Position numbers and translations under genes: made by a program | Shown here: piece after piece, positions 1 to 41,442 of the stretch | How positions within the stretch are numbered: position 1 is the first letter of the stretch | Layout of the letters: every line of letters begins with the position of its first letter | NCBI RefSeq assembly: GCF_003149045.1 | Contig: NZ_QGDU01000031.1 | Span: 1-41,442 of the forward strand | Source: Fibrobacter sp. UWR4 | Lineage (GTDB): Bacteria > Fibrobacterota > Fibrobacteria > Fibrobacterales > Fibrobacteraceae | DNA: 41,442 nucleotides | Reading direction: 5' to 3' | The notes under the pieces: model-generated | Seen by the model: only the letters and a program-made list of their open reading frames with translations | What the model was told of the DNA's origin: nothing | The model's database searches: none

Positions 1-60
1 TCTCGGTTAAGTCTCATCGCTTGTCCTTTTCTTGGTCGAAAACGCAAGTTAGAAACCTAA
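1..60 (+). pseudogene. C-terminal fragment of an unidentified ORF carried by the repeat
   Basis: Frame 1 is open from the first base and ends at TAA 58-60, giving a 19-residue basic tail that includes FLGRKRKLET. A strong intrinsic terminator begins three bases later, which supports this as a genuine gene end. The same tail is present on the minus strand at 41383-41442. A transposase C-terminus would fit the repeat setting, but no family motif is visible, so this is inference. The rest of the gene lies outside the window. Confidence 0.4.
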
Positions 61-62
61 CC

Positions 63-96
63 ATCCCTAGAATTCACTTTCTAGGGATTTTTTTTT
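63..96 (+). terminator. Intrinsic terminator inside the terminal repeat
   Basis: A perfect 10-bp stem (ATCCCTAGAA, 63-72, with TTCTAGGGAT, 79-88) encloses a 6-nt loop and is followed by a run of nine T (88-96). It would end transcripts of the upstream ORF fragment before they enter the flanking gene. Confidence 0.9.
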
Positions 97-120
97 GTTT
101 TCAGCCTAGATCGGATTTAC

Positions 121-148
121 TTGACGATGAGAATCCGCGAAATATAAT
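121..148 (+). promoter_or_regulatory. Hybrid promoter created at the repeat junction
   Basis: TTGACG (121-126) lies inside the repeat. TATAAT (143-148) lies just outside it, in the interrupted porin coding sequence, with a 16-bp spacer. Both hexamers are near-perfect sigma70-type boxes. Outward -35 boxes at element ends that form hybrid promoters are well known for several insertion sequences; applying that here is inference. The right-hand copy has the same -35 but no convincing -10 at the same spacing. Confidence 0.5.
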
Positions 149-163
149 ATCGCATTCGGTTTA

Positions 164-1270
164 ATGTCGGCTTCTCTCCTTGCTGCGAACGCTTTTGCGG
201 AAGATGCCGTTTCCGGTGAATCCGCCGCAGAATCCAAGGGCCCTGAAGTCGCAATCTCCGGCGAAGTCGAGTTCGATGCCTACACCGGCGATCTATTCAA
301 TGACGACGAAGTTACCCATAGCTACGCCTCCACCTTTGATTTGAATTTCGCAGTAAAGTTCAATGATCAATGGTCTGCAGAAGTCCAGCTGGAAGCCGAT
401 GGCGAAACCACTGATCCTGCGGCAATCTATAACGGCGCTTTCGTTCAGTATAGTAAGAGCGAAAACTTCGTGATTAAGGCAGGTGACCTGACTTTCTCTG
501 AAGGAGCCTTCCTGAACTACTATGGCTATGATGATCCTGCGGATAATGCTGCAGGTATGGCCGAACACGACATCCGAGGAGTTGAAATTGATTTTAATGG
601 CTTTGTTTTTGGCCTTGGCTTTGGTCGCGGCGACAACGACAATCAAGTATGCGTTGAAGAAGATGGTGAAGAATCGTGCGTAGGCGTTGCATACAACGCT
701 CACTTGGCCTATGAATTGGGCTTGGGCGAACACACGTTGCGTCCCTATGTGGATTACAAGTCCTATCAGGAACCGAAGCATAATGAACTTCACGCGGGCT
801 TGGATGCAAACCTGAAGTTTGGTGGTTTCGGTTTCCATGCGGTTTATGGTCTTCATGCCGATGCCCTCGGAGAAGATGAACCGGGCGCAACACACGCCTT
901 CCTGGTGGAACCCTCTTTTGAGGTGGGAGGCTTCAATATCAAGGCTTCCGCGTTCTATGCAATTATGGATGATGACGCTCCCATCGATCACGGCGAGGAA
1001 ATTCCCGAGTATATGTTTGCCTATGTTGAACCCAGCATGAGTCTCGCTGGATCACTGACTCTTGGCATTCCGCTGGAATATCATACTAATACTTTGGACA
1101 GCGATGATGAACTGGAATCTTTTGCTGTTGGGGCCCGCCTGTACTTCGCTCCGGTGGAAGGTCTGGAAATTACCGGCTTTGCCATGGTCAATGTGCCGCT
1201 GGGTGACGATTACGGCGATAACGATGATGTAGGGCTGAACCTCGGTCTGGAAACCGTATTCGCTTTCTAA
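164..1270 (+). CDS. Outer-membrane beta-barrel porin-like protein, 5' end cut off
   Basis: The product is an acidic, aromatic-rich protein of alternating polar and hydrophobic strands ending in Phe (...ETVFAF), typical of outer-membrane barrels inserted by BAM. The first ATG (164) falls in the middle of a signal peptide. The open frame upstream (about 141-163) encodes a plausible start of its hydrophobic core (KYNIAFGL), followed by SASLLAANAFA and an AFA|ED cleavage site. The native start codon and Lys-rich n-region are missing because the terminal repeat ends at 140. No ribosome-binding site precedes ATG 164. The gene is therefore probably a truncated allele, perhaps transcribed from the hybrid junction promoter but poorly exported. 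Substrate specificity cannot be inferred. An intrinsic hairpin follows the stop. Confidence 0.7.
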   Translation: MSASLLAANAFAEDAVSGESAAESKGPEVAISGEVEFDAYTGDLFNDDEVTHSYASTFDLNFAVKFNDQWSAEVQLEADGETTDPAAIYNGAFVQYSKSENFVIKAGDLTFSEGAFLNYYGYDDPADNAAGMAEHDIRGVEIDFNGFVFGLGFGRGDNDNQVCVEEDGEESCVGVAYNAHLAYELGLGEHTLRPYVDYKSYQEPKHNELHAGLDANLKFGGFGFHAVYGLHADALGEDEPGATHAFLVEPSFEVGGFNIKASAFYAIMDDDAPIDHGEEIPEYMFAYVEPSMSLAGSLTLGIPLEYHTNTLDSDDELESFAVGARLYFAPVEGLEITGFAMVNVPLGDDYGDNDDVGLNLGLETVFAF

Positions 1271-1326
1271 GAATATGCCATAAAACCTCCACCAGCTTTA
1301 AACGTTACCTCATAAAGCTGGACGGG

Positions 1327-1375
1327 TATCCCGCCCCGGTGAGTGCCGCGGGCGGGATATATTTGAATCTTTTTG
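1327..1375 (+). terminator. Probable terminator of the porin gene
   Basis: A perfect 10-bp stem (TATCCCGCCC, 1327-1336, with GGGCGGGATA, 1350-1359) is followed by a T-rich but interrupted tail (to about 1375). It sits 57 bp after the porin stop and just before the operator of the next gene. Confidence 0.7.
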
Positions 1376-1379
1376 AAAC

Positions 1380-1396
1380 TTAGTTTAAGCTAACTA
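1380..1396 (+). promoter_or_regulatory. GTTAG/CTAAC-type operator, abutting the DUF3793 start
   Basis: TTAGTTTAAGCTAACTA differs at one base from TTAGTTAAAGCTAACTA at 6427-6443. The dyad resembles the half-sites of DtxR/IdeR boxes (GTTAG...CTAAC in established consensus). It ends on the A of the annotated ATG, so there is no room for a Shine-Dalgarno sequence. Either translation starts at the later ATG (1405) or the mRNA is leaderless. Binding of an iron-responsive regulator is inference. Confidence 0.5.
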
Positions 1397-1956
1397 TGGC
1401 AAAAATGCTTGATTCCTGTCTTGTTCGGCAATGCGCCCCTACACTCGCTGGAGTAAAAGTGGGCAGTCTATTCTGCCTAGAAATTGCAGATGGTGTGTTG
1501 CTGTGCAATATTCTTGCTCGCTGGAACAAGACCTTAAATGTGAAAGGAGTTTTTGCTCGAGTTCTGGCTGAAAAGAATGGCCGGTATTACATCTATGTGT
1601 ATAGAGATTGTGAATTGGAAAGACTAAGCAAAATTGGTGAAGTGCAGTCTTTTTTAAAGGGTTTTGGCTATGCGGAATTTGATGTTGAATCTTTGCTGAA
1701 GTTCTTTAAAGTTCGAATGGCGAAGTCAGCCTGTTTCCCTCACGAAGTGGGCGTTTTTCTTGGTTACCCTTTAGATGACGTTCGTGATTTTATTGTGTAT
1801 GGCGGTAAAAATTACAAGCGGATCGGTTGTTGGAAAGTCTACAATGACGTTCCGAACTCTATGCATATTTTTGAAGTCTATAAAAAATGCCAAAAGATTA
1901 TGGCGGATATGTTTGAACGAGGCGTTTCATTGGAACGCCTAACTGTCGCAAGTTAA
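1396..1956 (+). CDS. DUF3793 family protein
   Basis: A 186-residue soluble protein with the hallmarks I associate with DUF3793: an N-terminal CAPTLAGVKVGSLF block (about residues 12-25), a central YIYVYRDCELERL stretch, and the signature FPHEVGVFLGYPLDDV followed by KNYKRIGCWKVY near residues 115-155. Its biochemical function is unknown. The family is often encoded beside flavodoxin genes, and a flavodoxin gene follows here after 53 bp, so a redox or metal-homeostasis link is plausible. ATG 1396 overlaps an operator-like dyad; ATG 1405 (MLDSCLVRQ) is an equally good start by family length. Confidence 0.75.
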   Translation: MAKMLDSCLVRQCAPTLAGVKVGSLFCLEIADGVLLCNILARWNKTLNVKGVFARVLAEKNGRYYIYVYRDCELERLSKIGEVQSFLKGFGYAEFDVESLLKFFKVRMAKSACFPHEVGVFLGYPLDDVRDFIVYGGKNYKRIGCWKVYNDVPNSMHIFEVYKKCQKIMADMFERGVSLERLTVAS

Positions 1957-1963
1957 TTGTTTC

Positions 1964-1992
1964 GCGTCATTCTGAGCGAAGCGAAGAATCTA
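1964..1992. repeat. REP-like element, 29 bp
   Basis: The 29-bp word starting GCGTCATTCTGAGCGAAGCG is identical at 35656-35684, and related words occur at about 7699-7770 on the other strand. It lies between the DUF3793 and flavodoxin genes. GAGCGAAGC-type words of this kind are common dispersed intergenic repeats in bacterial genomes. Confidence 0.8.
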
Positions 1993-2009
1993 AAAAAAGG
2001 AAAAATAAA

Positions 2010-2438
2010 ATGAGCAAAATTGCAATTGTCTATTGGTCTGGAACCGGAAACACTGAAATGATGGCTAAGGAAATTGAAGCTGGCGCAAAGGCCGCCGGCG
2101 GTGATGTTTCCATTTTTGCCACTTCTGAATTTACCGCTGATTCTGCAGCTGTCTTTGATAAGTTTGCTTTGGGTTGCCCGGCTATGGGCGCCGAAGAACT
2201 GGAAGATAGTGAATTTCTGCCTTTGTATGAACAGCTGAAACCGTCTCTTTCTGGAAAGAAGGTCGTTTTGTTCGGTTCTTACGGCTGGGGCGGCGGTGAA
2301 TATATGACTGCCTGGAAAAATGATGCAGTCTCTTCGGGCCTTATCTTGGTGGATGATCCCCTGGCTATTGAAAATGCCCCCGATGATGATGGCAAATCCA
2401 AGTGCCAGGAATTGGGCAGGGTATTGGCTTTGGCATAA
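2010..2438 (+). CDS. Flavodoxin (short-chain, FMN-binding electron carrier)
   Basis: A 142-residue protein starting SKIAIVYWSGTGNTEMMA. The first beta strand and the T/SGTGNT phosphate-binding loop at residues 9-15 define a flavodoxin. Further FMN-contact regions are visible around GCPAMGAEELED (residues about 57-68) and FGSYGWGGGEYM (about 88-99). It would shuttle low-potential electrons in the cytoplasm, often replacing ferredoxin when iron is scarce (family knowledge). An AAGG ribosome-binding site precedes the ATG. Its place between a DUF3793 gene with a DtxR-like operator and a putative metal ATPase operon supports iron-linked expression, which is inference. Confidence 0.92.
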   Translation: MSKIAIVYWSGTGNTEMMAKEIEAGAKAAGGDVSIFATSEFTADSAAVFDKFALGCPAMGAEELEDSEFLPLYEQLKPSLSGKKVVLFGSYGWGGGEYMTAWKNDAVSSGLILVDDPLAIENAPDDDGKSKCQELGRVLALA

Positions 2439-2529
2439 AAGGTGATGCTGGCCTTTATCAGCATGATTTAAGAATAACATCCTGGATTTATTTCTGGGGC
2501 GGTAATAAAAAAATAACAAGGGAAATAAC

Positions 2530-3261
2530 ATGAAACTTTTTAAATCTTTTGTATTTGTAACAGCATTCTCTCTTGTGTCGGGATTCTTTGCTGCTTGTTC
2601 TGACAATTCCAGCAGTTCTTCCGGTAATGATTCTGTGGAGGTCGATAGCTATCTTTCGAAAATTCAGGGCAGTTATATTGAACTTTTCCCAGAAATGGAA
2701 AAGGGAGAGTATCGTGACATCTGGATTAATGAAATACAGAAAATCCATCCTGACATGAGCAAGGAAGAAGCGAATGCTTCTACCGAAATGATTATTGGCA
2801 TGATGGAAGGAGACATTATTGGTGAAGAGGCTGCTGCCAAATATGATATGTCGACGGGCGACTTTGCCTTCAATTGCTATTTCTTGCATAAGGTTGCAAA
2901 GCTTACCGTTAAGGGTAACATCATTTCTGGTGTTGACAAGAATGGAAAGCAAATCTTTAGCCACAGCTATTCCCTAGTTAAGGAAGTAAATGACTCGTTC
3001 TTTGAACGTCTCTATAAGAGCGATGATGAAAATTCTGGTGAATTCACTTATTTCATTTTCACGGGAGACACTCCAGAAGAGACTTTCCATTTGGAATTCC
3101 GTTATGGAAGTACAGATGAAAAAATCGGATTTGACGGATTTAATACCGGCTCTTATGCTTATTGGATGGCTGCAGCTATTCGGGCAGATTATGACGACAA
3201 GGTGATGGATGACGTGATTCGTCTTTTCGTAGATGAAAATCTTGGCGATGAAAATGAATAG
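2530..3261 (+). CDS. Lipoprotein, possibly ZinT/YodA-like metal-binding
   Basis: A 243-residue lipoprotein. The signal peptide has a lipobox GFFAAC (Cys at about 22) followed by a short Ser-rich linker. The mature part begins with an amphipathic region (GSYIELFPEMEKGEYRDIW). It ends with FRYGSTDEKI and GSYAYWMAAAIRADYDD, a layout that reminds me of the C-terminal part of ZinT/YodA-type proteins, which bind Zn or other divalent metals in the periplasm. The usual His cluster is poorly conserved, with FHLEF the only obvious His near the expected place, so metal binding is uncertain. It lies between flavodoxin and the P-type ATPase operon. Alternative: an unclassified Fibrobacter lipoprotein. Confidence 0.5.
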   Translation: MKLFKSFVFVTAFSLVSGFFAACSDNSSSSSGNDSVEVDSYLSKIQGSYIELFPEMEKGEYRDIWINEIQKIHPDMSKEEANASTEMIIGMMEGDIIGEEAAAKYDMSTGDFAFNCYFLHKVAKLTVKGNIISGVDKNGKQIFSHSYSLVKEVNDSFFERLYKSDDENSGEFTYFIFTGDTPEETFHLEFRYGSTDEKIGFDGFNTGSYAYWMAAAIRADYDDKVMDDVIRLFVDENLGDENE

Positions 3262-3262
3262 A

Positions 3263-3383
3263 AAGTTAGCATAACTAACAAAGTTAGTTAGTCTAACTTA
3301 GTTCTAGACTAACTAACTTAGTTCACCCAATCCTAAGTCCTACCTGGTCTGGAAGTTTATAACTTACTTTGTATGTAAGTTAT
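3263..3383 (+). promoter_or_regulatory. Regulatory region with three nested dyads upstream of the P-ATPase operon
   Basis: The 193-bp gap holds GTTAG-CATAA-CTAAC (about 3265-3279). It also holds a perfect 15-bp inverted repeat (AAGTTAGTTAGTCTA, 3281-3295, with TAGACTAACTAACTT, 3305-3319, 9-nt spacer). A perfect 9-bp dyad follows (ATAACTTAC, 3359-3367, with GTAAGTTAT, 3375-3383). None is followed by a T-run, so they look like operators rather than terminators. The GTTAG/CTAAC half-sites match those at 1380 and 6425. Confidence 0.6.
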
Positions 3384-3454
3384 GTTTTTGCGTTTAAAAC
3401 TCTAAATTATAACTCAAGCGGGAATTGTCCTGCGAAAAAATAAGGAGAGTTCTT

Positions 3455-3682
3455 ATGTCCATTTTCAAAAATGAAAAGTTCTGGTTGGTTGTTGCTGGTG
3501 CCGTTGGCTCCGCTGTAACCAAGAAGGTCCTTAAGGCCAAGAAAACTCGCGAACTTGCGGTGACTGGACTTGCTCATGGCATGAAGTTCACTGCCGATGC
3601 AAAGGCCGCCTTCCAGGATATGAAGGATGAGGCCAATGACATTTGCAATGACGCCAAGGCCGAAGCTGGTCTCGACAAGTAG
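3455..3682 (+). CDS. Small membrane-anchored protein (DUF6110-like), P-ATPase partner; FezA/PacL-like candidate
   Basis: A 75-residue protein. I chose ATG 3455 because a GGAGA ribosome-binding site sits 6 bases upstream. It has one hydrophobic segment (WLVVAGAVGSAV, about residues 10-21) followed by a Lys-rich turn and an amphipathic helix ending in acidic/Cys residues (DICNDAKAEAG). It resembles what I know as DUF6110. The architecture parallels mycobacterial PacL chaperones (DUF1490) and the small membrane protein FezA of the Clostridioides difficile ferrosome operon, both encoded directly upstream of P1B-ATPases. The ATPase gene follows after 25 bp. Function as an ATPase chaperone or compartment factor is inference. 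Confidence 0.6.
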   Translation: MSIFKNEKFWLVVAGAVGSAVTKKVLKAKKTRELAVTGLAHGMKFTADAKAAFQDMKDEANDICNDAKAEAGLDK

Positions 3683-3707
3683 TTCCTAATCACCAACCTT
3701 ATTTTTC

Positions 3708-5807
3708 ATGAAATTCAAAATTAAGTACGATCAGCCTGGCCGCATTCGTTTTAACGCTGGCCCCTACGCTTTCGAACCCGAATTTGAAGCACGTATTCAC
3801 AAGGCTTGTGTCAGCTTGCCTTGTGTGGAACGAGCTGTTGTGCGTAGCGTCAATGGCGGTATTCTTCTGGAATACTCTGCTACCGACGGGGATTTTGACG
3901 TAAGTCGAAATTCCATTCTGAATTTTATGAAGGATCTGGTGCCCAAGACCCTTCCCGAAGCGGATGGTGAAACTGAATTCCAGCTGCAAAAGCTGGATGA
4001 TAATTTTCAGAATAGCCTGTGCGTGATGATTGCCCGCCGTTATCTCATGCGCTGGTTTGTTCCGCTGCCCATACGTACGGCCATTACGGTTTTCCGGGGG
4101 CTCAAATATGTGGCCAAGGGTATTTCTACGCTAGTAAACGGCCGTTTGACTGTAGATGTTCTGGACGGTGCAGCTATAGGGGCGTCCATGCTGCAGAAAA
4201 ACTACGACTCCGCGGGTACGGTCATGTTCCTGCTGGGCGTATCCGGTTTGCTTGAAGACTATACCAAGGCTCGTACCCGTACGGCCCTTACAGGAAGCCT
4301 TGCTGTAAAGGTGGACCAGGTCTGGGTAGTGAAGGATGGCGTAGACACATTGGTCTCTTTGAAGGATGTTCTGCCTGGTAACCTGGTAAGAGTCCGTTCC
4401 GGAGCCATGATTCCTGTGGATGGAACAGTTGTAGAAGGCGAAGCTTTTGTGAACGAATCCACCATGACGGGCGAATCAAAGGCTGTGTTGAAGAATGCGG
4501 GAAAGACAGTATTTGCGGGCACCGTACTGGATGAAGGCTCCATAGTGGTAAATGTCCGTGCGGTTAACGGCAATACGAAAATCCAGAAAATCATCGAGCT
4601 CATTGACCATAGTGAAGATCTGAAGGCGGGCATCCAGAGCCGTGCGGAACATCTGGCTGATAGCATTGTTCCCTTCAGTTTCCTGGGATTTGGTCTTACG
4701 CTTTTGCTGACACAGGACATTTCCAAGGCTGTTTCCATCCTGATGGTGGATTATTCCTGCGCCATTAAACTTTCTACCCCGATTTCTGTGATTTCTGCAT
4801 TGCGTGAGGCGGCGGATATGAACATGACGGTGAAGGGCGGAAAGTATCTGGAAGAATTCGCCTTGGCAGATACCATCATTTTCGATAAGACGGGGACGCT
4901 TACCAAGGCGGAACCGAAACTTCAGAAAGTCATTGCCTTTGGTGGTCGTTCCGAAGAAGAAATTTTAAAGATAGCAGCCTGCATTGAAGAACATTTTCCC
5001 CATAGTATGGCACGCGCCATTGTAAATGGTGCTGCAGAGCGAGGCATCGACCATGCGGAAGAGCATGCGGACGTGAAGTATATTGTGGCTCACGGAATTG
5101 CCACAACCTTGAATGGTGAACGCGCTGTTATCGGTAGCAGGCATTTTGTCGTTGAAGACGAAAAAGTTCTCGTAACCGAAGAACAGCAGTCTGTCATTGA
5201 TACGGAAGGCGGTGCCGCTTCTGTGATTTACTTAGGAATTGGTGGTAAGTTAGCCGGCGCCTTATGCATTAGCGACCCCCCGCGAGAAGAAGCTGCTTTG
5301 GCCATCAAGCGTCTTCGTGAAACAGGAATCGGTAACGTGGTGATGATTACGGGCGATAGTCAGAATGCTGCAGCACGAACTGCTGAAATTCTCGGCATAG
5401 ACAAATTCTATGCGCAGGTCTTGCCTGAAGACAAGCACAATTATGTGGAATGTCTGAAAGCGGAAGGTAAACGCGTCATTATGGTGGGGGATGGCATCAA
5501 TGATGCTCCCGCTCTAGCTGCGGCAAACGTTTCTGTTGCCATGAGCGATGCCTCCGATATTGCTCGAGAAACTGCGGACGTAACTCTCCGAGGAGAAAAT
5601 CTAGAAGATTTGGCAGAACTTCGCGTTCTTAGCCAAAAGTTGATGAATCGAATCCAGACCAACTACAAGTTCATCGTCGCCTTTAATACGGGGCTACTTG
5701 CGGGCGGTTTCTTCGGATTTCTTTCTCCCGCTACATCTGCATTTTTGCACAATGCATCCACTATGGCTATCTGTGCAAAAAGCATGACTAGGTTGAAGGC
5801 TTCATAA
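3708..5807 (+). CDS. P1B-type metal ATPase (FezB/CtpC-like candidate)
   Basis: A 699-residue P-type ATPase. It has TGES (about 254-257) in the actuator domain, DKTGT phosphorylation motif (393-397) and GDGIND (594-599). The transmembrane metal motif is Ser-Cys-Ala (350-352, DYSCAIKLSTP) instead of CPC/SPC, and the HP motif reads FPHSMARAI. There is no HMA Cys-x-x-Cys domain. Instead the N-terminus starts KIKYDQPGRIRF, a PGRxR motif like the Arg-rich N-terminus I recall for ferrosome FezB (P1B-6) proteins. It follows a small DUF6110-like gene and a promoter region rich in DtxR-like dyads. Iron or another divalent metal is the likely cargo. No Shine-Dalgarno is evident, suggesting coupling to the upstream gene. 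Mn/Zn export of the CtpC kind is the main alternative. Confidence 0.85.
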   Translation: MKFKIKYDQPGRIRFNAGPYAFEPEFEARIHKACVSLPCVERAVVRSVNGGILLEYSATDGDFDVSRNSILNFMKDLVPKTLPEADGETEFQLQKLDDNFQNSLCVMIARRYLMRWFVPLPIRTAITVFRGLKYVAKGISTLVNGRLTVDVLDGAAIGASMLQKNYDSAGTVMFLLGVSGLLEDYTKARTRTALTGSLAVKVDQVWVVKDGVDTLVSLKDVLPGNLVRVRSGAMIPVDGTVVEGEAFVNESTMTGESKAVLKNAGKTVFAGTVLDEGSIVVNVRAVNGNTKIQKIIELIDHSEDLKAGIQSRAEHLADSIVPFSFLGFGLTLLLTQDISKAVSILMVDYSCAIKLSTPISVISALREAADMNMTVKGGKYLEEFALADTIIFDKTGTLTKAEPKLQKVIAFGGRSEEEILKIAACIEEHFPHSMARAIVNGAAERGIDHAEEHADVKYIVAHGIATTLNGERAVIGSRHFVVEDEKVLVTEEQQSVIDTEGGAASVIYLGIGGKLAGALCISDPPREEAALAIKRLRETGIGNVVMITGDSQNAAARTAEILGIDKFYAQVLPEDKHNYVECLKAEGKRVIMVGDGINDAPALAAANVSVAMSDASDIARETADVTLRGENLEDLAELRVLSQKLMNRIQTNYKFIVAFNTGLLAGGFFGFLSPATSAFLHNASTMAICAKSMTRLKAS

Positions 5808-5860
5808 CACAGTTTGTTGTTCCTGCAGCAATCAGCTCCTCCCAATTATCCATAGCGACT

Positions 5861-6400
5861 TTAACTACGTCGGGATCGTACATAATCCCGGCGTTCTTTT
5901 TTTATTTCTTCCTTGCAAATGGAAACGTCCAGTCCCTTGCGGTAAGGACGGTCTGAAATCATGGCGTCGATGGAATCTGCGATAGCGATAAGTCTTGAAC
6001 CTAGGGGAATGCTGCTGCCAGACAATCTGTCGGGATAGCCTTTTCCATCCCAGCGTTCATGGTGACCGCGAACAATGACGGCTACTTCTTCAAAGAGTTT
6101 CGCTTTCCGTAAAATTTCGTAACCTTGCAAAGAATGGGATTTCATGATTTCCCATTCTTCATCATTCAATCGTCCTGCTTTCAAAAGAACATCGTCACGA
6201 ATCCCGATTTTACCCACGTCGTGCAGATGCGCGGCAATGTGAAAATGCTCTTCCTGATCGCCGGTTATGCCCATAAACCTGCATAGGGCTTCCACCATTT
6301 CCGCTACGCGGGAGGAATGGAAACTGGTGTAGGAATCTCTTGCTTCCAGGGCGGAAACGACGCACAAGATTAAGTCATGGTATTGAGATAAGGCTGACAT
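5861..6400 (-). CDS. HD-GYP domain protein with C-terminal frameshift
   Basis: A 179-residue reading frame containing a nearly complete HD-GYP domain: AAHLHDVGKIG (HD pair), KSHSLQGYEIL, HHERWDGKGYP (GYP motif), then IAIADSIDAMISDRPYRKG. The family hydrolyses cyclic di-GMP. The last residues (RRDYVRSRRS) do not fit. If one A is removed from the A7 run (T7 on the plus strand near 5895-5901) the frame continues as KKNAGIMYDPDVV..., the expected end of the domain. It would then stop at 5788-5790, overlapping the 3' end of the convergent P-ATPase gene by about 20 bp. There is no receiver or sensor domain. The start at 6400 has a strong GGAGG site. The frameshift is either real or a homopolymer error. 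Confidence 0.85.
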   Translation of the reverse strand: MSALSQYHDLILCVVSALEARDSYTSFHSSRVAEMVEALCRFMGITGDQEEHFHIAAHLHDVGKIGIRDDVLLKAGRLNDEEWEIMKSHSLQGYEILRKAKLFEEVAVIVRGHHERWDGKGYPDRLSGSSIPLGSRLIAIADSIDAMISDRPYRKGLDVSICKEEIKKERRDYVRSRRS

Positions 6401-6424
6401 GTGCCCCTCCTTCCGATGACTTAA

Positions 6425-6443
6425 AGTTAGTTAAAGCTAACTA
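6425..6443 (-). promoter_or_regulatory. GTTAG/CTAAC operator upstream of the HD-GYP gene
   Basis: AGTTAG (6425-6430) and CTAACT (6437-6442) form a perfect dyad with a 6-bp spacer. The 17-mer TTAGTTAAAGCTAACTA (6427-6443) is nearly identical to the one at 1380-1396. It lies 25 bp upstream of the HD-GYP start, just downstream of an AT-rich ATATATT stretch that could be a -10 element. Confidence 0.55.
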
Positions 6444-6489
6444 TTTTGTAAATATATTCCCGTCATTTTCTTTGTGTTTGCTTACTTTT

Positions 6490-7782
6490 TTAGTCAAGCA
6501 GCGTCATTCGGCTGATCGTTATGTTTGTTGCTTCTACGCCGTTTTTGGGGGCACTGAGTTCTAACATATGTTTCTCTTGGGGGTCAAAATTAGTGAACTG
6601 CTCTTTTAATTCATCCCATCGCACAAATACAACCCTTTGATTTCCTTTACCAACTTCGCGTTTAGCATATGTTTTTTTTTGGTTGCCATCTACGTACTGG
6701 GTAAGTGACAGCAGGAAATAGTTGTCTGAAGAATATTCCATGCAGAAACCATGGGCATTTGCTAGTTCTTGCTTAATAGCTTCTTCATTATTGGGAGCTA
6801 CGGAATTGCCTCCCGACAATAGAATTTCGTATTTGTCATCGGATGGTTTTATTTCGCCCATTTTTTGTCCTGAGGATGACCAGTTGTTGAATACTTGGAA
6901 GATTCTGCCCGTTGGGAAAATTTCCGAGCCGTCGCATTCGAAATGAACATCGGAATTCAATGTTGTGATTTTATGAATGGTTATAGAGCTATTACCCGAA
7001 TAGCTGGAAAAATCGATTGAATTTACTTTTTCTATTGAAAATCCGTCTGATAAGTTCGAGTTCTTTTGTTCCTCCATCAACTCCATCAAACTTTTGTTTT
7101 CATTCCATGACCATGTGAATGAACTTTTTTCGCCATTTGTATTAGGCATCTCTTTGTAAAGCAAAATAGGTTTATTACCGCTACTCTCATCGACGACGTT
7201 AGCATGTAAATCTCCTGAACCAGTGTATTCAACACAGAATCCACCCCAAGGTCCAATATTCATGGTATTTGGGGATGCTGCCAAAGGCATTGTTAATGAG
7301 CCCCCATGAGAAAGATATGCTGTTACTCCGTCTGAACTTATTTTGCTCGAATCTGAGTTATACACTTGGTCATACGTAATAAATTTTCGACCAAATCTAT
7401 TAAACTCTGGATCTTCTTCCGCATCATAAATCACGGTGCCGGTGCAAGATTCGAATGCACTGCTGCTGGATTCTGCAACAGAAGAGGAACTGCCTGGATC
7501 AGTTGCTGAACTGGAACTGTCCGTGCTGTCGGAAGATTCGACGTCGCCCTTGCTGGAAGAGCTGAGCTCGCTGTCATCGCTGCCATTGTCGCTGTCGCTA
7601 GAAATTTCTGCGAAGGCATTGCCGTCGTCATACTTGTCCTGGAAGTCTTCCAGATAGTCGGAACAGGCTGCAAATGCAAAGAGAGACGCTGCGATTGCTA
7701 GATCCTTCGCTACGCTCAGGATGACACGGGTGGGGTTGCTCAGGATGACACGGGAGGGAGTGCTCAGATTATTCAATTTCAT
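6490..7782 (-). CDS. Ser-rich-linker lipoprotein, duplicated domain, unknown function
   Basis: 430 residues. The lipobox is FAAC (Cys 40), unusually far from Met1 because residues about 7-29 (STPSRVILSNPTRVILSVAK...) are translated REP-like DNA. An acidic/Ser-rich linker with several SSSS runs (about 55-110) precedes the folded part, as in many Fibrobacter surface lipoproteins. Two similar beta-rich segments follow, marked by GGFCVEYTGSGDLHANVVDE and by HGFCMEYSSDNYFLLSLTQY. They suggest a tandem duplicated carbohydrate-binding-like fold, though no catalytic motif is visible. A GGAGAGG site precedes the ATG. It is last in a minus-strand run with the 462-residue protein upstream (12-bp gap). 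Function not recognised. Confidence 0.75.
   Translation of the reverse strand: MKLNNLSTPSRVILSNPTRVILSVAKDLAIAASLFAFAACSDYLEDFQDKYDDGNAFAEISSDSDNGSDDSELSSSSKGDVESSDSTDSSSSATDPGSSSSVAESSSSAFESCTGTVIYDAEEDPEFNRFGRKFITYDQVYNSDSSKISSDGVTAYLSHGGSLTMPLAASPNTMNIGPWGGFCVEYTGSGDLHANVVDESSGNKPILLYKEMPNTNGEKSSFTWSWNENKSLMELMEEQKNSNLSDGFSIEKVNSIDFSSYSGNSSITIHKITTLNSDVHFECDGSEIFPTGRIFQVFNNWSSSGQKMGEIKPSDDKYEILLSGGNSVAPNNEEAIKQELANAHGFCMEYSSDNYFLLSLTQYVDGNQKKTYAKREVGKGNQRVVFVRWDELKEQFTNFDPQEKHMLELSAPKNGVEATNITISRMTLLD
7699..7770 (-). repeat. REP-like words inside the lipoprotein signal-peptide coding region
   Basis: On the minus strand the words CCCGTGTCATCCTGAGC occur twice in tandem, the second followed by GTAGCGAAGGATCTAG. 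This is a sequence cousin of the intergenic repeat at 1964-1992 and 35656-35684. The insertion keeps the reading frame and encodes SRVILS..TRVILSVAKDL. Confidence 0.75.
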
Positions 7783-7794
7783 ATCATCCTCTCC

Positions 7795-9177
7795 TTAGAA
7801 AAGTAGTGTTACGCCCAGGCCCACGAGACCCGCAGCGGCAATTCCAAATCCAACGGCACGCAGCGTCTGTGCGTTTTCGATCTTGTCACAGCGGTCGTCG
7901 TATTCTTTTCGGGTCAAGGTTTCTTTCTTGCTTTCGTTCTTGGCTTTGCTGTTAAAAACCGCTGCCATTACGCCACCGCCAACCATAACGGCACTTGCGA
8001 TAACGGGCGGAATCCAGGATTTCTTGCTTCCCTTGTCCTGTGCGGAAGCGTCCTTGGCTGCATCGCTGGCGGCAGTGTTCTTGCCGTTTTCCTGTTCCGT
8101 TGAGTCTGCCACAGAGGGCACTAGGGCAGTGGAATCTCTGGATGCTAATTTCTTGACGATGGGGGCGGGCTTAGTAGAATCGCCGACAATGGCGTTGGAG
8201 GTGATTTCTCCCTTTACCTTGGCACGGTTGATCGCTTTCTTGTTGCCCCAGAACCAACGGCCCATAAGGTCCTTTTCCTGGTAGGCGGCGGTGAATTCTA
8301 CGCGGCCTCTAAAGTTCTGCATTTTCCCGCTGGTACCTAAAGGCAGCTGAACTTGTTGGTCCAGAATGTTGACGATCACATGGGAAAAGTTTCTGCCGGT
8401 AGGTAAGGATGCCACGTTAAAGAGCTCCGCACCGTTTAGGTAATAAGCTCCTGCCACGTTCTTGTTGAGGTCTAAGTAAAAGTCCAGATATTCCGGTTCA
8501 AGAACGATTTTCACGTTGGCGCTGCTCTTTTCCAGGGAATCGTTTATGACGTTGATCCGGTCTACGAAAAGAGGTGCAAATTCATCGCGAGCCTTTCGGA
8601 CGACGACTTCGCCGCACTTATCTACCCAGCGGTCCAGCAGGCTTTTCTGCTGGTTCATTAAGGCCTCATCGTAGTACAAGTTGAAATCGTAGGTGGCGTC
8701 AAATGCACCTTCCAAGTCAAGAGGTTCCAGGTCCACGTTGCCGCTCAGTTTCAAAAGCCTATCCTTGGATACCAGAATGCCTCCAAGTGCATTTGCGCAA
8801 ACTTGAATCTGCTCCGTTCTTTCCGCCAGGGAATTTCCCATCTTTACGGTACTCAGTCGCACTTCGCCGGTTACTTCCATGTACTGGTTTTCAAATTCGG
8901 GAAGGTCGATGGAATAGAAATGTCCGCATTCCTCGTCCAACACGTCGTTGATGGAAATCATGGAGCAGCGGTCGTTCATCTCGGCGATTTTCTTTGCCCG
9001 GGAGAGCAAATTGTCCAGCTGGGGATTTTCTGCACCCATCTCCAGCTTGAGACTTTCCAGGTTTCGCTGCAGGTTTTGCAGTTCGCTGGGATCCTTGACG
9101 AACACGGAGACGGTCTGGCTTGCAAAAGAAGCCATGGCCAGAACGCTTACAATTTTTGCGACTTTAAAAAAGCTCAT
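7795..9177 (-). CDS. Exported protein with C-terminal membrane segments, unknown function
   Basis: I prefer ATG 9177 (MSFFKVAKIVSVLAMASFASQ), giving 460 residues, over the in-frame TTG at 9183. A signal peptide is followed by a long helical and beta-rich periplasmic region with Cys-containing segments (NDRCSMIS, DEECGHFY). Next come a low-complexity linker rich in Ser/Ala/Lys (about residues 350-385) and two hydrophobic segments (PPVIASAVMVGGGVMAAVF and LRAVGFGIAAAGLVGLGVTL). The two C-terminal helices and the closing LLF could anchor it in a membrane. No family was recognised. It lies between ispD and the Ser-rich lipoprotein in one direction, so co-transcription is likely. Functional links to isoprenoid synthesis cannot be argued. 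Confidence 0.65.
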   Translation of the reverse strand: MSFFKVAKIVSVLAMASFASQTVSVFVKDPSELQNLQRNLESLKLEMGAENPQLDNLLSRAKKIAEMNDRCSMISINDVLDEECGHFYSIDLPEFENQYMEVTGEVRLSTVKMGNSLAERTEQIQVCANALGGILVSKDRLLKLSGNVDLEPLDLEGAFDATYDFNLYYDEALMNQQKSLLDRWVDKCGEVVVRKARDEFAPLFVDRINVINDSLEKSSANVKIVLEPEYLDFYLDLNKNVAGAYYLNGAELFNVASLPTGRNFSHVIVNILDQQVQLPLGTSGKMQNFRGRVEFTAAYQEKDLMGRWFWGNKKAINRAKVKGEITSNAIVGDSTKPAPIVKKLASRDSTALVPSVADSTEQENGKNTAASDAAKDASAQDKGSKKSWIPPVIASAVMVGGGVMAAVFNSKAKNESKKETLTRKEYDDRCDKIENAQTLRAVGFGIAAAGLVGLGVTLLF

Positions 9178-9231
9178 ATCCAAAAACCACGATGCTTGAG
9201 TTGGCCCAAAACAAATCCCTCAAATACGAAT

Positions 9232-9957
9232 TTAATAAAAATGGGCGAAGGTTGCGAAACGTTCGAAATCTTCGGGGGTGGTCAGCTTGTCGTTCATGGC
9301 GGCGCCCTTCACGATATAGACCGGTTCGCCAAAAAATTCCAGGATGCTAGCCTCGTCGGTGGGGACAAAGTTCAGGGGCTCTGCGGCAATTCGTTTGTAC
9401 AAAGTCTTAAGTACGTCAATGCGGGCGGCCTGTGGGGTCTGGGCCATCCATACGGTATTGCGGTCGATGGTTTTCTGGACTTGTCCGTCAACGGCAATTT
9501 TAATGGTATCTACGGCGGGTTTTGCCACCAGGCAAGCACCCTTCTCCACAAGAGTGCGGCAAACGTCAAGAATGATTTCCCTGCTGATGAAGGGGCGGGC
9601 AACGTCATGTACGAGAACGTACTCCGCAGAACTCGTCAGTGCGTTGACGCCATTTTCTACGGACTGCCAACGTTCTGCACCGCCCACAACAATTTTCAGC
9701 TTGGCCCGCATTTCTGGAGTGAGGCTGGCGCAGTTCTTGTCTGCTGCCGATCCGAAAAGCTCGTTTTCAAAATGGCTTTTCCAGTCGGCAGGTACGGCCA
9801 TGACGACTTCGGCAATTTCGTCCATCTGCAGGAACGTCTCAAGGCAATAACGGTAAACAGGCTTGCCGCCCAAAAGCATCAGCTGCTTGGGAATGTTTCC
9901 GCCCATGCGCTTGCCCAGGCCACCGGCCGGGAGAACCACTGCAAATTTCTTGTCCAT
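9232..9957 (-). CDS. ispD: 2-C-methyl-D-erythritol 4-phosphate cytidylyltransferase
   Basis: 241 residues from ATG 9957 (an in-frame TTG at 9963 is the alternative). The N-terminal nucleotide-binding loop is LPAGGLGKRMGGNIPKQ. Other IspD landmarks are the conserved VHDVARPF (about 117-124), KPAVDTIK and QTPQAARID motifs, and the C-terminal PTDEAS...MNDKLTTPEDF, which binds MEP phosphate. It makes CDP-ME in the non-mevalonate isoprenoid pathway in the cytoplasm. A second, divergent IspD-like gene lies at 39642 in the polysaccharide locus. This copy, away from glycan genes and with the full IspD signature, is the likely housekeeping enzyme. Confidence 0.93.
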   Translation of the reverse strand: MDKKFAVVLPAGGLGKRMGGNIPKQLMLLGGKPVYRYCLETFLQMDEIAEVVMAVPADWKSHFENELFGSAADKNCASLTPEMRAKLKIVVGGAERWQSVENGVNALTSSAEYVLVHDVARPFISREIILDVCRTLVEKGACLVAKPAVDTIKIAVDGQVQKTIDRNTVWMAQTPQAARIDVLKTLYKRIAAEPLNFVPTDEASILEFFGEPVYIVKGAAMNDKLTTPEDFERFATFAHFY

Positions 9958-9993
9958 AGTCAAACCTGTTTTTACGATAAACGTTGTTTTTGA

Positions 9994-10551
9994 TTACTCG
10001 ATGGTGAAGTAGGTGTCGTAGTAAATAAAGGGACGTTTTTTCTTGCGCTTGAATTTTCCCTTTCCGCCACCTTCCAGTTCGGAAACCAAGTCCTGGATGC
10101 CGCCCATATCAACCTTGTTGGAATCGCCTTCTTCGTCCGGTTCTTTCACCTTGAAGTAGGGGATGACCAAATCGAAATCTTCCTTATCGGCATCCTTTTC
10201 GAAGTTGAAGGAATATTCAGTTTCGGTGTTGCCATCCTTCACGCGCTTGCTGGAAATGCTGATACTCATGAGACGGGCGTTAAGAGTCACTGCGTCAAAC
10301 TGAACGTCCATATCCAGGGAATATTCTTCCAGGGGAAGGGTGGTCTTGGAAAAACAGAAATCGCCAACGCTGTTGAATACGCCGTCCAGTTCCACGCCGT
10401 ACTTCATCAGGTTGCGGAGCATGGTGTGAGATGCACCGTATTCCATTGCCTTGAGGGTGAACTTGGACTTCACCATAAGCTGGTGAGTTTTCAGGGAGTA
10501 CTTGTCCAGGCGGGAGGCCAGGTTCATTTGCATCTTAAATTCTTTTGCCAT
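9994..10551 (-). CDS. Conserved hypothetical protein, 185 aa
   Basis: A cytoplasmic-looking protein without signal peptide, predicted mostly beta (alternating ARLMSISISSKRV, FDLVIPYFKVKEP). It ends in a Lys/Arg-rich patch (GKGKFKRKKKRP) followed by a conserved-looking aromatic tail (FIYYDTYFTIE). A clear AAGGA ribosome-binding site precedes the ATG, and ispD follows after 36 bp on the same strand, so an operon is likely. I do not recognise the family. The basic tail could contact nucleic acid, but this is only a composition argument. Confidence 0.65.
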   Translation of the reverse strand: MAKEFKMQMNLASRLDKYSLKTHQLMVKSKFTLKAMEYGASHTMLRNLMKYGVELDGVFNSVGDFCFSKTTLPLEEYSLDMDVQFDAVTLNARLMSISISSKRVKDGNTETEYSFNFEKDADKEDFDLVIPYFKVKEPDEEGDSNKVDMGGIQDLVSELEGGGKGKFKRKKKRPFIYYDTYFTIE

Positions 10552-10852
10552 AAATCAATCCTTGTTTCAAAGGCAAATATAATTTTTTCTACATTTGTTT
10601 CATCTTGTTAAATCCTTCTGACTGCAATACGAAACGGGAAGGATTTCCCTAAAAAAGGGACTGCCAATTTTCGCGAAAAGGCGAAATTGGATTTTCACTG
10701 ATAAATCAAATGAAAAGATCCGATGCAAGAATCGGGTTGTTTCATGTTCTTTCGAAAAAAGGAATAATATGGCTGAATCTGTCGCAATTTGCGAAAATAT
10801 CTTGCAAAATGCAAGCGAATGTATTACATTGTCGGAAAATGGAGGTCTGAGT
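10552..10852. other. 301-bp intergenic region with several small hairpins
   Basis: The region is AT-rich and divergent between the minus-strand hypothetical gene and relB. Visible structures are TCCCT-AAAAA-AGGGA (10646-10660), a near-perfect stem around 10664-10690 (CCAATTTTCGC with GCGAAATTGG) and CTTGC-AAAAT-GCAAG (10801-10815). The last one lies 38 bp upstream of the relB start and is a plausible operator for toxin-antitoxin autoregulation, since RelB-type antitoxins usually bind their own promoter. Nothing else was recognised. Confidence 0.4.
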
Positions 10853-11128
10853 ATGGCTCTTTCTACAATTTCCGCACGTATCGAAACAAAGGACAAGGAA
10901 CGTTTCGACAAGTTCTGCGAGAATGTGGGGCTGTCTACGTCCTCTGCCCTCAACTTGTTCGTCAAGGCGGTTCTCCGTGAGAATCGCATCCCTTTCGAAA
11001 TTTCCCTTCCGGATCCCTTCTATAGCGAAAGCAATATGAAGTTCCTTGAGGAAAGTGCTGCTGCTTATAAGGCGGGAAAGGTTGTTGTTAAGACGATGGA
11101 TGAGTTGGAGGCGATGGCGGATGAGTAA
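10853..11128 (+). CDS. RelB/DinJ-family antitoxin
   Basis: 91 residues from ATG 10853, chosen because GGAGG lies 8 bases upstream; the earlier ATG at 10769 is not supported by any site. The N-terminus ALSTISARIETKDKERFDKFCENVGLSTSSALNLFVKAVLREN is condensed here as a ribbon-helix-helix domain (beta strand SARIET, helices to about residue 45). This is followed by RIPFEISLPDP and a C-terminal toxin-binding helix ending EELEAMADE-like. It would dimerise, bind its own promoter and neutralise a RelE/YoeB-type RNase. The partner toxin downstream overlaps its stop codon (ATGAGTAA) but is broken, so this antitoxin is now orphaned here. Confidence 0.8.
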   Translation: MALSTISARIETKDKERFDKFCENVGLSTSSALNLFVKAVLRENRIPFEISLPDPFYSESNMKFLEESAAAYKAGKVVVKTMDELEAMADE

Positions 11129-11198
11129 AATTGCTTTTTCTGAATTAGGTTTTAGTGATTATCTCTACTGGCAGTCTCAGGACAAGAGATGTAAAAAA
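11121..11198 (+). pseudogene. Truncated YoeB/Txe-like toxin remnant
   Basis: The ATG at 11121 overlaps the relB stop in the usual toxin-antitoxin way. About 25 codons follow (SKIAFSELGFSDYLYWQSQD...), resembling the N-terminus of Txe/YoeB toxins (DYLYWQ...DKR). After DKRCKK similarity ends at an A-run that belongs to the terminator of the convergent symporter gene. No RNase core or catalytic His/Glu remains. Deletion of the toxin 3' end is inferred. Confidence 0.55.
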
Positions 11199-11226
11199 AA
11201 CAGATGGCTTGTTGCCATCTGTTTTT
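11193..11226. terminator. Bidirectional intrinsic terminator
   Basis: AACAGATGGC (11199-11208) and GCCATCTGTT (11214-11223) form a perfect 10-bp stem with a 5-nt loop. T-runs lie on both strands (8 on the minus strand, 5 on the plus). It ends the minus-strand symporter transcript about 70 bp after its stop and also caps the toxin remnant. Confidence 0.9.
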
Positions 11227-11295
11227 CTTTTGAAGATCTTCGCGGAACTAATCAGCGATTTTGCATAGAATCGGCCTGCGCGAATTCTGCGATGA

Positions 11296-12738
11296 TTATT
11301 CGCCTACCTGGCCGCTATGCAAGCGATCCAGGAAGTCCTTGGTTTCCAGAGCCACAATGCCGCTCAACAGAATCAGGGCAATCAAGTTGGGGAATGCCAT
11401 GAGGCCGTTGAAGATATCTGCGCAAGTCCACACGGCGCTTACGGTGAGGTAGGGGCCGATGAAGATTGCTGCAACGTAAATCCAGCGGTAGGTGAGGATG
11501 GCCTTCTTCTTCTTGCCGCCAATCAGGTACTGCAGGCACTTTTCAGAATAGTAGGCCCAGCCCAGAATGGTGGTGAATGCGAAGAACACCAGGGCGATTG
11601 CCAGGAAGTAGGGAGCGATGGTTGCGCCACCGGGGAAGAATGCGAGACCGCGGGAGAAAGCTTCCATGGTGATGTTCACGCCTTCGAGACCCAGCTTCGG
11701 GTCCCAGGCACCAGAAACCACGATGGCAAGGCCGGTCATGGTACAAATGATGATGGTGTCGAAGAAAGTACCGGTCATGCAAACCAGACCCTGACGTACA
11801 GGTTCGTTGGTCTTTGCGGCGGCAGCTGCGATGGGTGCGGAACCGAGACCAGCTTCGTTACTGAAGATACCGCGGGCGATACCTTTCTGCATGGCGATGA
11901 AGATGGTGCCTACCACACCGCCGGTCACAGCGCTGGGGTTGAATGCGGCGCGGACGATGGTCTGGATGGCTTCGGGGATTGCAGCGAAGTTCATCATGAG
12001 CAAGAGCATGCAGGCAAGAATGTAGAGGATTGCCATGACGGGAACGATGTAGGTAGAAACCTTGGCAATACGCTTCAGACCGCCGATGATGACGAATGCG
12101 GAGAATGCTGTCACCAGAACACCAGCAATGGCGGTGGTGATGCTGACGGAGTTGCCGCCGATGTTCACGAATTCAGCGGCGTTGGGAGTGAGTCGTGCCA
12201 TGGCGCTGGTAATGCCGTTCACCTGGGTGATGGTGCCGATGCCCATGACGCCTGCGCAGACGCCGAAGATGGCGAAGAGCACTGCAAGCCACTTCATGTT
12301 CCAGCCGAAGCGTTCCTTAAGGCCTGTTTCGATGTAGTAGAAGGGACCGCCCAGAACCTTGCCGTCCTTGTCCATCTTGCGGTACTTCACAGCCAGAACG
12401 CCTTCGGCGTACTTGGTGGCCATGCCGAAGAAGGCTGCCATTTCCATCCAGAAGAGAGCGCCGGGGCCGCCGGTGCCGATGGCTGTTGCAACACCCACGA
12501 TGTTACCGGTACCGATGGTTGCGGCAAGAGCGGTGCAGAGAGCGCCGAAGCTAGAGACTTCGCCCTGGCCGCCCTTTTCGTTGTGGAGCATGTAACGCAG
12601 GGCGTTGGGGAGGTTCACCACCTGCAAGCAGCCCAGACGGACTGTGAGGAGCAGACCTACAAACAGAATGACGACAATGAGGGGAATTCCCCAAACATAG
12701 CCATCGATGGTATCAAGAAAAGCGGTAAAAGCTTCCAT
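11296..12738 (-). CDS. Sodium:alanine symporter, AGCS family
   Basis: 480 residues from ATG 12738, which has an AAGGA site; the ORF extends 9 codons upstream without support. About ten or more hydrophobic helices are visible. Family landmarks are GQGEVSSFGALCTALAATIG with GTGNIVGVATAI (the GTGN substrate/ion loop), GGPFYYIETGLK, and RGIFSNEAGLGSAPIAAAAA. The protein imports alanine or glycine with Na+ across the inner membrane. It is monocistronic: relB converges from one side and gltX diverges on the other. A possible minus-strand promoter lies in the AT-rich stretch near 12790-12830 (TTATTG, then TATATT-like). Confidence 0.92.
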   Translation of the reverse strand: MEAFTAFLDTIDGYVWGIPLIVVILFVGLLLTVRLGCLQVVNLPNALRYMLHNEKGGQGEVSSFGALCTALAATIGTGNIVGVATAIGTGGPGALFWMEMAAFFGMATKYAEGVLAVKYRKMDKDGKVLGGPFYYIETGLKERFGWNMKWLAVLFAIFGVCAGVMGIGTITQVNGITSAMARLTPNAAEFVNIGGNSVSITTAIAGVLVTAFSAFVIIGGLKRIAKVSTYIVPVMAILYILACMLLLMMNFAAIPEAIQTIVRAAFNPSAVTGGVVGTIFIAMQKGIARGIFSNEAGLGSAPIAAAAAKTNEPVRQGLVCMTGTFFDTIIICTMTGLAIVVSGAWDPKLGLEGVNITMEAFSRGLAFFPGGATIAPYFLAIALVFFAFTTILGWAYYSEKCLQYLIGGKKKKAILTYRWIYVAAIFIGPYLTVSAVWTCADIFNGLMAFPNLIALILLSGIVALETKDFLDRLHSGQVGE

Positions 12739-12972
12739 ATCGATCCTTTGGCTACGCGGACACATGCCCGCTATAAGTAAAAATTACGTGCGGAAATATA
12801 GTAATGCGTTATAGATCAATAAGTTATGAGCTGTAAAAGAATGCTGAAATACAAACGTCCATGACAATTTAAGTCATGTTACAGAAAATGGAACACCGAC
12901 GTGAATTGGAGTTTTGCTAAATTTTGACACAGAAGAATTTTAATCCCGCGTGTTTGCGGAAAAGGAATAACT

Positions 12973-14445
12973 ATGTGCGATTGCTGCAATAATAAGCGTC
13001 CCGTCCGTGTGCGTTTTGCCCCCAGCCCCACAGGCTACCTCCACGTTGGTGGTGCCCGTACCGCTATCTATAACTACTTCTTTGCAAAGGCCATGGGTGG
13101 CGTTTTCTACCTCCGTATCGAAGATACCGACCGTAAGCGCTATAACGAAACTGCACTTCACGACCTTATGCGCGACCTGAAGTGGCTTGGCCTCCAGTGG
13201 GACGAAGGTCCGGGTTGCGAAAAGGATTGCGGTCCTTATTTCCAGAGCGAGCGTCTGCACATCTATAACGAACAGATCAAGAAGTTGCTGGATTCTGGCG
13301 ACGCCTACTACTGCTTCTGCACCGAAGAACGTTTGCAGGAAGTCCGTGCCGCCCAGGAAAAGGCCGGCGTCTCTGTGACCGGTTATGACCGTCACTGCCG
13401 CAGCATTAGCCGCGAAGAAGCCGAAGCCCGCATTGCCGCTGGCGAAAAGGCTGTAATCCGCTTCAAGGTTCCCGAAACTGGCGTTACCGAATTTGACGAC
13501 GTGATCCGCGGTCACATTGCCTACCAGAATGAACTTCTGGACGACCTGGTTCTGATCAAGCGCGACGGCTATCCCACTTACCATTTTGCATCTGTTGTGG
13601 ATGACCACCTGATGGGCACTTCCCATGTGCTTCGCGGTGACGAATGGATTTCTTCTACTCCCAAGCACGAACTTTTGTACAAGGCCTTCGGTTGGGAACC
13701 TCCTGTATGGTGCCACCTGCCGGTGATTCTGGACAAGAACGGCGGTAAGCTTTCCAAGCGTAAGGGTGCCGCTTCCGTTGGCGACTTCCGGGACCTGGGC
13801 TACCTGCCCGAAACTCTGGTGAACTACCTGGCACTCCTGGGCTGGAATCCGGGTGACGACCGCGAAGTCATGAAGCTGCAGGAAATGATCGATGCCTTCA
13901 AGCTGGAACGCATCAATCCCAAGTCCGCCATGTTTGACGAAAAGAAACTGCAGTGGATGAACGGCCAGCACATTCACATGTGCGACGACGCTGCCCTCCT
14001 TTCCATCATGAAGGAAGGCCTTGCCGCCAAGGGCTTCGACCTCAGTAACGAACGGTCAGCACGTCTCCTGGAAATCGTAAAGAACCTGAAGCCCCGCGCA
14101 CACTTCGTGCAGGACCTGGCAGAAATGTCCACCTACTTCTTCAAGGCTCCGGAATCCTACGACGAAAAGGGCGCCAAGAAGCACTTCGGTGAAGGCTCCA
14201 AGGCCCTCTGCCAGCAGGTTCGCGACATGCTGGCTTCCATCGAAGATTTCAAGACCCCGGTCATTGAAAAGGAGTTCTACGCTCTGGCAGAACGCATCGG
14301 CCACAAGGTGGGCGAACTGGTGGGCGCTCCCCGCTTGGCTGTTTCTGGCGTTACCGCTGGTCCTGGCCTGTGGGAACTTTTCGAACTGCTGGGTAAGGAA
14401 GAAACCCTGCGCCGTATCGACGTAGCCCTCCCGCTCATGGGATAA
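12973..14445 (+). CDS. gltX: Glutamate--tRNA ligase
   Basis: 490 residues. A class I aminoacyl-tRNA synthetase fold is shown by the HIGH-type motif SPTGYLHVGGARTA (about 19-32), the GluRS RIEDTD block and the KMSKS-type loop GGKLSKRKGA (about 257-266). The C-terminal half is the helical anticodon-binding domain. A Cys-rich N-terminus (CDCCNNKR) precedes the catalytic domain and is slightly unusual. It charges tRNA-Glu in the cytoplasm. AAGGA lies before the ATG. The stop codon is followed within 5 bp by an array of 7-bp repeats. Confidence 0.96.
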   Translation: MCDCCNNKRPVRVRFAPSPTGYLHVGGARTAIYNYFFAKAMGGVFYLRIEDTDRKRYNETALHDLMRDLKWLGLQWDEGPGCEKDCGPYFQSERLHIYNEQIKKLLDSGDAYYCFCTEERLQEVRAAQEKAGVSVTGYDRHCRSISREEAEARIAAGEKAVIRFKVPETGVTEFDDVIRGHIAYQNELLDDLVLIKRDGYPTYHFASVVDDHLMGTSHVLRGDEWISSTPKHELLYKAFGWEPPVWCHLPVILDKNGGKLSKRKGAASVGDFRDLGYLPETLVNYLALLGWNPGDDREVMKLQEMIDAFKLERINPKSAMFDEKKLQWMNGQHIHMCDDAALLSIMKEGLAAKGFDLSNERSARLLEIVKNLKPRAHFVQDLAEMSTYFFKAPESYDEKGAKKHFGEGSKALCQQVRDMLASIEDFKTPVIEKEFYALAERIGHKVGELVGAPRLAVSGVTAGPGLWELFELLGKEETLRRIDVALPLMG

Positions 14446-14450
14446 CAAAT

Positions 14451-14537
14451 AGTGCTTAGTAAACAGTGGTTAGTAAACAGTAACAACTGACCACTGACCA
14501 CTAACCACTAACCACTAACCACTACCCACTAACCACT
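14451..14537. repeat. Inverted array of 7-bp repeats, no gene inside (AGTGGTT type)
   Basis: A left arm of four heptads (AGTGCTT AGTAAAC, then AGTGGTT AGTAAAC; 14451-14481) and a right arm of about seven complementary heptads (ACCACTA type; 14490-14537) flank an 8-nt centre. The array occupies almost all of the gltX to 14544 gap and leaves no Shine-Dalgarno for the next gene. The transcript could fold into a long hairpin. It has the same design as the arrays at 29618, 30294 and 30714 but a different heptad. Confidence 0.85.
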
Positions 14538-14543
14538 CAATCA

Positions 14544-15788
14544 ATGCGAGCTTTTTTCCCTCATAAGTTGTACAATCAGAGGCTGTTCTGCCGCCGTTGC
14601 CAGCAGGTGACGGACCACGGCATTTATGCCCGCGAAATGTACACTACCCTTGGAGGGATGGAGGCGAACATCCCGCTGCTGTGTACCTGCAGTGAATGCC
14701 AGACCATCTTTGTGGCGTTCTCCAACGAGTTCGTGTTCTGCAGGCCGGAACAGGTTAACCAGGACTACTCCAAGGTCTTTGGCGTGAACCGCATTATTCC
14801 GGGGAACTGGCTTTACTTTAAGGGATCGCAGAAACCCTGCGTTGTCAAGAGCGTGTTTCATGCGCCGGACAAGGATGTGGTGAACGTCGTTTACGATAAC
14901 GGACCGGTCCAGACGGTGGAATGCCCCAAGGTGGAAATCCAGCAGGAAGAGTCCCCCGGCGGCTACCGTCTGTTGCCTGCCCAGAGTGCCCACACTTTGA
15001 TTGGCGATCACATCTATCACACCATACGAGACCAGTTTGGCGTGGCCGTCGGTCTTGTGTGGGATGGGGAGAAGGATAAGCTGGCGGTGCTCCTGAAGGA
15101 TGGCATCCTGGTGTTGATTACCTTGCCCGATGCGGTCCAGAACATGCCCAACGATAAAATGCTTGAAATGGTCCGCGGTAAGTTAGCTCAAGTGTTCCCC
15201 CAGGACGTAGGCAACATTACGCTTGATTCCAGCCGGGGCATTGTATTCTTGAACGGCTTCACCAAGAACTTGTCCATCAAGCGCGCTATGGTGGCATGCA
15301 TCAACAGCCTACCTAAGGTTCGTGGCTGCGTAGACTTCGTAAAGATTCAGCCCGAGGATTACGCAACCGACGCGCAGATTGAACGTTTTGTCTTGACGCA
15401 ATTGGAGCAGCCCTCGTCCAGATTGTTCGATTATCACGTGACTGTACGTGCCGGCAAAGTCGAAGTAGACGCACGTTGTGCGGAAAAATATTACTCCAAG
15501 GATTTGGAAAATAAATTGGCTGAATTGCCCGGAGTCATGGATCTGAATTGTCGCATCGAGAGAATTCCCGACGACGCCATGGAAAATGACTTGCTGTGCA
15601 AGCAGATCGAAGCGGATCTGGCCTTGCATTCCATGCTCCAGGATACTTGTATTAAGGTTTCATTCTCCCAGAAGAAATTCTTGCTGGAAGGATTTGTTCA
15701 TACGACATTCCAGAAACAGCTGGCGTCCCTTTCCGTGATGAAAAGGGCGGTGACCACTGCGGTGGAAAATCGCTTGCGACAGATTTAA
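14544..15788 (+). CDS. Zinc-ribbon plus BON-like domain protein, unknown function
   Basis: 414 residues. N-terminal paired cysteines FCRRC (about 16-19) and CTCSEC (about 48-53) form a probable zinc ribbon. A middle beta-rich part (FGVNRIIPGNWLYFKG...) follows. The C-terminal half has two or more BON-like repeats, each with a strand pair such as ITLDSSRGIVFLNGFT then a helix and VRGCVDFV, and VTVRAGKVEVDARCAEK then GVMDLNCRIERI. BON domains usually bind membranes or ligands. No signal peptide is visible, so a cytoplasmic location is likely. A WYL regulator gene follows after 16 bp. Function unknown. Confidence 0.65.
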   Translation: MRAFFPHKLYNQRLFCRRCQQVTDHGIYAREMYTTLGGMEANIPLLCTCSECQTIFVAFSNEFVFCRPEQVNQDYSKVFGVNRIIPGNWLYFKGSQKPCVVKSVFHAPDKDVVNVVYDNGPVQTVECPKVEIQQEESPGGYRLLPAQSAHTLIGDHIYHTIRDQFGVAVGLVWDGEKDKLAVLLKDGILVLITLPDAVQNMPNDKMLEMVRGKLAQVFPQDVGNITLDSSRGIVFLNGFTKNLSIKRAMVACINSLPKVRGCVDFVKIQPEDYATDAQIERFVLTQLEQPSSRLFDYHVTVRAGKVEVDARCAEKYYSKDLENKLAELPGVMDLNCRIERIPDDAMENDLLCKQIEADLALHSMLQDTCIKVSFSQKKFLLEGFVHTTFQKQLASLSVMKRAVTTAVENRLRQI

Positions 15789-15804
15789 ATTTTGAGGAGC
15801 CCCT

Positions 15805-16782
15805 ATGGCGACTGGATACGAAAAGATTAATGCAATCAAGAGTCTCTTGAAGACAAAGATGACTGTGGCCCAGATGGCAAACTTGCTGAATTGCGGCCCC
15901 CGTACGGTGTTCCGCCATCTGGAGGTTTTGACCAACGAAAACTGCGGCCTGCGCAGAACAAAGGAAAATGGTCAGACTTATTACGTTATTCAAACTAACG
16001 AAGAAGTCAACTTCAACCAGACCATCGTTAAGCAGCTGGAAAAGATCAAGAAGAACATGGGGAGCGCCAACGCTCAGGACATCAAGAACGTAAAATTGGT
16101 GGACAAGATTATCGAGCAGTTGGGCGTGACCAATCCCGATGAATTCAAGCCGGAAGCTATTACCACGGACCCGGACTACATTTTGGATTACGGTCCCTTT
16201 AGCGATAATAAGCTGCAGAGCACCAGCATCAATCGGGTGCTGAAGGCAATCCACGATCACTTCATGATCAAGATTTCCTACAGGCCTTCGTCCCACGAAG
16301 CGGAACCCAGCATTTTTGAACTTCGCCCGGTGAAGGTTATCATGCGTATGGATACGCTGTACTTGATTGCCGCCGATGAAACTTACGAAGAAACCGGCGT
16401 GTTCAAGAATTTCCTGTTTGAAAATATCATTAGCGTGCAGGAAACCAACACCGCTTTCCAGAAGATTGCCTTTGACGCTGCGATCCACTACAAGTACGCC
16501 TTCGGTAAGTATACTGCGATGACGAAGCCGGAAGAAGTTTCCCTGCTGGTGAAGAACAAGTGGCTCCAGACTCAGTTTGAACGTTCCCACTTTACTCCGG
16601 AAGCCTCCAAGCGTATGGATAAAGATGGCAACATGATCGTGGATTTGAAACTGCGCCTGACTCCGGATTTCAAGACTTGGCTGTTGGGCGTTTCTCCCGA
16701 TGTGAAAATTTTGAAGCCCGCTTCCTTGAAGGAAGAAATCAAGGAAATGCTGAAAAAGACTTTAGCTGAAATGGACGATTAA
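15805..16782 (+). CDS. WYL-domain transcriptional regulator
   Basis: 325 residues. An N-terminal winged helix-turn-helix (about 5-65; KMTVAQMANLLNCGPRTVFRHLEVL) is followed by a helical linker. A WYL domain lies at about 150-230 (MIKISYRPSS..., FELRPVKVIMRMDTLYLIA) and a WCX-like C-terminal extension at about 240-325. WYL proteins sense nucleic acid or nucleotide ligands and regulate DNA-damage, phage-defence and metabolic genes. The target here is unknown. GAGGAG precedes the ATG. queA follows after only 9 bp, so the two are probably co-transcribed. Confidence 0.85.
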   Translation: MATGYEKINAIKSLLKTKMTVAQMANLLNCGPRTVFRHLEVLTNENCGLRRTKENGQTYYVIQTNEEVNFNQTIVKQLEKIKKNMGSANAQDIKNVKLVDKIIEQLGVTNPDEFKPEAITTDPDYILDYGPFSDNKLQSTSINRVLKAIHDHFMIKISYRPSSHEAEPSIFELRPVKVIMRMDTLYLIAADETYEETGVFKNFLFENIISVQETNTAFQKIAFDAAIHYKYAFGKYTAMTKPEEVSLLVKNKWLQTQFERSHFTPEASKRMDKDGNMIVDLKLRLTPDFKTWLLGVSPDVKILKPASLKEEIKEMLKKTLAEMDD

Positions 16783-16791
16783 GCGTTGGCT

Positions 16792-17835
16792 ATGGAACAC
16801 AATCTTTCTGATTACAGCTTTGAATTTCCGCCGGAACTGATTGCCAGCCGTACTGCTGGTAAGGGCAAGACCCGCATTTTACACTGCCCGAAGGATGGAG
16901 GCGAACGCCACATCATGAAGGCTCCCGAAATCGTTGACTTGTTCAAGCCCGGTGACTGTCTTGTGGTGAACAACACCAAGGTGATTCCCGCTCGCCTGTA
17001 CGGCAAGACCATGCACGACGGGGAAGTGGAAACCCTACTGGTCCAGGCCATGATTCCTGCTGAAGACGGTTCGGCACGGTACGAGGCGCAGGTTCGCCCG
17101 GGCAAGGCTTTTAAGGTTGGCCGCGAGTTGATGATCGCAGGAGTCAAGACTACGGTGGAATCCATCAACGAAGATGGTTCCCGCGTGCTGCGTTTTGCGG
17201 TGACGCCTGTGGAGCTTGAAGCTGTTATGAATGCTCAGGGCCATGTTCCGCTGCCGCCTTACATTAACCGCCCGGATGACGAAGAAGACAAGAAGGCATA
17301 CCAGACGATTTTTGCCAAGTATTCGGGTGCTGTGGCCGCCCCGACGGCTAGCCTCCACTTTAGCGAGGAAATGCTCGATGCGTTGAAGGCGAAGGGCGTG
17401 TACGTTGCCGAGGTGACACTTCATGTGGGCCCCGGCACCTTCCAGAATATTTCCGTAGAAGATTTCACCCAGCACAAGATGCACGGCGAACACTACGAAC
17501 TGACGCAGGAAAACGCCGACATTATCAACAAGGCAAAGGCTGCAGGTGGCCGCGTGGTGACTGTGGGTACTACCAGCACCCGTGTGGTGGAAACTATTGC
17601 GGATGACGCAGGCGTGGTCCGTGCCCAGAAGGGAGTGACGCACGCATTCTTCTATCCGGGATACCGCTACAAGATTGTGGATGGGCTGCTGACTAATTTC
17701 CATTGGCCCAAGAGCTCGCTGATTCTTTTGGTTTCCGCTTTCTATGGGCGTGAAAACACGCTGGCCGCTTATAAGATGGCCGTGGAAAACCAGCTGAAAC
17801 TGTTTAGCTACGGCGACGGCATGCTGATACTGTAA
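16792..17835 (+). CDS. queA: S-adenosylmethionine:tRNA ribosyltransferase-isomerase
   Basis: 347 residues from ATG 16792 (an in-frame TTG lies at 16786). QueA signatures are LSDYSFEFPPELIA at the start, the conserved NNTKVIPARL (about 62-71), SLHFSEEMLDAL, and LHVGPGTFQNI with HKMHGEHYEL near the centre. GTTSTRVVET and TNFHWPKSSLILLVSAF lie towards the C-terminus. It transfers the ribosyl group of SAM to preQ1 at tRNA position 34 in queuosine synthesis. It is tightly coupled to the WYL regulator gene upstream. A repeat-expanded terminator follows. Confidence 0.95.
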   Translation: MEHNLSDYSFEFPPELIASRTAGKGKTRILHCPKDGGERHIMKAPEIVDLFKPGDCLVVNNTKVIPARLYGKTMHDGEVETLLVQAMIPAEDGSARYEAQVRPGKAFKVGRELMIAGVKTTVESINEDGSRVLRFAVTPVELEAVMNAQGHVPLPPYINRPDDEEDKKAYQTIFAKYSGAVAAPTASLHFSEEMLDALKAKGVYVAEVTLHVGPGTFQNISVEDFTQHKMHGEHYELTQENADIINKAKAAGGRVVTVGTTSTRVVETIADDAGVVRAQKGVTHAFFYPGYRYKIVDGLLTNFHWPKSSLILLVSAFYGRENTLAAYKMAVENQLKLFSYGDGMLIL

Positions 17836-17844
17836 AAAATGGTT

Positions 17845-17917
17845 GCCCTCAGGGAAACGCGGGTTGATCGCAGGCTGGCCGCAGGTTGATCGCGGGTTGG
17901 CCGCAGGGCGTTTTTTT
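17845..17917 (+). terminator. queA terminator with a repeat-expanded loop
   Basis: GCCCT at 17845 and AGGGC near 17905, followed by seven T (17911-17917), make the base of an intrinsic terminator. The loop between them is filled by two imperfect 22-bp tandem copies (GCGGGTTGATCGCAGG..., then GCAGGTTGATCGCGGG...). The stem is weak by itself, and internal pairing in the repeats may compensate. Confidence 0.5.
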
Positions 17918-17918
17918 G

Positions 17919-18173
17919 GCGCGGACTAGTATGAATCTTTGCAAAGTGTGTGATTCATACTAGGATTTGGTCTCTGCTACGGGGGTGCCCTTGGTGGGCG
18001 TAGTATGGAAAATGGGAATTGTCTCTTTTCATACTAGTCCGCGCAGGGAGTGGTGTTTGCTAGTAGAATGAATCTTTGATAATACAACTATTCATACTAG
18101 GCCTACACCGGATAGGTCTTGTGCGGGGTGAAAAACGTAGTATGAAAATGAGCGTTTGCGAGGATTAGTACTA
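17919..18173. repeat. 255-bp direct repeat, copy A (downstream of the nuclease gene)
   Basis: It matches 19094-19348 over 255 bp with about five substitutions and no gap. It is internally palindromic. CTAGTATGAATC pairs with GATTCATACTAG. An outer pair, GCGCGGACTAGTATGAA against TTCATACTAGTCCGCGC, closes a ~120-nt structure. A second hairpin uses AATGAAT with ATTCATACTAG, and the core word TAGTATGA or its complement recurs about eight times. No ORF is evident. It is either a non-autonomous mobile element or a structured RNA. Confidence 0.9.
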
Positions 18174-18197
18174 GTCTCTTCTATAAGCCCCTTTCCC

Positions 18198-19010
18198 TTA
18201 CAAAAGATATTCCTTCGCAATTTGCTTTGCTTGAATCGGGCTTAAAGGCTGCTTGCCTGTTTCTAAAGAAATAATCAGATTTCTCCCGAGAACGTATCCG
18301 TCATTCAGATAGTAGTACATTTTTCTGACGGTTTTTTCTGCATAGGAATCTCTGTCTAGCATGCCAAAATGTTCCCACACGATTTCCTCTCCCGTTCGGA
18401 TATTTAGGCAGGTGAAATCTGGATATATAGTGATGCCGTTGATTGTATGAGGACATTCATAGCGAAAAGGAATTTTAAGCTGGTCCAAAGTGTCTGCGAT
18501 GAATGCTTCTGATTTAGATCTGACACGCAATCCGCAATTTGCGAAGTACTCGAAATCTCCATCAAGAAATGTTTTTCTCGTGTAGTCCTTGCTGAGCCAA
18601 TCTTCCGTGAACGTTTTCTTGTCGGGGCGGAATGGCGTGATCATTCTTTTTCGTAGAGACGGTATCTTGTTGGATATTTCATCGAGGTGAGTTTTTTCGA
18701 CGGCCTTTACTAAGGGATGCATCAATTTTTGAATTGTCCTAAGCGATGTCAAAAGTGTTTCGTCGTATTCTTTCTGGGCGAGTTTCTTTACGTCGGCAAG
18801 ATGTTTCTTATTGAGGTAAACTCCGTTGGAATATTTCTCCAGCACATGATAAAAACGAGGGATTTTATTTTTCCCTTGCTGCATCACGCGCAAATATCCC
18901 TCGGGGGCTTTCTTCAATGATCTTGTTTTTTCATTGCAAAGCTTGTTTATCATAGAGAGTTGTTTTTGTAGTTCCAATAGGAAATCGTTTGATAGTAGTG
19001 ATTTGAACAT
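18198..19010 (-). CDS. PD-(D/E)XK-like nuclease family protein, flanked by long direct repeats
   Basis: 270 residues. The N-terminal half is helical and Lys-rich, possibly a coiled coil and DNA contact. The C-terminal half looks like a restriction-endonuclease-type core: Glu in RSKSE (165-168), YPDFT (196-200) and the VWEHFGM block (Glu213), in the order E...D...E expected for PD-(D/E)XK enzymes. The remainder (YAEKTVRKMYYYLNDGYVLGRNLIIS) fits the last core helix and strand. I know similar uncharacterised proteins from Clostridia and Fibrobacter by pattern only. An AAGGAAG site precedes the ATG, with a dyad (19027-19041) at the promoter. The bracketing 255-bp repeats suggest the gene arrived or moves as a cassette. 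A defence role is possible but unproven. Confidence 0.65.
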   Translation of the reverse strand: MFKSLLSNDFLLELQKQLSMINKLCNEKTRSLKKAPEGYLRVMQQGKNKIPRFYHVLEKYSNGVYLNKKHLADVKKLAQKEYDETLLTSLRTIQKLMHPLVKAVEKTHLDEISNKIPSLRKRMITPFRPDKKTFTEDWLSKDYTRKTFLDGDFEYFANCGLRVRSKSEAFIADTLDQLKIPFRYECPHTINGITIYPDFTCLNIRTGEEIVWEHFGMLDRDSYAEKTVRKMYYYLNDGYVLGRNLIISLETGKQPLSPIQAKQIAKEYLL

Positions 19011-19026
19011 GAGGCTTCCTTTTATT

Positions 19027-19041
19027 GTGTATTCTATACAC
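19027..19041 (-). promoter_or_regulatory. Palindromic promoter/operator of the nuclease gene
   Basis: GTGTAT-TCT-ATACAC is a perfect 6-bp dyad 17 bp upstream of the start codon. The minus strand contains TATAGAAT within it, so a regulator bound here would cover a possible -10 region. This arrangement would suit autoregulation or repression of a potentially toxic nuclease (inference). Confidence 0.45.
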
Positions 19042-19093
19042 GCTTTTTTCCCTCGGTTTGTTCAAAGTTTTTTTGTAAAAAATATTCTACAGC

Positions 19094-19348
19094 GCGCGGA
19101 CTAGTATGAATCTTTGCAAAGCGTGTGATTCATACTAGGGTTTTGTCTTTGCTACGGGGGTGCCCTTGGTGGGCGTAGTATGGAAAATGGGAATTGTCTC
19201 TTTTCATACTAGTCCGCGCAGGGTGTGGTGTTTGCTAGTAGAATGAATCTTTGATAATACAACTATTCATACTAGGCCTACACCGGATAGGTCTTGTGCG
19301 GGGTGAAAAACGTAGTATGAAAATGAGCGTTTGCGAGGATTAGTACTA
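19094..19348. repeat. 255-bp direct repeat, copy B (upstream of the nuclease gene)
   Basis: Same orientation and length as copy A. The differences lie mostly in the first 60 bases (for example AAGTGTGTG in A, AAGCGTGTG in B), while the last ~160 bases look identical. The remainder of the 437-bp gap 19011-19447 contains the nuclease promoter on one side. On the other side (19349-19440) are imperfect repeats of words such as GCCCGATGTTCT and GCCTGATGTTCT. Confidence 0.9.
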
Positions 19349-19447
19349 ACCGCCGGCTGTTTTCCTCAGGCAGTTGCCAGCCCGATGTTCTAGCTGCAGG
19401 CCTGATGTTCTCCGGTGGCTTGATTGTTTGGCTTGGGGCGGGGTGTT

Positions 19448-19813
19448 TTATCTTTCCTTGCGGAGCGGTAACTCGCAGAAATATCCTTGCTGGCGGAGGG
19501 TAGCGAGGATTTTCAGTTGATTGGGCTGAGATTCCTTGAGAATTCCATCTAGTACGAACTGAGGGAGGCGTTTAAGAGGACGGAATTCCTGAGGGATGTC
19601 TTCCATGTTGGCTAGCTGCCAGCCTACCAGAATTTTGTCGATGAATTGACCCCAGGGGAAATTATCTTTCGGGGTTAAATAGAATTGGGCGGGTTTCTTG
19701 CTGTCCTTGCCATCGATGAGGAGGGAACCGTCCCGAAAACACTTGAGGACACTACCCTGGCGCTCTTGATTATCTGTGGCGGCCTGCGGCGGAATAACGA
19801 GAACGATCTTCAC
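19448..19813 (-). CDS. Hypothetical protein, 121 aa
   Basis: A small soluble protein starting MKIVLVIPPQAATDNQER, with SLLIDGKDSKKPAQFYLTP and a C-terminal helical region ending CELPLRKER. It begins 12 bp after the stop of the nitrilase-like gene on the same strand, so it is probably translated from the same mRNA. No family recognised. An N-terminal MKIVLVIPP strand could suggest a Rossmann-like start, but the protein is too short for a full domain. Confidence 0.55.
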   Translation of the reverse strand: MKIVLVIPPQAATDNQERQGSVLKCFRDGSLLIDGKDSKKPAQFYLTPKDNFPWGQFIDKILVGWQLANMEDIPQEFRPLKRLPQFVLDGILKESQPNQLKILATLRQQGYFCELPLRKER

Positions 19814-19825
19814 GGTGAATCCCCC

Positions 19826-21157
19826 TTACGAACCGGCCTGCGGGGCTGCGTCCTGAGTTACAATTTGCGGGGCGGCGTCCTGAGTTACAATTTGCGGGGC
19901 TGCGTCCTGAGTTTCAATTTGCGGGGCTGCGTCTTGAATGTTGTTTACTTGAGGGGACGTTCGTGGTGCGGCGTCCTGCGGGTTAGTGCCCTGCGGGTTG
20001 GCGTTCAAATGCGCGGCGTCCTGCAGCGCTGTTTCCTGCGGGGCGATGCCTTGAAGGACGGGAAAATCCTGGCGATATTTTTTTAGCGGTTCCAGATGGA
20101 CTTGACCGCGGATGATTTCTTCTGCGGAATCGCTGCCGGAGGCAATGACATTTCCCAGCGGGTCGATAAGCATGGACGTACCGGCCAGCTGTTTCGTGGG
20201 GTTACATTCCGAGGGGGAGACTCCGTTGACGGCGGCGATATACACCTGATTCTCGATGGCTCGAGCCCGTAGGAGAGTTTCCCAGTGGGCCTTCCTGACT
20301 TTGGGCCAGGCAGCCTGAACCGTAATGAGGTTGGCGCCCAACTTGACTGCGTCGCGGAACAGCTCCGGAAAACGCAGGTCGTAACAGATGACGGAAGCGA
20401 TTTTCCAGTCGCCTATTTCGAATAAAGTAATAGAGTCGCCAGAGGCAAAACCGCGGTTTAATTCCGGGAAGAAGGGGTGGACCTTGTCGTAGGCGCTCAC
20501 GGCACCGTTTCCGCCAGGCACAAATACTGCGGATCGATTGCGCAGTGCGGGGGAGGTTTCATCCTGCGCTGCCTCGCCGTTCCTTTTGGCGGAAACTTTT
20601 GCAATCCCCGCGCCAAACACGATGTCGCCTGTTTCGTTTGCCAACTGTTGCAAAAACTCTGCAGTCCCGCCGACGTTCCCATCTGCATTCCGCTCGACGC
20701 CATCTGCAGCCAACCCGCAATCTTCTGCATTCCGCCCGATGTTACTAGCGGCCAGCCCGTTGCAATCACCAGCCGTCACTTGGCTATCAAAATCTTCTGC
20801 GTATTTTTCGGGCTGCTGCGGAATATACCCGACGTCAAACATTTCCGGCAGTACAATCAGGCGGGGACACTTGCATCCCTCAGCCGACCTGACGCCACTT
20901 GCAGTCATCCCGCAACAGCCAGCGTCCAGCCCGACATCACCAGCGTCCATCCCGCGACAACCAGCGTCCAATCTGCAGTCACCCTCAGCCAACCTGGTAT
21001 CGTCTGCGTCCAACCTGACGCCACTTTCTGCTTCCCCGCGACTATTCGCGTTCAGCTCGTAGGCCCCCGCGGTTTGTAGCAGGGTTTTGACCTTGGCGAA
21101 ATTGGCGGTCTTTTCGCTTAAAAGGGATTCCATTTGGACGAGAATGATGTCTAACAT
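19826..21157 (-). CDS. Carbon-nitrogen hydrolase (nitrilase/omega-amidase-like) with three repeat expansions
   Basis: 443 residues against about 260 for YafV/omega-amidase relatives. The catalytic triad is visible: Glu in VLPEMFDVGY, Lys in YDKVHPFF and Cys in SVICYDLRFPELFR. The extra length comes from repetitive inserts. A 7-residue-period block before the catalytic Glu includes DAGDVGLDAGCCGM. A second 7-residue-period block (GLAASNI, GRNAEDC, GLAADGV) follows the MFDVGY loop. A C-terminal tail has a 9-residue period (TQDAAPQIV). All three can be read as surface-loop or tail expansions, so the core may still fold. Substrate is unknown; omega-amidases act on alpha-ketoglutaramate. It leads a two-gene minus-strand unit. 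Confidence 0.8.
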   Translation of the reverse strand: MLDIILVQMESLLSEKTANFAKVKTLLQTAGAYELNANSRGEAESGVRLDADDTRLAEGDCRLDAGCRGMDAGDVGLDAGCCGMTASGVRSAEGCKCPRLIVLPEMFDVGYIPQQPEKYAEDFDSQVTAGDCNGLAASNIGRNAEDCGLAADGVERNADGNVGGTAEFLQQLANETGDIVFGAGIAKVSAKRNGEAAQDETSPALRNRSAVFVPGGNGAVSAYDKVHPFFPELNRGFASGDSITLFEIGDWKIASVICYDLRFPELFRDAVKLGANLITVQAAWPKVRKAHWETLLRARAIENQVYIAAVNGVSPSECNPTKQLAGTSMLIDPLGNVIASGSDSAEEIIRGQVHLEPLKKYRQDFPVLQGIAPQETALQDAAHLNANPQGTNPQDAAPRTSPQVNNIQDAAPQIETQDAAPQIVTQDAAPQIVTQDAAPQAGS

Positions 21158-21235
21158 ACCCCGAAAATATAAAATATGCTGAGTTGGACGTTTCCGCCCT
21201 GCGCTTTTGGACAGTTAAAATTCTAATTTGGACGT

Positions 21236-23584
21236 ATGATGTTTCGTTCCGTAATTTGCGTTCTCGTATTTGCCGCCTGCGCTGTTTTCGCTGCGACCCC
21301 CACGCTAATTTCCGGTGTGGTCCTGGAAGCGGAAACCGACCTGCCTATTAAGGGCGTTACCATCACTTACGCTTCTGGTAAGTCCGTTGGTGAAACTAAC
21401 TCCGAAGGCCGCTTCGAATATACGGTCAACACCTCCAACGCCTCCCTGGTCTTTAAAAAGGATGGCTTCGACAGTGTCCTGGTGGAACTTCAGGATTTCG
21501 CAGACCTTTTTGACATGGTGGTGACTCTCAGTACCAACGTACGCAACCTGGGTGCCAGCACCATCATCGGTGGCGGTGCAGAAAAGGTCCAATGGAACGT
21601 CGAACGCAAGATCAATCTGGACAAACTGGAAGATGCCGCAGGCATGCGCTTCGACCTTACGGAACATCTGAGCCAGATGCCGGGTATTTCCGGCCAGAAG
21701 GATTTTAGTAGCGCGCTTTATTACGATGGCTCCCGCGCAGGGGACGTGGCCTATCACTTGGGCCGCCTCCGCATTCCTAACATGCGCCATCTGGATGTAG
21801 GCTTCCCCGGAAATCTCTCCATCATTAATCCGCACATCCTGAGCGGTATCGAAATTCACGACCACTACGGTGCAGGTCCCATTGGTCAGGGCCTTGCCAC
21901 GTCCGTACAGTACCTGCCGGAACAGACCAAGGGTGAATGGGGCCTGAAGGGCGCCGCCGGCATTACCATGCAGGAAGTGGTGGTAGACGCCCCCTGGATG
22001 TTCTGGGATAGCTTCCGCTTCGCCTTCCGCCGTCTGGATGGTGAAATGCTCAAGAACCTGGGTGAAAAGTTCTTCACGGAATTCAACAAGCGCTCCGACG
22101 ACTGCAAGGAATGCAAGGTCAAGAACTCCGATCCTTTCGATCTGGAAGCCATCGACGTCTACGCCCAGTTTAACGGCTCTGACTCCCTGGGTAACACTTG
22201 GGCCATCCGCACCCTCTACAGTTCCGACGTCTATAGCATTAGCCAGGATACATCCAACACCTACGACGAAGTCAACAACATTGACATTATCTCCGGCGAG
22301 CAGAACTACCTGGTCCTGGGACTGGAATACGATTCCCGCTTTGGAACCAGCTTCCACGGTGGCCTGGTCCGGGAATACATGAGCGATACCCTCCGCGATA
22401 CCACCGGATTCCGCAACACCGCCGAAGGCATGAACAAGACATTCATCGACGGTTACGAACTGACCCACACCACCATTAGCGGCGGCGTGGACAAGAAGTA
22501 CGATGAAAAACTCCTGGGCGCAAACATCAGCGGCGCCCTCCTTTACGAACACCACATCCTGGAACGCGACTATCCCGGCTTTGGCGCTCCCATTAGCGAA
22601 GACTACCAGACCGGCGTCATTTCTGGTGTAGGCCGTTTCAACTGGAAGCAGGACTACTCTCAGCAAATCTTCTCCGTAGGTGCGGTTGCTGACTGGGGCG
22701 AACACGATGCCGCTCCCACCGTTTCCTTGGATTACGAGCAGAACCTTTCCAAGGTAGATACCGCCTATTGGCGCCTGTTCGCAAACGCCGCCTATCGTGG
22801 TGACTGGAAGCCTTATCTGGACGATGGCGAACTGACTGGCCGCCTGGAAACCGGCGCTTCCGCAAAGGTGGGCCTGGGTTACAACTCCAAGTACATCGTG
22901 GGTCAGGGTGCCGTGTTCGGCCGTTACTATGTGGATCCCCTGCTGCCCATGCCTAAGGCCTACGCCCAGTACAAGGACATTACCCCTGTGGATTACGCCT
23001 GGGTCATGGGTGCATCCGGCAACCTGGAATTCAAGACCAGCCATCACTTCTCCATGGCGACCAACGTAAGTTCCGTCTATGGCGAATACGAACTGGACAA
23101 CGGCAACTCCCTGCCCTGGGAAGCCAACTCCCGCTTCGACATCGTATCCCACTTCCGCTATTACCCCCGCAAGGATTCCATCGTGTCTGTGATCCTCACT
23201 CATCACGCCGCCTTGCACCGCCCGCTGTACTACTACCAGATCAATCCTTCCAATCCGGCCACCCGGGATAACGGCACCCGCTGCCTGAAGGACTTCAACA
23301 AGTTCACGGACCTGTACCGCACCGACGTCCGCGTGAACCTGGATCTGCACGGCAAGAAGAACTTCTTCCGCAGCGCCCGCTTCTACCTGGAAGTGGACAA
23401 CATCTTTGCCAACCTGGATGTGGACGCCCTCAAGTTCCTGGGCTCCGAAAACGGCCGCGAACGCTCCTGGGTCACCCGCGATACCGACAAGGATGTGACC
23501 AACGGCTACGACCTGGTGCCCTTCATCGCCAAGGGCATGGGACTCTTCGTTCAGTTCGGCGTGGAAGTCATGCTGGGCATTTAG
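21236..23584 (+). CDS. TonB-dependent receptor-like outer-membrane protein
   Basis: 782 residues. The signal peptide is VICVLVFAACAVFA. A CarboxypepD_reg-like beta-sandwich follows at about 24-95 (SGVVLEAETDLPIKGVTI, FKKDGFDSVLVEL). A plug-like domain covers about 120-230 (TEHLSQMPGISGQKDFSSAL, IEIHDHYGAGPIGQGLATSV). A long C-terminal beta barrel ends VQFGVEVMLGI. This is the order seen in SusC/TonB-dependent transporters that take up glycans or metal chelates. No clear TonB box was identified. The dipeptidase-like gene begins 3 bp after the stop, so the two are co-transcribed and may serve the same uptake or wall-turnover role. Confidence 0.8.
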   Translation: MMFRSVICVLVFAACAVFAATPTLISGVVLEAETDLPIKGVTITYASGKSVGETNSEGRFEYTVNTSNASLVFKKDGFDSVLVELQDFADLFDMVVTLSTNVRNLGASTIIGGGAEKVQWNVERKINLDKLEDAAGMRFDLTEHLSQMPGISGQKDFSSALYYDGSRAGDVAYHLGRLRIPNMRHLDVGFPGNLSIINPHILSGIEIHDHYGAGPIGQGLATSVQYLPEQTKGEWGLKGAAGITMQEVVVDAPWMFWDSFRFAFRRLDGEMLKNLGEKFFTEFNKRSDDCKECKVKNSDPFDLEAIDVYAQFNGSDSLGNTWAIRTLYSSDVYSISQDTSNTYDEVNNIDIISGEQNYLVLGLEYDSRFGTSFHGGLVREYMSDTLRDTTGFRNTAEGMNKTFIDGYELTHTTISGGVDKKYDEKLLGANISGALLYEHHILERDYPGFGAPISEDYQTGVISGVGRFNWKQDYSQQIFSVGAVADWGEHDAAPTVSLDYEQNLSKVDTAYWRLFANAAYRGDWKPYLDDGELTGRLETGASAKVGLGYNSKYIVGQGAVFGRYYVDPLLPMPKAYAQYKDITPVDYAWVMGASGNLEFKTSHHFSMATNVSSVYGEYELDNGNSLPWEANSRFDIVSHFRYYPRKDSIVSVILTHHAALHRPLYYYQINPSNPATRDNGTRCLKDFNKFTDLYRTDVRVNLDLHGKKNFFRSARFYLEVDNIFANLDVDALKFLGSENGRERSWVTRDTDKDVTNGYDLVPFIAKGMGLFVQFGVEVMLGI

Positions 23585-23587
23585 TTC

Positions 23588-24310
23588 GTGAAACAACTTG
23601 CTTTAATTTTTTTGGCCCTGGTTGGGTTTTGCTCCGCCCATCCTACGGACAGCCTGTTTGTTCCGCCGAAGCCTGCGGAACCCAAGCGCTTTTGCGAAGA
23701 GGTTCAACGCTGGATTGCCTACGCCGAAAAAAGCAAGGACCTGGTGGAAATCACCCACATGGACGGGCTCCGCATGGACTTACGTTACGGGACTTTTAAC
23801 AACGTAACGGGTCACGATTTGTACTGCGGGGAACAGCGGGCATTTGTCCGCAAGGAAGCTTTCGCAATGCTTCAGAAAAGCATTGCCTACATGAAGAAAA
23901 CCATGCCGGGTTCAGTGCTGGTAATCTTCGACGCTTCCCGCCCGATATACGCTCAGGCGGCCCTCAAGAAAACCGTCCAGGGCACCGCCTACTCCGCCTA
24001 TGTTTCGTCCCCCGTGAAAGGCGGTCTCCATAATTTCGGGCTAGCTCTGGACCTGTCCATTACCGACGAAAACGGCAACCTTCTGGATATGGGCACCGAT
24101 TTTGACTCCTTTGAACGTTGTGCTGGATCCGTAGGGGAGGCAGACGCCTTGAAGTCGGGCCGTCTCACTCAGGAACAAATCGCCAACCGCAATAAACTGC
24201 GCCGTGTCATGGGCCGCGCGGGATGGGTTCCGCTAGGTAGCGAGTGGTGGCATTTTAACGCCTATACCCGCGCCTATACCTACGAAAATTTCCCGAAATT
24301 CCCGCTCTAA
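23588..24310 (+). CDS. D-alanyl-D-alanine dipeptidase-like protein (peptidase M15D, VanX/DdpX type)
   Basis: 240 residues starting with GTG 23588, 3 bp after the receptor stop. The signal peptide is QLALIFLALVGFCSA. Zinc-ligand and catalytic motifs of the VanX family are present: DASRPIYAQ (conserved Arg), GLHNFGLALDLSI (His and Asp ligands) and EWWHFNAY (catalytic Glu and His ligand). It would cleave D-Ala-D-Ala in the periplasm. In Gram-negatives such enzymes recycle wall peptides rather than confer glycopeptide resistance. No VanH/VanA genes are nearby, so a resistance role is not supported. Confidence 0.85.
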   Translation: MKQLALIFLALVGFCSAHPTDSLFVPPKPAEPKRFCEEVQRWIAYAEKSKDLVEITHMDGLRMDLRYGTFNNVTGHDLYCGEQRAFVRKEAFAMLQKSIAYMKKTMPGSVLVIFDASRPIYAQAALKKTVQGTAYSAYVSSPVKGGLHNFGLALDLSITDENGNLLDMGTDFDSFERCAGSVGEADALKSGRLTQEQIANRNKLRRVMGRAGWVPLGSEWWHFNAYTRAYTYENFPKFPL

Positions 24311-24319
24311 TTTGCCATA

Positions 24320-24475
24320 TACCCCTCGCGACGCCACCTGACGCCCAAAAGATGCCACCTGACGCCCATCATATATTCTATAATTTGTAACGAAATGTTT
24401 AAGATTCGTCTTGTGGTCGGCGACGCCCCCTCCTGACGCTGGTGTGACGACCCCTCCTGACGCTGTAGTCTTTTT
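24320..24475. repeat. Short imperfect repeats in the rfbD upstream region
   Basis: The 255-bp gap 24311-24566 contains GACGCCACCTGACGCCCA and GATGCCACCTGACGCCCA back to back (about 24330-24368). Next come GACGCCCCCTCCTGACGCTG and GACGACCCCTCCTGACGCTG (about 24422-24467). The word CTGACGCC recurs in the expanded part of the nitrilase-like gene. A TATAAT at 24379-24384 lies between the two repeat pairs and may be the -10 of rfbD, though no strong -35 is seen. Confidence 0.6.
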
Positions 24476-24500
24476 CGGCGGCTCTGGAACGAGACTGCCG

Positions 24501-24520
24501 ATGCTGACCTTCGTCAGCAT
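24501..24520. repeat. REP-like hairpin before rfbD
   Basis: ATGCTGAC-CTTC-GTCAGCAT is a perfect 8-bp stem with a CTTC tetraloop and no T-run. It lies 46 bp upstream of the rfbD start. This is a typical repetitive extragenic palindrome shape. It could attenuate or stabilise the leader transcript. Confidence 0.6.
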
Positions 24521-24566
24521 GACTGTGGCATGACGGGGGGACGGACGATGACAAATTGGAGAGAAT

Positions 24567-25478
24567 ATGAAATTCTTTGTAACGGGTGTAAATGGCCAGC
24601 TGGGCCATGACGTCATGAATGAACTGCTGAAGCGCGGCCACCAGGGGGTGGGTTCCGACATCGCTCCTGCATACGCAGGTGTTGCCGACGGTTCTGCCGT
24701 TACAACTGCGGAATATCGCCAGCTGGATATTACGGACTCCGTTGCTGTAGACAAGGTCCTTAAGGAAGTGAATGCGGATGCTGTCATTCATTGTGCTGCA
24801 TGGACCGCAGTGGACATGGCCGAAGATGATGAACTGGTTGCGAAGGTCCGCGCCATTAACGCCGGCGGCACCCAGAACATTGCAGACGCTTGCCACCATC
24901 TGAACTGCAAGATGACCTACATCAGCACCGACTACGTATTTAATGGTCAGGGTACAGAACCCTGGAAGCCGGACTGCAAGGACTATAAGCCTCTGAACGT
25001 TTATGGCCAGACCAAGCTGGAAGGGGAGTTGGCTGTTGCTAACACTCTGGAAAAGTATTTCATTGTCCGTATCGCATGGGTGTTCGGCCTTAACGGCAAG
25101 AACTTCATTAAGACCATGATCAACGTCGGTAAGACCCACGACACCGTTCGCGTGGTAAACGACCAGATTGGTACCCCCACCTACACCTACGACTTGGCTC
25201 GCCTGTTGGTGGACATGAACGAAACCGAAAAGTATGGCTACTACCACGCCACCAACGAAGGCGGATTCATTAGCTGGTACGACTTTACCTGTGAAATTTA
25301 CAAGCAGGCTGGCATGAACACCAAGGTGGTGCCCGTGACCACCGCAGAATATGGCTTGAGCAAGGCCGCCCGCCCCTTCAACAGCCGTCTGGACAAGAGC
25401 AAACTTGTTGAAGCAGGCTTTAAGCCCCTGCCCACCTGGCAGGACGCCCTCAGCCGTTACCTAAAGGAATTGTCGTAG
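24567..25478 (+). CDS. rfbD: dTDP-4-dehydrorhamnose reductase
   Basis: 303 residues. It is an extended SDR with N-terminal NADPH loop VTGVNGQLGHDV (about 5-16), VIHCAAWTAVDMAEDD, the STDYVFNG motif and YGQTKLEGE with the catalytic Tyr-x-x-x-Lys. ARPFNSRLDKSKL near the C-terminus is diagnostic for RfbD/RmlD. It performs the last step of dTDP-L-rhamnose synthesis. GGAGAG lies before the ATG, and the UDP-sugar epimerase gene follows after 5 bp. rfbA, rfbC and rfbB lie 3-7 kb downstream, so the four rhamnose genes are split by an epimerase and an OmpA gene. Confidence 0.93.
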   Translation: MKFFVTGVNGQLGHDVMNELLKRGHQGVGSDIAPAYAGVADGSAVTTAEYRQLDITDSVAVDKVLKEVNADAVIHCAAWTAVDMAEDDELVAKVRAINAGGTQNIADACHHLNCKMTYISTDYVFNGQGTEPWKPDCKDYKPLNVYGQTKLEGELAVANTLEKYFIVRIAWVFGLNGKNFIKTMINVGKTHDTVRVVNDQIGTPTYTYDLARLLVDMNETEKYGYYHATNEGGFISWYDFTCEIYKQAGMNTKVVPVTTAEYGLSKAARPFNSRLDKSKLVEAGFKPLPTWQDALSRYLKELS

Positions 25479-25483
25479 AAAAT

Positions 25484-26521
25484 ATGAAGATCTTGGTAAC
25501 AGGTGCAGCCGGTTTTATCGGCTCGAAATTGATGTACATGCTGGCTGAACGTGGCGACACGGTAGTGGGTGTGGACAACATCAATGACTATTACGACGTG
25601 CGCCTTAAGTACGGTCGTCTGCGAGAATGTGGCATTGAATACCATAACGCAGAAATTCCCTTCGGTACGGAAATCCAGAGCAGCAAGTTCGAAAACTGCC
25701 GCTTTATCCGCCTGTCCATTGACGATAAGGCCTCCCTGGATGAACTGTTCCAGAAGGAAAACTTCGACAAGGTGGTAAACCTGGCAGCCCAGGCCGGCGT
25801 CCGCTATTCCATTACCAACCCCTACGCCTACATGCAGAGCAACCTGGTGGGGTTCCTGAATATCCTGGAAGCCTGCCGCCATTTTAAAACCAAGCACTTG
25901 ATCTTTGCTTCGTCTAGTTCCGTTTACGGCCTGAATACCAAGGTCCCCTATAACGAAACGGATAAGGTGGATTCCCCGGTAAGCCTTTACGCCGCCAGCA
26001 AAAAGAGCAATGAGCTCATGGCGCACTCCTACAGCAAGCTGTACAACCTGCCGGTAACAGGGCTACGCTTCTTTACGGTGTATGGACCCTGGGGGCGCCC
26101 CGATATGTCTCCCATGCTCTTTGCCAAGGCCATTAGTAAGGGTGAACCCATTAAGGTCTTTAATAACGGCGACATGATCCGCGACTTTACCTACATCGAT
26201 GACATTGTGGAAGGCACCATCCATGTGGTGGACCGCACCCCCGATGCAGCCGCCTGCGAAAACAATGTGGCCTACAAGATTTATAACATCGGCTGCAGTC
26301 ACCCCGTAAAATTGATGGATTTCATTAGCGAAATCGAAAATGCCTATGGGGAACCTGCTAAAAAGGAATTTTTGCCCATGCAGCCCGGTGACGTGTACCA
26401 GACCAATGCGGACACGACCCGATTGGAGACAGAATGCGGTTATAAGCCCCATTGGAGCCTCCATGATGGCATTTCTCAGTTCATGCAGTGGTATAAAAGC
26501 GATAAGAACCCGCTTAAATAG
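25484..26521 (+). CDS. NAD-dependent epimerase, probable UDP-glucuronate 4-epimerase
   Basis: 345 residues. It has GAAGFIGSKLMYMLAERG (NAD loop), the characteristic VGVDNINDYYDVRLKYGRL, LAAQAGVRYSI, SSSVYGLN and YAASKKSNELMAHSY (Tyr-x-x-x-Lys), then GLRFFTVYGPWGRPDM. The NDYYDxxLK and AGVRYS patterns are typical of UDP-GlcA 4-epimerases that make UDP-galacturonate (as in LpsL/Cap1J). It is overlapped with rfbD by operon structure (5-bp gap). UDP-GlcNAc or GDP-sugar specificity cannot be excluded. Confidence 0.85.
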   Translation: MKILVTGAAGFIGSKLMYMLAERGDTVVGVDNINDYYDVRLKYGRLRECGIEYHNAEIPFGTEIQSSKFENCRFIRLSIDDKASLDELFQKENFDKVVNLAAQAGVRYSITNPYAYMQSNLVGFLNILEACRHFKTKHLIFASSSSVYGLNTKVPYNETDKVDSPVSLYAASKKSNELMAHSYSKLYNLPVTGLRFFTVYGPWGRPDMSPMLFAKAISKGEPIKVFNNGDMIRDFTYIDDIVEGTIHVVDRTPDAAACENNVAYKIYNIGCSHPVKLMDFISEIENAYGEPAKKEFLPMQPGDVYQTNADTTRLETECGYKPHWSLHDGISQFMQWYKSDKNPLK

Positions 26522-26562
26522 TTTATATTTAAAACGAAAGTTTACAAACAAAAGGTGGATTA

Positions 26563-28644
26563 ATGAAGAATACTCTTAAAACCGTAGTTGCCGGCTCCCT
26601 GATGGCGGCCGGCCTTGCATGTGCCCAGACGGGCCTCGGTGGCGGTTCTGAAGGTTTGCACCAGATGAATGCAAACACTTTGGGCCAGTGGGGCGTGACC
26701 TTTGGTGCAGGTGGCAACATTTCTTTCGATAGCTGGGCTTTGGCCAGCGGCGGCTATATTTACGACAAGACCGCCAAGGAAGCCATTTACCTGAACGAAT
26801 CCGCAATCTCCATCGATGCAAACGTCAATGCCGCCATCGGTCTTACCAACTGGTGGGACGTTGGTGTTGCTTTGCCCATTTACTTTGATATGGGTACCGA
26901 CAACAAGAACCGCATTGGCGATAACGGCATGACCGACGTTGCCATTGGCGACCTGGAAGCCTGGATGAAGTTTAACCTGGTGGGCCGTAACGAAGGTTTC
27001 TTTAGACTGGCCTTGATGGCCAACTTCTACGCACCTACCGGTTCCGAAGAAGCTGGCTTCCGCCCCCGTCATTCCTGGTACTTGAGCAATACGACCACTC
27101 CTTACACCTTGGGCGATTACGCTGCCGGTGGTAGCCTGATTTTCTCCTTCAATGGTCGTAAGGTTCATTGGAATACTCAAATTGGTTATGTGCAGCCCTT
27201 CAATACAGACGACTATTCCGGCTCTGTAATTTATAGCACTGCATTCAATTACCTGCCTGCTAAGTTCATTGACCTGTTCCTGGAATTCTCCGGCGAAGCT
27301 CATATTAACGACATGCGCGCTCCCATTGACCCCACGGTTGATCCTATGATCATTACCCCGGGTCTTCGCCTCCACCTGTCCGACAATATTGACCTGGCTC
27401 TGGGTGTAGATGTGGGTGCCCGTATCTTCAAGAACCTGGAAATGGATGCTGTCAAGGATCGTGAAGAAAAGGATGGCTTTGAAATCAATGTCAAGGATAA
27501 CAAGGGTACTCTTACCTATGGTTACTCCTCTTCTCCGCTGCTGGCTGCTACTGCTGCTGTTACCTGGAACTTTGGTGGCTACAACAACAAGGCCGAAGAA
27601 GAAAAGGCTCGCGTCAAGGAAATGATCGAAAAGCGTGCCCAGGAAAAGCTGGACTCCGCCATGGCATTGGTCAAGCCTGAAGTTCGCGTCGATACCGTTG
27701 CCAAGGTGGATACCATGGCTGTGGTGGATACCATTGCCAAGGTGGATACGGTCAAGACTATCGATACCGTGAAGACTGTAGATACCATTACCGTGAAGGA
27801 CCTGGTGGCAGACTCCCTGAACAAGGCCAAGATGGACTCTGTCAAGGCTGTGAACGATTCCCTGGCTAACCTCTCTGCTGATGCCGATGGCGATGGCGTG
27901 CCCAATATGGTGGACCGTTGCCCGGATACTCCGGCTGGCATTAAGGTGGGCGCCGATGGTTGCGAAGTGGATACCGATAACGATGGTGTCGTGGATTCCA
28001 AGGACCAGTGCCCTGCTTCTACTCCTGGCGCTCCGGTGGATGCCAACGGCTGCGAAATCGACGAAGACGGTGACGGCGTTGTGGATGTAAAGGACAAGTG
28101 CCCCGCAACCCTCAGCGAAGTGGAAGTGGATGCCGAAGGCTGCCCCACCAACAAGGACGAAGACCTGACCAAGCTCCAGGCCCAGATCAAGTTCACCAAG
28201 GGCAAGGCTAAGCTGTCCAAGGCTACCATGAAGGTGCTGGACAAGGTGGTCGCCCTCAAGATGAGCCGTAAGGACCTGCGTATCGAAGTCCAGGCCCATA
28301 CCGACGAAATGGGTGTGGATGCCGAAGACAATCAGGAACTGTCCGAAAAGCGTGCCAAGGCCATCATGGATTACATGGTCAAGAAGGGTGTTCCCTCCAA
28401 GCATGTCCGTGCCGTTGGCCTGGGCGATACCCAGCTGGTGGTACCTGTGAAGGCTCCCAAGAAGGGCAAGAAGTTCAAGGCTAACCCCAAGAACACCCGC
28501 GTAGTCCTTGCTCCCCATGTAAAGAAGCCTAAGGCTCAGCAGCCTGCAGCAGAAGCAGCCCCGGCTGCACAGCCCGCAGCCCCTGCCGCTGAAGCAGCAC
28601 CTGCCGCTCAGCCTGCTGCACCGGCACCTGCCGCTGCCAAGTAA
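26563..28644 (+). CDS. OmpA-family protein with thrombospondin type 3 repeats
   Basis: 693 residues. A signal peptide ends near GLACAQ. An N-terminal beta-barrel-like region runs to about residue 345. A coiled or extended spacer at about 370-425 is built from VDT-x-x-K-type repeats (VAKVDTMAVVDTIAKVDT). Three to four Ca2+-binding TSP3 repeats (DADGDGVPNMVDRCPDTP type, with paired Cys) span about 441-540. The OmpA C-terminal peptidoglycan-binding domain lies at about 541-655 (VQAHTDEMG, LSEKRAKAIMDYM, NTRVVL). The tail is Ala/Pro rich. It tethers the outer membrane to the wall. The position between sugar-nucleotide genes is unusual, but it has its own terminator at 28668. Confidence 0.92.
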   Translation: MKNTLKTVVAGSLMAAGLACAQTGLGGGSEGLHQMNANTLGQWGVTFGAGGNISFDSWALASGGYIYDKTAKEAIYLNESAISIDANVNAAIGLTNWWDVGVALPIYFDMGTDNKNRIGDNGMTDVAIGDLEAWMKFNLVGRNEGFFRLALMANFYAPTGSEEAGFRPRHSWYLSNTTTPYTLGDYAAGGSLIFSFNGRKVHWNTQIGYVQPFNTDDYSGSVIYSTAFNYLPAKFIDLFLEFSGEAHINDMRAPIDPTVDPMIITPGLRLHLSDNIDLALGVDVGARIFKNLEMDAVKDREEKDGFEINVKDNKGTLTYGYSSSPLLAATAAVTWNFGGYNNKAEEEKARVKEMIEKRAQEKLDSAMALVKPEVRVDTVAKVDTMAVVDTIAKVDTVKTIDTVKTVDTITVKDLVADSLNKAKMDSVKAVNDSLANLSADADGDGVPNMVDRCPDTPAGIKVGADGCEVDTDNDGVVDSKDQCPASTPGAPVDANGCEIDEDGDGVVDVKDKCPATLSEVEVDAEGCPTNKDEDLTKLQAQIKFTKGKAKLSKATMKVLDKVVALKMSRKDLRIEVQAHTDEMGVDAEDNQELSEKRAKAIMDYMVKKGVPSKHVRAVGLGDTQLVVPVKAPKKGKKFKANPKNTRVVLAPHVKKPKAQQPAAEAAPAAQPAAPAAEAAPAAQPAAPAPAAAK

Positions 28645-28667
28645 GCTTTATACATAAGAGCGTAACG

Positions 28668-28701
28668 AAGCCCGTTTCCTTGATTGGGAGCGGGCTTTTT
28701 T
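28668..28701 (+). terminator. Intrinsic terminator after the OmpA gene
   Basis: AAGCCCG (28668-28674) pairs with CGGGCTT (28691-28697), helped by an inner TTTCC/GGGAG pairing, and is followed by six T. It separates the OmpA transcript from rfbA. Confidence 0.85.
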
Positions 28702-28732
28702 ATATCTTTTTACTTACAAAATAGGAGCCTCT

Positions 28733-29620
28733 ATGAAAGGTATCGTACTTGCCGGTGGTTCTGGCACACGCCTTTACCCCCTGACCATGGTCACCAGTAA
28801 GCAGCTGTTGCCTGTTTACGACAAGCCCATGATCTATTACCCTCTGTCCACCTTGATGTTGGCTGGTATTCGTGATATCCTCATTATCTCCACTCCTACG
28901 GATTTGCCTAACTTTGAACGGCTTTTGGGGGATGGCTCCTCCATGGGCTTGAACCTCTCTTACAAGGTGCAGCCTAGCCCCGATGGCTTGGCCCAGGCCT
29001 TTATTTTAGGGGAAGAATTCATTGGCGATGATTGCTGCGCCATGGTGCTTGGCGATAATATTTTCTATGGAAACGGCTTTAGCCCCCTCCTTAAGGCTGC
29101 CGTAAAAAATGCCGAGGAAAATGGCCGAGCCAGTGTGTTCGGTTACTATGTAGATGACCCAGAACGCTTTGGCGTGGTGGAATTTGACTCCGCAGGCAAG
29201 GTGATTTCTGTAGAAGAAAAACCAAAGGAACCTAAGAGCAACTACGCTATTACAGGCTTGTATTTTTACGATAATCGCGTGGCTAAGTTCGCCAAGGAGC
29301 AAAAGCCTAGCGCCCGTGGGGAACTGGAAATTACGGACCTGAACAAGACCTACCTGGATATGGGCGAACTGGATGTAAAGTTACTGGGTCGTGGTTTTGC
29401 CTGGCTAGATACTGGTACCATGGATAGCTTGATTGAAGCAGGTGATTTCGTTCGCATGGTAGAGAGTCGCCAGGGAATCCAGATTTCTGCAGTAGAAGAA
29501 ATCGCTTACATTAACGGATGGATTACTAAGGAAAAACTTTTGGAATCTGCAGCCAAGTACGGCAAGAGCCCCTATGGCCAGCATTTAAGAAAAGTCGCAG
29601 AAGGAAAGATTAGGTATTAG
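28733..29620 (+). CDS. rfbA: Glucose-1-phosphate thymidylyltransferase
   Basis: 295 residues. The nucleotidyltransferase loop is [16 protein letters not shown] (residues 3-18). [20 protein letters not shown], then [23 protein letters not shown] and [20 protein letters not shown] are the standard RmlA/RfbA blocks. ITKEKLLE...YG occurs at the C-terminus. It makes dTDP-glucose from dTTP and glucose-1-phosphate. GGAG lies before the ATG. The TAG stop merges directly into an inverted array of 7-bp repeats. Confidence 0.96.
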
Positions 29621-29692
29621 TTAGGGTATAGGGTACAGGGTATAGGGTATAGGACTCAATCCCTAACCCCTAACCCCTAGACCCTGTCCCCT
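29618..29692. repeat. Inverted array of 7-bp repeats, no gene inside (AGGGTAT type)
   Basis: The array starts at the rfbA stop codon. The left arm (to 29653) has heptads AGGGTAT, AGGGTAC, AGGGTAT, AGGGTAT. A 7-nt centre (ACTCAAT) follows. The right arm (29661-29692) is the complement (CCCTAAC, CCCTAAC, CCCTAGA, CCCTGTC). Four GGG tracts with 4-nt loops on one strand could form a G-quadruplex as an alternative to the hairpin. It looks like an empty version of the gene-containing array pair at 30294-30755. Confidence 0.9.
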
Positions 29693-29722
29693 CAGACGAA
29701 TTTATTACGAGGTTCTTTTATC

Positions 29723-30295
29723 ATGGGAAAGTTTAATTTTATCAAGACATCTATCGAAGGTGTAACCATCGTAGAACCCACTGTTTACGGGGATCATCGT
29801 GGTTACTTTATGGAAACTTACAACAAGGCCGAGTTCGATGCTGCTGGCCTGGATATGGTTTTTGTTCAGGATAACGAATCCCGCTCCAAGAAGGGCGTAC
29901 TCCGCGGTCTCCACTTCCAGAAGAAGAACCCCCAGGGTAAGCTGGTGCGAGTGCTGGAAGGTGAAGTCTATGACGTAGCAGTGGACCTGCGTAAGGGGAG
30001 CCCTACTTTCGGTAAGTACGAAGGGGTTGTCCTTTCTGCGGAAAACAAGCGCCAGTTTTACATTCCCGAAGGCTTTGCTCATGGCTTTGTGGTCCTGAGC
30101 GAAACTGCGACTTTCGTTTATAAATGCACTCGTCTTTACGACCCCAAGGACGAAGGCGGCCTCTTCTGGAACGACCCTGCCATTGGCATTGAATGGCCTG
30201 TAGAAAAATTGGGCAACGGCTTCGAACCCCTCCTCAGCGAAAAGGACACCAAGAACCCCCTGCTCAAGGACCTTGGCTTCGCGTTTGAAATTTAG
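29723..30295 (+). CDS. rfbC: dTDP-4-dehydrorhamnose 3,5-epimerase
   Basis: 190 residues. It is a cupin-fold epimerase with EPTVYGDHRGYFMETYN, VQDNESRSKKGVLRGLHFQ (catalytic His in RGLHFQ), GKLVRVLEGEVYDVAVDLR, and the PEGFAHGFVVLSETATFVYKC block. It acts third in the dTDP-L-rhamnose pathway. It lies between rfbA and rfbB but is separated from each by 7-bp repeat arrays. A weak GAGG site lies upstream. The TAG stop is the first unit of the following array. Confidence 0.95.
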   Translation: MGKFNFIKTSIEGVTIVEPTVYGDHRGYFMETYNKAEFDAAGLDMVFVQDNESRSKKGVLRGLHFQKKNPQGKLVRVLEGEVYDVAVDLRKGSPTFGKYEGVVLSAENKRQFYIPEGFAHGFVVLSETATFVYKCTRLYDPKDEGGLFWNDPAIGIEWPVEKLGNGFEPLLSEKDTKNPLLKDLGFAFEI

Positions 30296-30367
30296 GGTAT
30301 AGGAATTAGAGACTAGAAATTAGAAACTAGAGATTAGGGTCTAGGGTACAGGGTATAGGGTATAGTT
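30294..30367. repeat. 7-bp repeat array, left flank of the four-helix-bundle gene
   Basis: About ten consecutive heptads in AG-phase: AGGGTAT, AGGAATT, AGAGACT, AGAAATT, AGAAACT, AGAGATT, AGGGTCT, AGGGTAC, AGGGTAT, AGGGTAT. They run from the rfbC stop to the base before ATG 30368. Consensus is AGRRWHY. The last units contain four GGG tracts with 4-nt loops and may also serve as a purine-rich ribosome-binding region. Confidence 0.9.
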
Positions 30368-30733
30368 ATGCCAGTAAAGAACTTCAAGGAATTGATTGTT
30401 TGGCAGAAGGCCATTCAGTTGGTTGTTAGTGTTTATGACCTTGTAAAAGAGTTCCCTAAGAGCGAAATGTTTGCTCTGTCTGATCAGATGAGGCGTGCTG
30501 TAGTTTCTATACCCTCAAACATTGCAGAAGGTTATGAACGAAATTCGGTGAAAGAATACATTCATTTTTTAACCATCGCTCGTGGATCAAAAGCCGAAAT
30601 TGAAACACAGTTGCATATCTGCGAAGTATTAGAATTTGGAAATAAAGAAAAAGTAAAGGAGATTCAGTCTTTGTGTCTAGAAATTGGAAAAATGCTAAAT
30701 AGAATGATTACTTCCCTAACCCCTAGACCCTAG
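30368..30733 (+). CDS. Four-helix bundle protein (S23/IVP family, TIGR02436-like)
   Basis: 121 residues. Family marks are the N-terminal FKELIVWQKAIQLVVSVYDL, then FALSDQMRRAVVSIPSNIAEGYERN and FLTIARGSKAEIETQLHICE. These are the conserved surface of the small all-helical family first known from 23S rRNA intervening sequences and related to the Avd accessory protein of diversity-generating retroelements. Its cellular role is unknown. It sits between rfbC and rfbB, enclosed by 7-bp repeat arrays in opposite orientation. Its last five residues (LTPRP) and stop are encoded by the right array. No reverse transcriptase or variable repeat is nearby, so an Avd role is not supported. Confidence 0.92.
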   Translation: MPVKNFKELIVWQKAIQLVVSVYDLVKEFPKSEMFALSDQMRRAVVSIPSNIAEGYERNSVKEYIHFLTIARGSKAEIETQLHICEVLEFGNKEKVKEIQSLCLEIGKMLNRMITSLTPRP

Positions 30734-30755
30734 CCCCTATCCCCTAACCCCTAAA
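30714..30755. repeat. 7-bp repeat array, right flank of the four-helix-bundle gene
   Basis: Six heptads: CCCTAAC, CCCTAGA, CCCTAGC, CCCTATC, CCCTAAC, CCCTAAA. They are the complement of the left-flank units, so the two arrays bracket the gene as inverted repeats. The array contains the stop codon of the enclosed gene and ends 15 bp before rfbB. Confidence 0.9.
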
Positions 30756-30770
30756 GAAGGAGTATTCCTG

Positions 30771-31907
30771 ATGAAAAACATCGTAATCACCGGTGGTGCG
30801 GGTTTTATTGGTAGCCATGTGGTGCGCCTGTTCGTGAACAAGTACCCGCAGTACAACATCATCAACCTGGACAAGCTGACTTACGCAGGTAACCTGGCTA
30901 ATCTCAAGGATATTGAAGGCAAGCCTAACTACAAGTTCGTGAAGATGGACATTTGCGACTTCGACGCCTTCTACAAGCTCATGCAAGATGAAAAGGTGGA
31001 TGGCATTATTCACCTGGCCGCAGAAAGCCATGTGGACCGTTCCATCAAGGACCCCTTCACTTTCGCCCGTACCAACGTCATGGGCACCCTGGCTCTGCTC
31101 CAGGCTGCTAAGCTCTATTGGGAATCCCTGCCGGAAAAGTACGAAGGCAAGCGCTTCTACCATATTTCTACCGACGAAGTCTATGGCGCTCTTAAGATGA
31201 ACCATCCGGAAGGTATTGAGCCGCCCTTCACTACCACCGCCTCCAGTTCTGAATATCATCTGGCCTACGGTGACGACTTCTTCTACGAAACTACAAAGTA
31301 TACCCCCCATTCTCCGTATAGTGCATCCAAGGCTGGCTCCGACCACTTTGTCCGCGCCTTCCACGACACCTACGGCATGCCCACCATCGTGACCAACTGC
31401 TCCAACAACTACGGCCCCTACCAGTTCCCGGAAAAGTTGATCCCGCTGTTCATCAATAACATCCGTCACAAGAAGCCTCTGCCAGTTTACGGCAAGGGCG
31501 AAAACGTTCGCGACTGGCTCTTTGTAGAAGACCACGCCCGCGCTATTGACGTCATCTTCCATAACGGAAAGATAGCCGAAACCTACAACATCGGTGGCTT
31601 CAATGAATGGAAGAACATAGATATTATCAAGGTGGTGATCAAGACTGTGGACAAGCTCCTGGGCCGCGCGGTCGGCGAGGACATGGACCTGATCACCTAC
31701 GTGACCGACCGCCTGGGCCACGACGCCCGTTACGCCATCGATTCCACCAAACTTCAGAAGGAACTTGGCTGGGAACCCAGCCTCCAGTTCGAAGAAGGAA
31801 TCGAGAAAACCGTAAAGTGGTACCTGGACAACCAGGAATGGCTGGACAACATCACCAGCGGCGATTACGAAAAGTACTACGAAAACATGTACAAGGGTAA
31901 GGTGTAA
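30771..31907 (+). CDS. rfbB: dTDP-glucose 4,6-dehydratase
   Basis: 378 residues. It is an extended SDR with ITGGAGFIGSHVVRLF (NAD loop), HLAAESHVDRSI, HISTDEVYGAL and SPYSASKAGSDHFVRAF (Tyr-x-x-x-Lys), plus NCSNNYGPYQFPEKLIP, the RmlB signature. The C-terminus has RLGHDARYAIDSTKLQKELGW-like substrate contacts. It makes dTDP-4-keto-6-deoxyglucose, the second rhamnose step. GGAG precedes the ATG. It is about 20-30 residues longer than many RmlB proteins. A strong terminator follows, closing the rhamnose block. Confidence 0.96.
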   Translation: MKNIVITGGAGFIGSHVVRLFVNKYPQYNIINLDKLTYAGNLANLKDIEGKPNYKFVKMDICDFDAFYKLMQDEKVDGIIHLAAESHVDRSIKDPFTFARTNVMGTLALLQAAKLYWESLPEKYEGKRFYHISTDEVYGALKMNHPEGIEPPFTTTASSSEYHLAYGDDFFYETTKYTPHSPYSASKAGSDHFVRAFHDTYGMPTIVTNCSNNYGPYQFPEKLIPLFINNIRHKKPLPVYGKGENVRDWLFVEDHARAIDVIFHNGKIAETYNIGGFNEWKNIDIIKVVIKTVDKLLGRAVGEDMDLITYVTDRLGHDARYAIDSTKLQKELGWEPSLQFEEGIEKTVKWYLDNQEWLDNITSGDYEKYYENMYKGKV

Positions 31908-31949
31908 AGCGCCTCCACGTCATGTCGAGGGCTCTCGGCAATAGTTTTC

Positions 31950-31978
31950 ATCCCGGCCTTGTTGCCGGGATTTTTTTT
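31950..31978 (+). terminator. Intrinsic terminator after rfbB
   Basis: ATCCCGGC (31950-31957) and GCCGGGAT (31964-31971) form a perfect 8-bp stem with a 6-nt loop and an eight-T tail. Confidence 0.92.
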
Positions 31979-32098
31979 ACAAAAAAAATCATTTTTTCGT
32001 GTACAAATCGGGTGAAAAAAACGTGTATATATATGGTTAGGTGAAAACATGCCTAGCCCCGCCTGGCAATGCAGCCGGCGGCACGAAAAAATATTTCT

Positions 32099-33106
32099 AT
32101 GGAACTGCAATCAATTTTCACCGACTGGCAGGCGTTTTTCTCCAACTACAAAATTCTTTCACAGGACCTCCCCGAAAATGAGGTTCCGGAGCTTTTCCGC
32201 AAGAATGTCTTCATGGACGCAAGGTTTGACATCTCGTTCAAGTGGCTATTTGCCGATGTGGCGATCTTGCAGGATTTCTTGAACACAATCTTGAGGCTTG
32301 AAGGCGATGCGAAAATCAAGGCGCTGCGGCTTCGCCAAACGGATCTGAGCCTCATCCAGGCTTCAGATGACCTTGTGCGCATCGACATTCATGCGCAAAA
32401 TGGTCGCGACGAGTGGTTTGACATTGAGATGCAGCGCTTTAGCCACACAGGCATCAAGGACCGTGCAGTGCTTTACGGGGCTGTGGTTGCCGCCGAGGCG
32501 CACCGTGAGGCGTTGCTTGCCTACCGCAAGGACTTCGCGAAGATCAGCACCGCAGCGCGCTACCATGTGCCTAAAGTGATCAGCCTCTGGCTCATGAACG
32601 AGGCGGTTGACGCAAGCTACGGCTACCGCGAGGAATGGGCCATGTATTGCAAAAGTAAAGTCGGTACCCCTGGGGTATTGCCTGAGAGCGATGTTTTAAG
32701 TTATATTTGGATTGACTTGCCGAAGTACAAGAAGGAACACGGCCTTTCCGCTGAGGAACGCGAGTGGCTCGATCTTCTTTGCAACAGCAAGGACAAGGAC
32801 GACGTCCCGGAAACACAGAACGAGGCAATCCTTGCCGCATACGACAGGCTTCGTGTGCGCCGCACCCCGAAAGAAATTCTTGCCAAGATGGAGGATCGCA
32901 TGGTAACACAATTCGACATTGACTGCTGCATTGACGACGCCCTCCGCAAGGGCCGCGAGGAAGGTCGCGAGGAAGGACGCGAAGAAGGTCGCGAGGAAGG
33001 TCGTGAGGAAGGACGCGAAGAAGAACGCCGAAGGTCCGAAGCGGAAATCGCCAAGCTGCAGGCGGAAATCGCTTCGTTGAAAAAGGCTCTCGCAAAAAAG
33101 AAGTAG
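32099..33106 (+). CDS. Rpn-family recombination-promoting nuclease/putative transposase
   Basis: 335 residues from ATG 32099 (ATG 32069 is also in frame; neither has a clear ribosome-binding site). The N-terminal PD-(D/E)XK core shows ARFDISFKWLFAD, LVRIDIHAQ and DEWFDIEMQRF (D...ExQ). The C-terminal third is helical, with six tandem GREE units (12-bp DNA repeats, about 32948-33020) and a coiled coil (EAEIAKLQAEIASLKKAL). Rpn proteins are nucleases linked to recombination and phage defence. Published RpnL proteins are inhibited by RpnS, their own C-terminal part made from an internal start. A matching internal GGAGG-ATG is present at 32890-32902, and the 3' end is duplicated downstream. A TATATATATGG stretch (about 32025-32035) may be the promoter. 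Confidence 0.85.
   Translation: MELQSIFTDWQAFFSNYKILSQDLPENEVPELFRKNVFMDARFDISFKWLFADVAILQDFLNTILRLEGDAKIKALRLRQTDLSLIQASDDLVRIDIHAQNGRDEWFDIEMQRFSHTGIKDRAVLYGAVVAAEAHREALLAYRKDFAKISTAARYHVPKVISLWLMNEAVDASYGYREEWAMYCKSKVGTPGVLPESDVLSYIWIDLPKYKKEHGLSAEEREWLDLLCNSKDKDDVPETQNEAILAAYDRLRVRRTPKEILAKMEDRMVTQFDIDCCIDDALRKGREEGREEGREEGREEGREEGREEERRRSEAEIAKLQAEIASLKKALAKKK
32900..33106 (+). other. Possible internal translation product (RpnS-like) of the Rpn gene
   Basis: Inside the Rpn reading frame GGAGG (32890-32894) lies 5 bases before ATG 32900. This is a better initiation site than either start of the full gene. The product would be 68 residues: VTQFDIDCCIDDALRKG followed by the GREE repeats and coiled coil, with no nuclease core. 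It corresponds in position to RpnS antitoxins. Whether it is made is inference. Confidence 0.45.
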
Positions 33107-33137
33107 CCCTGAAATTCTTGCCAAGATGGAGGATCGC

Positions 33138-33287
33138 ATGGTAACACAATTCGACATTGACTGCTGCATTGACGACGCCCTCCGCAAGGGTCGCGAGGAA
33201 GAACGCCGAAGGTCCGAAGCGGAAATCGCCAAGCTGCAGGCGGAAATAGCCGCCCTCAAGGCGCAGCTGGCAGCACTGCAGAAATAG
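33138..33287 (+). CDS. Stand-alone duplicate of the Rpn C-terminus (RpnS-like small ORF)
   Basis: Positions 33112-33287 repeat the 3' end of the Rpn gene from the EILAKMEDRM codons (about 32877 onward), nearly base for base. The duplicate lacks five of the six GREE units and has a different last ten residues (ALKAQLAALQK instead of SLKKALAKKK). The internal GGAGG (33128-33132) and ATG (33138) are preserved, so a 49-residue protein can be made independently. It starts right after the Rpn stop and ends just before a strong terminator, so the two share a transcript. It is either a recombination scar or a dedicated antitoxin copy. Confidence 0.5.
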   Translation: MVTQFDIDCCIDDALRKGREEERRRSEAEIAKLQAEIAALKAQLAALQK

Positions 33288-33291
33288 ACTC

Positions 33292-33314
33292 AAGGCCCTC
33301 GCGGGCCTTTTTTT
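33292..33314 (+). terminator. Intrinsic terminator after the Rpn unit
   Basis: AAGGCCC (33292-33298), TCGC loop, GGGCCTT (33303-33309) and a seven-T run. It overlaps the 5' flank of the nucleotidyltransferase-like gene, which starts 17 bp later. Confidence 0.92.
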
Positions 33315-33330
33315 ATACTATATTGAAAAC

Positions 33331-34044
33331 ATGTCCCCCGAACTCCCGGAAGCGCTTCGCCCCCCTAAGGAAATCAAGAGCGTCTGGACCTGCCAGGGAT
33401 TCTATATCCAGCAGGACAACATCCGCATGAACGCCATGTGCGCAAAAATCACCAAGATGTTCATGGATCGGGGGCTGCACCCTATCATACTGAAAGGCCA
33501 GGCCAACGCAAGCCTGTACCCGGACCCCTTCTCTCGACAGTGCGGCGACATCGACGTGCTTGTGGAAGGAGGCCGGAAAAACGTCATTAGGCACCTGACC
33601 GAAATGGGACTTATGGAAGGGGCGGATGCGAACAGCCTTCACCATGTCCACCTGGATTCAAAACTTTTTGACGGTATCTCCATCGAGGTTCACTTTAAAC
33701 CCGTCGAGTGCGCCCCTTTTGGCGCTGGCCGCCGACTGCTAAAATACCTGGAAGAGACCGCTGATTTTACAAAATGCAGGTACAACCCGCTAGGATTTTA
33801 TGACCCCCCTCTGGAATTTGCGTTGGCGATGCAGCTGGCCCATATCCGCACGCATTTTATTGGCGGTGGGGTAGGATTACGCCAGTTTGTGGATTATTAC
33901 CAGGTCCTAAAGTCCTGTTCGACAGAAATGATTCAACTCTTTTGCCATAAAACGAAGAAATTTGGCCTTGAACCCATGATTAAATCCATGATGTGGGTGC
34001 AAAAAACAGCTCTTTTCGTTGGAAGAAGAATCTTTGACCTGTAA
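33331..34044 (+). CDS. Nucleotidyltransferase-family protein (NTP_transf_5-like), frameshifted N-terminal part
   Basis: 237 residues in this frame. The conserved core is HPIILKGQANASLYPDP with RQCGDIDVLVEGG (the DxD-like metal site), and HHVHLDSKLFDGISIEVHFKP follows, as in the uncharacterised nucleotidyltransferase family PF14907. Such genes are common in capsule and O-antigen clusters, but the substrate is unknown. The last residues (TALFVGRRIFDL) do not fit. Removing one A from the A6 run at about 34000-34005 changes the reading to KQLFSLEEESLTCKADP, which joins the next frame (34019-34288). The intact protein would have about 318 residues. Either the gene is inactivated or the base is a sequencing error. 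Confidence 0.75.
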   Translation: MSPELPEALRPPKEIKSVWTCQGFYIQQDNIRMNAMCAKITKMFMDRGLHPIILKGQANASLYPDPFSRQCGDIDVLVEGGRKNVIRHLTEMGLMEGADANSLHHVHLDSKLFDGISIEVHFKPVECAPFGAGRRLLKYLEETADFTKCRYNPLGFYDPPLEFALAMQLAHIRTHFIGGGVGLRQFVDYYQVLKSCSTEMIQLFCHKTKKFGLEPMIKSMMWVQKTALFVGRRIFDL

Positions 34045-34288
34045 AGCTGACCCGCTATGGGGCGAAAAACTGCTGAACCTTGTGATTGATGGCGGAAATT
34101 TTGGACGAGCCGCAGACCATGGCGAAGAAAGTACGTTAAAAAGATGGACCCGAGAACGAAAAAGCTCTGCGAAATATAAAAGTTTTGATTTGGTGGAGTA
34201 TTTCTGGCTTGAAATAAGCTACTGGCATGCATTTTGTTGCTTTATGCCTCAACGCATTAAACGACGAAAGATCTCTATTCGTAAGTAA
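34019..34288 (+). pseudogene. C-terminal part of the frameshifted nucleotidyltransferase-like gene
   Basis: The frame MEEESLTCKADPLWGEKLL, then VIDGGNFGRA and a basic helical tail, continues the preceding domain after a one-base shift. The ATG at 34019 is not preceded by a ribosome-binding site and lies inside the upstream frame. It should be merged with 33331-34044. Confidence 0.75.
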
Positions 34289-34438
34289 CTCGTTGGTAGG
34301 ATTGTTATTGTAAATCACGTTTTCAAAAACTTCACTATTGTAAGCATACCGTAACTTTTCTAAATTTCATCTAGAATGAATGTTCCGATTTGGAATAAAG
34401 GGATGGTGTAGTGGATATTGTAATCGAGTCAATACTGT

Positions 34439-34467
34439 GTCATCCTGGTCAAAGCGGGTAATCTAGA
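34439..34467. repeat. Degenerate REP-like word before fcl
   Basis: GTCATCCTGGTCAAAGCGGG followed by TAATCTAG is a mutated relative of the 29-bp repeat at 1964 and 35656. The rest of the 189-bp gap 34289-34477 is AT-rich with no hairpin terminator visible. It probably carries the fcl promoter, but I cannot place its boxes with confidence. Confidence 0.4.
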
Positions 34468-34477
34468 AGAAATTATA

Positions 34478-35656
34478 ATGAATACTTTAGACAAGAACAG
34501 CAAGATTTATGTGGCAGGGCACCACGGTTTGGTGGGCTCTGCAATTTGGAACAATCTTAAGGCTCGCGGCTACAACAACCTGGTTGGCCGCACACACAAG
34601 GAACTGGACCTTACCGACCAGTACGCCGTAAAGAAGTTCTTTGACGAAGAACAGCCTGACGCAGTGGTGCTTGCCGCAGCATTCGTGGGTGGAATCATGG
34701 CAAACTCCTTGTACCGTGCCGACTTCATGATGATGAACATGAAGATCCAGTGCAACGTGTTCAGCGAAGCCTACGCCCACAACGTAAAGAAGTTCCTGTT
34801 CCTAGGTTCCACCTGTATTTACCCCAAGAACGCACCCCAGCCTATGAAGGAAGATGCCCTCTTGACCAGCGAGTTGGAGTACACCAACGAAGAGTACGCC
34901 ATTGCAAAGATTGCCGGCCTCAAGATGTGCGAAAGCTATAACCTGCAGTACGGCACCAACTACATCGCTGTGATGCCCACCAACCTCTACGGTCCCAACG
35001 ACAACTTCCACCTGGAAAACAGCCACGTAATGCCCGCCATGATGCGCAAGGTGTACCTGGCAAAGCTCATTCACGATAACGACTGGGCTAGCATCAAGGT
35101 AGATATGGACAAGCGCCCGGTAGAAGGCATCAACGGCGACGCCTCCCAGGAAGAAATCCTCAAGGTTTTGGCCAAGTACGGCATCGAGAACAACAAGGTG
35201 ACCCTTTGGGGCACCGGCAAGCCCCTCCGCGAATTCCTGTGGAGCGAAGACATGGCCGACGCATCCGTGCATGTTCTCTTGAATGTGAACTTCAGCGACA
35301 TCATCGGCATTGAAAAATACTCCAGCGTACATTACGGCGCAAGCGTGGATGGTGCGGTAGACCGTAACCACAGCGCAGGCCGCGGCGGCGCCATCCCCAA
35401 GCTGGGCGAAATCCGCAACTGCCACATTAACGTGGGCACCGGCAAGGAACTGACCATCCGCGAACTGAGCGAATTGGTGGTCAAGGCCGTAGGCTTTGAA
35501 GGCGAAGTGTATTTCGACTCCAGCAAGCCTGATGGCACCATGCGCAAGCTTATTAACGTGGACAAACTCCATAGCCTGGGCTGGACCCACAAAGTTGAAA
35601 TTGACCAGGGCGTTCAGAAGCTCTTCGACTGGTACAAGGAAAGTTTATCTCGCTAG
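34478..35656 (+). CDS. fcl: GDP-L-fucose synthase
   Basis: 392 residues. It has VAGHHGLVGSAIWNNL (NADP loop), LAAAFVGGIMANSLYRADF, FLGSTCIYPKNAPQPMKE and EYAIAKIAGLKMCESY (catalytic Tyr-x-x-x-Lys), then PTNLYGPNDNFH. These define the GDP-4-keto-6-deoxymannose epimerase/reductase. It is about 70 residues longer than the E. coli enzyme because of two inserts near residues 215-250 and 270-310, as in Bacteroidetes-type homologues. With gmd downstream it makes GDP-L-fucose. Its stop overlaps a REP-like element. Confidence 0.93.
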   Translation: MNTLDKNSKIYVAGHHGLVGSAIWNNLKARGYNNLVGRTHKELDLTDQYAVKKFFDEEQPDAVVLAAAFVGGIMANSLYRADFMMMNMKIQCNVFSEAYAHNVKKFLFLGSTCIYPKNAPQPMKEDALLTSELEYTNEEYAIAKIAGLKMCESYNLQYGTNYIAVMPTNLYGPNDNFHLENSHVMPAMMRKVYLAKLIHDNDWASIKVDMDKRPVEGINGDASQEEILKVLAKYGIENNKVTLWGTGKPLREFLWSEDMADASVHVLLNVNFSDIIGIEKYSSVHYGASVDGAVDRNHSAGRGGAIPKLGEIRNCHINVGTGKELTIRELSELVVKAVGFEGEVYFDSSKPDGTMRKLINVDKLHSLGWTHKVEIDQGVQKLFDWYKESLSR

Positions 35657-35684
35657 CGTCATTCTGAGCGAAGCGAAGAATCTA
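35656..35684. repeat. REP-like element, 29 bp
   Basis: Identical to 1964-1992 and beginning on the last base of the fcl stop codon. It lies in the 63-bp gap between fcl and gmd, so it is transcribed within the operon. Confidence 0.8.
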
Positions 35685-35719
35685 GAAAAGCATTTATAAA
35701 TAAGAAGGAAAAACAAAGA

Positions 35720-36817
35720 ATGACAAAGCGCAACGTTGCACTTATCACCGGTGTTACCGGCCAAGATGGCTCCTACCTCTCTGAATTCCTCCTTTCTAAG
35801 GGTTACGAAGTCCACGGCATTATCCGCCGTTCTTCTGTGGACTATCGTGAACGTATCGCTCATTTGGAAGGCTCCCCGAATTTCCATCTTCACTATGCCG
35901 ACATGGGTGACTCCATGAGCTTGGTGAAGGTTGTTGGCAAAGTCCAGCCTACCGAAATCTATAACCTGGCTGCACAGAGCCACGTTCAAGTAAGCTTCGA
36001 TTCCCCGGAATTCACTGCCGACGTAGACGCAACCGGCGTACTCCGCATTTTGGAAGCCGTACGCACCAACCATTTGGAAAAGACCTGCCGCATTTACCAG
36101 GCAAGTACCAGCGAACTTTATGGCAAGGTTGAAGAAGTTCCCCAGAACGAAAATACTCCCTTCCACCCCTATAGCCCCTATGCCGTTGCAAAGCTTTACG
36201 GCTATTGGATCATTAAGGAATACCGCGAAGCCTACGACATGTTCTGCTGCAGTGGCATCCTGTTCAACCACGAATCTGAACGCCGTGGCGAAACCTTTGT
36301 GACCCGTAAGATTACCCTGGCCGCAGCACGCATTGCCCAGGGCAAGCAGGATTGCCTGTACCTGGGTAACCTGGACAGCCTCCGTGACTGGGGCTACGCC
36401 AAGGATTACGTGGAATGCATGTGGCTGATTTTGCAGCACGACAAGCCTGAGGACTTTGTGATTGCCACCGGCGTACAACACACCGTTCGTGAATTTGCAA
36501 CCCTTGCCTTCCACCATGCAGGCATTGAACTGATTTGGGAAGGTGAAGGCATTAGCGAAAAGGGTATCGACGCAAAGACCGGCAGAACCGTTGTAGCCGT
36601 ATCCGAAGACTTCTACCGCCCCACCGACGTTGTGAACCTTTGGGGCGACCCCACCAAGGCTAAAAAGGAACTTGGTTGGAACCCCCAGACCACAACCTTC
36701 GAGCAGCTTGTTGCATTAATGGTGGACCATGACATGCGCAAGGTTGCCGCAGACGAAGCCGCCAGCCGAGTACACACCAACCTGGCCGAATACCTGGAAA
36801 AGGGATTGGTAAAATAA
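35720..36817 (+). CDS. gmd: GDP-mannose 4,6-dehydratase
   Basis: 365 residues. It has [17 protein letters not shown] with the classic GxxGxxG variant, the [14 protein letters not shown] loop, and [43 protein letters not shown] (Tyr-x-x-x-Lys), [17 protein letters not shown] and [18 protein letters not shown] are diagnostic Gmd blocks. It converts GDP-mannose to GDP-4-keto-6-deoxymannose for Fcl. A GAAGGA site lies before the ATG. The flippase gene follows after 39 bp. Confidence 0.96.
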
Positions 36818-36856
36818 AAACACAAGTCCATTCTTTCACAACCCACTCCCAAATAC

Positions 36857-38392
36857 ATGACCGCAATCAATTCGAACAACAAACGTCTTGCCCAAAATAC
36901 TGTTTTTATGTATTTCCGGATGTTTGTAATGATGGCGGTCAGCCTATACACATCAAGAGTTGTTCTACGGGTGTTGGGTGCGGAAGAATACGGCCTCTAC
37001 AATGTCATCGGCGGAATCATAGCCATGTTCGGTTTTTTGAACGGAGCTATGACCAATACTACATCAAGGTACATAACCTTCTTCTTGGGCCAAAAGAATT
37101 TCAAACGTCTTTCCGACGTTTTTTCAATGTCATTCATAATCCACGCTACCATTGCATTGATAATCATTCTCTTGGGGGAGACAATAGGTCTTTGGTACCT
37201 ATACGAAAAACTCGTCATACCGGATGGACGATTTCAAGCTGCTTTTTGGCTATATCAGTTATCTATTGCATCAGCTGTAATTGGGATTTTATATGTGCCA
37301 TTTAACGCAACAATTATTGCACACGAAAAAATGAGCGCTTTCGCCTATATTTCAATCTTAGATGCAATATTAAAGCTCTCTATCGTCTTTGCGTTAATTC
37401 ACGCTCCGTATGATAAACTTATCTTCTATGGCGTCCTCATATTCTTTGTACAAATCATCGACATTGCAATATACTTTGGCTACTGCAAAATAAAATTTAA
37501 AGAAACAAAATTGCATTTCTATTGGGATTCTAGATTATTTAAAGAAATGTTTGGTTTTGCAGGTTGGAGTCTCTTAGGTAATTTTTCATTTTTTTTCTTC
37601 AATCAAGGCATCAATTTGATGTTAAACGCATTCTGCGGGCCTGCGGTAAATGCTGCAAGAGGTATTGCAGTTCAGGTTGATGGGGTAATTAAGAACTTCG
37701 CATCAAATGTTCAAACAGCAATCAATCCGCAAATAATAAAATCCTATGCGGAAAATAACCATGAAAGAATGTTTACGCTTGTATTCGCGAGTTCTCGTTT
37801 TTGTTTCTACTTACTTTTCGTTCTATCACTGCCTGTTATGGTCGAAGCGAGCTCAATTTTACAACTATGGTTAGGACAAGTCCCTGATCATACAGTAAAT
37901 TTCATCAGAATTACTCTTGCCAACGTGATATTAGACGCCATAGTTAATCCAATGTTCACGACAAATCTTGCCACAGGAAAGGTTAAAATATATCATATCT
38001 GTATAAGTATTATTTCTTACGGGTTTATGCCTATCACATACTTTGCCATAAAATATTCTTTACTTCCTGAAAGTGTTTTTGTATGTACGCTTTCATGTAC
38101 CGTAATTGGCATTATTGCAAGAATTTTCATAATAAAATCACAGGTAGGCATGCCTATTTCAACTTATATGAAAAAAGTCCTATTACCAATATTTATTGTC
38201 ACCATGCTGTCAGCGACCCCAGCAGTCTGTATTCACAACATACTTCCTCAAAGTTTCACATCATCAATCATCTCAATAACATTTTGCGTTTTCTCCGTAA
38301 TTGCAAGTACCTACTTTTGGGGCATAACAAAGCAAGAAAGAACTTTCGTTAACAAAAAAATATTGGAGGTTGTCAGCAAACATGCCTTCTAA
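36857..38392 (+). CDS. wzx: Oligosaccharide flippase, Wzx/MATE-like
   Basis: 511 residues with about 12-14 hydrophobic helices. The N-terminal region NTVFMYFRMFVMMAVSLYTS, then RVVLRVLGAEEYGLYNVIGG, is the signature of polysaccharide-biosynthesis flippases. AWSLLGNFSFFFFNQGINLM-like sequence in the middle and a C-terminal bundle complete it. It would flip undecaprenyl-linked O-units across the inner membrane. Base composition is clearly more AT-rich than in gmd upstream, and this continues to the right end, suggesting a separately acquired part of the locus. No Shine-Dalgarno is obvious. Confidence 0.9.
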   Translation: MTAINSNNKRLAQNTVFMYFRMFVMMAVSLYTSRVVLRVLGAEEYGLYNVIGGIIAMFGFLNGAMTNTTSRYITFFLGQKNFKRLSDVFSMSFIIHATIALIIILLGETIGLWYLYEKLVIPDGRFQAAFWLYQLSIASAVIGILYVPFNATIIAHEKMSAFAYISILDAILKLSIVFALIHAPYDKLIFYGVLIFFVQIIDIAIYFGYCKIKFKETKLHFYWDSRLFKEMFGFAGWSLLGNFSFFFFNQGINLMLNAFCGPAVNAARGIAVQVDGVIKNFASNVQTAINPQIIKSYAENNHERMFTLVFASSRFCFYLLFVLSLPVMVEASSILQLWLGQVPDHTVNFIRITLANVILDAIVNPMFTTNLATGKVKIYHICISIISYGFMPITYFAIKYSLLPESVFVCTLSCTVIGIIARIFIIKSQVGMPISTYMKKVLLPIFIVTMLSATPAVCIHNILPQSFTSSIISITFCVFSVIASTYFWGITKQERTFVNKKILEVVSKHAF

Positions 38393-39629
38393 GCTAATAA
38401 AAATTTCTGCAACATTGAATAAGTTGTTCAACGCCTTGGTGTATCGTTTTTGGTCGTATCTTTATCTTCTTTACAGGCCTTATGTAACGTACAAAGCAAA
38501 AAAAATTCGAAAAAAAAATAAAATCAGAGTTTTATTTATTTTGGCTGAACTTGGATCTTGGAAAACAGAAGCACTGTTTAAGGCTATGCTAAAGCATCCT
38601 AGATTTGAAGCAATACTTGGAGTAACAACATCACAAGAGGTACCCGGTTCAAAACAACCTCTTATTGACTATATAAAATCCAAGGGATATGATTACATAG
38701 ATCTTGATAATGGGAAAAATGTCATAGAACAAATAAACCCTGATATCAAATTCTATTACAAACCGTACAGCGGTTCATATCCCATATCAATAGGTTTCAA
38801 AAAACATCTTCGTTCACTAACATGTCATATTCACTATGCATTCAATACAGGCAGTGACTTTTGGGCTTTTGGCCACCTGGTTTGCAAATATTCATGGTTT
38901 GTCTTCTTAGAAAACGAAGCCGTTTACAAAACACGATTATCAGTAAAAAAGATTTACCACGGCAACGTTGCAATAACAGGCTACCCGATGCAAGATCAAT
39001 TATGTGCAAGTAAAACCAATTACGCCAATCCATGGAAATCCTGTGGTGAAAAGAAAAAAATCATTTATGCACCACACCATTCTTTTCCAGGAACAAACGG
39101 AATAGGTATTGAATACGCAACATTTTTGGTATTCGGGGAATTTTTACTTAAAATGGCCGAAAAATATAAAGACTCCGTTCAATGGGCATTCAAACCCCAC
39201 CCGACTCTTTATCCCAAACTGATAAAGAAATGGGGCAAACAAAAAACGGACCAATACTATAAAACATGGGAATCTTTAGAAAACACTCAAATTGAACTTG
39301 GAGAATACGCAGGTTTATTTAAACATTCTGACGCAATGATTCATGATTGCAGCTCTTTTACCGTTGAATATATGTTTAGCCAAAACCCAGTTCTTTTTTT
39401 ACAACTGGACGCAAAGCAAACTGACCGACAGGGAGAATTCGGGCATGAAGCATTCCTTGCTCACTACTTAGCATCTTCAGAGAGTGCTATCGAATCATTT
39501 ATAAAAAATGTAATCGCAGAAACAGACCCACTACGAGAAAAACGCATCTCGTACTACAACAAATACTTACTGCCCCCGAACAACAAATCAGCATGCGACA
39601 ACATTATCTCTAAAATTTTAAATGACTAA
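38382..39629 (+). CDS. CDP-glycerol glycerophosphotransferase family protein
   Basis: 415 residues from ATG 38382, which overlaps the flippase stop by 11 bp. GGAGG at 38365-38369 serves it; a TTG at 38370 is too close to that site. The domain shows FYKPYSGSYPI, IIYAPHHSFPG (the H-x-x-H/W type donor region), WAFKPHPTLYPKL (KPHP) and MIHDCSSFTVEYMF (D-x-SS), the hallmarks of TagB/TagF/TarL-like polyol-phosphate polymerases. It probably moves glycerol-phosphate or ribitol-phosphate from a CDP donor onto the repeat unit. The cytidylyltransferase gene next door supplies such a donor. Gram-negative O-antigens with polyol phosphates are known. Confidence 0.85.
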   Translation: MPSKLIKISATLNKLFNALVYRFWSYLYLLYRPYVTYKAKKIRKKNKIRVLFILAELGSWKTEALFKAMLKHPRFEAILGVTTSQEVPGSKQPLIDYIKSKGYDYIDLDNGKNVIEQINPDIKFYYKPYSGSYPISIGFKKHLRSLTCHIHYAFNTGSDFWAFGHLVCKYSWFVFLENEAVYKTRLSVKKIYHGNVAITGYPMQDQLCASKTNYANPWKSCGEKKKIIYAPHHSFPGTNGIGIEYATFLVFGEFLLKMAEKYKDSVQWAFKPHPTLYPKLIKKWGKQKTDQYYKTWESLENTQIELGEYAGLFKHSDAMIHDCSSFTVEYMFSQNPVLFLQLDAKQTDRQGEFGHEAFLAHYLASSESAIESFIKNVIAETDPLREKRISYYNKYLLPPNNKSACDNIISKILND

Positions 39630-39641
39630 CAAGGACTAGAA

Positions 39642-40361
39642 ATGAACATAGCTTTATTAACCGCAGGTGGAGTTGGCAACAGAATGGGACAGGACATCCC
39701 AAAGCAATTTATGTGCATAGACAACCAACCCGTCATCATTTACACTATGCAAGCATTTCAGTATCACCCTGAAATAGATGCTATCGCTGTAGTCTGCCTT
39801 CCCGGTTGGAGCGTGATTCTACAAGCATACGCAAATCAATATAACATAACGAAGCTAAAATGGATTTTTGACGGGGCAGATTCAAATCAAGGGTCCATTT
39901 ACAACGGTATAACGGGACTTAAAAAAAGCGGCTGCTCTGATGACGATATAATCCTTGTTCATGACGGTGTTAGACCTCTTGTTGATCCCAGAATTATCAC
40001 AGACAATATTGCAACATGTAAAGAGTTTGGCTATGCAGTCACTGGACTAACATGTAAAGAAGCCATCATGGAACTTGTCGGCCAAACGGTAACCGACATC
40101 GACATTCCTAGAGAACGACTTGTTCGAACCCAGACTCCCCACACGTATAAATTAAGCACACTCCTAGAAGCCCACCAAAAAGCCATTTCTCAGGGAATCA
40201 CAGATACAGTTGCATCATGCACCTTACTGGCTTTAACCGGAGTAAAAAATCAACATATTGTTGAAGGTTCTGAAAAAAACGGATTAAAATTAACAAGGCC
40301 CCAAGATGTGGACTTATTTAAAGCACTCATCCACACAAACCCAGAACCCTGGATGAAATAA
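39642..40361 (+). CDS. IspD/TarI-family cytidylyltransferase, probably CDP-polyol forming
   Basis: 239 residues. LLTAGGVGNRMGQDIPKQFM is the CTP loop, and VHDGVRPLVDPRII and RTQTPHTYKL are the IspD-superfamily blocks. It differs from the ispD at 9232 in the C-terminal substrate region (EGSEKNGLKLTRPQDVDLF), which looks more like D-ribitol-5-phosphate cytidylyltransferases (TarI, Bcs1). Location between a CDP-glycerol-type transferase and an SDR supports CDP-ribitol or a similar CDP-polyol for surface glycan. MEP cytidylyltransferase activity is the less likely alternative. AAGGA lies before the ATG. Confidence 0.8.
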   Translation: MNIALLTAGGVGNRMGQDIPKQFMCIDNQPVIIYTMQAFQYHPEIDAIAVVCLPGWSVILQAYANQYNITKLKWIFDGADSNQGSIYNGITGLKKSGCSDDDIILVHDGVRPLVDPRIITDNIATCKEFGYAVTGLTCKEAIMELVGQTVTDIDIPRERLVRTQTPHTYKLSTLLEAHQKAISQGITDTVASCTLLALTGVKNQHIVEGSEKNGLKLTRPQDVDLFKALIHTNPEPWMK

Positions 40362-40372
40362 CATATAATCCC

Positions 40373-41338
40373 ATGAGTTATCAAAGTGACATATTAGAAG
40401 CAGCAAACCAAGACCTTCCTCGGGAAAAGCTTCAAGGGAAAAACATTCTTGTGACTGGAGCCACAGGATTAATTGGTTGTTGTATCGTCGAGACGTTATT
40501 AAAGCATCTCAATCTAAATTTACATGTCTACGCATCGGGACGAAGCGAAGAAAGAATAAAAACAATCTTCAAAAATTACCTTAATTCAAACTATTTTCAC
40601 TTCTTAAAGCATGACATTCTAAACCCACTCGAATGCGACATCGATTTTCATTATATAGTTGCAGCCGCAGGGGTTGCATCTCCACAACTTTACTCAACAG
40701 ACCCAATTAGTGTAATAAAATCAAATCTTTGGGGCATTGACAACATACTCAAATATGGAATCAATCACCACTTGGAAAAATTTGTTTATGTTTCTTCCGG
40801 AGAGATATACGGAGAAGGCGATGGGCGTGATTTTACAGAAGACTACAGCGGCTACGTAAACTGCGCCTCTTTAAGAGCATGTTACCCATCTGCGAAAAGG
40901 GCATCTGAGTCTCTGTGTATCGCATATAGTCACCAGTACAATGTAGATCTTTGTATAGCCAGGCCGTGTCATGTTTATGGGCCAAATTTTTCCGATACAG
41001 ACAATAGAGTCTACGCTCAATTTATGAGAAATGTTCTTAATGACGAGAATATCGTATTAAAAAGTTCAGGGAATCAGTATCGATCTTGGTGCTATGTGGT
41101 GGACTGTGCTTCCGCTATATTACATATCATGTTAAAAGGAGGTAATGGTCAAGCTTACAACATTGCCGACCCATCATCAAACCTGTCAATCAAAGAATTA
41201 GCAGAAATGATAGCCTCCTGTGGTCATAAAAAAGTCGTATTTGAAATCCCTACCGACGCCGAGAAAAAAGGGTTCAACACGGTGACGAAATCCATTTTTT
41301 CAATCGCGGATTCTCATCGTCAAGTAAATCCGATCTAG
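40373..41338 (+). CDS. NAD-dependent epimerase/dehydratase (extended SDR), 3' end cut off
   Basis: The frame is 321 residues, but only about 310 are native. It has ILVTGATGLIGCCIVETLL (NAD loop), VAAAGVASPQLYSTDP, VSSGEIYGEGDGRDF and CYPSAKRASESLCIAY (Tyr-x-x-x-Lys), then ARPCHVYGPNF and SWCYVVDCASAI. The terminal repeat begins at 41304, and the last 11 residues (IADSHRQVNPI region) are encoded by it, so the normal C-terminal substrate-binding tail is lost. SDRs of this type often follow TarI-like genes in glycan clusters and may make the polyol or a sugar nucleotide. Activity of the truncated protein is doubtful. Confidence 0.75.
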   Translation: MSYQSDILEAANQDLPREKLQGKNILVTGATGLIGCCIVETLLKHLNLNLHVYASGRSEERIKTIFKNYLNSNYFHFLKHDILNPLECDIDFHYIVAAAGVASPQLYSTDPISVIKSNLWGIDNILKYGINHHLEKFVYVSSGEIYGEGDGRDFTEDYSGYVNCASLRACYPSAKRASESLCIAYSHQYNVDLCIARPCHVYGPNFSDTDNRVYAQFMRNVLNDENIVLKSSGNQYRSWCYVVDCASAILHIMLKGGNGQAYNIADPSSNLSIKELAEMIASCGHKKVVFEIPTDAEKKGFNTVTKSIFSIADSHRQVNPI

Positions 41339-41442
41339 GCTGAAAACAAAAAAAATCCCTAGAAAGTGAATTCTAGGGATGGTTAGGTTTCTAACTTGCG
41401 TTTTCGACCAAGAAAAGGACAAGCGATGAGACTTAACCGAGA
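41304..41442. repeat. Right copy of the terminal inverted repeat
   Basis: Reverse complement of 1-140 with one T fewer in the homopolymer. On the minus strand it carries the same ORF tail (41442 to the stop at 41383), the terminator and the TTGACG box. Its outer edge at 41304 interrupts the SDR gene. Both copies are cut by the window at exactly the same repeat position. Confidence 0.85.
41348..41380 (-). terminator. Intrinsic terminator inside the right terminal repeat
   Basis: Same 10-bp stem as at 63-88 (ATCCCTAGAA 41355-41364, TTCTAGGGAT 41371-41380), followed on the minus strand by eight T. It faces into the window. Confidence 0.88.

Follow-up and report, generated by a model that had tools for sequence, protein, structure and literature searches.

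A PD-(D/E)XK-like nuclease gene of Fibrobacter and its cognate arrays of phased palindromic sites: a candidate mobile, co-evolving system

The window, a stretch of 41,442 nucleotides from Fibrobacter sp. UWR4, carries a small nuclease-like gene bracketed by two long, nearly identical repeats, and raises the question of whether gene and repeats belong to one system and, if so, of what kind. The two direct repeats (17919-18173 and 19094-19348; no strand assigned) are 255 nt long, 98% identical and spaced 1175 nt apart. Both are non-coding and strongly self-complementary, with fold z-scores of -6.1 as DNA and -5.3 as RNA. The ORF between them (18198-19010, minus strand) encodes a 270-aa PD-(D/E)XK-like protein, and immediately upstream of it is a palindrome, GTGTATTCTATACAC (19027-19041, no strand), a possible operator that is also found upstream of the homologue in the nearest relative, G040. 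All of these elements had been described in an earlier note made from the sequence alone, and the repeats and operator-like palindrome are present as it described them. The cassette lies between queA and a convergent 121-aa gene, and its neighbours encode QueA, a WYL regulator, a carbon-nitrogen hydrolase and the 121-aa protein, which is of unknown function. The hydrolase reading frame (19826-21157) contains repeats of its own, 27-bp near-perfect tandem repeats and degenerate repeats of about 42 bp (19839-19937 and 20689-21059).

Each 255-bp repeat is an array of four dyad sites (TAGTATG...CATACTA or variants). In the left array these are at 17927-17962, 18001-18036, 18064-18099 and 18138-18173, with the word TAGTATGAA and with the third and fourth sites partly degenerate; in the right array they are at 19102-19137, 19176-19211, 19239-19274 and 19313-19348. 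Within each repeat the dyad centres are 74, 63 and 74 bp apart, or 7, 6 and 7 helical turns. At full length the repeat has no third copy in the 3.6-Mb draft genome and is absent from 79 other genomes of the genus, where the only match is a partial one of 47 bp in G031. The earlier note had looked to further 255-bp copies beside nuclease homologues; no full-length copy was found elsewhere in the genome, but the homologues mostly have arrays of a word of their own.

No Pfam or NCBIfam family matches the protein. An alignment query of contigs detected 572 or more homologues, in Fibrobacter, Treponema, Lachnospiraceae and Clostridia, where a single-sequence query of the same contigs gave no match; the best 80 of these more than 570 relatives come from Fibrobacter, Treponema, Butyrivibrio, other Lachnospiraceae and Clostridia. 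Related nucleases thus number in the hundreds among gut bacteria, and Butyrivibrio hungatei and Treponema bryantii are examples of culturable carriers. The family is multicopy, with matches in 51 of 168 genomes of the phylum, nearly all within the genus, and up to about eight per genome, while many genomes of the genus have no detected homologue. Across 69 homologues the residues R164-S-K-S-E168 and E185 are invariant, and P197-D198-F199 and E213-H214 are nearly so (D198 and E213 at least 90% conserved), so that an active nuclease is to be expected. The AlphaFold model (pLDDT 94) has an N-terminal helix, a beta-hairpin (residues 39-56), a long helix and a C-terminal nuclease part that weakly matches the PD-(D/E)XK folds of DrdV, R2 endonuclease, XisH and Vsr (best E 0.05). 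E168, D198 and E213 form the conserved acidic constellation of the superfamily within this core fold, albeit with weak fold E-values, and the conserved motif together with the model bears out the nuclease assignment of the earlier note. Viral contigs and plasmids gave domain-level matches plus one match of 84% coverage, and cargo of a phage or plasmid was rejected as an explanation on these grounds. The single longer match is in a 4.2-kb faecal 'bacteriophage' contig (MT839528.1), where a homologue of 84% length and 31% identity lies at 380-1081.

Most genes for homologues adjoin arrays of inverted-repeat sites, with one word per locus. The words differ between loci: TAGTATGAA here, and TAGTGCAAA, TAGGACTAAA, TTACATACTA, GGGGCGTATAAA, GTACCTATAAA and others elsewhere. 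The word of a half-site, about 6-10 bp long, is specific to the lineage and generally closes with a run of A; a pair of inverted half-sites covers about 36-42 bp. At least two dyads of the same word were found near the gene at 88 of 120 loci of the genus, and in the shuffle control, made in a closely similar scan, none of the shuffled upstream regions exceeded one dyad. The corresponding figures for loci from other phyla were 39 of 53, against 0/53 after shuffling; the same-word dyad scan did not detect arrays at the remaining 32 and 14 loci, respectively. The arrays usually lie just upstream of the gene, and for many homologues only one side of the gene has an array. Long flanking direct repeats, mostly of different sequence, occur at just five loci (the present one and those in G040, G027, G019 and G063), and it is at these that the gene is flanked by two cognate palindromic units. 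Direct repeats were accordingly rejected as the key feature; the general feature is the array of same-word sites. At two loci (L038 in G043 and L041 in G010) the upstream array is expanded as tandem copies of about 201 bp with two dyads each, which suggests that arrays may also grow by tandem duplication.

The more alike two of the proteins are, the more alike their words tend to be (rho 0.26, permutation maximum 0.09); all pairs above 85% protein identity share their word, while paralogues within one genome have the same word in only 3% of pairs. The word follows the protein lineage, not the genome. The distribution of arrays was similar in outcome, a genome with the cognate nuclease being one in which the nuclease was among the loci fetched. 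All seven genomes in which a GGACTA nuclease was detected had arrays of AGGACTAA, as did 5 of the 73 others (p=2.5e-7). For arrays of TTACATAC the counts were 12/12 genomes with the cognate nuclease and 6/68 others (p=3e-10), and the word of G040 occurs 13 times in that genome and not at all in six others. The palindromes co-evolve with the cognate gene and their abundance tracks it. That the word is specific to the locus and follows the protein lay beyond the reach of a reading of a single window. The earlier note had also named chance association as what would undo its proposal; arrays of their own accompany most homologues, and gene-less arrays of a given word are almost confined to genomes with a matching nuclease, which speaks against chance. 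Protein and arrays very probably belong together as a pair.

Relatives with different words can be told from those with the same word by residues 43, 45, 47 and 62, which lie within or beside the beta-hairpin. K47 differs in 97% of different-word and 7% of same-word close pairs, which are not independent of one another. After redundancy was removed, K47, R41 and Q45 still ranked high, with K47 (0.254) below the 99% permutation limit of 0.294; L218, in the nuclease domain, exceeded that limit (0.358). A tie between the beta-hairpin residues and the choice of word is suggested by these values, and suggested only. At one locus of G040 (L319, G040:C8:54465), a single dyad with the word of the window, TAGTATGAA, stands beside half-sites nearer to the G040 word, and is perhaps a relic of an older specificity.

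The spacing of the sites bears on whether they act as DNA or as RNA. Dyad centres tend to stand 53, 63, 74, 84, 95 or 105 bp apart, and so onward. Among loci of the genus the best period in a scan of 8-14 bp was 10.50 bp (R=0.896, n=143; random 99.9% limit 0.27), and it was 10.55 bp outside Fibrobacter (R=0.826, n=96) and 10.50 bp in mostly gene-less arrays fetched by word pattern (R=0.92, n=80). Removal of duplicates left R at 0.86. The p-values for phasing assume independence, which makes them too low, but the effect is strong and was replicated; the shuffles and Rayleigh tests likewise ignore shared ancestry, and many of the compared genomes are incomplete drafts or MAGs. With multiples of 10.5 bp between their centres, the sites are probably read as double-stranded DNA on one helix face, not as RNA. 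The earlier note had offered a nuclease with a structured RNA; in such a module the palindromes would be transcribed hairpins, of a guide-like or type III antitoxin-like kind. The strong predicted folding and the position of the hairpins, mostly upstream of the gene, would fit such a module, but it would not account for spacing locked to 10.5 bp, for short words kept while loops and spacers diverge, or for arrays that exist alone, often in convergent regions. Rfam covariance models gave no match; on this ground and that of the phasing the structured-RNA reading was rejected, and we attach very little probability to it.

Arrays of the same words are also dispersed through intergenic regions, gene-less and far from any homologue. 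Exact dyads numbered at most 31 per genome and word, a lower bound since exact-word matching undercounts them. The gene-less arrays are commoner between convergent genes (18/43, against 10/73 in the control; p=0.0013), and one in G031 apparently lies beside dnaA (gene named by eye). Some are common to orthologous sites of different species. At one such locus, in four comparisons, words were conserved at 0.83-0.96 and loops and spacers at 0.46-0.74; at a second locus the values were 0.67 and 0.57. Pooled over the five valid ortholog comparisons, 236 of 273 word positions were identical and 685 of 1168 in loops and spacers, a mis-oriented pair (L183/L190) having been left out. The better conservation of words argues for continuing use of the gene-less arrays. 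Other repeats were seen in the same genomes. A separate dispersed repeat of about 30 bp (L324 2356-2412 in G040, and many places in G031, with more than a dozen matches there) is apparently unrelated to the arrays, and a palindromic repeat, TTTGAGGGGCGCTGAAGCGCCTCCTCAA, in G040 and G029 (L319 1194-1287 and 1364-1457; L175) is perhaps another repeat family.

Comparison with G040 shows where the arrays differ in position. At its queA site G040 carries an array of its own word with no nuclease gene; that gene lies 5 kb away, within another array-gene-array cassette, and the intergenic site of the window orthologous to that cassette (24310-24554, no strand) has neither array nor gene. Between G000 and G040 the nuclease shares 58% identity and the neighbouring QueA 96%. 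Arrays from three sites in G040 are copies of one another over their full length (0.75-0.97 identical) but only about 0.6 identical to the orthologous arrays here; likeness between arrays goes with the genome and not with the locus. At the orthologous site in G000, G031 and G029 one more G040 array is missing. Arrays therefore appear to have been copied or converted within a genome. Neither a target-site duplication nor an exact insertion joint could be found, the intergenic regions of the available species having diverged too far for a joint to be defined. Two further suggestions of the earlier note, MITE-like elements with a captured gene and a cassette bounded by recombining repeats, came close: arrays occur both alone and with the gene, and there are orthologous sites without them.

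Taken with the pairing of word and protein, these patterns lead us to favour, with reasonable confidence, a mobile, co-evolving system of a sequence-specific PD-(D/E)XK protein and its cognate arrays, REPtron-like but with an unrelated enzyme; that its mechanism is one of movement we hold to be probable. The gene product would be a sequence-specific DNA-binding nuclease, and the 255-bp repeats arrays of its cognate sites. The N-terminal beta-hairpin (residues 41-47) is the probable means by which the protein would bind its own arrays, where it would then nick or cut. Through repair or recombination between arrays, further intergenic sites could receive copies of an array, at times together with the gene, and the arrays of one genome could be homogenised. 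A gene entering an array would give an array-gene-array cassette, which might collapse to a single array, much as LTR elements leave solo LTRs.

The nearest rival to this mobile reading is a DNA-architecture system serving the host, in which the protein forms a cooperative nucleoprotein on chromosomal arrays (for topology, segregation or insulation, especially between convergent genes) and movement of arrays is incidental. It is favoured by the excess of arrays between convergent genes and by phasing on one helix face, which fits cooperative binding. Words in gene-less arrays at orthologous sites are also conserved above their spacers, and to a degree across species divergence that exceeds what is expected of neutral mobile relics; this counts against our preferred explanation. 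An architectural role sits poorly with conserved catalytic residues, with the coexistence of different-word paralogues in one genome, with the many genomes of the genus that have no detected homologue, and with full-length array copies where relatives' sites lack them, and we consider it unlikely. A defence or toxin module, in which incoming DNA is the target of the nuclease, or the nuclease is a toxin, and the arrays repress its promoter and titrate or license it, seems less likely still. Arrays just upstream of the gene are what autoregulation predicts, and in PADLOC the C-terminal domain, and that alone, resembles the end of the candidate defence models PDC-S68 (E 1e-23). These models run to about 1200 positions, however, of which only the last 130 or so match, and nothing in them corresponds to the N-terminal half. 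At this locus the nuclease gene has no methylase, antitoxin or defence gene beside it, and gene-less arrays occur far from any homologue. Type II restriction-modification was rejected, a cognate methyltransferase being absent among the neighbours.

The proposed mobile system can be compared with known ones. REPtrons pair a RAYT/TnpA_REP enzyme with REP palindromes, and share with it extragenic palindromes and a cognate enzyme gene flanked by them (PMC2817692, PMC8266576). Lineage-specific sites that co-evolve with the enzyme, an abundance that tracks the cognate gene, and fast evolution of the enzyme gene are further likenesses. The enzyme here is of the PD-(D/E)XK type, whereas RAYT is an HUH/Y1 transposase; the phasing of the dyads implies that duplex DNA is recognised, whereas the REP processed by TnpA_REP is single-stranded; and sites number in the tens per genome (a lower bound), against usually more than 100 for REP. 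Neither Pfam transposase models nor an HUH/Y1 tyrosine transposase domain matched any of 69 homologues, and since that enzyme is the defining test of the family, the system is not a REPtron. REPINs and MITEs, too, are short non-coding units with palindromic ends that are copied within a genome and do not carry the gene (PMC3116915). The units here comprise two to several phased dyads over about 100-500 bp and have no detected target-site duplication, and no known transposase family, as in a MITE or insertion sequence, was seen among the locus neighbours or in Pfam and NCBIfam searches of the homologues. Free-standing homing endonucleases are encoded by small genes at or within their recognition site and missing from the orthologous site of relatives. 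The present gene likewise lies at or within a presumed recognition site and is absent at the orthologous site in relatives; it differs in lying outside any intron or intein, in having many dispersed sites per genome, and in words that change with the protein.

Full-text searches of partial coverage (few subscription journals and no bioRxiv) found no description of this nuclease/array system, which looks like an undescribed one. The chances are about even that it represents a large unnamed class of bacterial elements, selfish or domesticated, in which a small PD-(D/E)XK protein with a hairpin-set word maintains and copies phased arrays around the chromosome, with several distinct word/protein pairs per genome. 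If this is true, a second class of enzyme, besides HUH transposases, would lie behind dispersed extragenic palindromes in bacteria. The dozens of natural word/protein pairs would then constitute a naturally diversified protein-DNA recognition code, and a data set for learning how a compact domain recognises DNA, and the persistence of the arrays would bear on whether such repeats serve the host or themselves.

Follow-up and report, generated by a model that had tools for sequence, protein, structure and literature searches.

An Rpn-Type Nuclease Gene of Fibrobacter sp. UWR4 Trailed by a Mosaic Copy of Its Putative Antitoxin-Coding End

A locus of Fibrobacter sp. UWR4 is probably an Rpn-type toxin-antitoxin gene with a trailing rpnS copy that is both a by-product of and a substrate for turnover of the antitoxin tail. 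It lies in a window of 41,442 nt, the whole stretch of DNA that was analysed. In the Rpn family the nuclease is toxic and defends against phages, and an internal product of the same gene binds and blocks the nuclease. The product of the gene described here would be a PD-(D/E)XK-type nuclease, and initiation within the gene would yield the C-terminus on its own as an inhibitor. The rpnS-coding end of the gene would have been duplicated behind the stop codon, after which recombination with the tail of a foreign rpn gene would have exchanged one of the two tails. New here are the mosaic tail, the recurrence of the arrangement in ~5% of Fibrobacter rpn genes and a genus-wide exchange of tails at tetrapeptide repeats. 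Also new are the change of tail at the first repeat in an orthologue and an E. coli one-copy rpnE that carries the tail of the downstream copy.

The rpnL-like gene (32099 to 33106, plus strand) encodes 335 amino acids and is, judging from its sequence, a PDDEXK_2 (Rpn-type) nuclease. Its Rpn identity is supported. In profile searches the product matched PF12784 (E=2.5e-23) above the cut-off of that model, and the Rpn model TIGR01784 gave 42.4 bits, which is below its cut-off of 52.1. The predicted active-site residues D96 (32384-32386), E110 (32426-32428), and Q112 (32432-32434), all on the plus strand, did not vary in an alignment of 12 relatives from the genus Fibrobacter that share 26-46% identity. 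The open reading frame, with its stop at 33106, has two candidate starts, 32069 and 32099. The second is the most likely because the orthologue L175, from Fibrobacter sp. UBA1765 (DCGZ01000139.1), has only the frame beginning MELQ open. Homology with L175 begins at 32013 despite a different genomic context, which suggests that a 5' leader or promoter region (32013 to 32098, plus strand) moves together with the gene. PADLOC defence-system models did not match the window locus, and no relative was found among viral contigs or, by sequence search, in the PDB. An AlphaFold model built from 4 sequences (pLDDT 37.8) was too poor for use. The heptad pattern in the RpnS tail suggests one long coiled coil. 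Elsewhere in the window, 30368-30733 encodes a 23S rRNA-intervening-sequence four-helix protein (PF05635, 1.9e-40) surrounded by nucleotide-sugar genes. A tandem array with a 27-bp unit (3.7 copies at 94%) occupies 19839-19937, and further short tandem arrays lie at 14474-14537 and 27691-27786.

The internal start of the window rpnL looks real on the basis of its sequence context and its conservation. A Shine-Dalgarno (SD) sequence, GGAGG (32890 to 32894, plus strand), is separated by a 5-nt spacer from the ATG of an rpnS-like frame (copy 1; 32900 to 33106, plus strand), which encodes 68 amino acids with the tail ...AEIASLKKALAKKK. The ATG at 32900, Met268 of the nuclease, is among the 16 columns that do not vary across the 12 aligned sequences, and SDs are enriched at the same position in the family. 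Among 141 non-redundant rpn genes of the genus Fibrobacter, an SD precedes 25-41% of the methionines located 45-104 amino acids from the C-terminal end, as opposed to 2-12% in most of the gene. An SD-preceded start falls within the last 40-105 amino acids of 87 of 137 genes, whereas 40 were expected and 53 was the maximum in 100 synonymous reshuffles. Under the same synonymous null, 5-nt SDs in the C-terminal part numbered 40 against 9.2 expected, and SD-starts in the control region numbered 27 against 18.6. Because Met268 is invariant and SDs are enriched over the synonymous null, there is good support for selection on the internal start. Together with the PF12784 match, these observations uphold the initial annotation, which had proposed an Rpn gene with an internal GGAGG-ATG. 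The pattern of the 16S 3' anti-SD was absent from the window assembly, present in 1 of 41 draft genomes, and uninformative. Repeat analysis placed six 12-nt units coding for GREE at 32951 to 33022 (plus strand). They begin at RpnS residue 18; in the Rpn family, 4-aa repeats are expected 8-20 residues after the RpnS methionine. Their number is variable, as in the Rpn family, with six in copy 1, one in copy 2, and one in L175.

The duplicated C-terminal segment (33111 to 33250, plus strand) begins 4 nt after the rpnL stop and repeats the sequence from 32873 onward. Two blocks of direct repeat, both far beyond chance, make up this duplication: 32873-32968 and 33111-33206 are 97% identical over 96 nt, and 33011-33072 and 33189-33250 are 95% identical over 62 nt. 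The initial 91 nt of the copies contain a single mismatch. Copy 2 possesses its own GGAGG (33128 to 33132, plus strand) and a stand-alone rpnS-like frame (33138 to 33287, plus strand) of 49 amino acids, with one GREE and the tail ...AEIAALKAQLAALQK; an upstream in-frame ATG is present at 33126. The initial annotation had therefore correctly described a C-terminus duplicated right after the stop with its own GGAGG-ATG, and its coordinates and lengths (68 and 49 amino acids) were accurate. It had also described a shorter GREE array and a different end. The array is indeed shorter by 20 amino acids and the last ~14 codons differ, but tail 2 has not simply drifted, and the ends are mosaic. Near-identity breaks off sharply at 33072/33250, and the final ~45 nt are strongly divergent, most synonymous sites included. 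Because identity ends so abruptly and the divergence extends even to most synonymous sites, the tail of copy 2 does not appear to be merely a drifted copy. The divergence of ~45 nt beside near-identical blocks thus indicates that one tail was replaced, and recent duplication alone would be insufficient.

A hairpin and T run resembling an intrinsic terminator (33292 to 33309, plus strand) is found after copy 2 only, and no terminator was found between the copies. DNA similar to tail 2 with its stop and terminator (33239 to 33309, plus strand) occurs in rpn genes with other N-domains. The tail 2 region shares 74-86% DNA identity over 46-78 nt with the 3' ends of such genes in other species, including 78-86% over 59-76 nt with L130, L132, L129, L128, and L131 and 74-80% with L016. 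Tail 2 has no further copy in the window genome outside the window, and a source for the last ~45 nt of tail 1 was not found. Read-through of the rpnL stop into copy 2 is excluded since copy 2 lies in another frame (+1).

The orthologue L175 displays a comparable break. It is 88% identical to the window DNA over 951 bp, from 86 bp before the start to the first GREE, and from the first GREE on it carries an unrelated, longer tail. The single-GREE state is common to L175 and copy 2 of the window. L175 has other neighbours than the window gene and no downstream copy. The window copies resemble each other more closely than either resembles L175, so the duplication is younger than the split from this orthologue.

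Orphan C-termini are not peculiar to the window. In 80 genomes (G000-G079), 295 distinct full-length rpn genes were identified, 287 of which had at least 147 nt downstream, and 274 of those were fetched irrespective of the downstream region. An orphan Rpn C-terminus lies within 600 nt downstream of 13 of these 274 unselected genes, or ~5% (L273, L047, L317, L168, L171, L247, L078, L045, L183, L192, L167, L274, and L026); L167 and L274 apparently represent the same arrangement in two species. The window, L116, L117, L122, and L109 were added via other routes or criteria, for a total of 18 loci. The count excludes L297 (a 14-aa match), the split or broken genes L052, L133, and L299, and matches falling inside the following full gene. 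In 11 of the 18 loci the homology begins 0-14 nt after the stop, near and upstream of the RpnS start; rougher junction positions gave 12 of 17 within 25 nt, and the binomial figure from these is not relied on. Orphan frames are open to their natural end wherever the locus contains that end, and an SD-start is kept in 10 of 15 orphans, with the window scored by inspection. At all surveyed loci the orphan is unlike the neighbour's own end, differing in tail, repeat number, or subfamily. The Rpn subfamily itself differs in L171, L078, L047, and L122. A long non-cognate remnant is present at L026, and some other loci are split genes. Insertion of one rpn gene into another was rejected as an origin because loci with upstream flank have no N-terminal fragments upstream of rpnL.

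Several related arrangements were encountered in this survey. L315 (1712-2000, plus strand) and L228 (reverse strand, ~2163-2440 of the reverse complement) are natural L/S splits, counted apart from the orphans: in both, the nuclease has lost its own C-terminus, and the RpnS-like part is encoded downstream in a frame of its own. L183 (reverse strand, 2382-2700 of the reverse complement) contains a clean tandem duplication of the C-terminus, stop, and terminator. Unlike the window, its duplicate has the same tail, with one extra heptad (EKDNALA). The number of rpn (PF12784) matches per genome ranged from 1 to 26 over G000-G079, and the window genome has 11.

Comparison with relatives shows that rpn ends have been repeatedly swapped between genes. 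Tail and 3' DNA are common to genes with unrelated N-domains in the pairs L045/L083 (245 nt at 89%), L143/L145 (238 nt at 91%, starting within the repeats), and L019/L020 (208 nt at 92%). Conversely, in 22 independent pairs, N-parts that are 85-99.8% identical diverge into different tails. A Gly-tetrad block, which makes up ~9% of the coding length, is present in 13 of the 22 pairs, and the breakpoint lies inside it in 12 of 13, a placement that rapid divergence of the tails and the ends of the alignments may overstate. Since hypervariability could blur the breakpoints in this way, the shared-tail pairs are the stronger evidence. Within one genome, L116 and L146 are 99.8% identical over 947 nt before their repeats and tails differ, and the orphan behind L116 is a third tail variant. 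Two adjoining rpn genes in L070 (1-600 and 1393-2337) have different N-parts and nearly the same tail (DAE-LLRDGDPVDRVARVLKLPLETVQAIADRIAKPA type), which suggests local tail homogenisation. In the open-access literature, to which the search was confined, no paper on Rpn tail shuffling was found; subscription papers were outside its scope.

A stand-alone rpnS copy after rpnL has already been published for rpnE/ypaA and rpnC of E. coli (Zhong et al. 2023, PMC10327210), a precedent that the initial annotation had not taken into account, and the window locus therefore adds to a known arrangement. As in these systems, a full-length Rpn with an internal RpnS start is followed directly after the stop by a stand-alone RpnS, and the copies differ in repeat number (PMC10327210). 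As in the rpnE-ypaA type, the window copy has its own GGAGG-ATG, is related to its neighbour (97%/95%), and lies close behind it, with a 4-nt gap; the rpnE/ypaA repeat of strain MG1655 starts right at the rpnE stop. MG1655 also has a hairpin-like 3' end after the second copy only. In contrast, the N-domain is PDDEXK_2 in the window and Transposase_31 in E. coli Rpn, the heptad pattern of the window tail suggests a coiled coil rather than the three-helix bundle of E. coli RpnS, and, unlike the E. coli repeats, GREE has no hydrophobic residue.

The two-copy rpnE/ypaA junction is mostly present in at least 3,096 of 5,426 E. coli genomes, i.e., over half. Among the loci compared (L332-L345 and L114), all nine with two copies have tail A at position 1, tail B at position 2, and unequal repeats, and in all six with one copy the full-length protein carries tail B. 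In strain EC20, rpnE matches K-12 copy 1 exactly over 112 nt and copy 2 exactly over the 104 nt that lead to the end of tail B, with 40 nt shared by both copies; its sequence is exactly what a single crossover between the two K-12 copies would give. The one-copy/two-copy polymorphism may also have arisen in the opposite direction, with tail B ancestral and tail A inserted in front of it. Zhong et al. reported fusion of the same sort and an independent origin of downstream copies (PMC10327210).

The initial annotation had offered two readings of copy 2, an evolving free antitoxin and a donor for C-terminus switching. That copy 2 serves this nuclease as an additional antitoxin gene, retained to raise the inhibitor dose independently of the toxin, seems quite unlikely. 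It does have its own SD-ATG and the same first helix, the lack of a terminator between the copies makes a shared transcript likely, SD-starts persist in most scored orphans, and the downstream RpnE small protein is synthesised in E. coli (PMC10327210). However, repeat number and tail are mismatched at the window and all other loci examined, and some orphans come from a subfamily other than their neighbour's. In RpnC, the sole family tested, one extra 4-aa repeat in one partner abolished neutralisation (PMC10327210). Because one repeat broke the match there, and the window copies differ by five repeats and the tail, copy 2 is expected to be a poor inhibitor of the present full-length protein, and it is probably not the cognate antitoxin of the window nuclease. 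The free-antitoxin reading is weakened accordingly. It is also unlikely, if less so, that copy 2 is a neutral, functionless relic left by a recent tandem duplication or deletion. The 99% identity of the 5' block and the closer relation of the copies to each other than to L175 do point to a recent event, and remnants or split genes exist at some loci. Against this, orphans repeatedly begin within 14 nt of the stop and close upstream of the RpnS start, their frames stay open, and the arrangement recurs in more than half of E. coli genomes. An assembly artefact joining two strain alleles is highly improbable: the window genome is a draft of 93 contigs, but its listed contamination is 0.12, and this layout is also seen in numerous other genomes and in complete E. 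coli chromosomes.

The donor reading gains support, as ends switch at the repeats in Fibrobacter relatives and in E. coli the full-length protein occurs with the downstream copy's tail attached, in one case as an exact hybrid. Copy 2 at the window locus would probably share a transcript with rpnL and be translated starting at its own GGAGG-ATG. A single crossover in the 96-nt repeats would remove 238 bp and attach tail 2, with one or a few GREE units, in frame to the nuclease; when the sequences were joined computationally through this repeat, tail 2 did read in frame. No sister strain shows the 238-bp deletion form. Given the poor match and the in-frame crossover, copy 2 is therefore taken to have arisen from C-terminal turnover and to provide a substrate for it. 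Its retention may be selected, as a switch donor or for protection from a former or foreign nuclease, or may be neutral. For the window locus, we infer translation, toxicity, lack of cross-neutralisation, and switching in the host.

A broader proposal is tentative and on balance doubtful. Rpn loci in distant phyla could act as antitoxin-specificity switches, each storing an alternative rpnS cassette exactly after the rpnL stop, with the 12-bp GREE-type repeats serving as in-frame recombination joints. Whole C-termini with stop and terminator would be exchanged with this stored cassette as well as among unrelated rpn families. In orphan cdiA-CT/cdiI and rhs-CT modules, too, C-terminal modules lie displaced after the main gene, and a deletion can fuse such an orphan to the full-length gene (PMC3150448). 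In cdiA and rhs it is the toxin domain that is exchanged, and immunity is encoded by a gene of its own, whereas in the window Rpn the exchanged end would be the antitoxin itself, so that the likeness is one of analogy and not of membership. If tails swap as cassettes, toxin and antitoxin specificity would change together because both are read from the same DNA. Cassette swapping, if true, would help to explain the high variability of Rpn C-termini, and switching would be detectable by simple PCR. It raises an antitoxin analogue of the orphan CdiA/Rhs C-termini that is testable with E. coli rpnE/ypaA.
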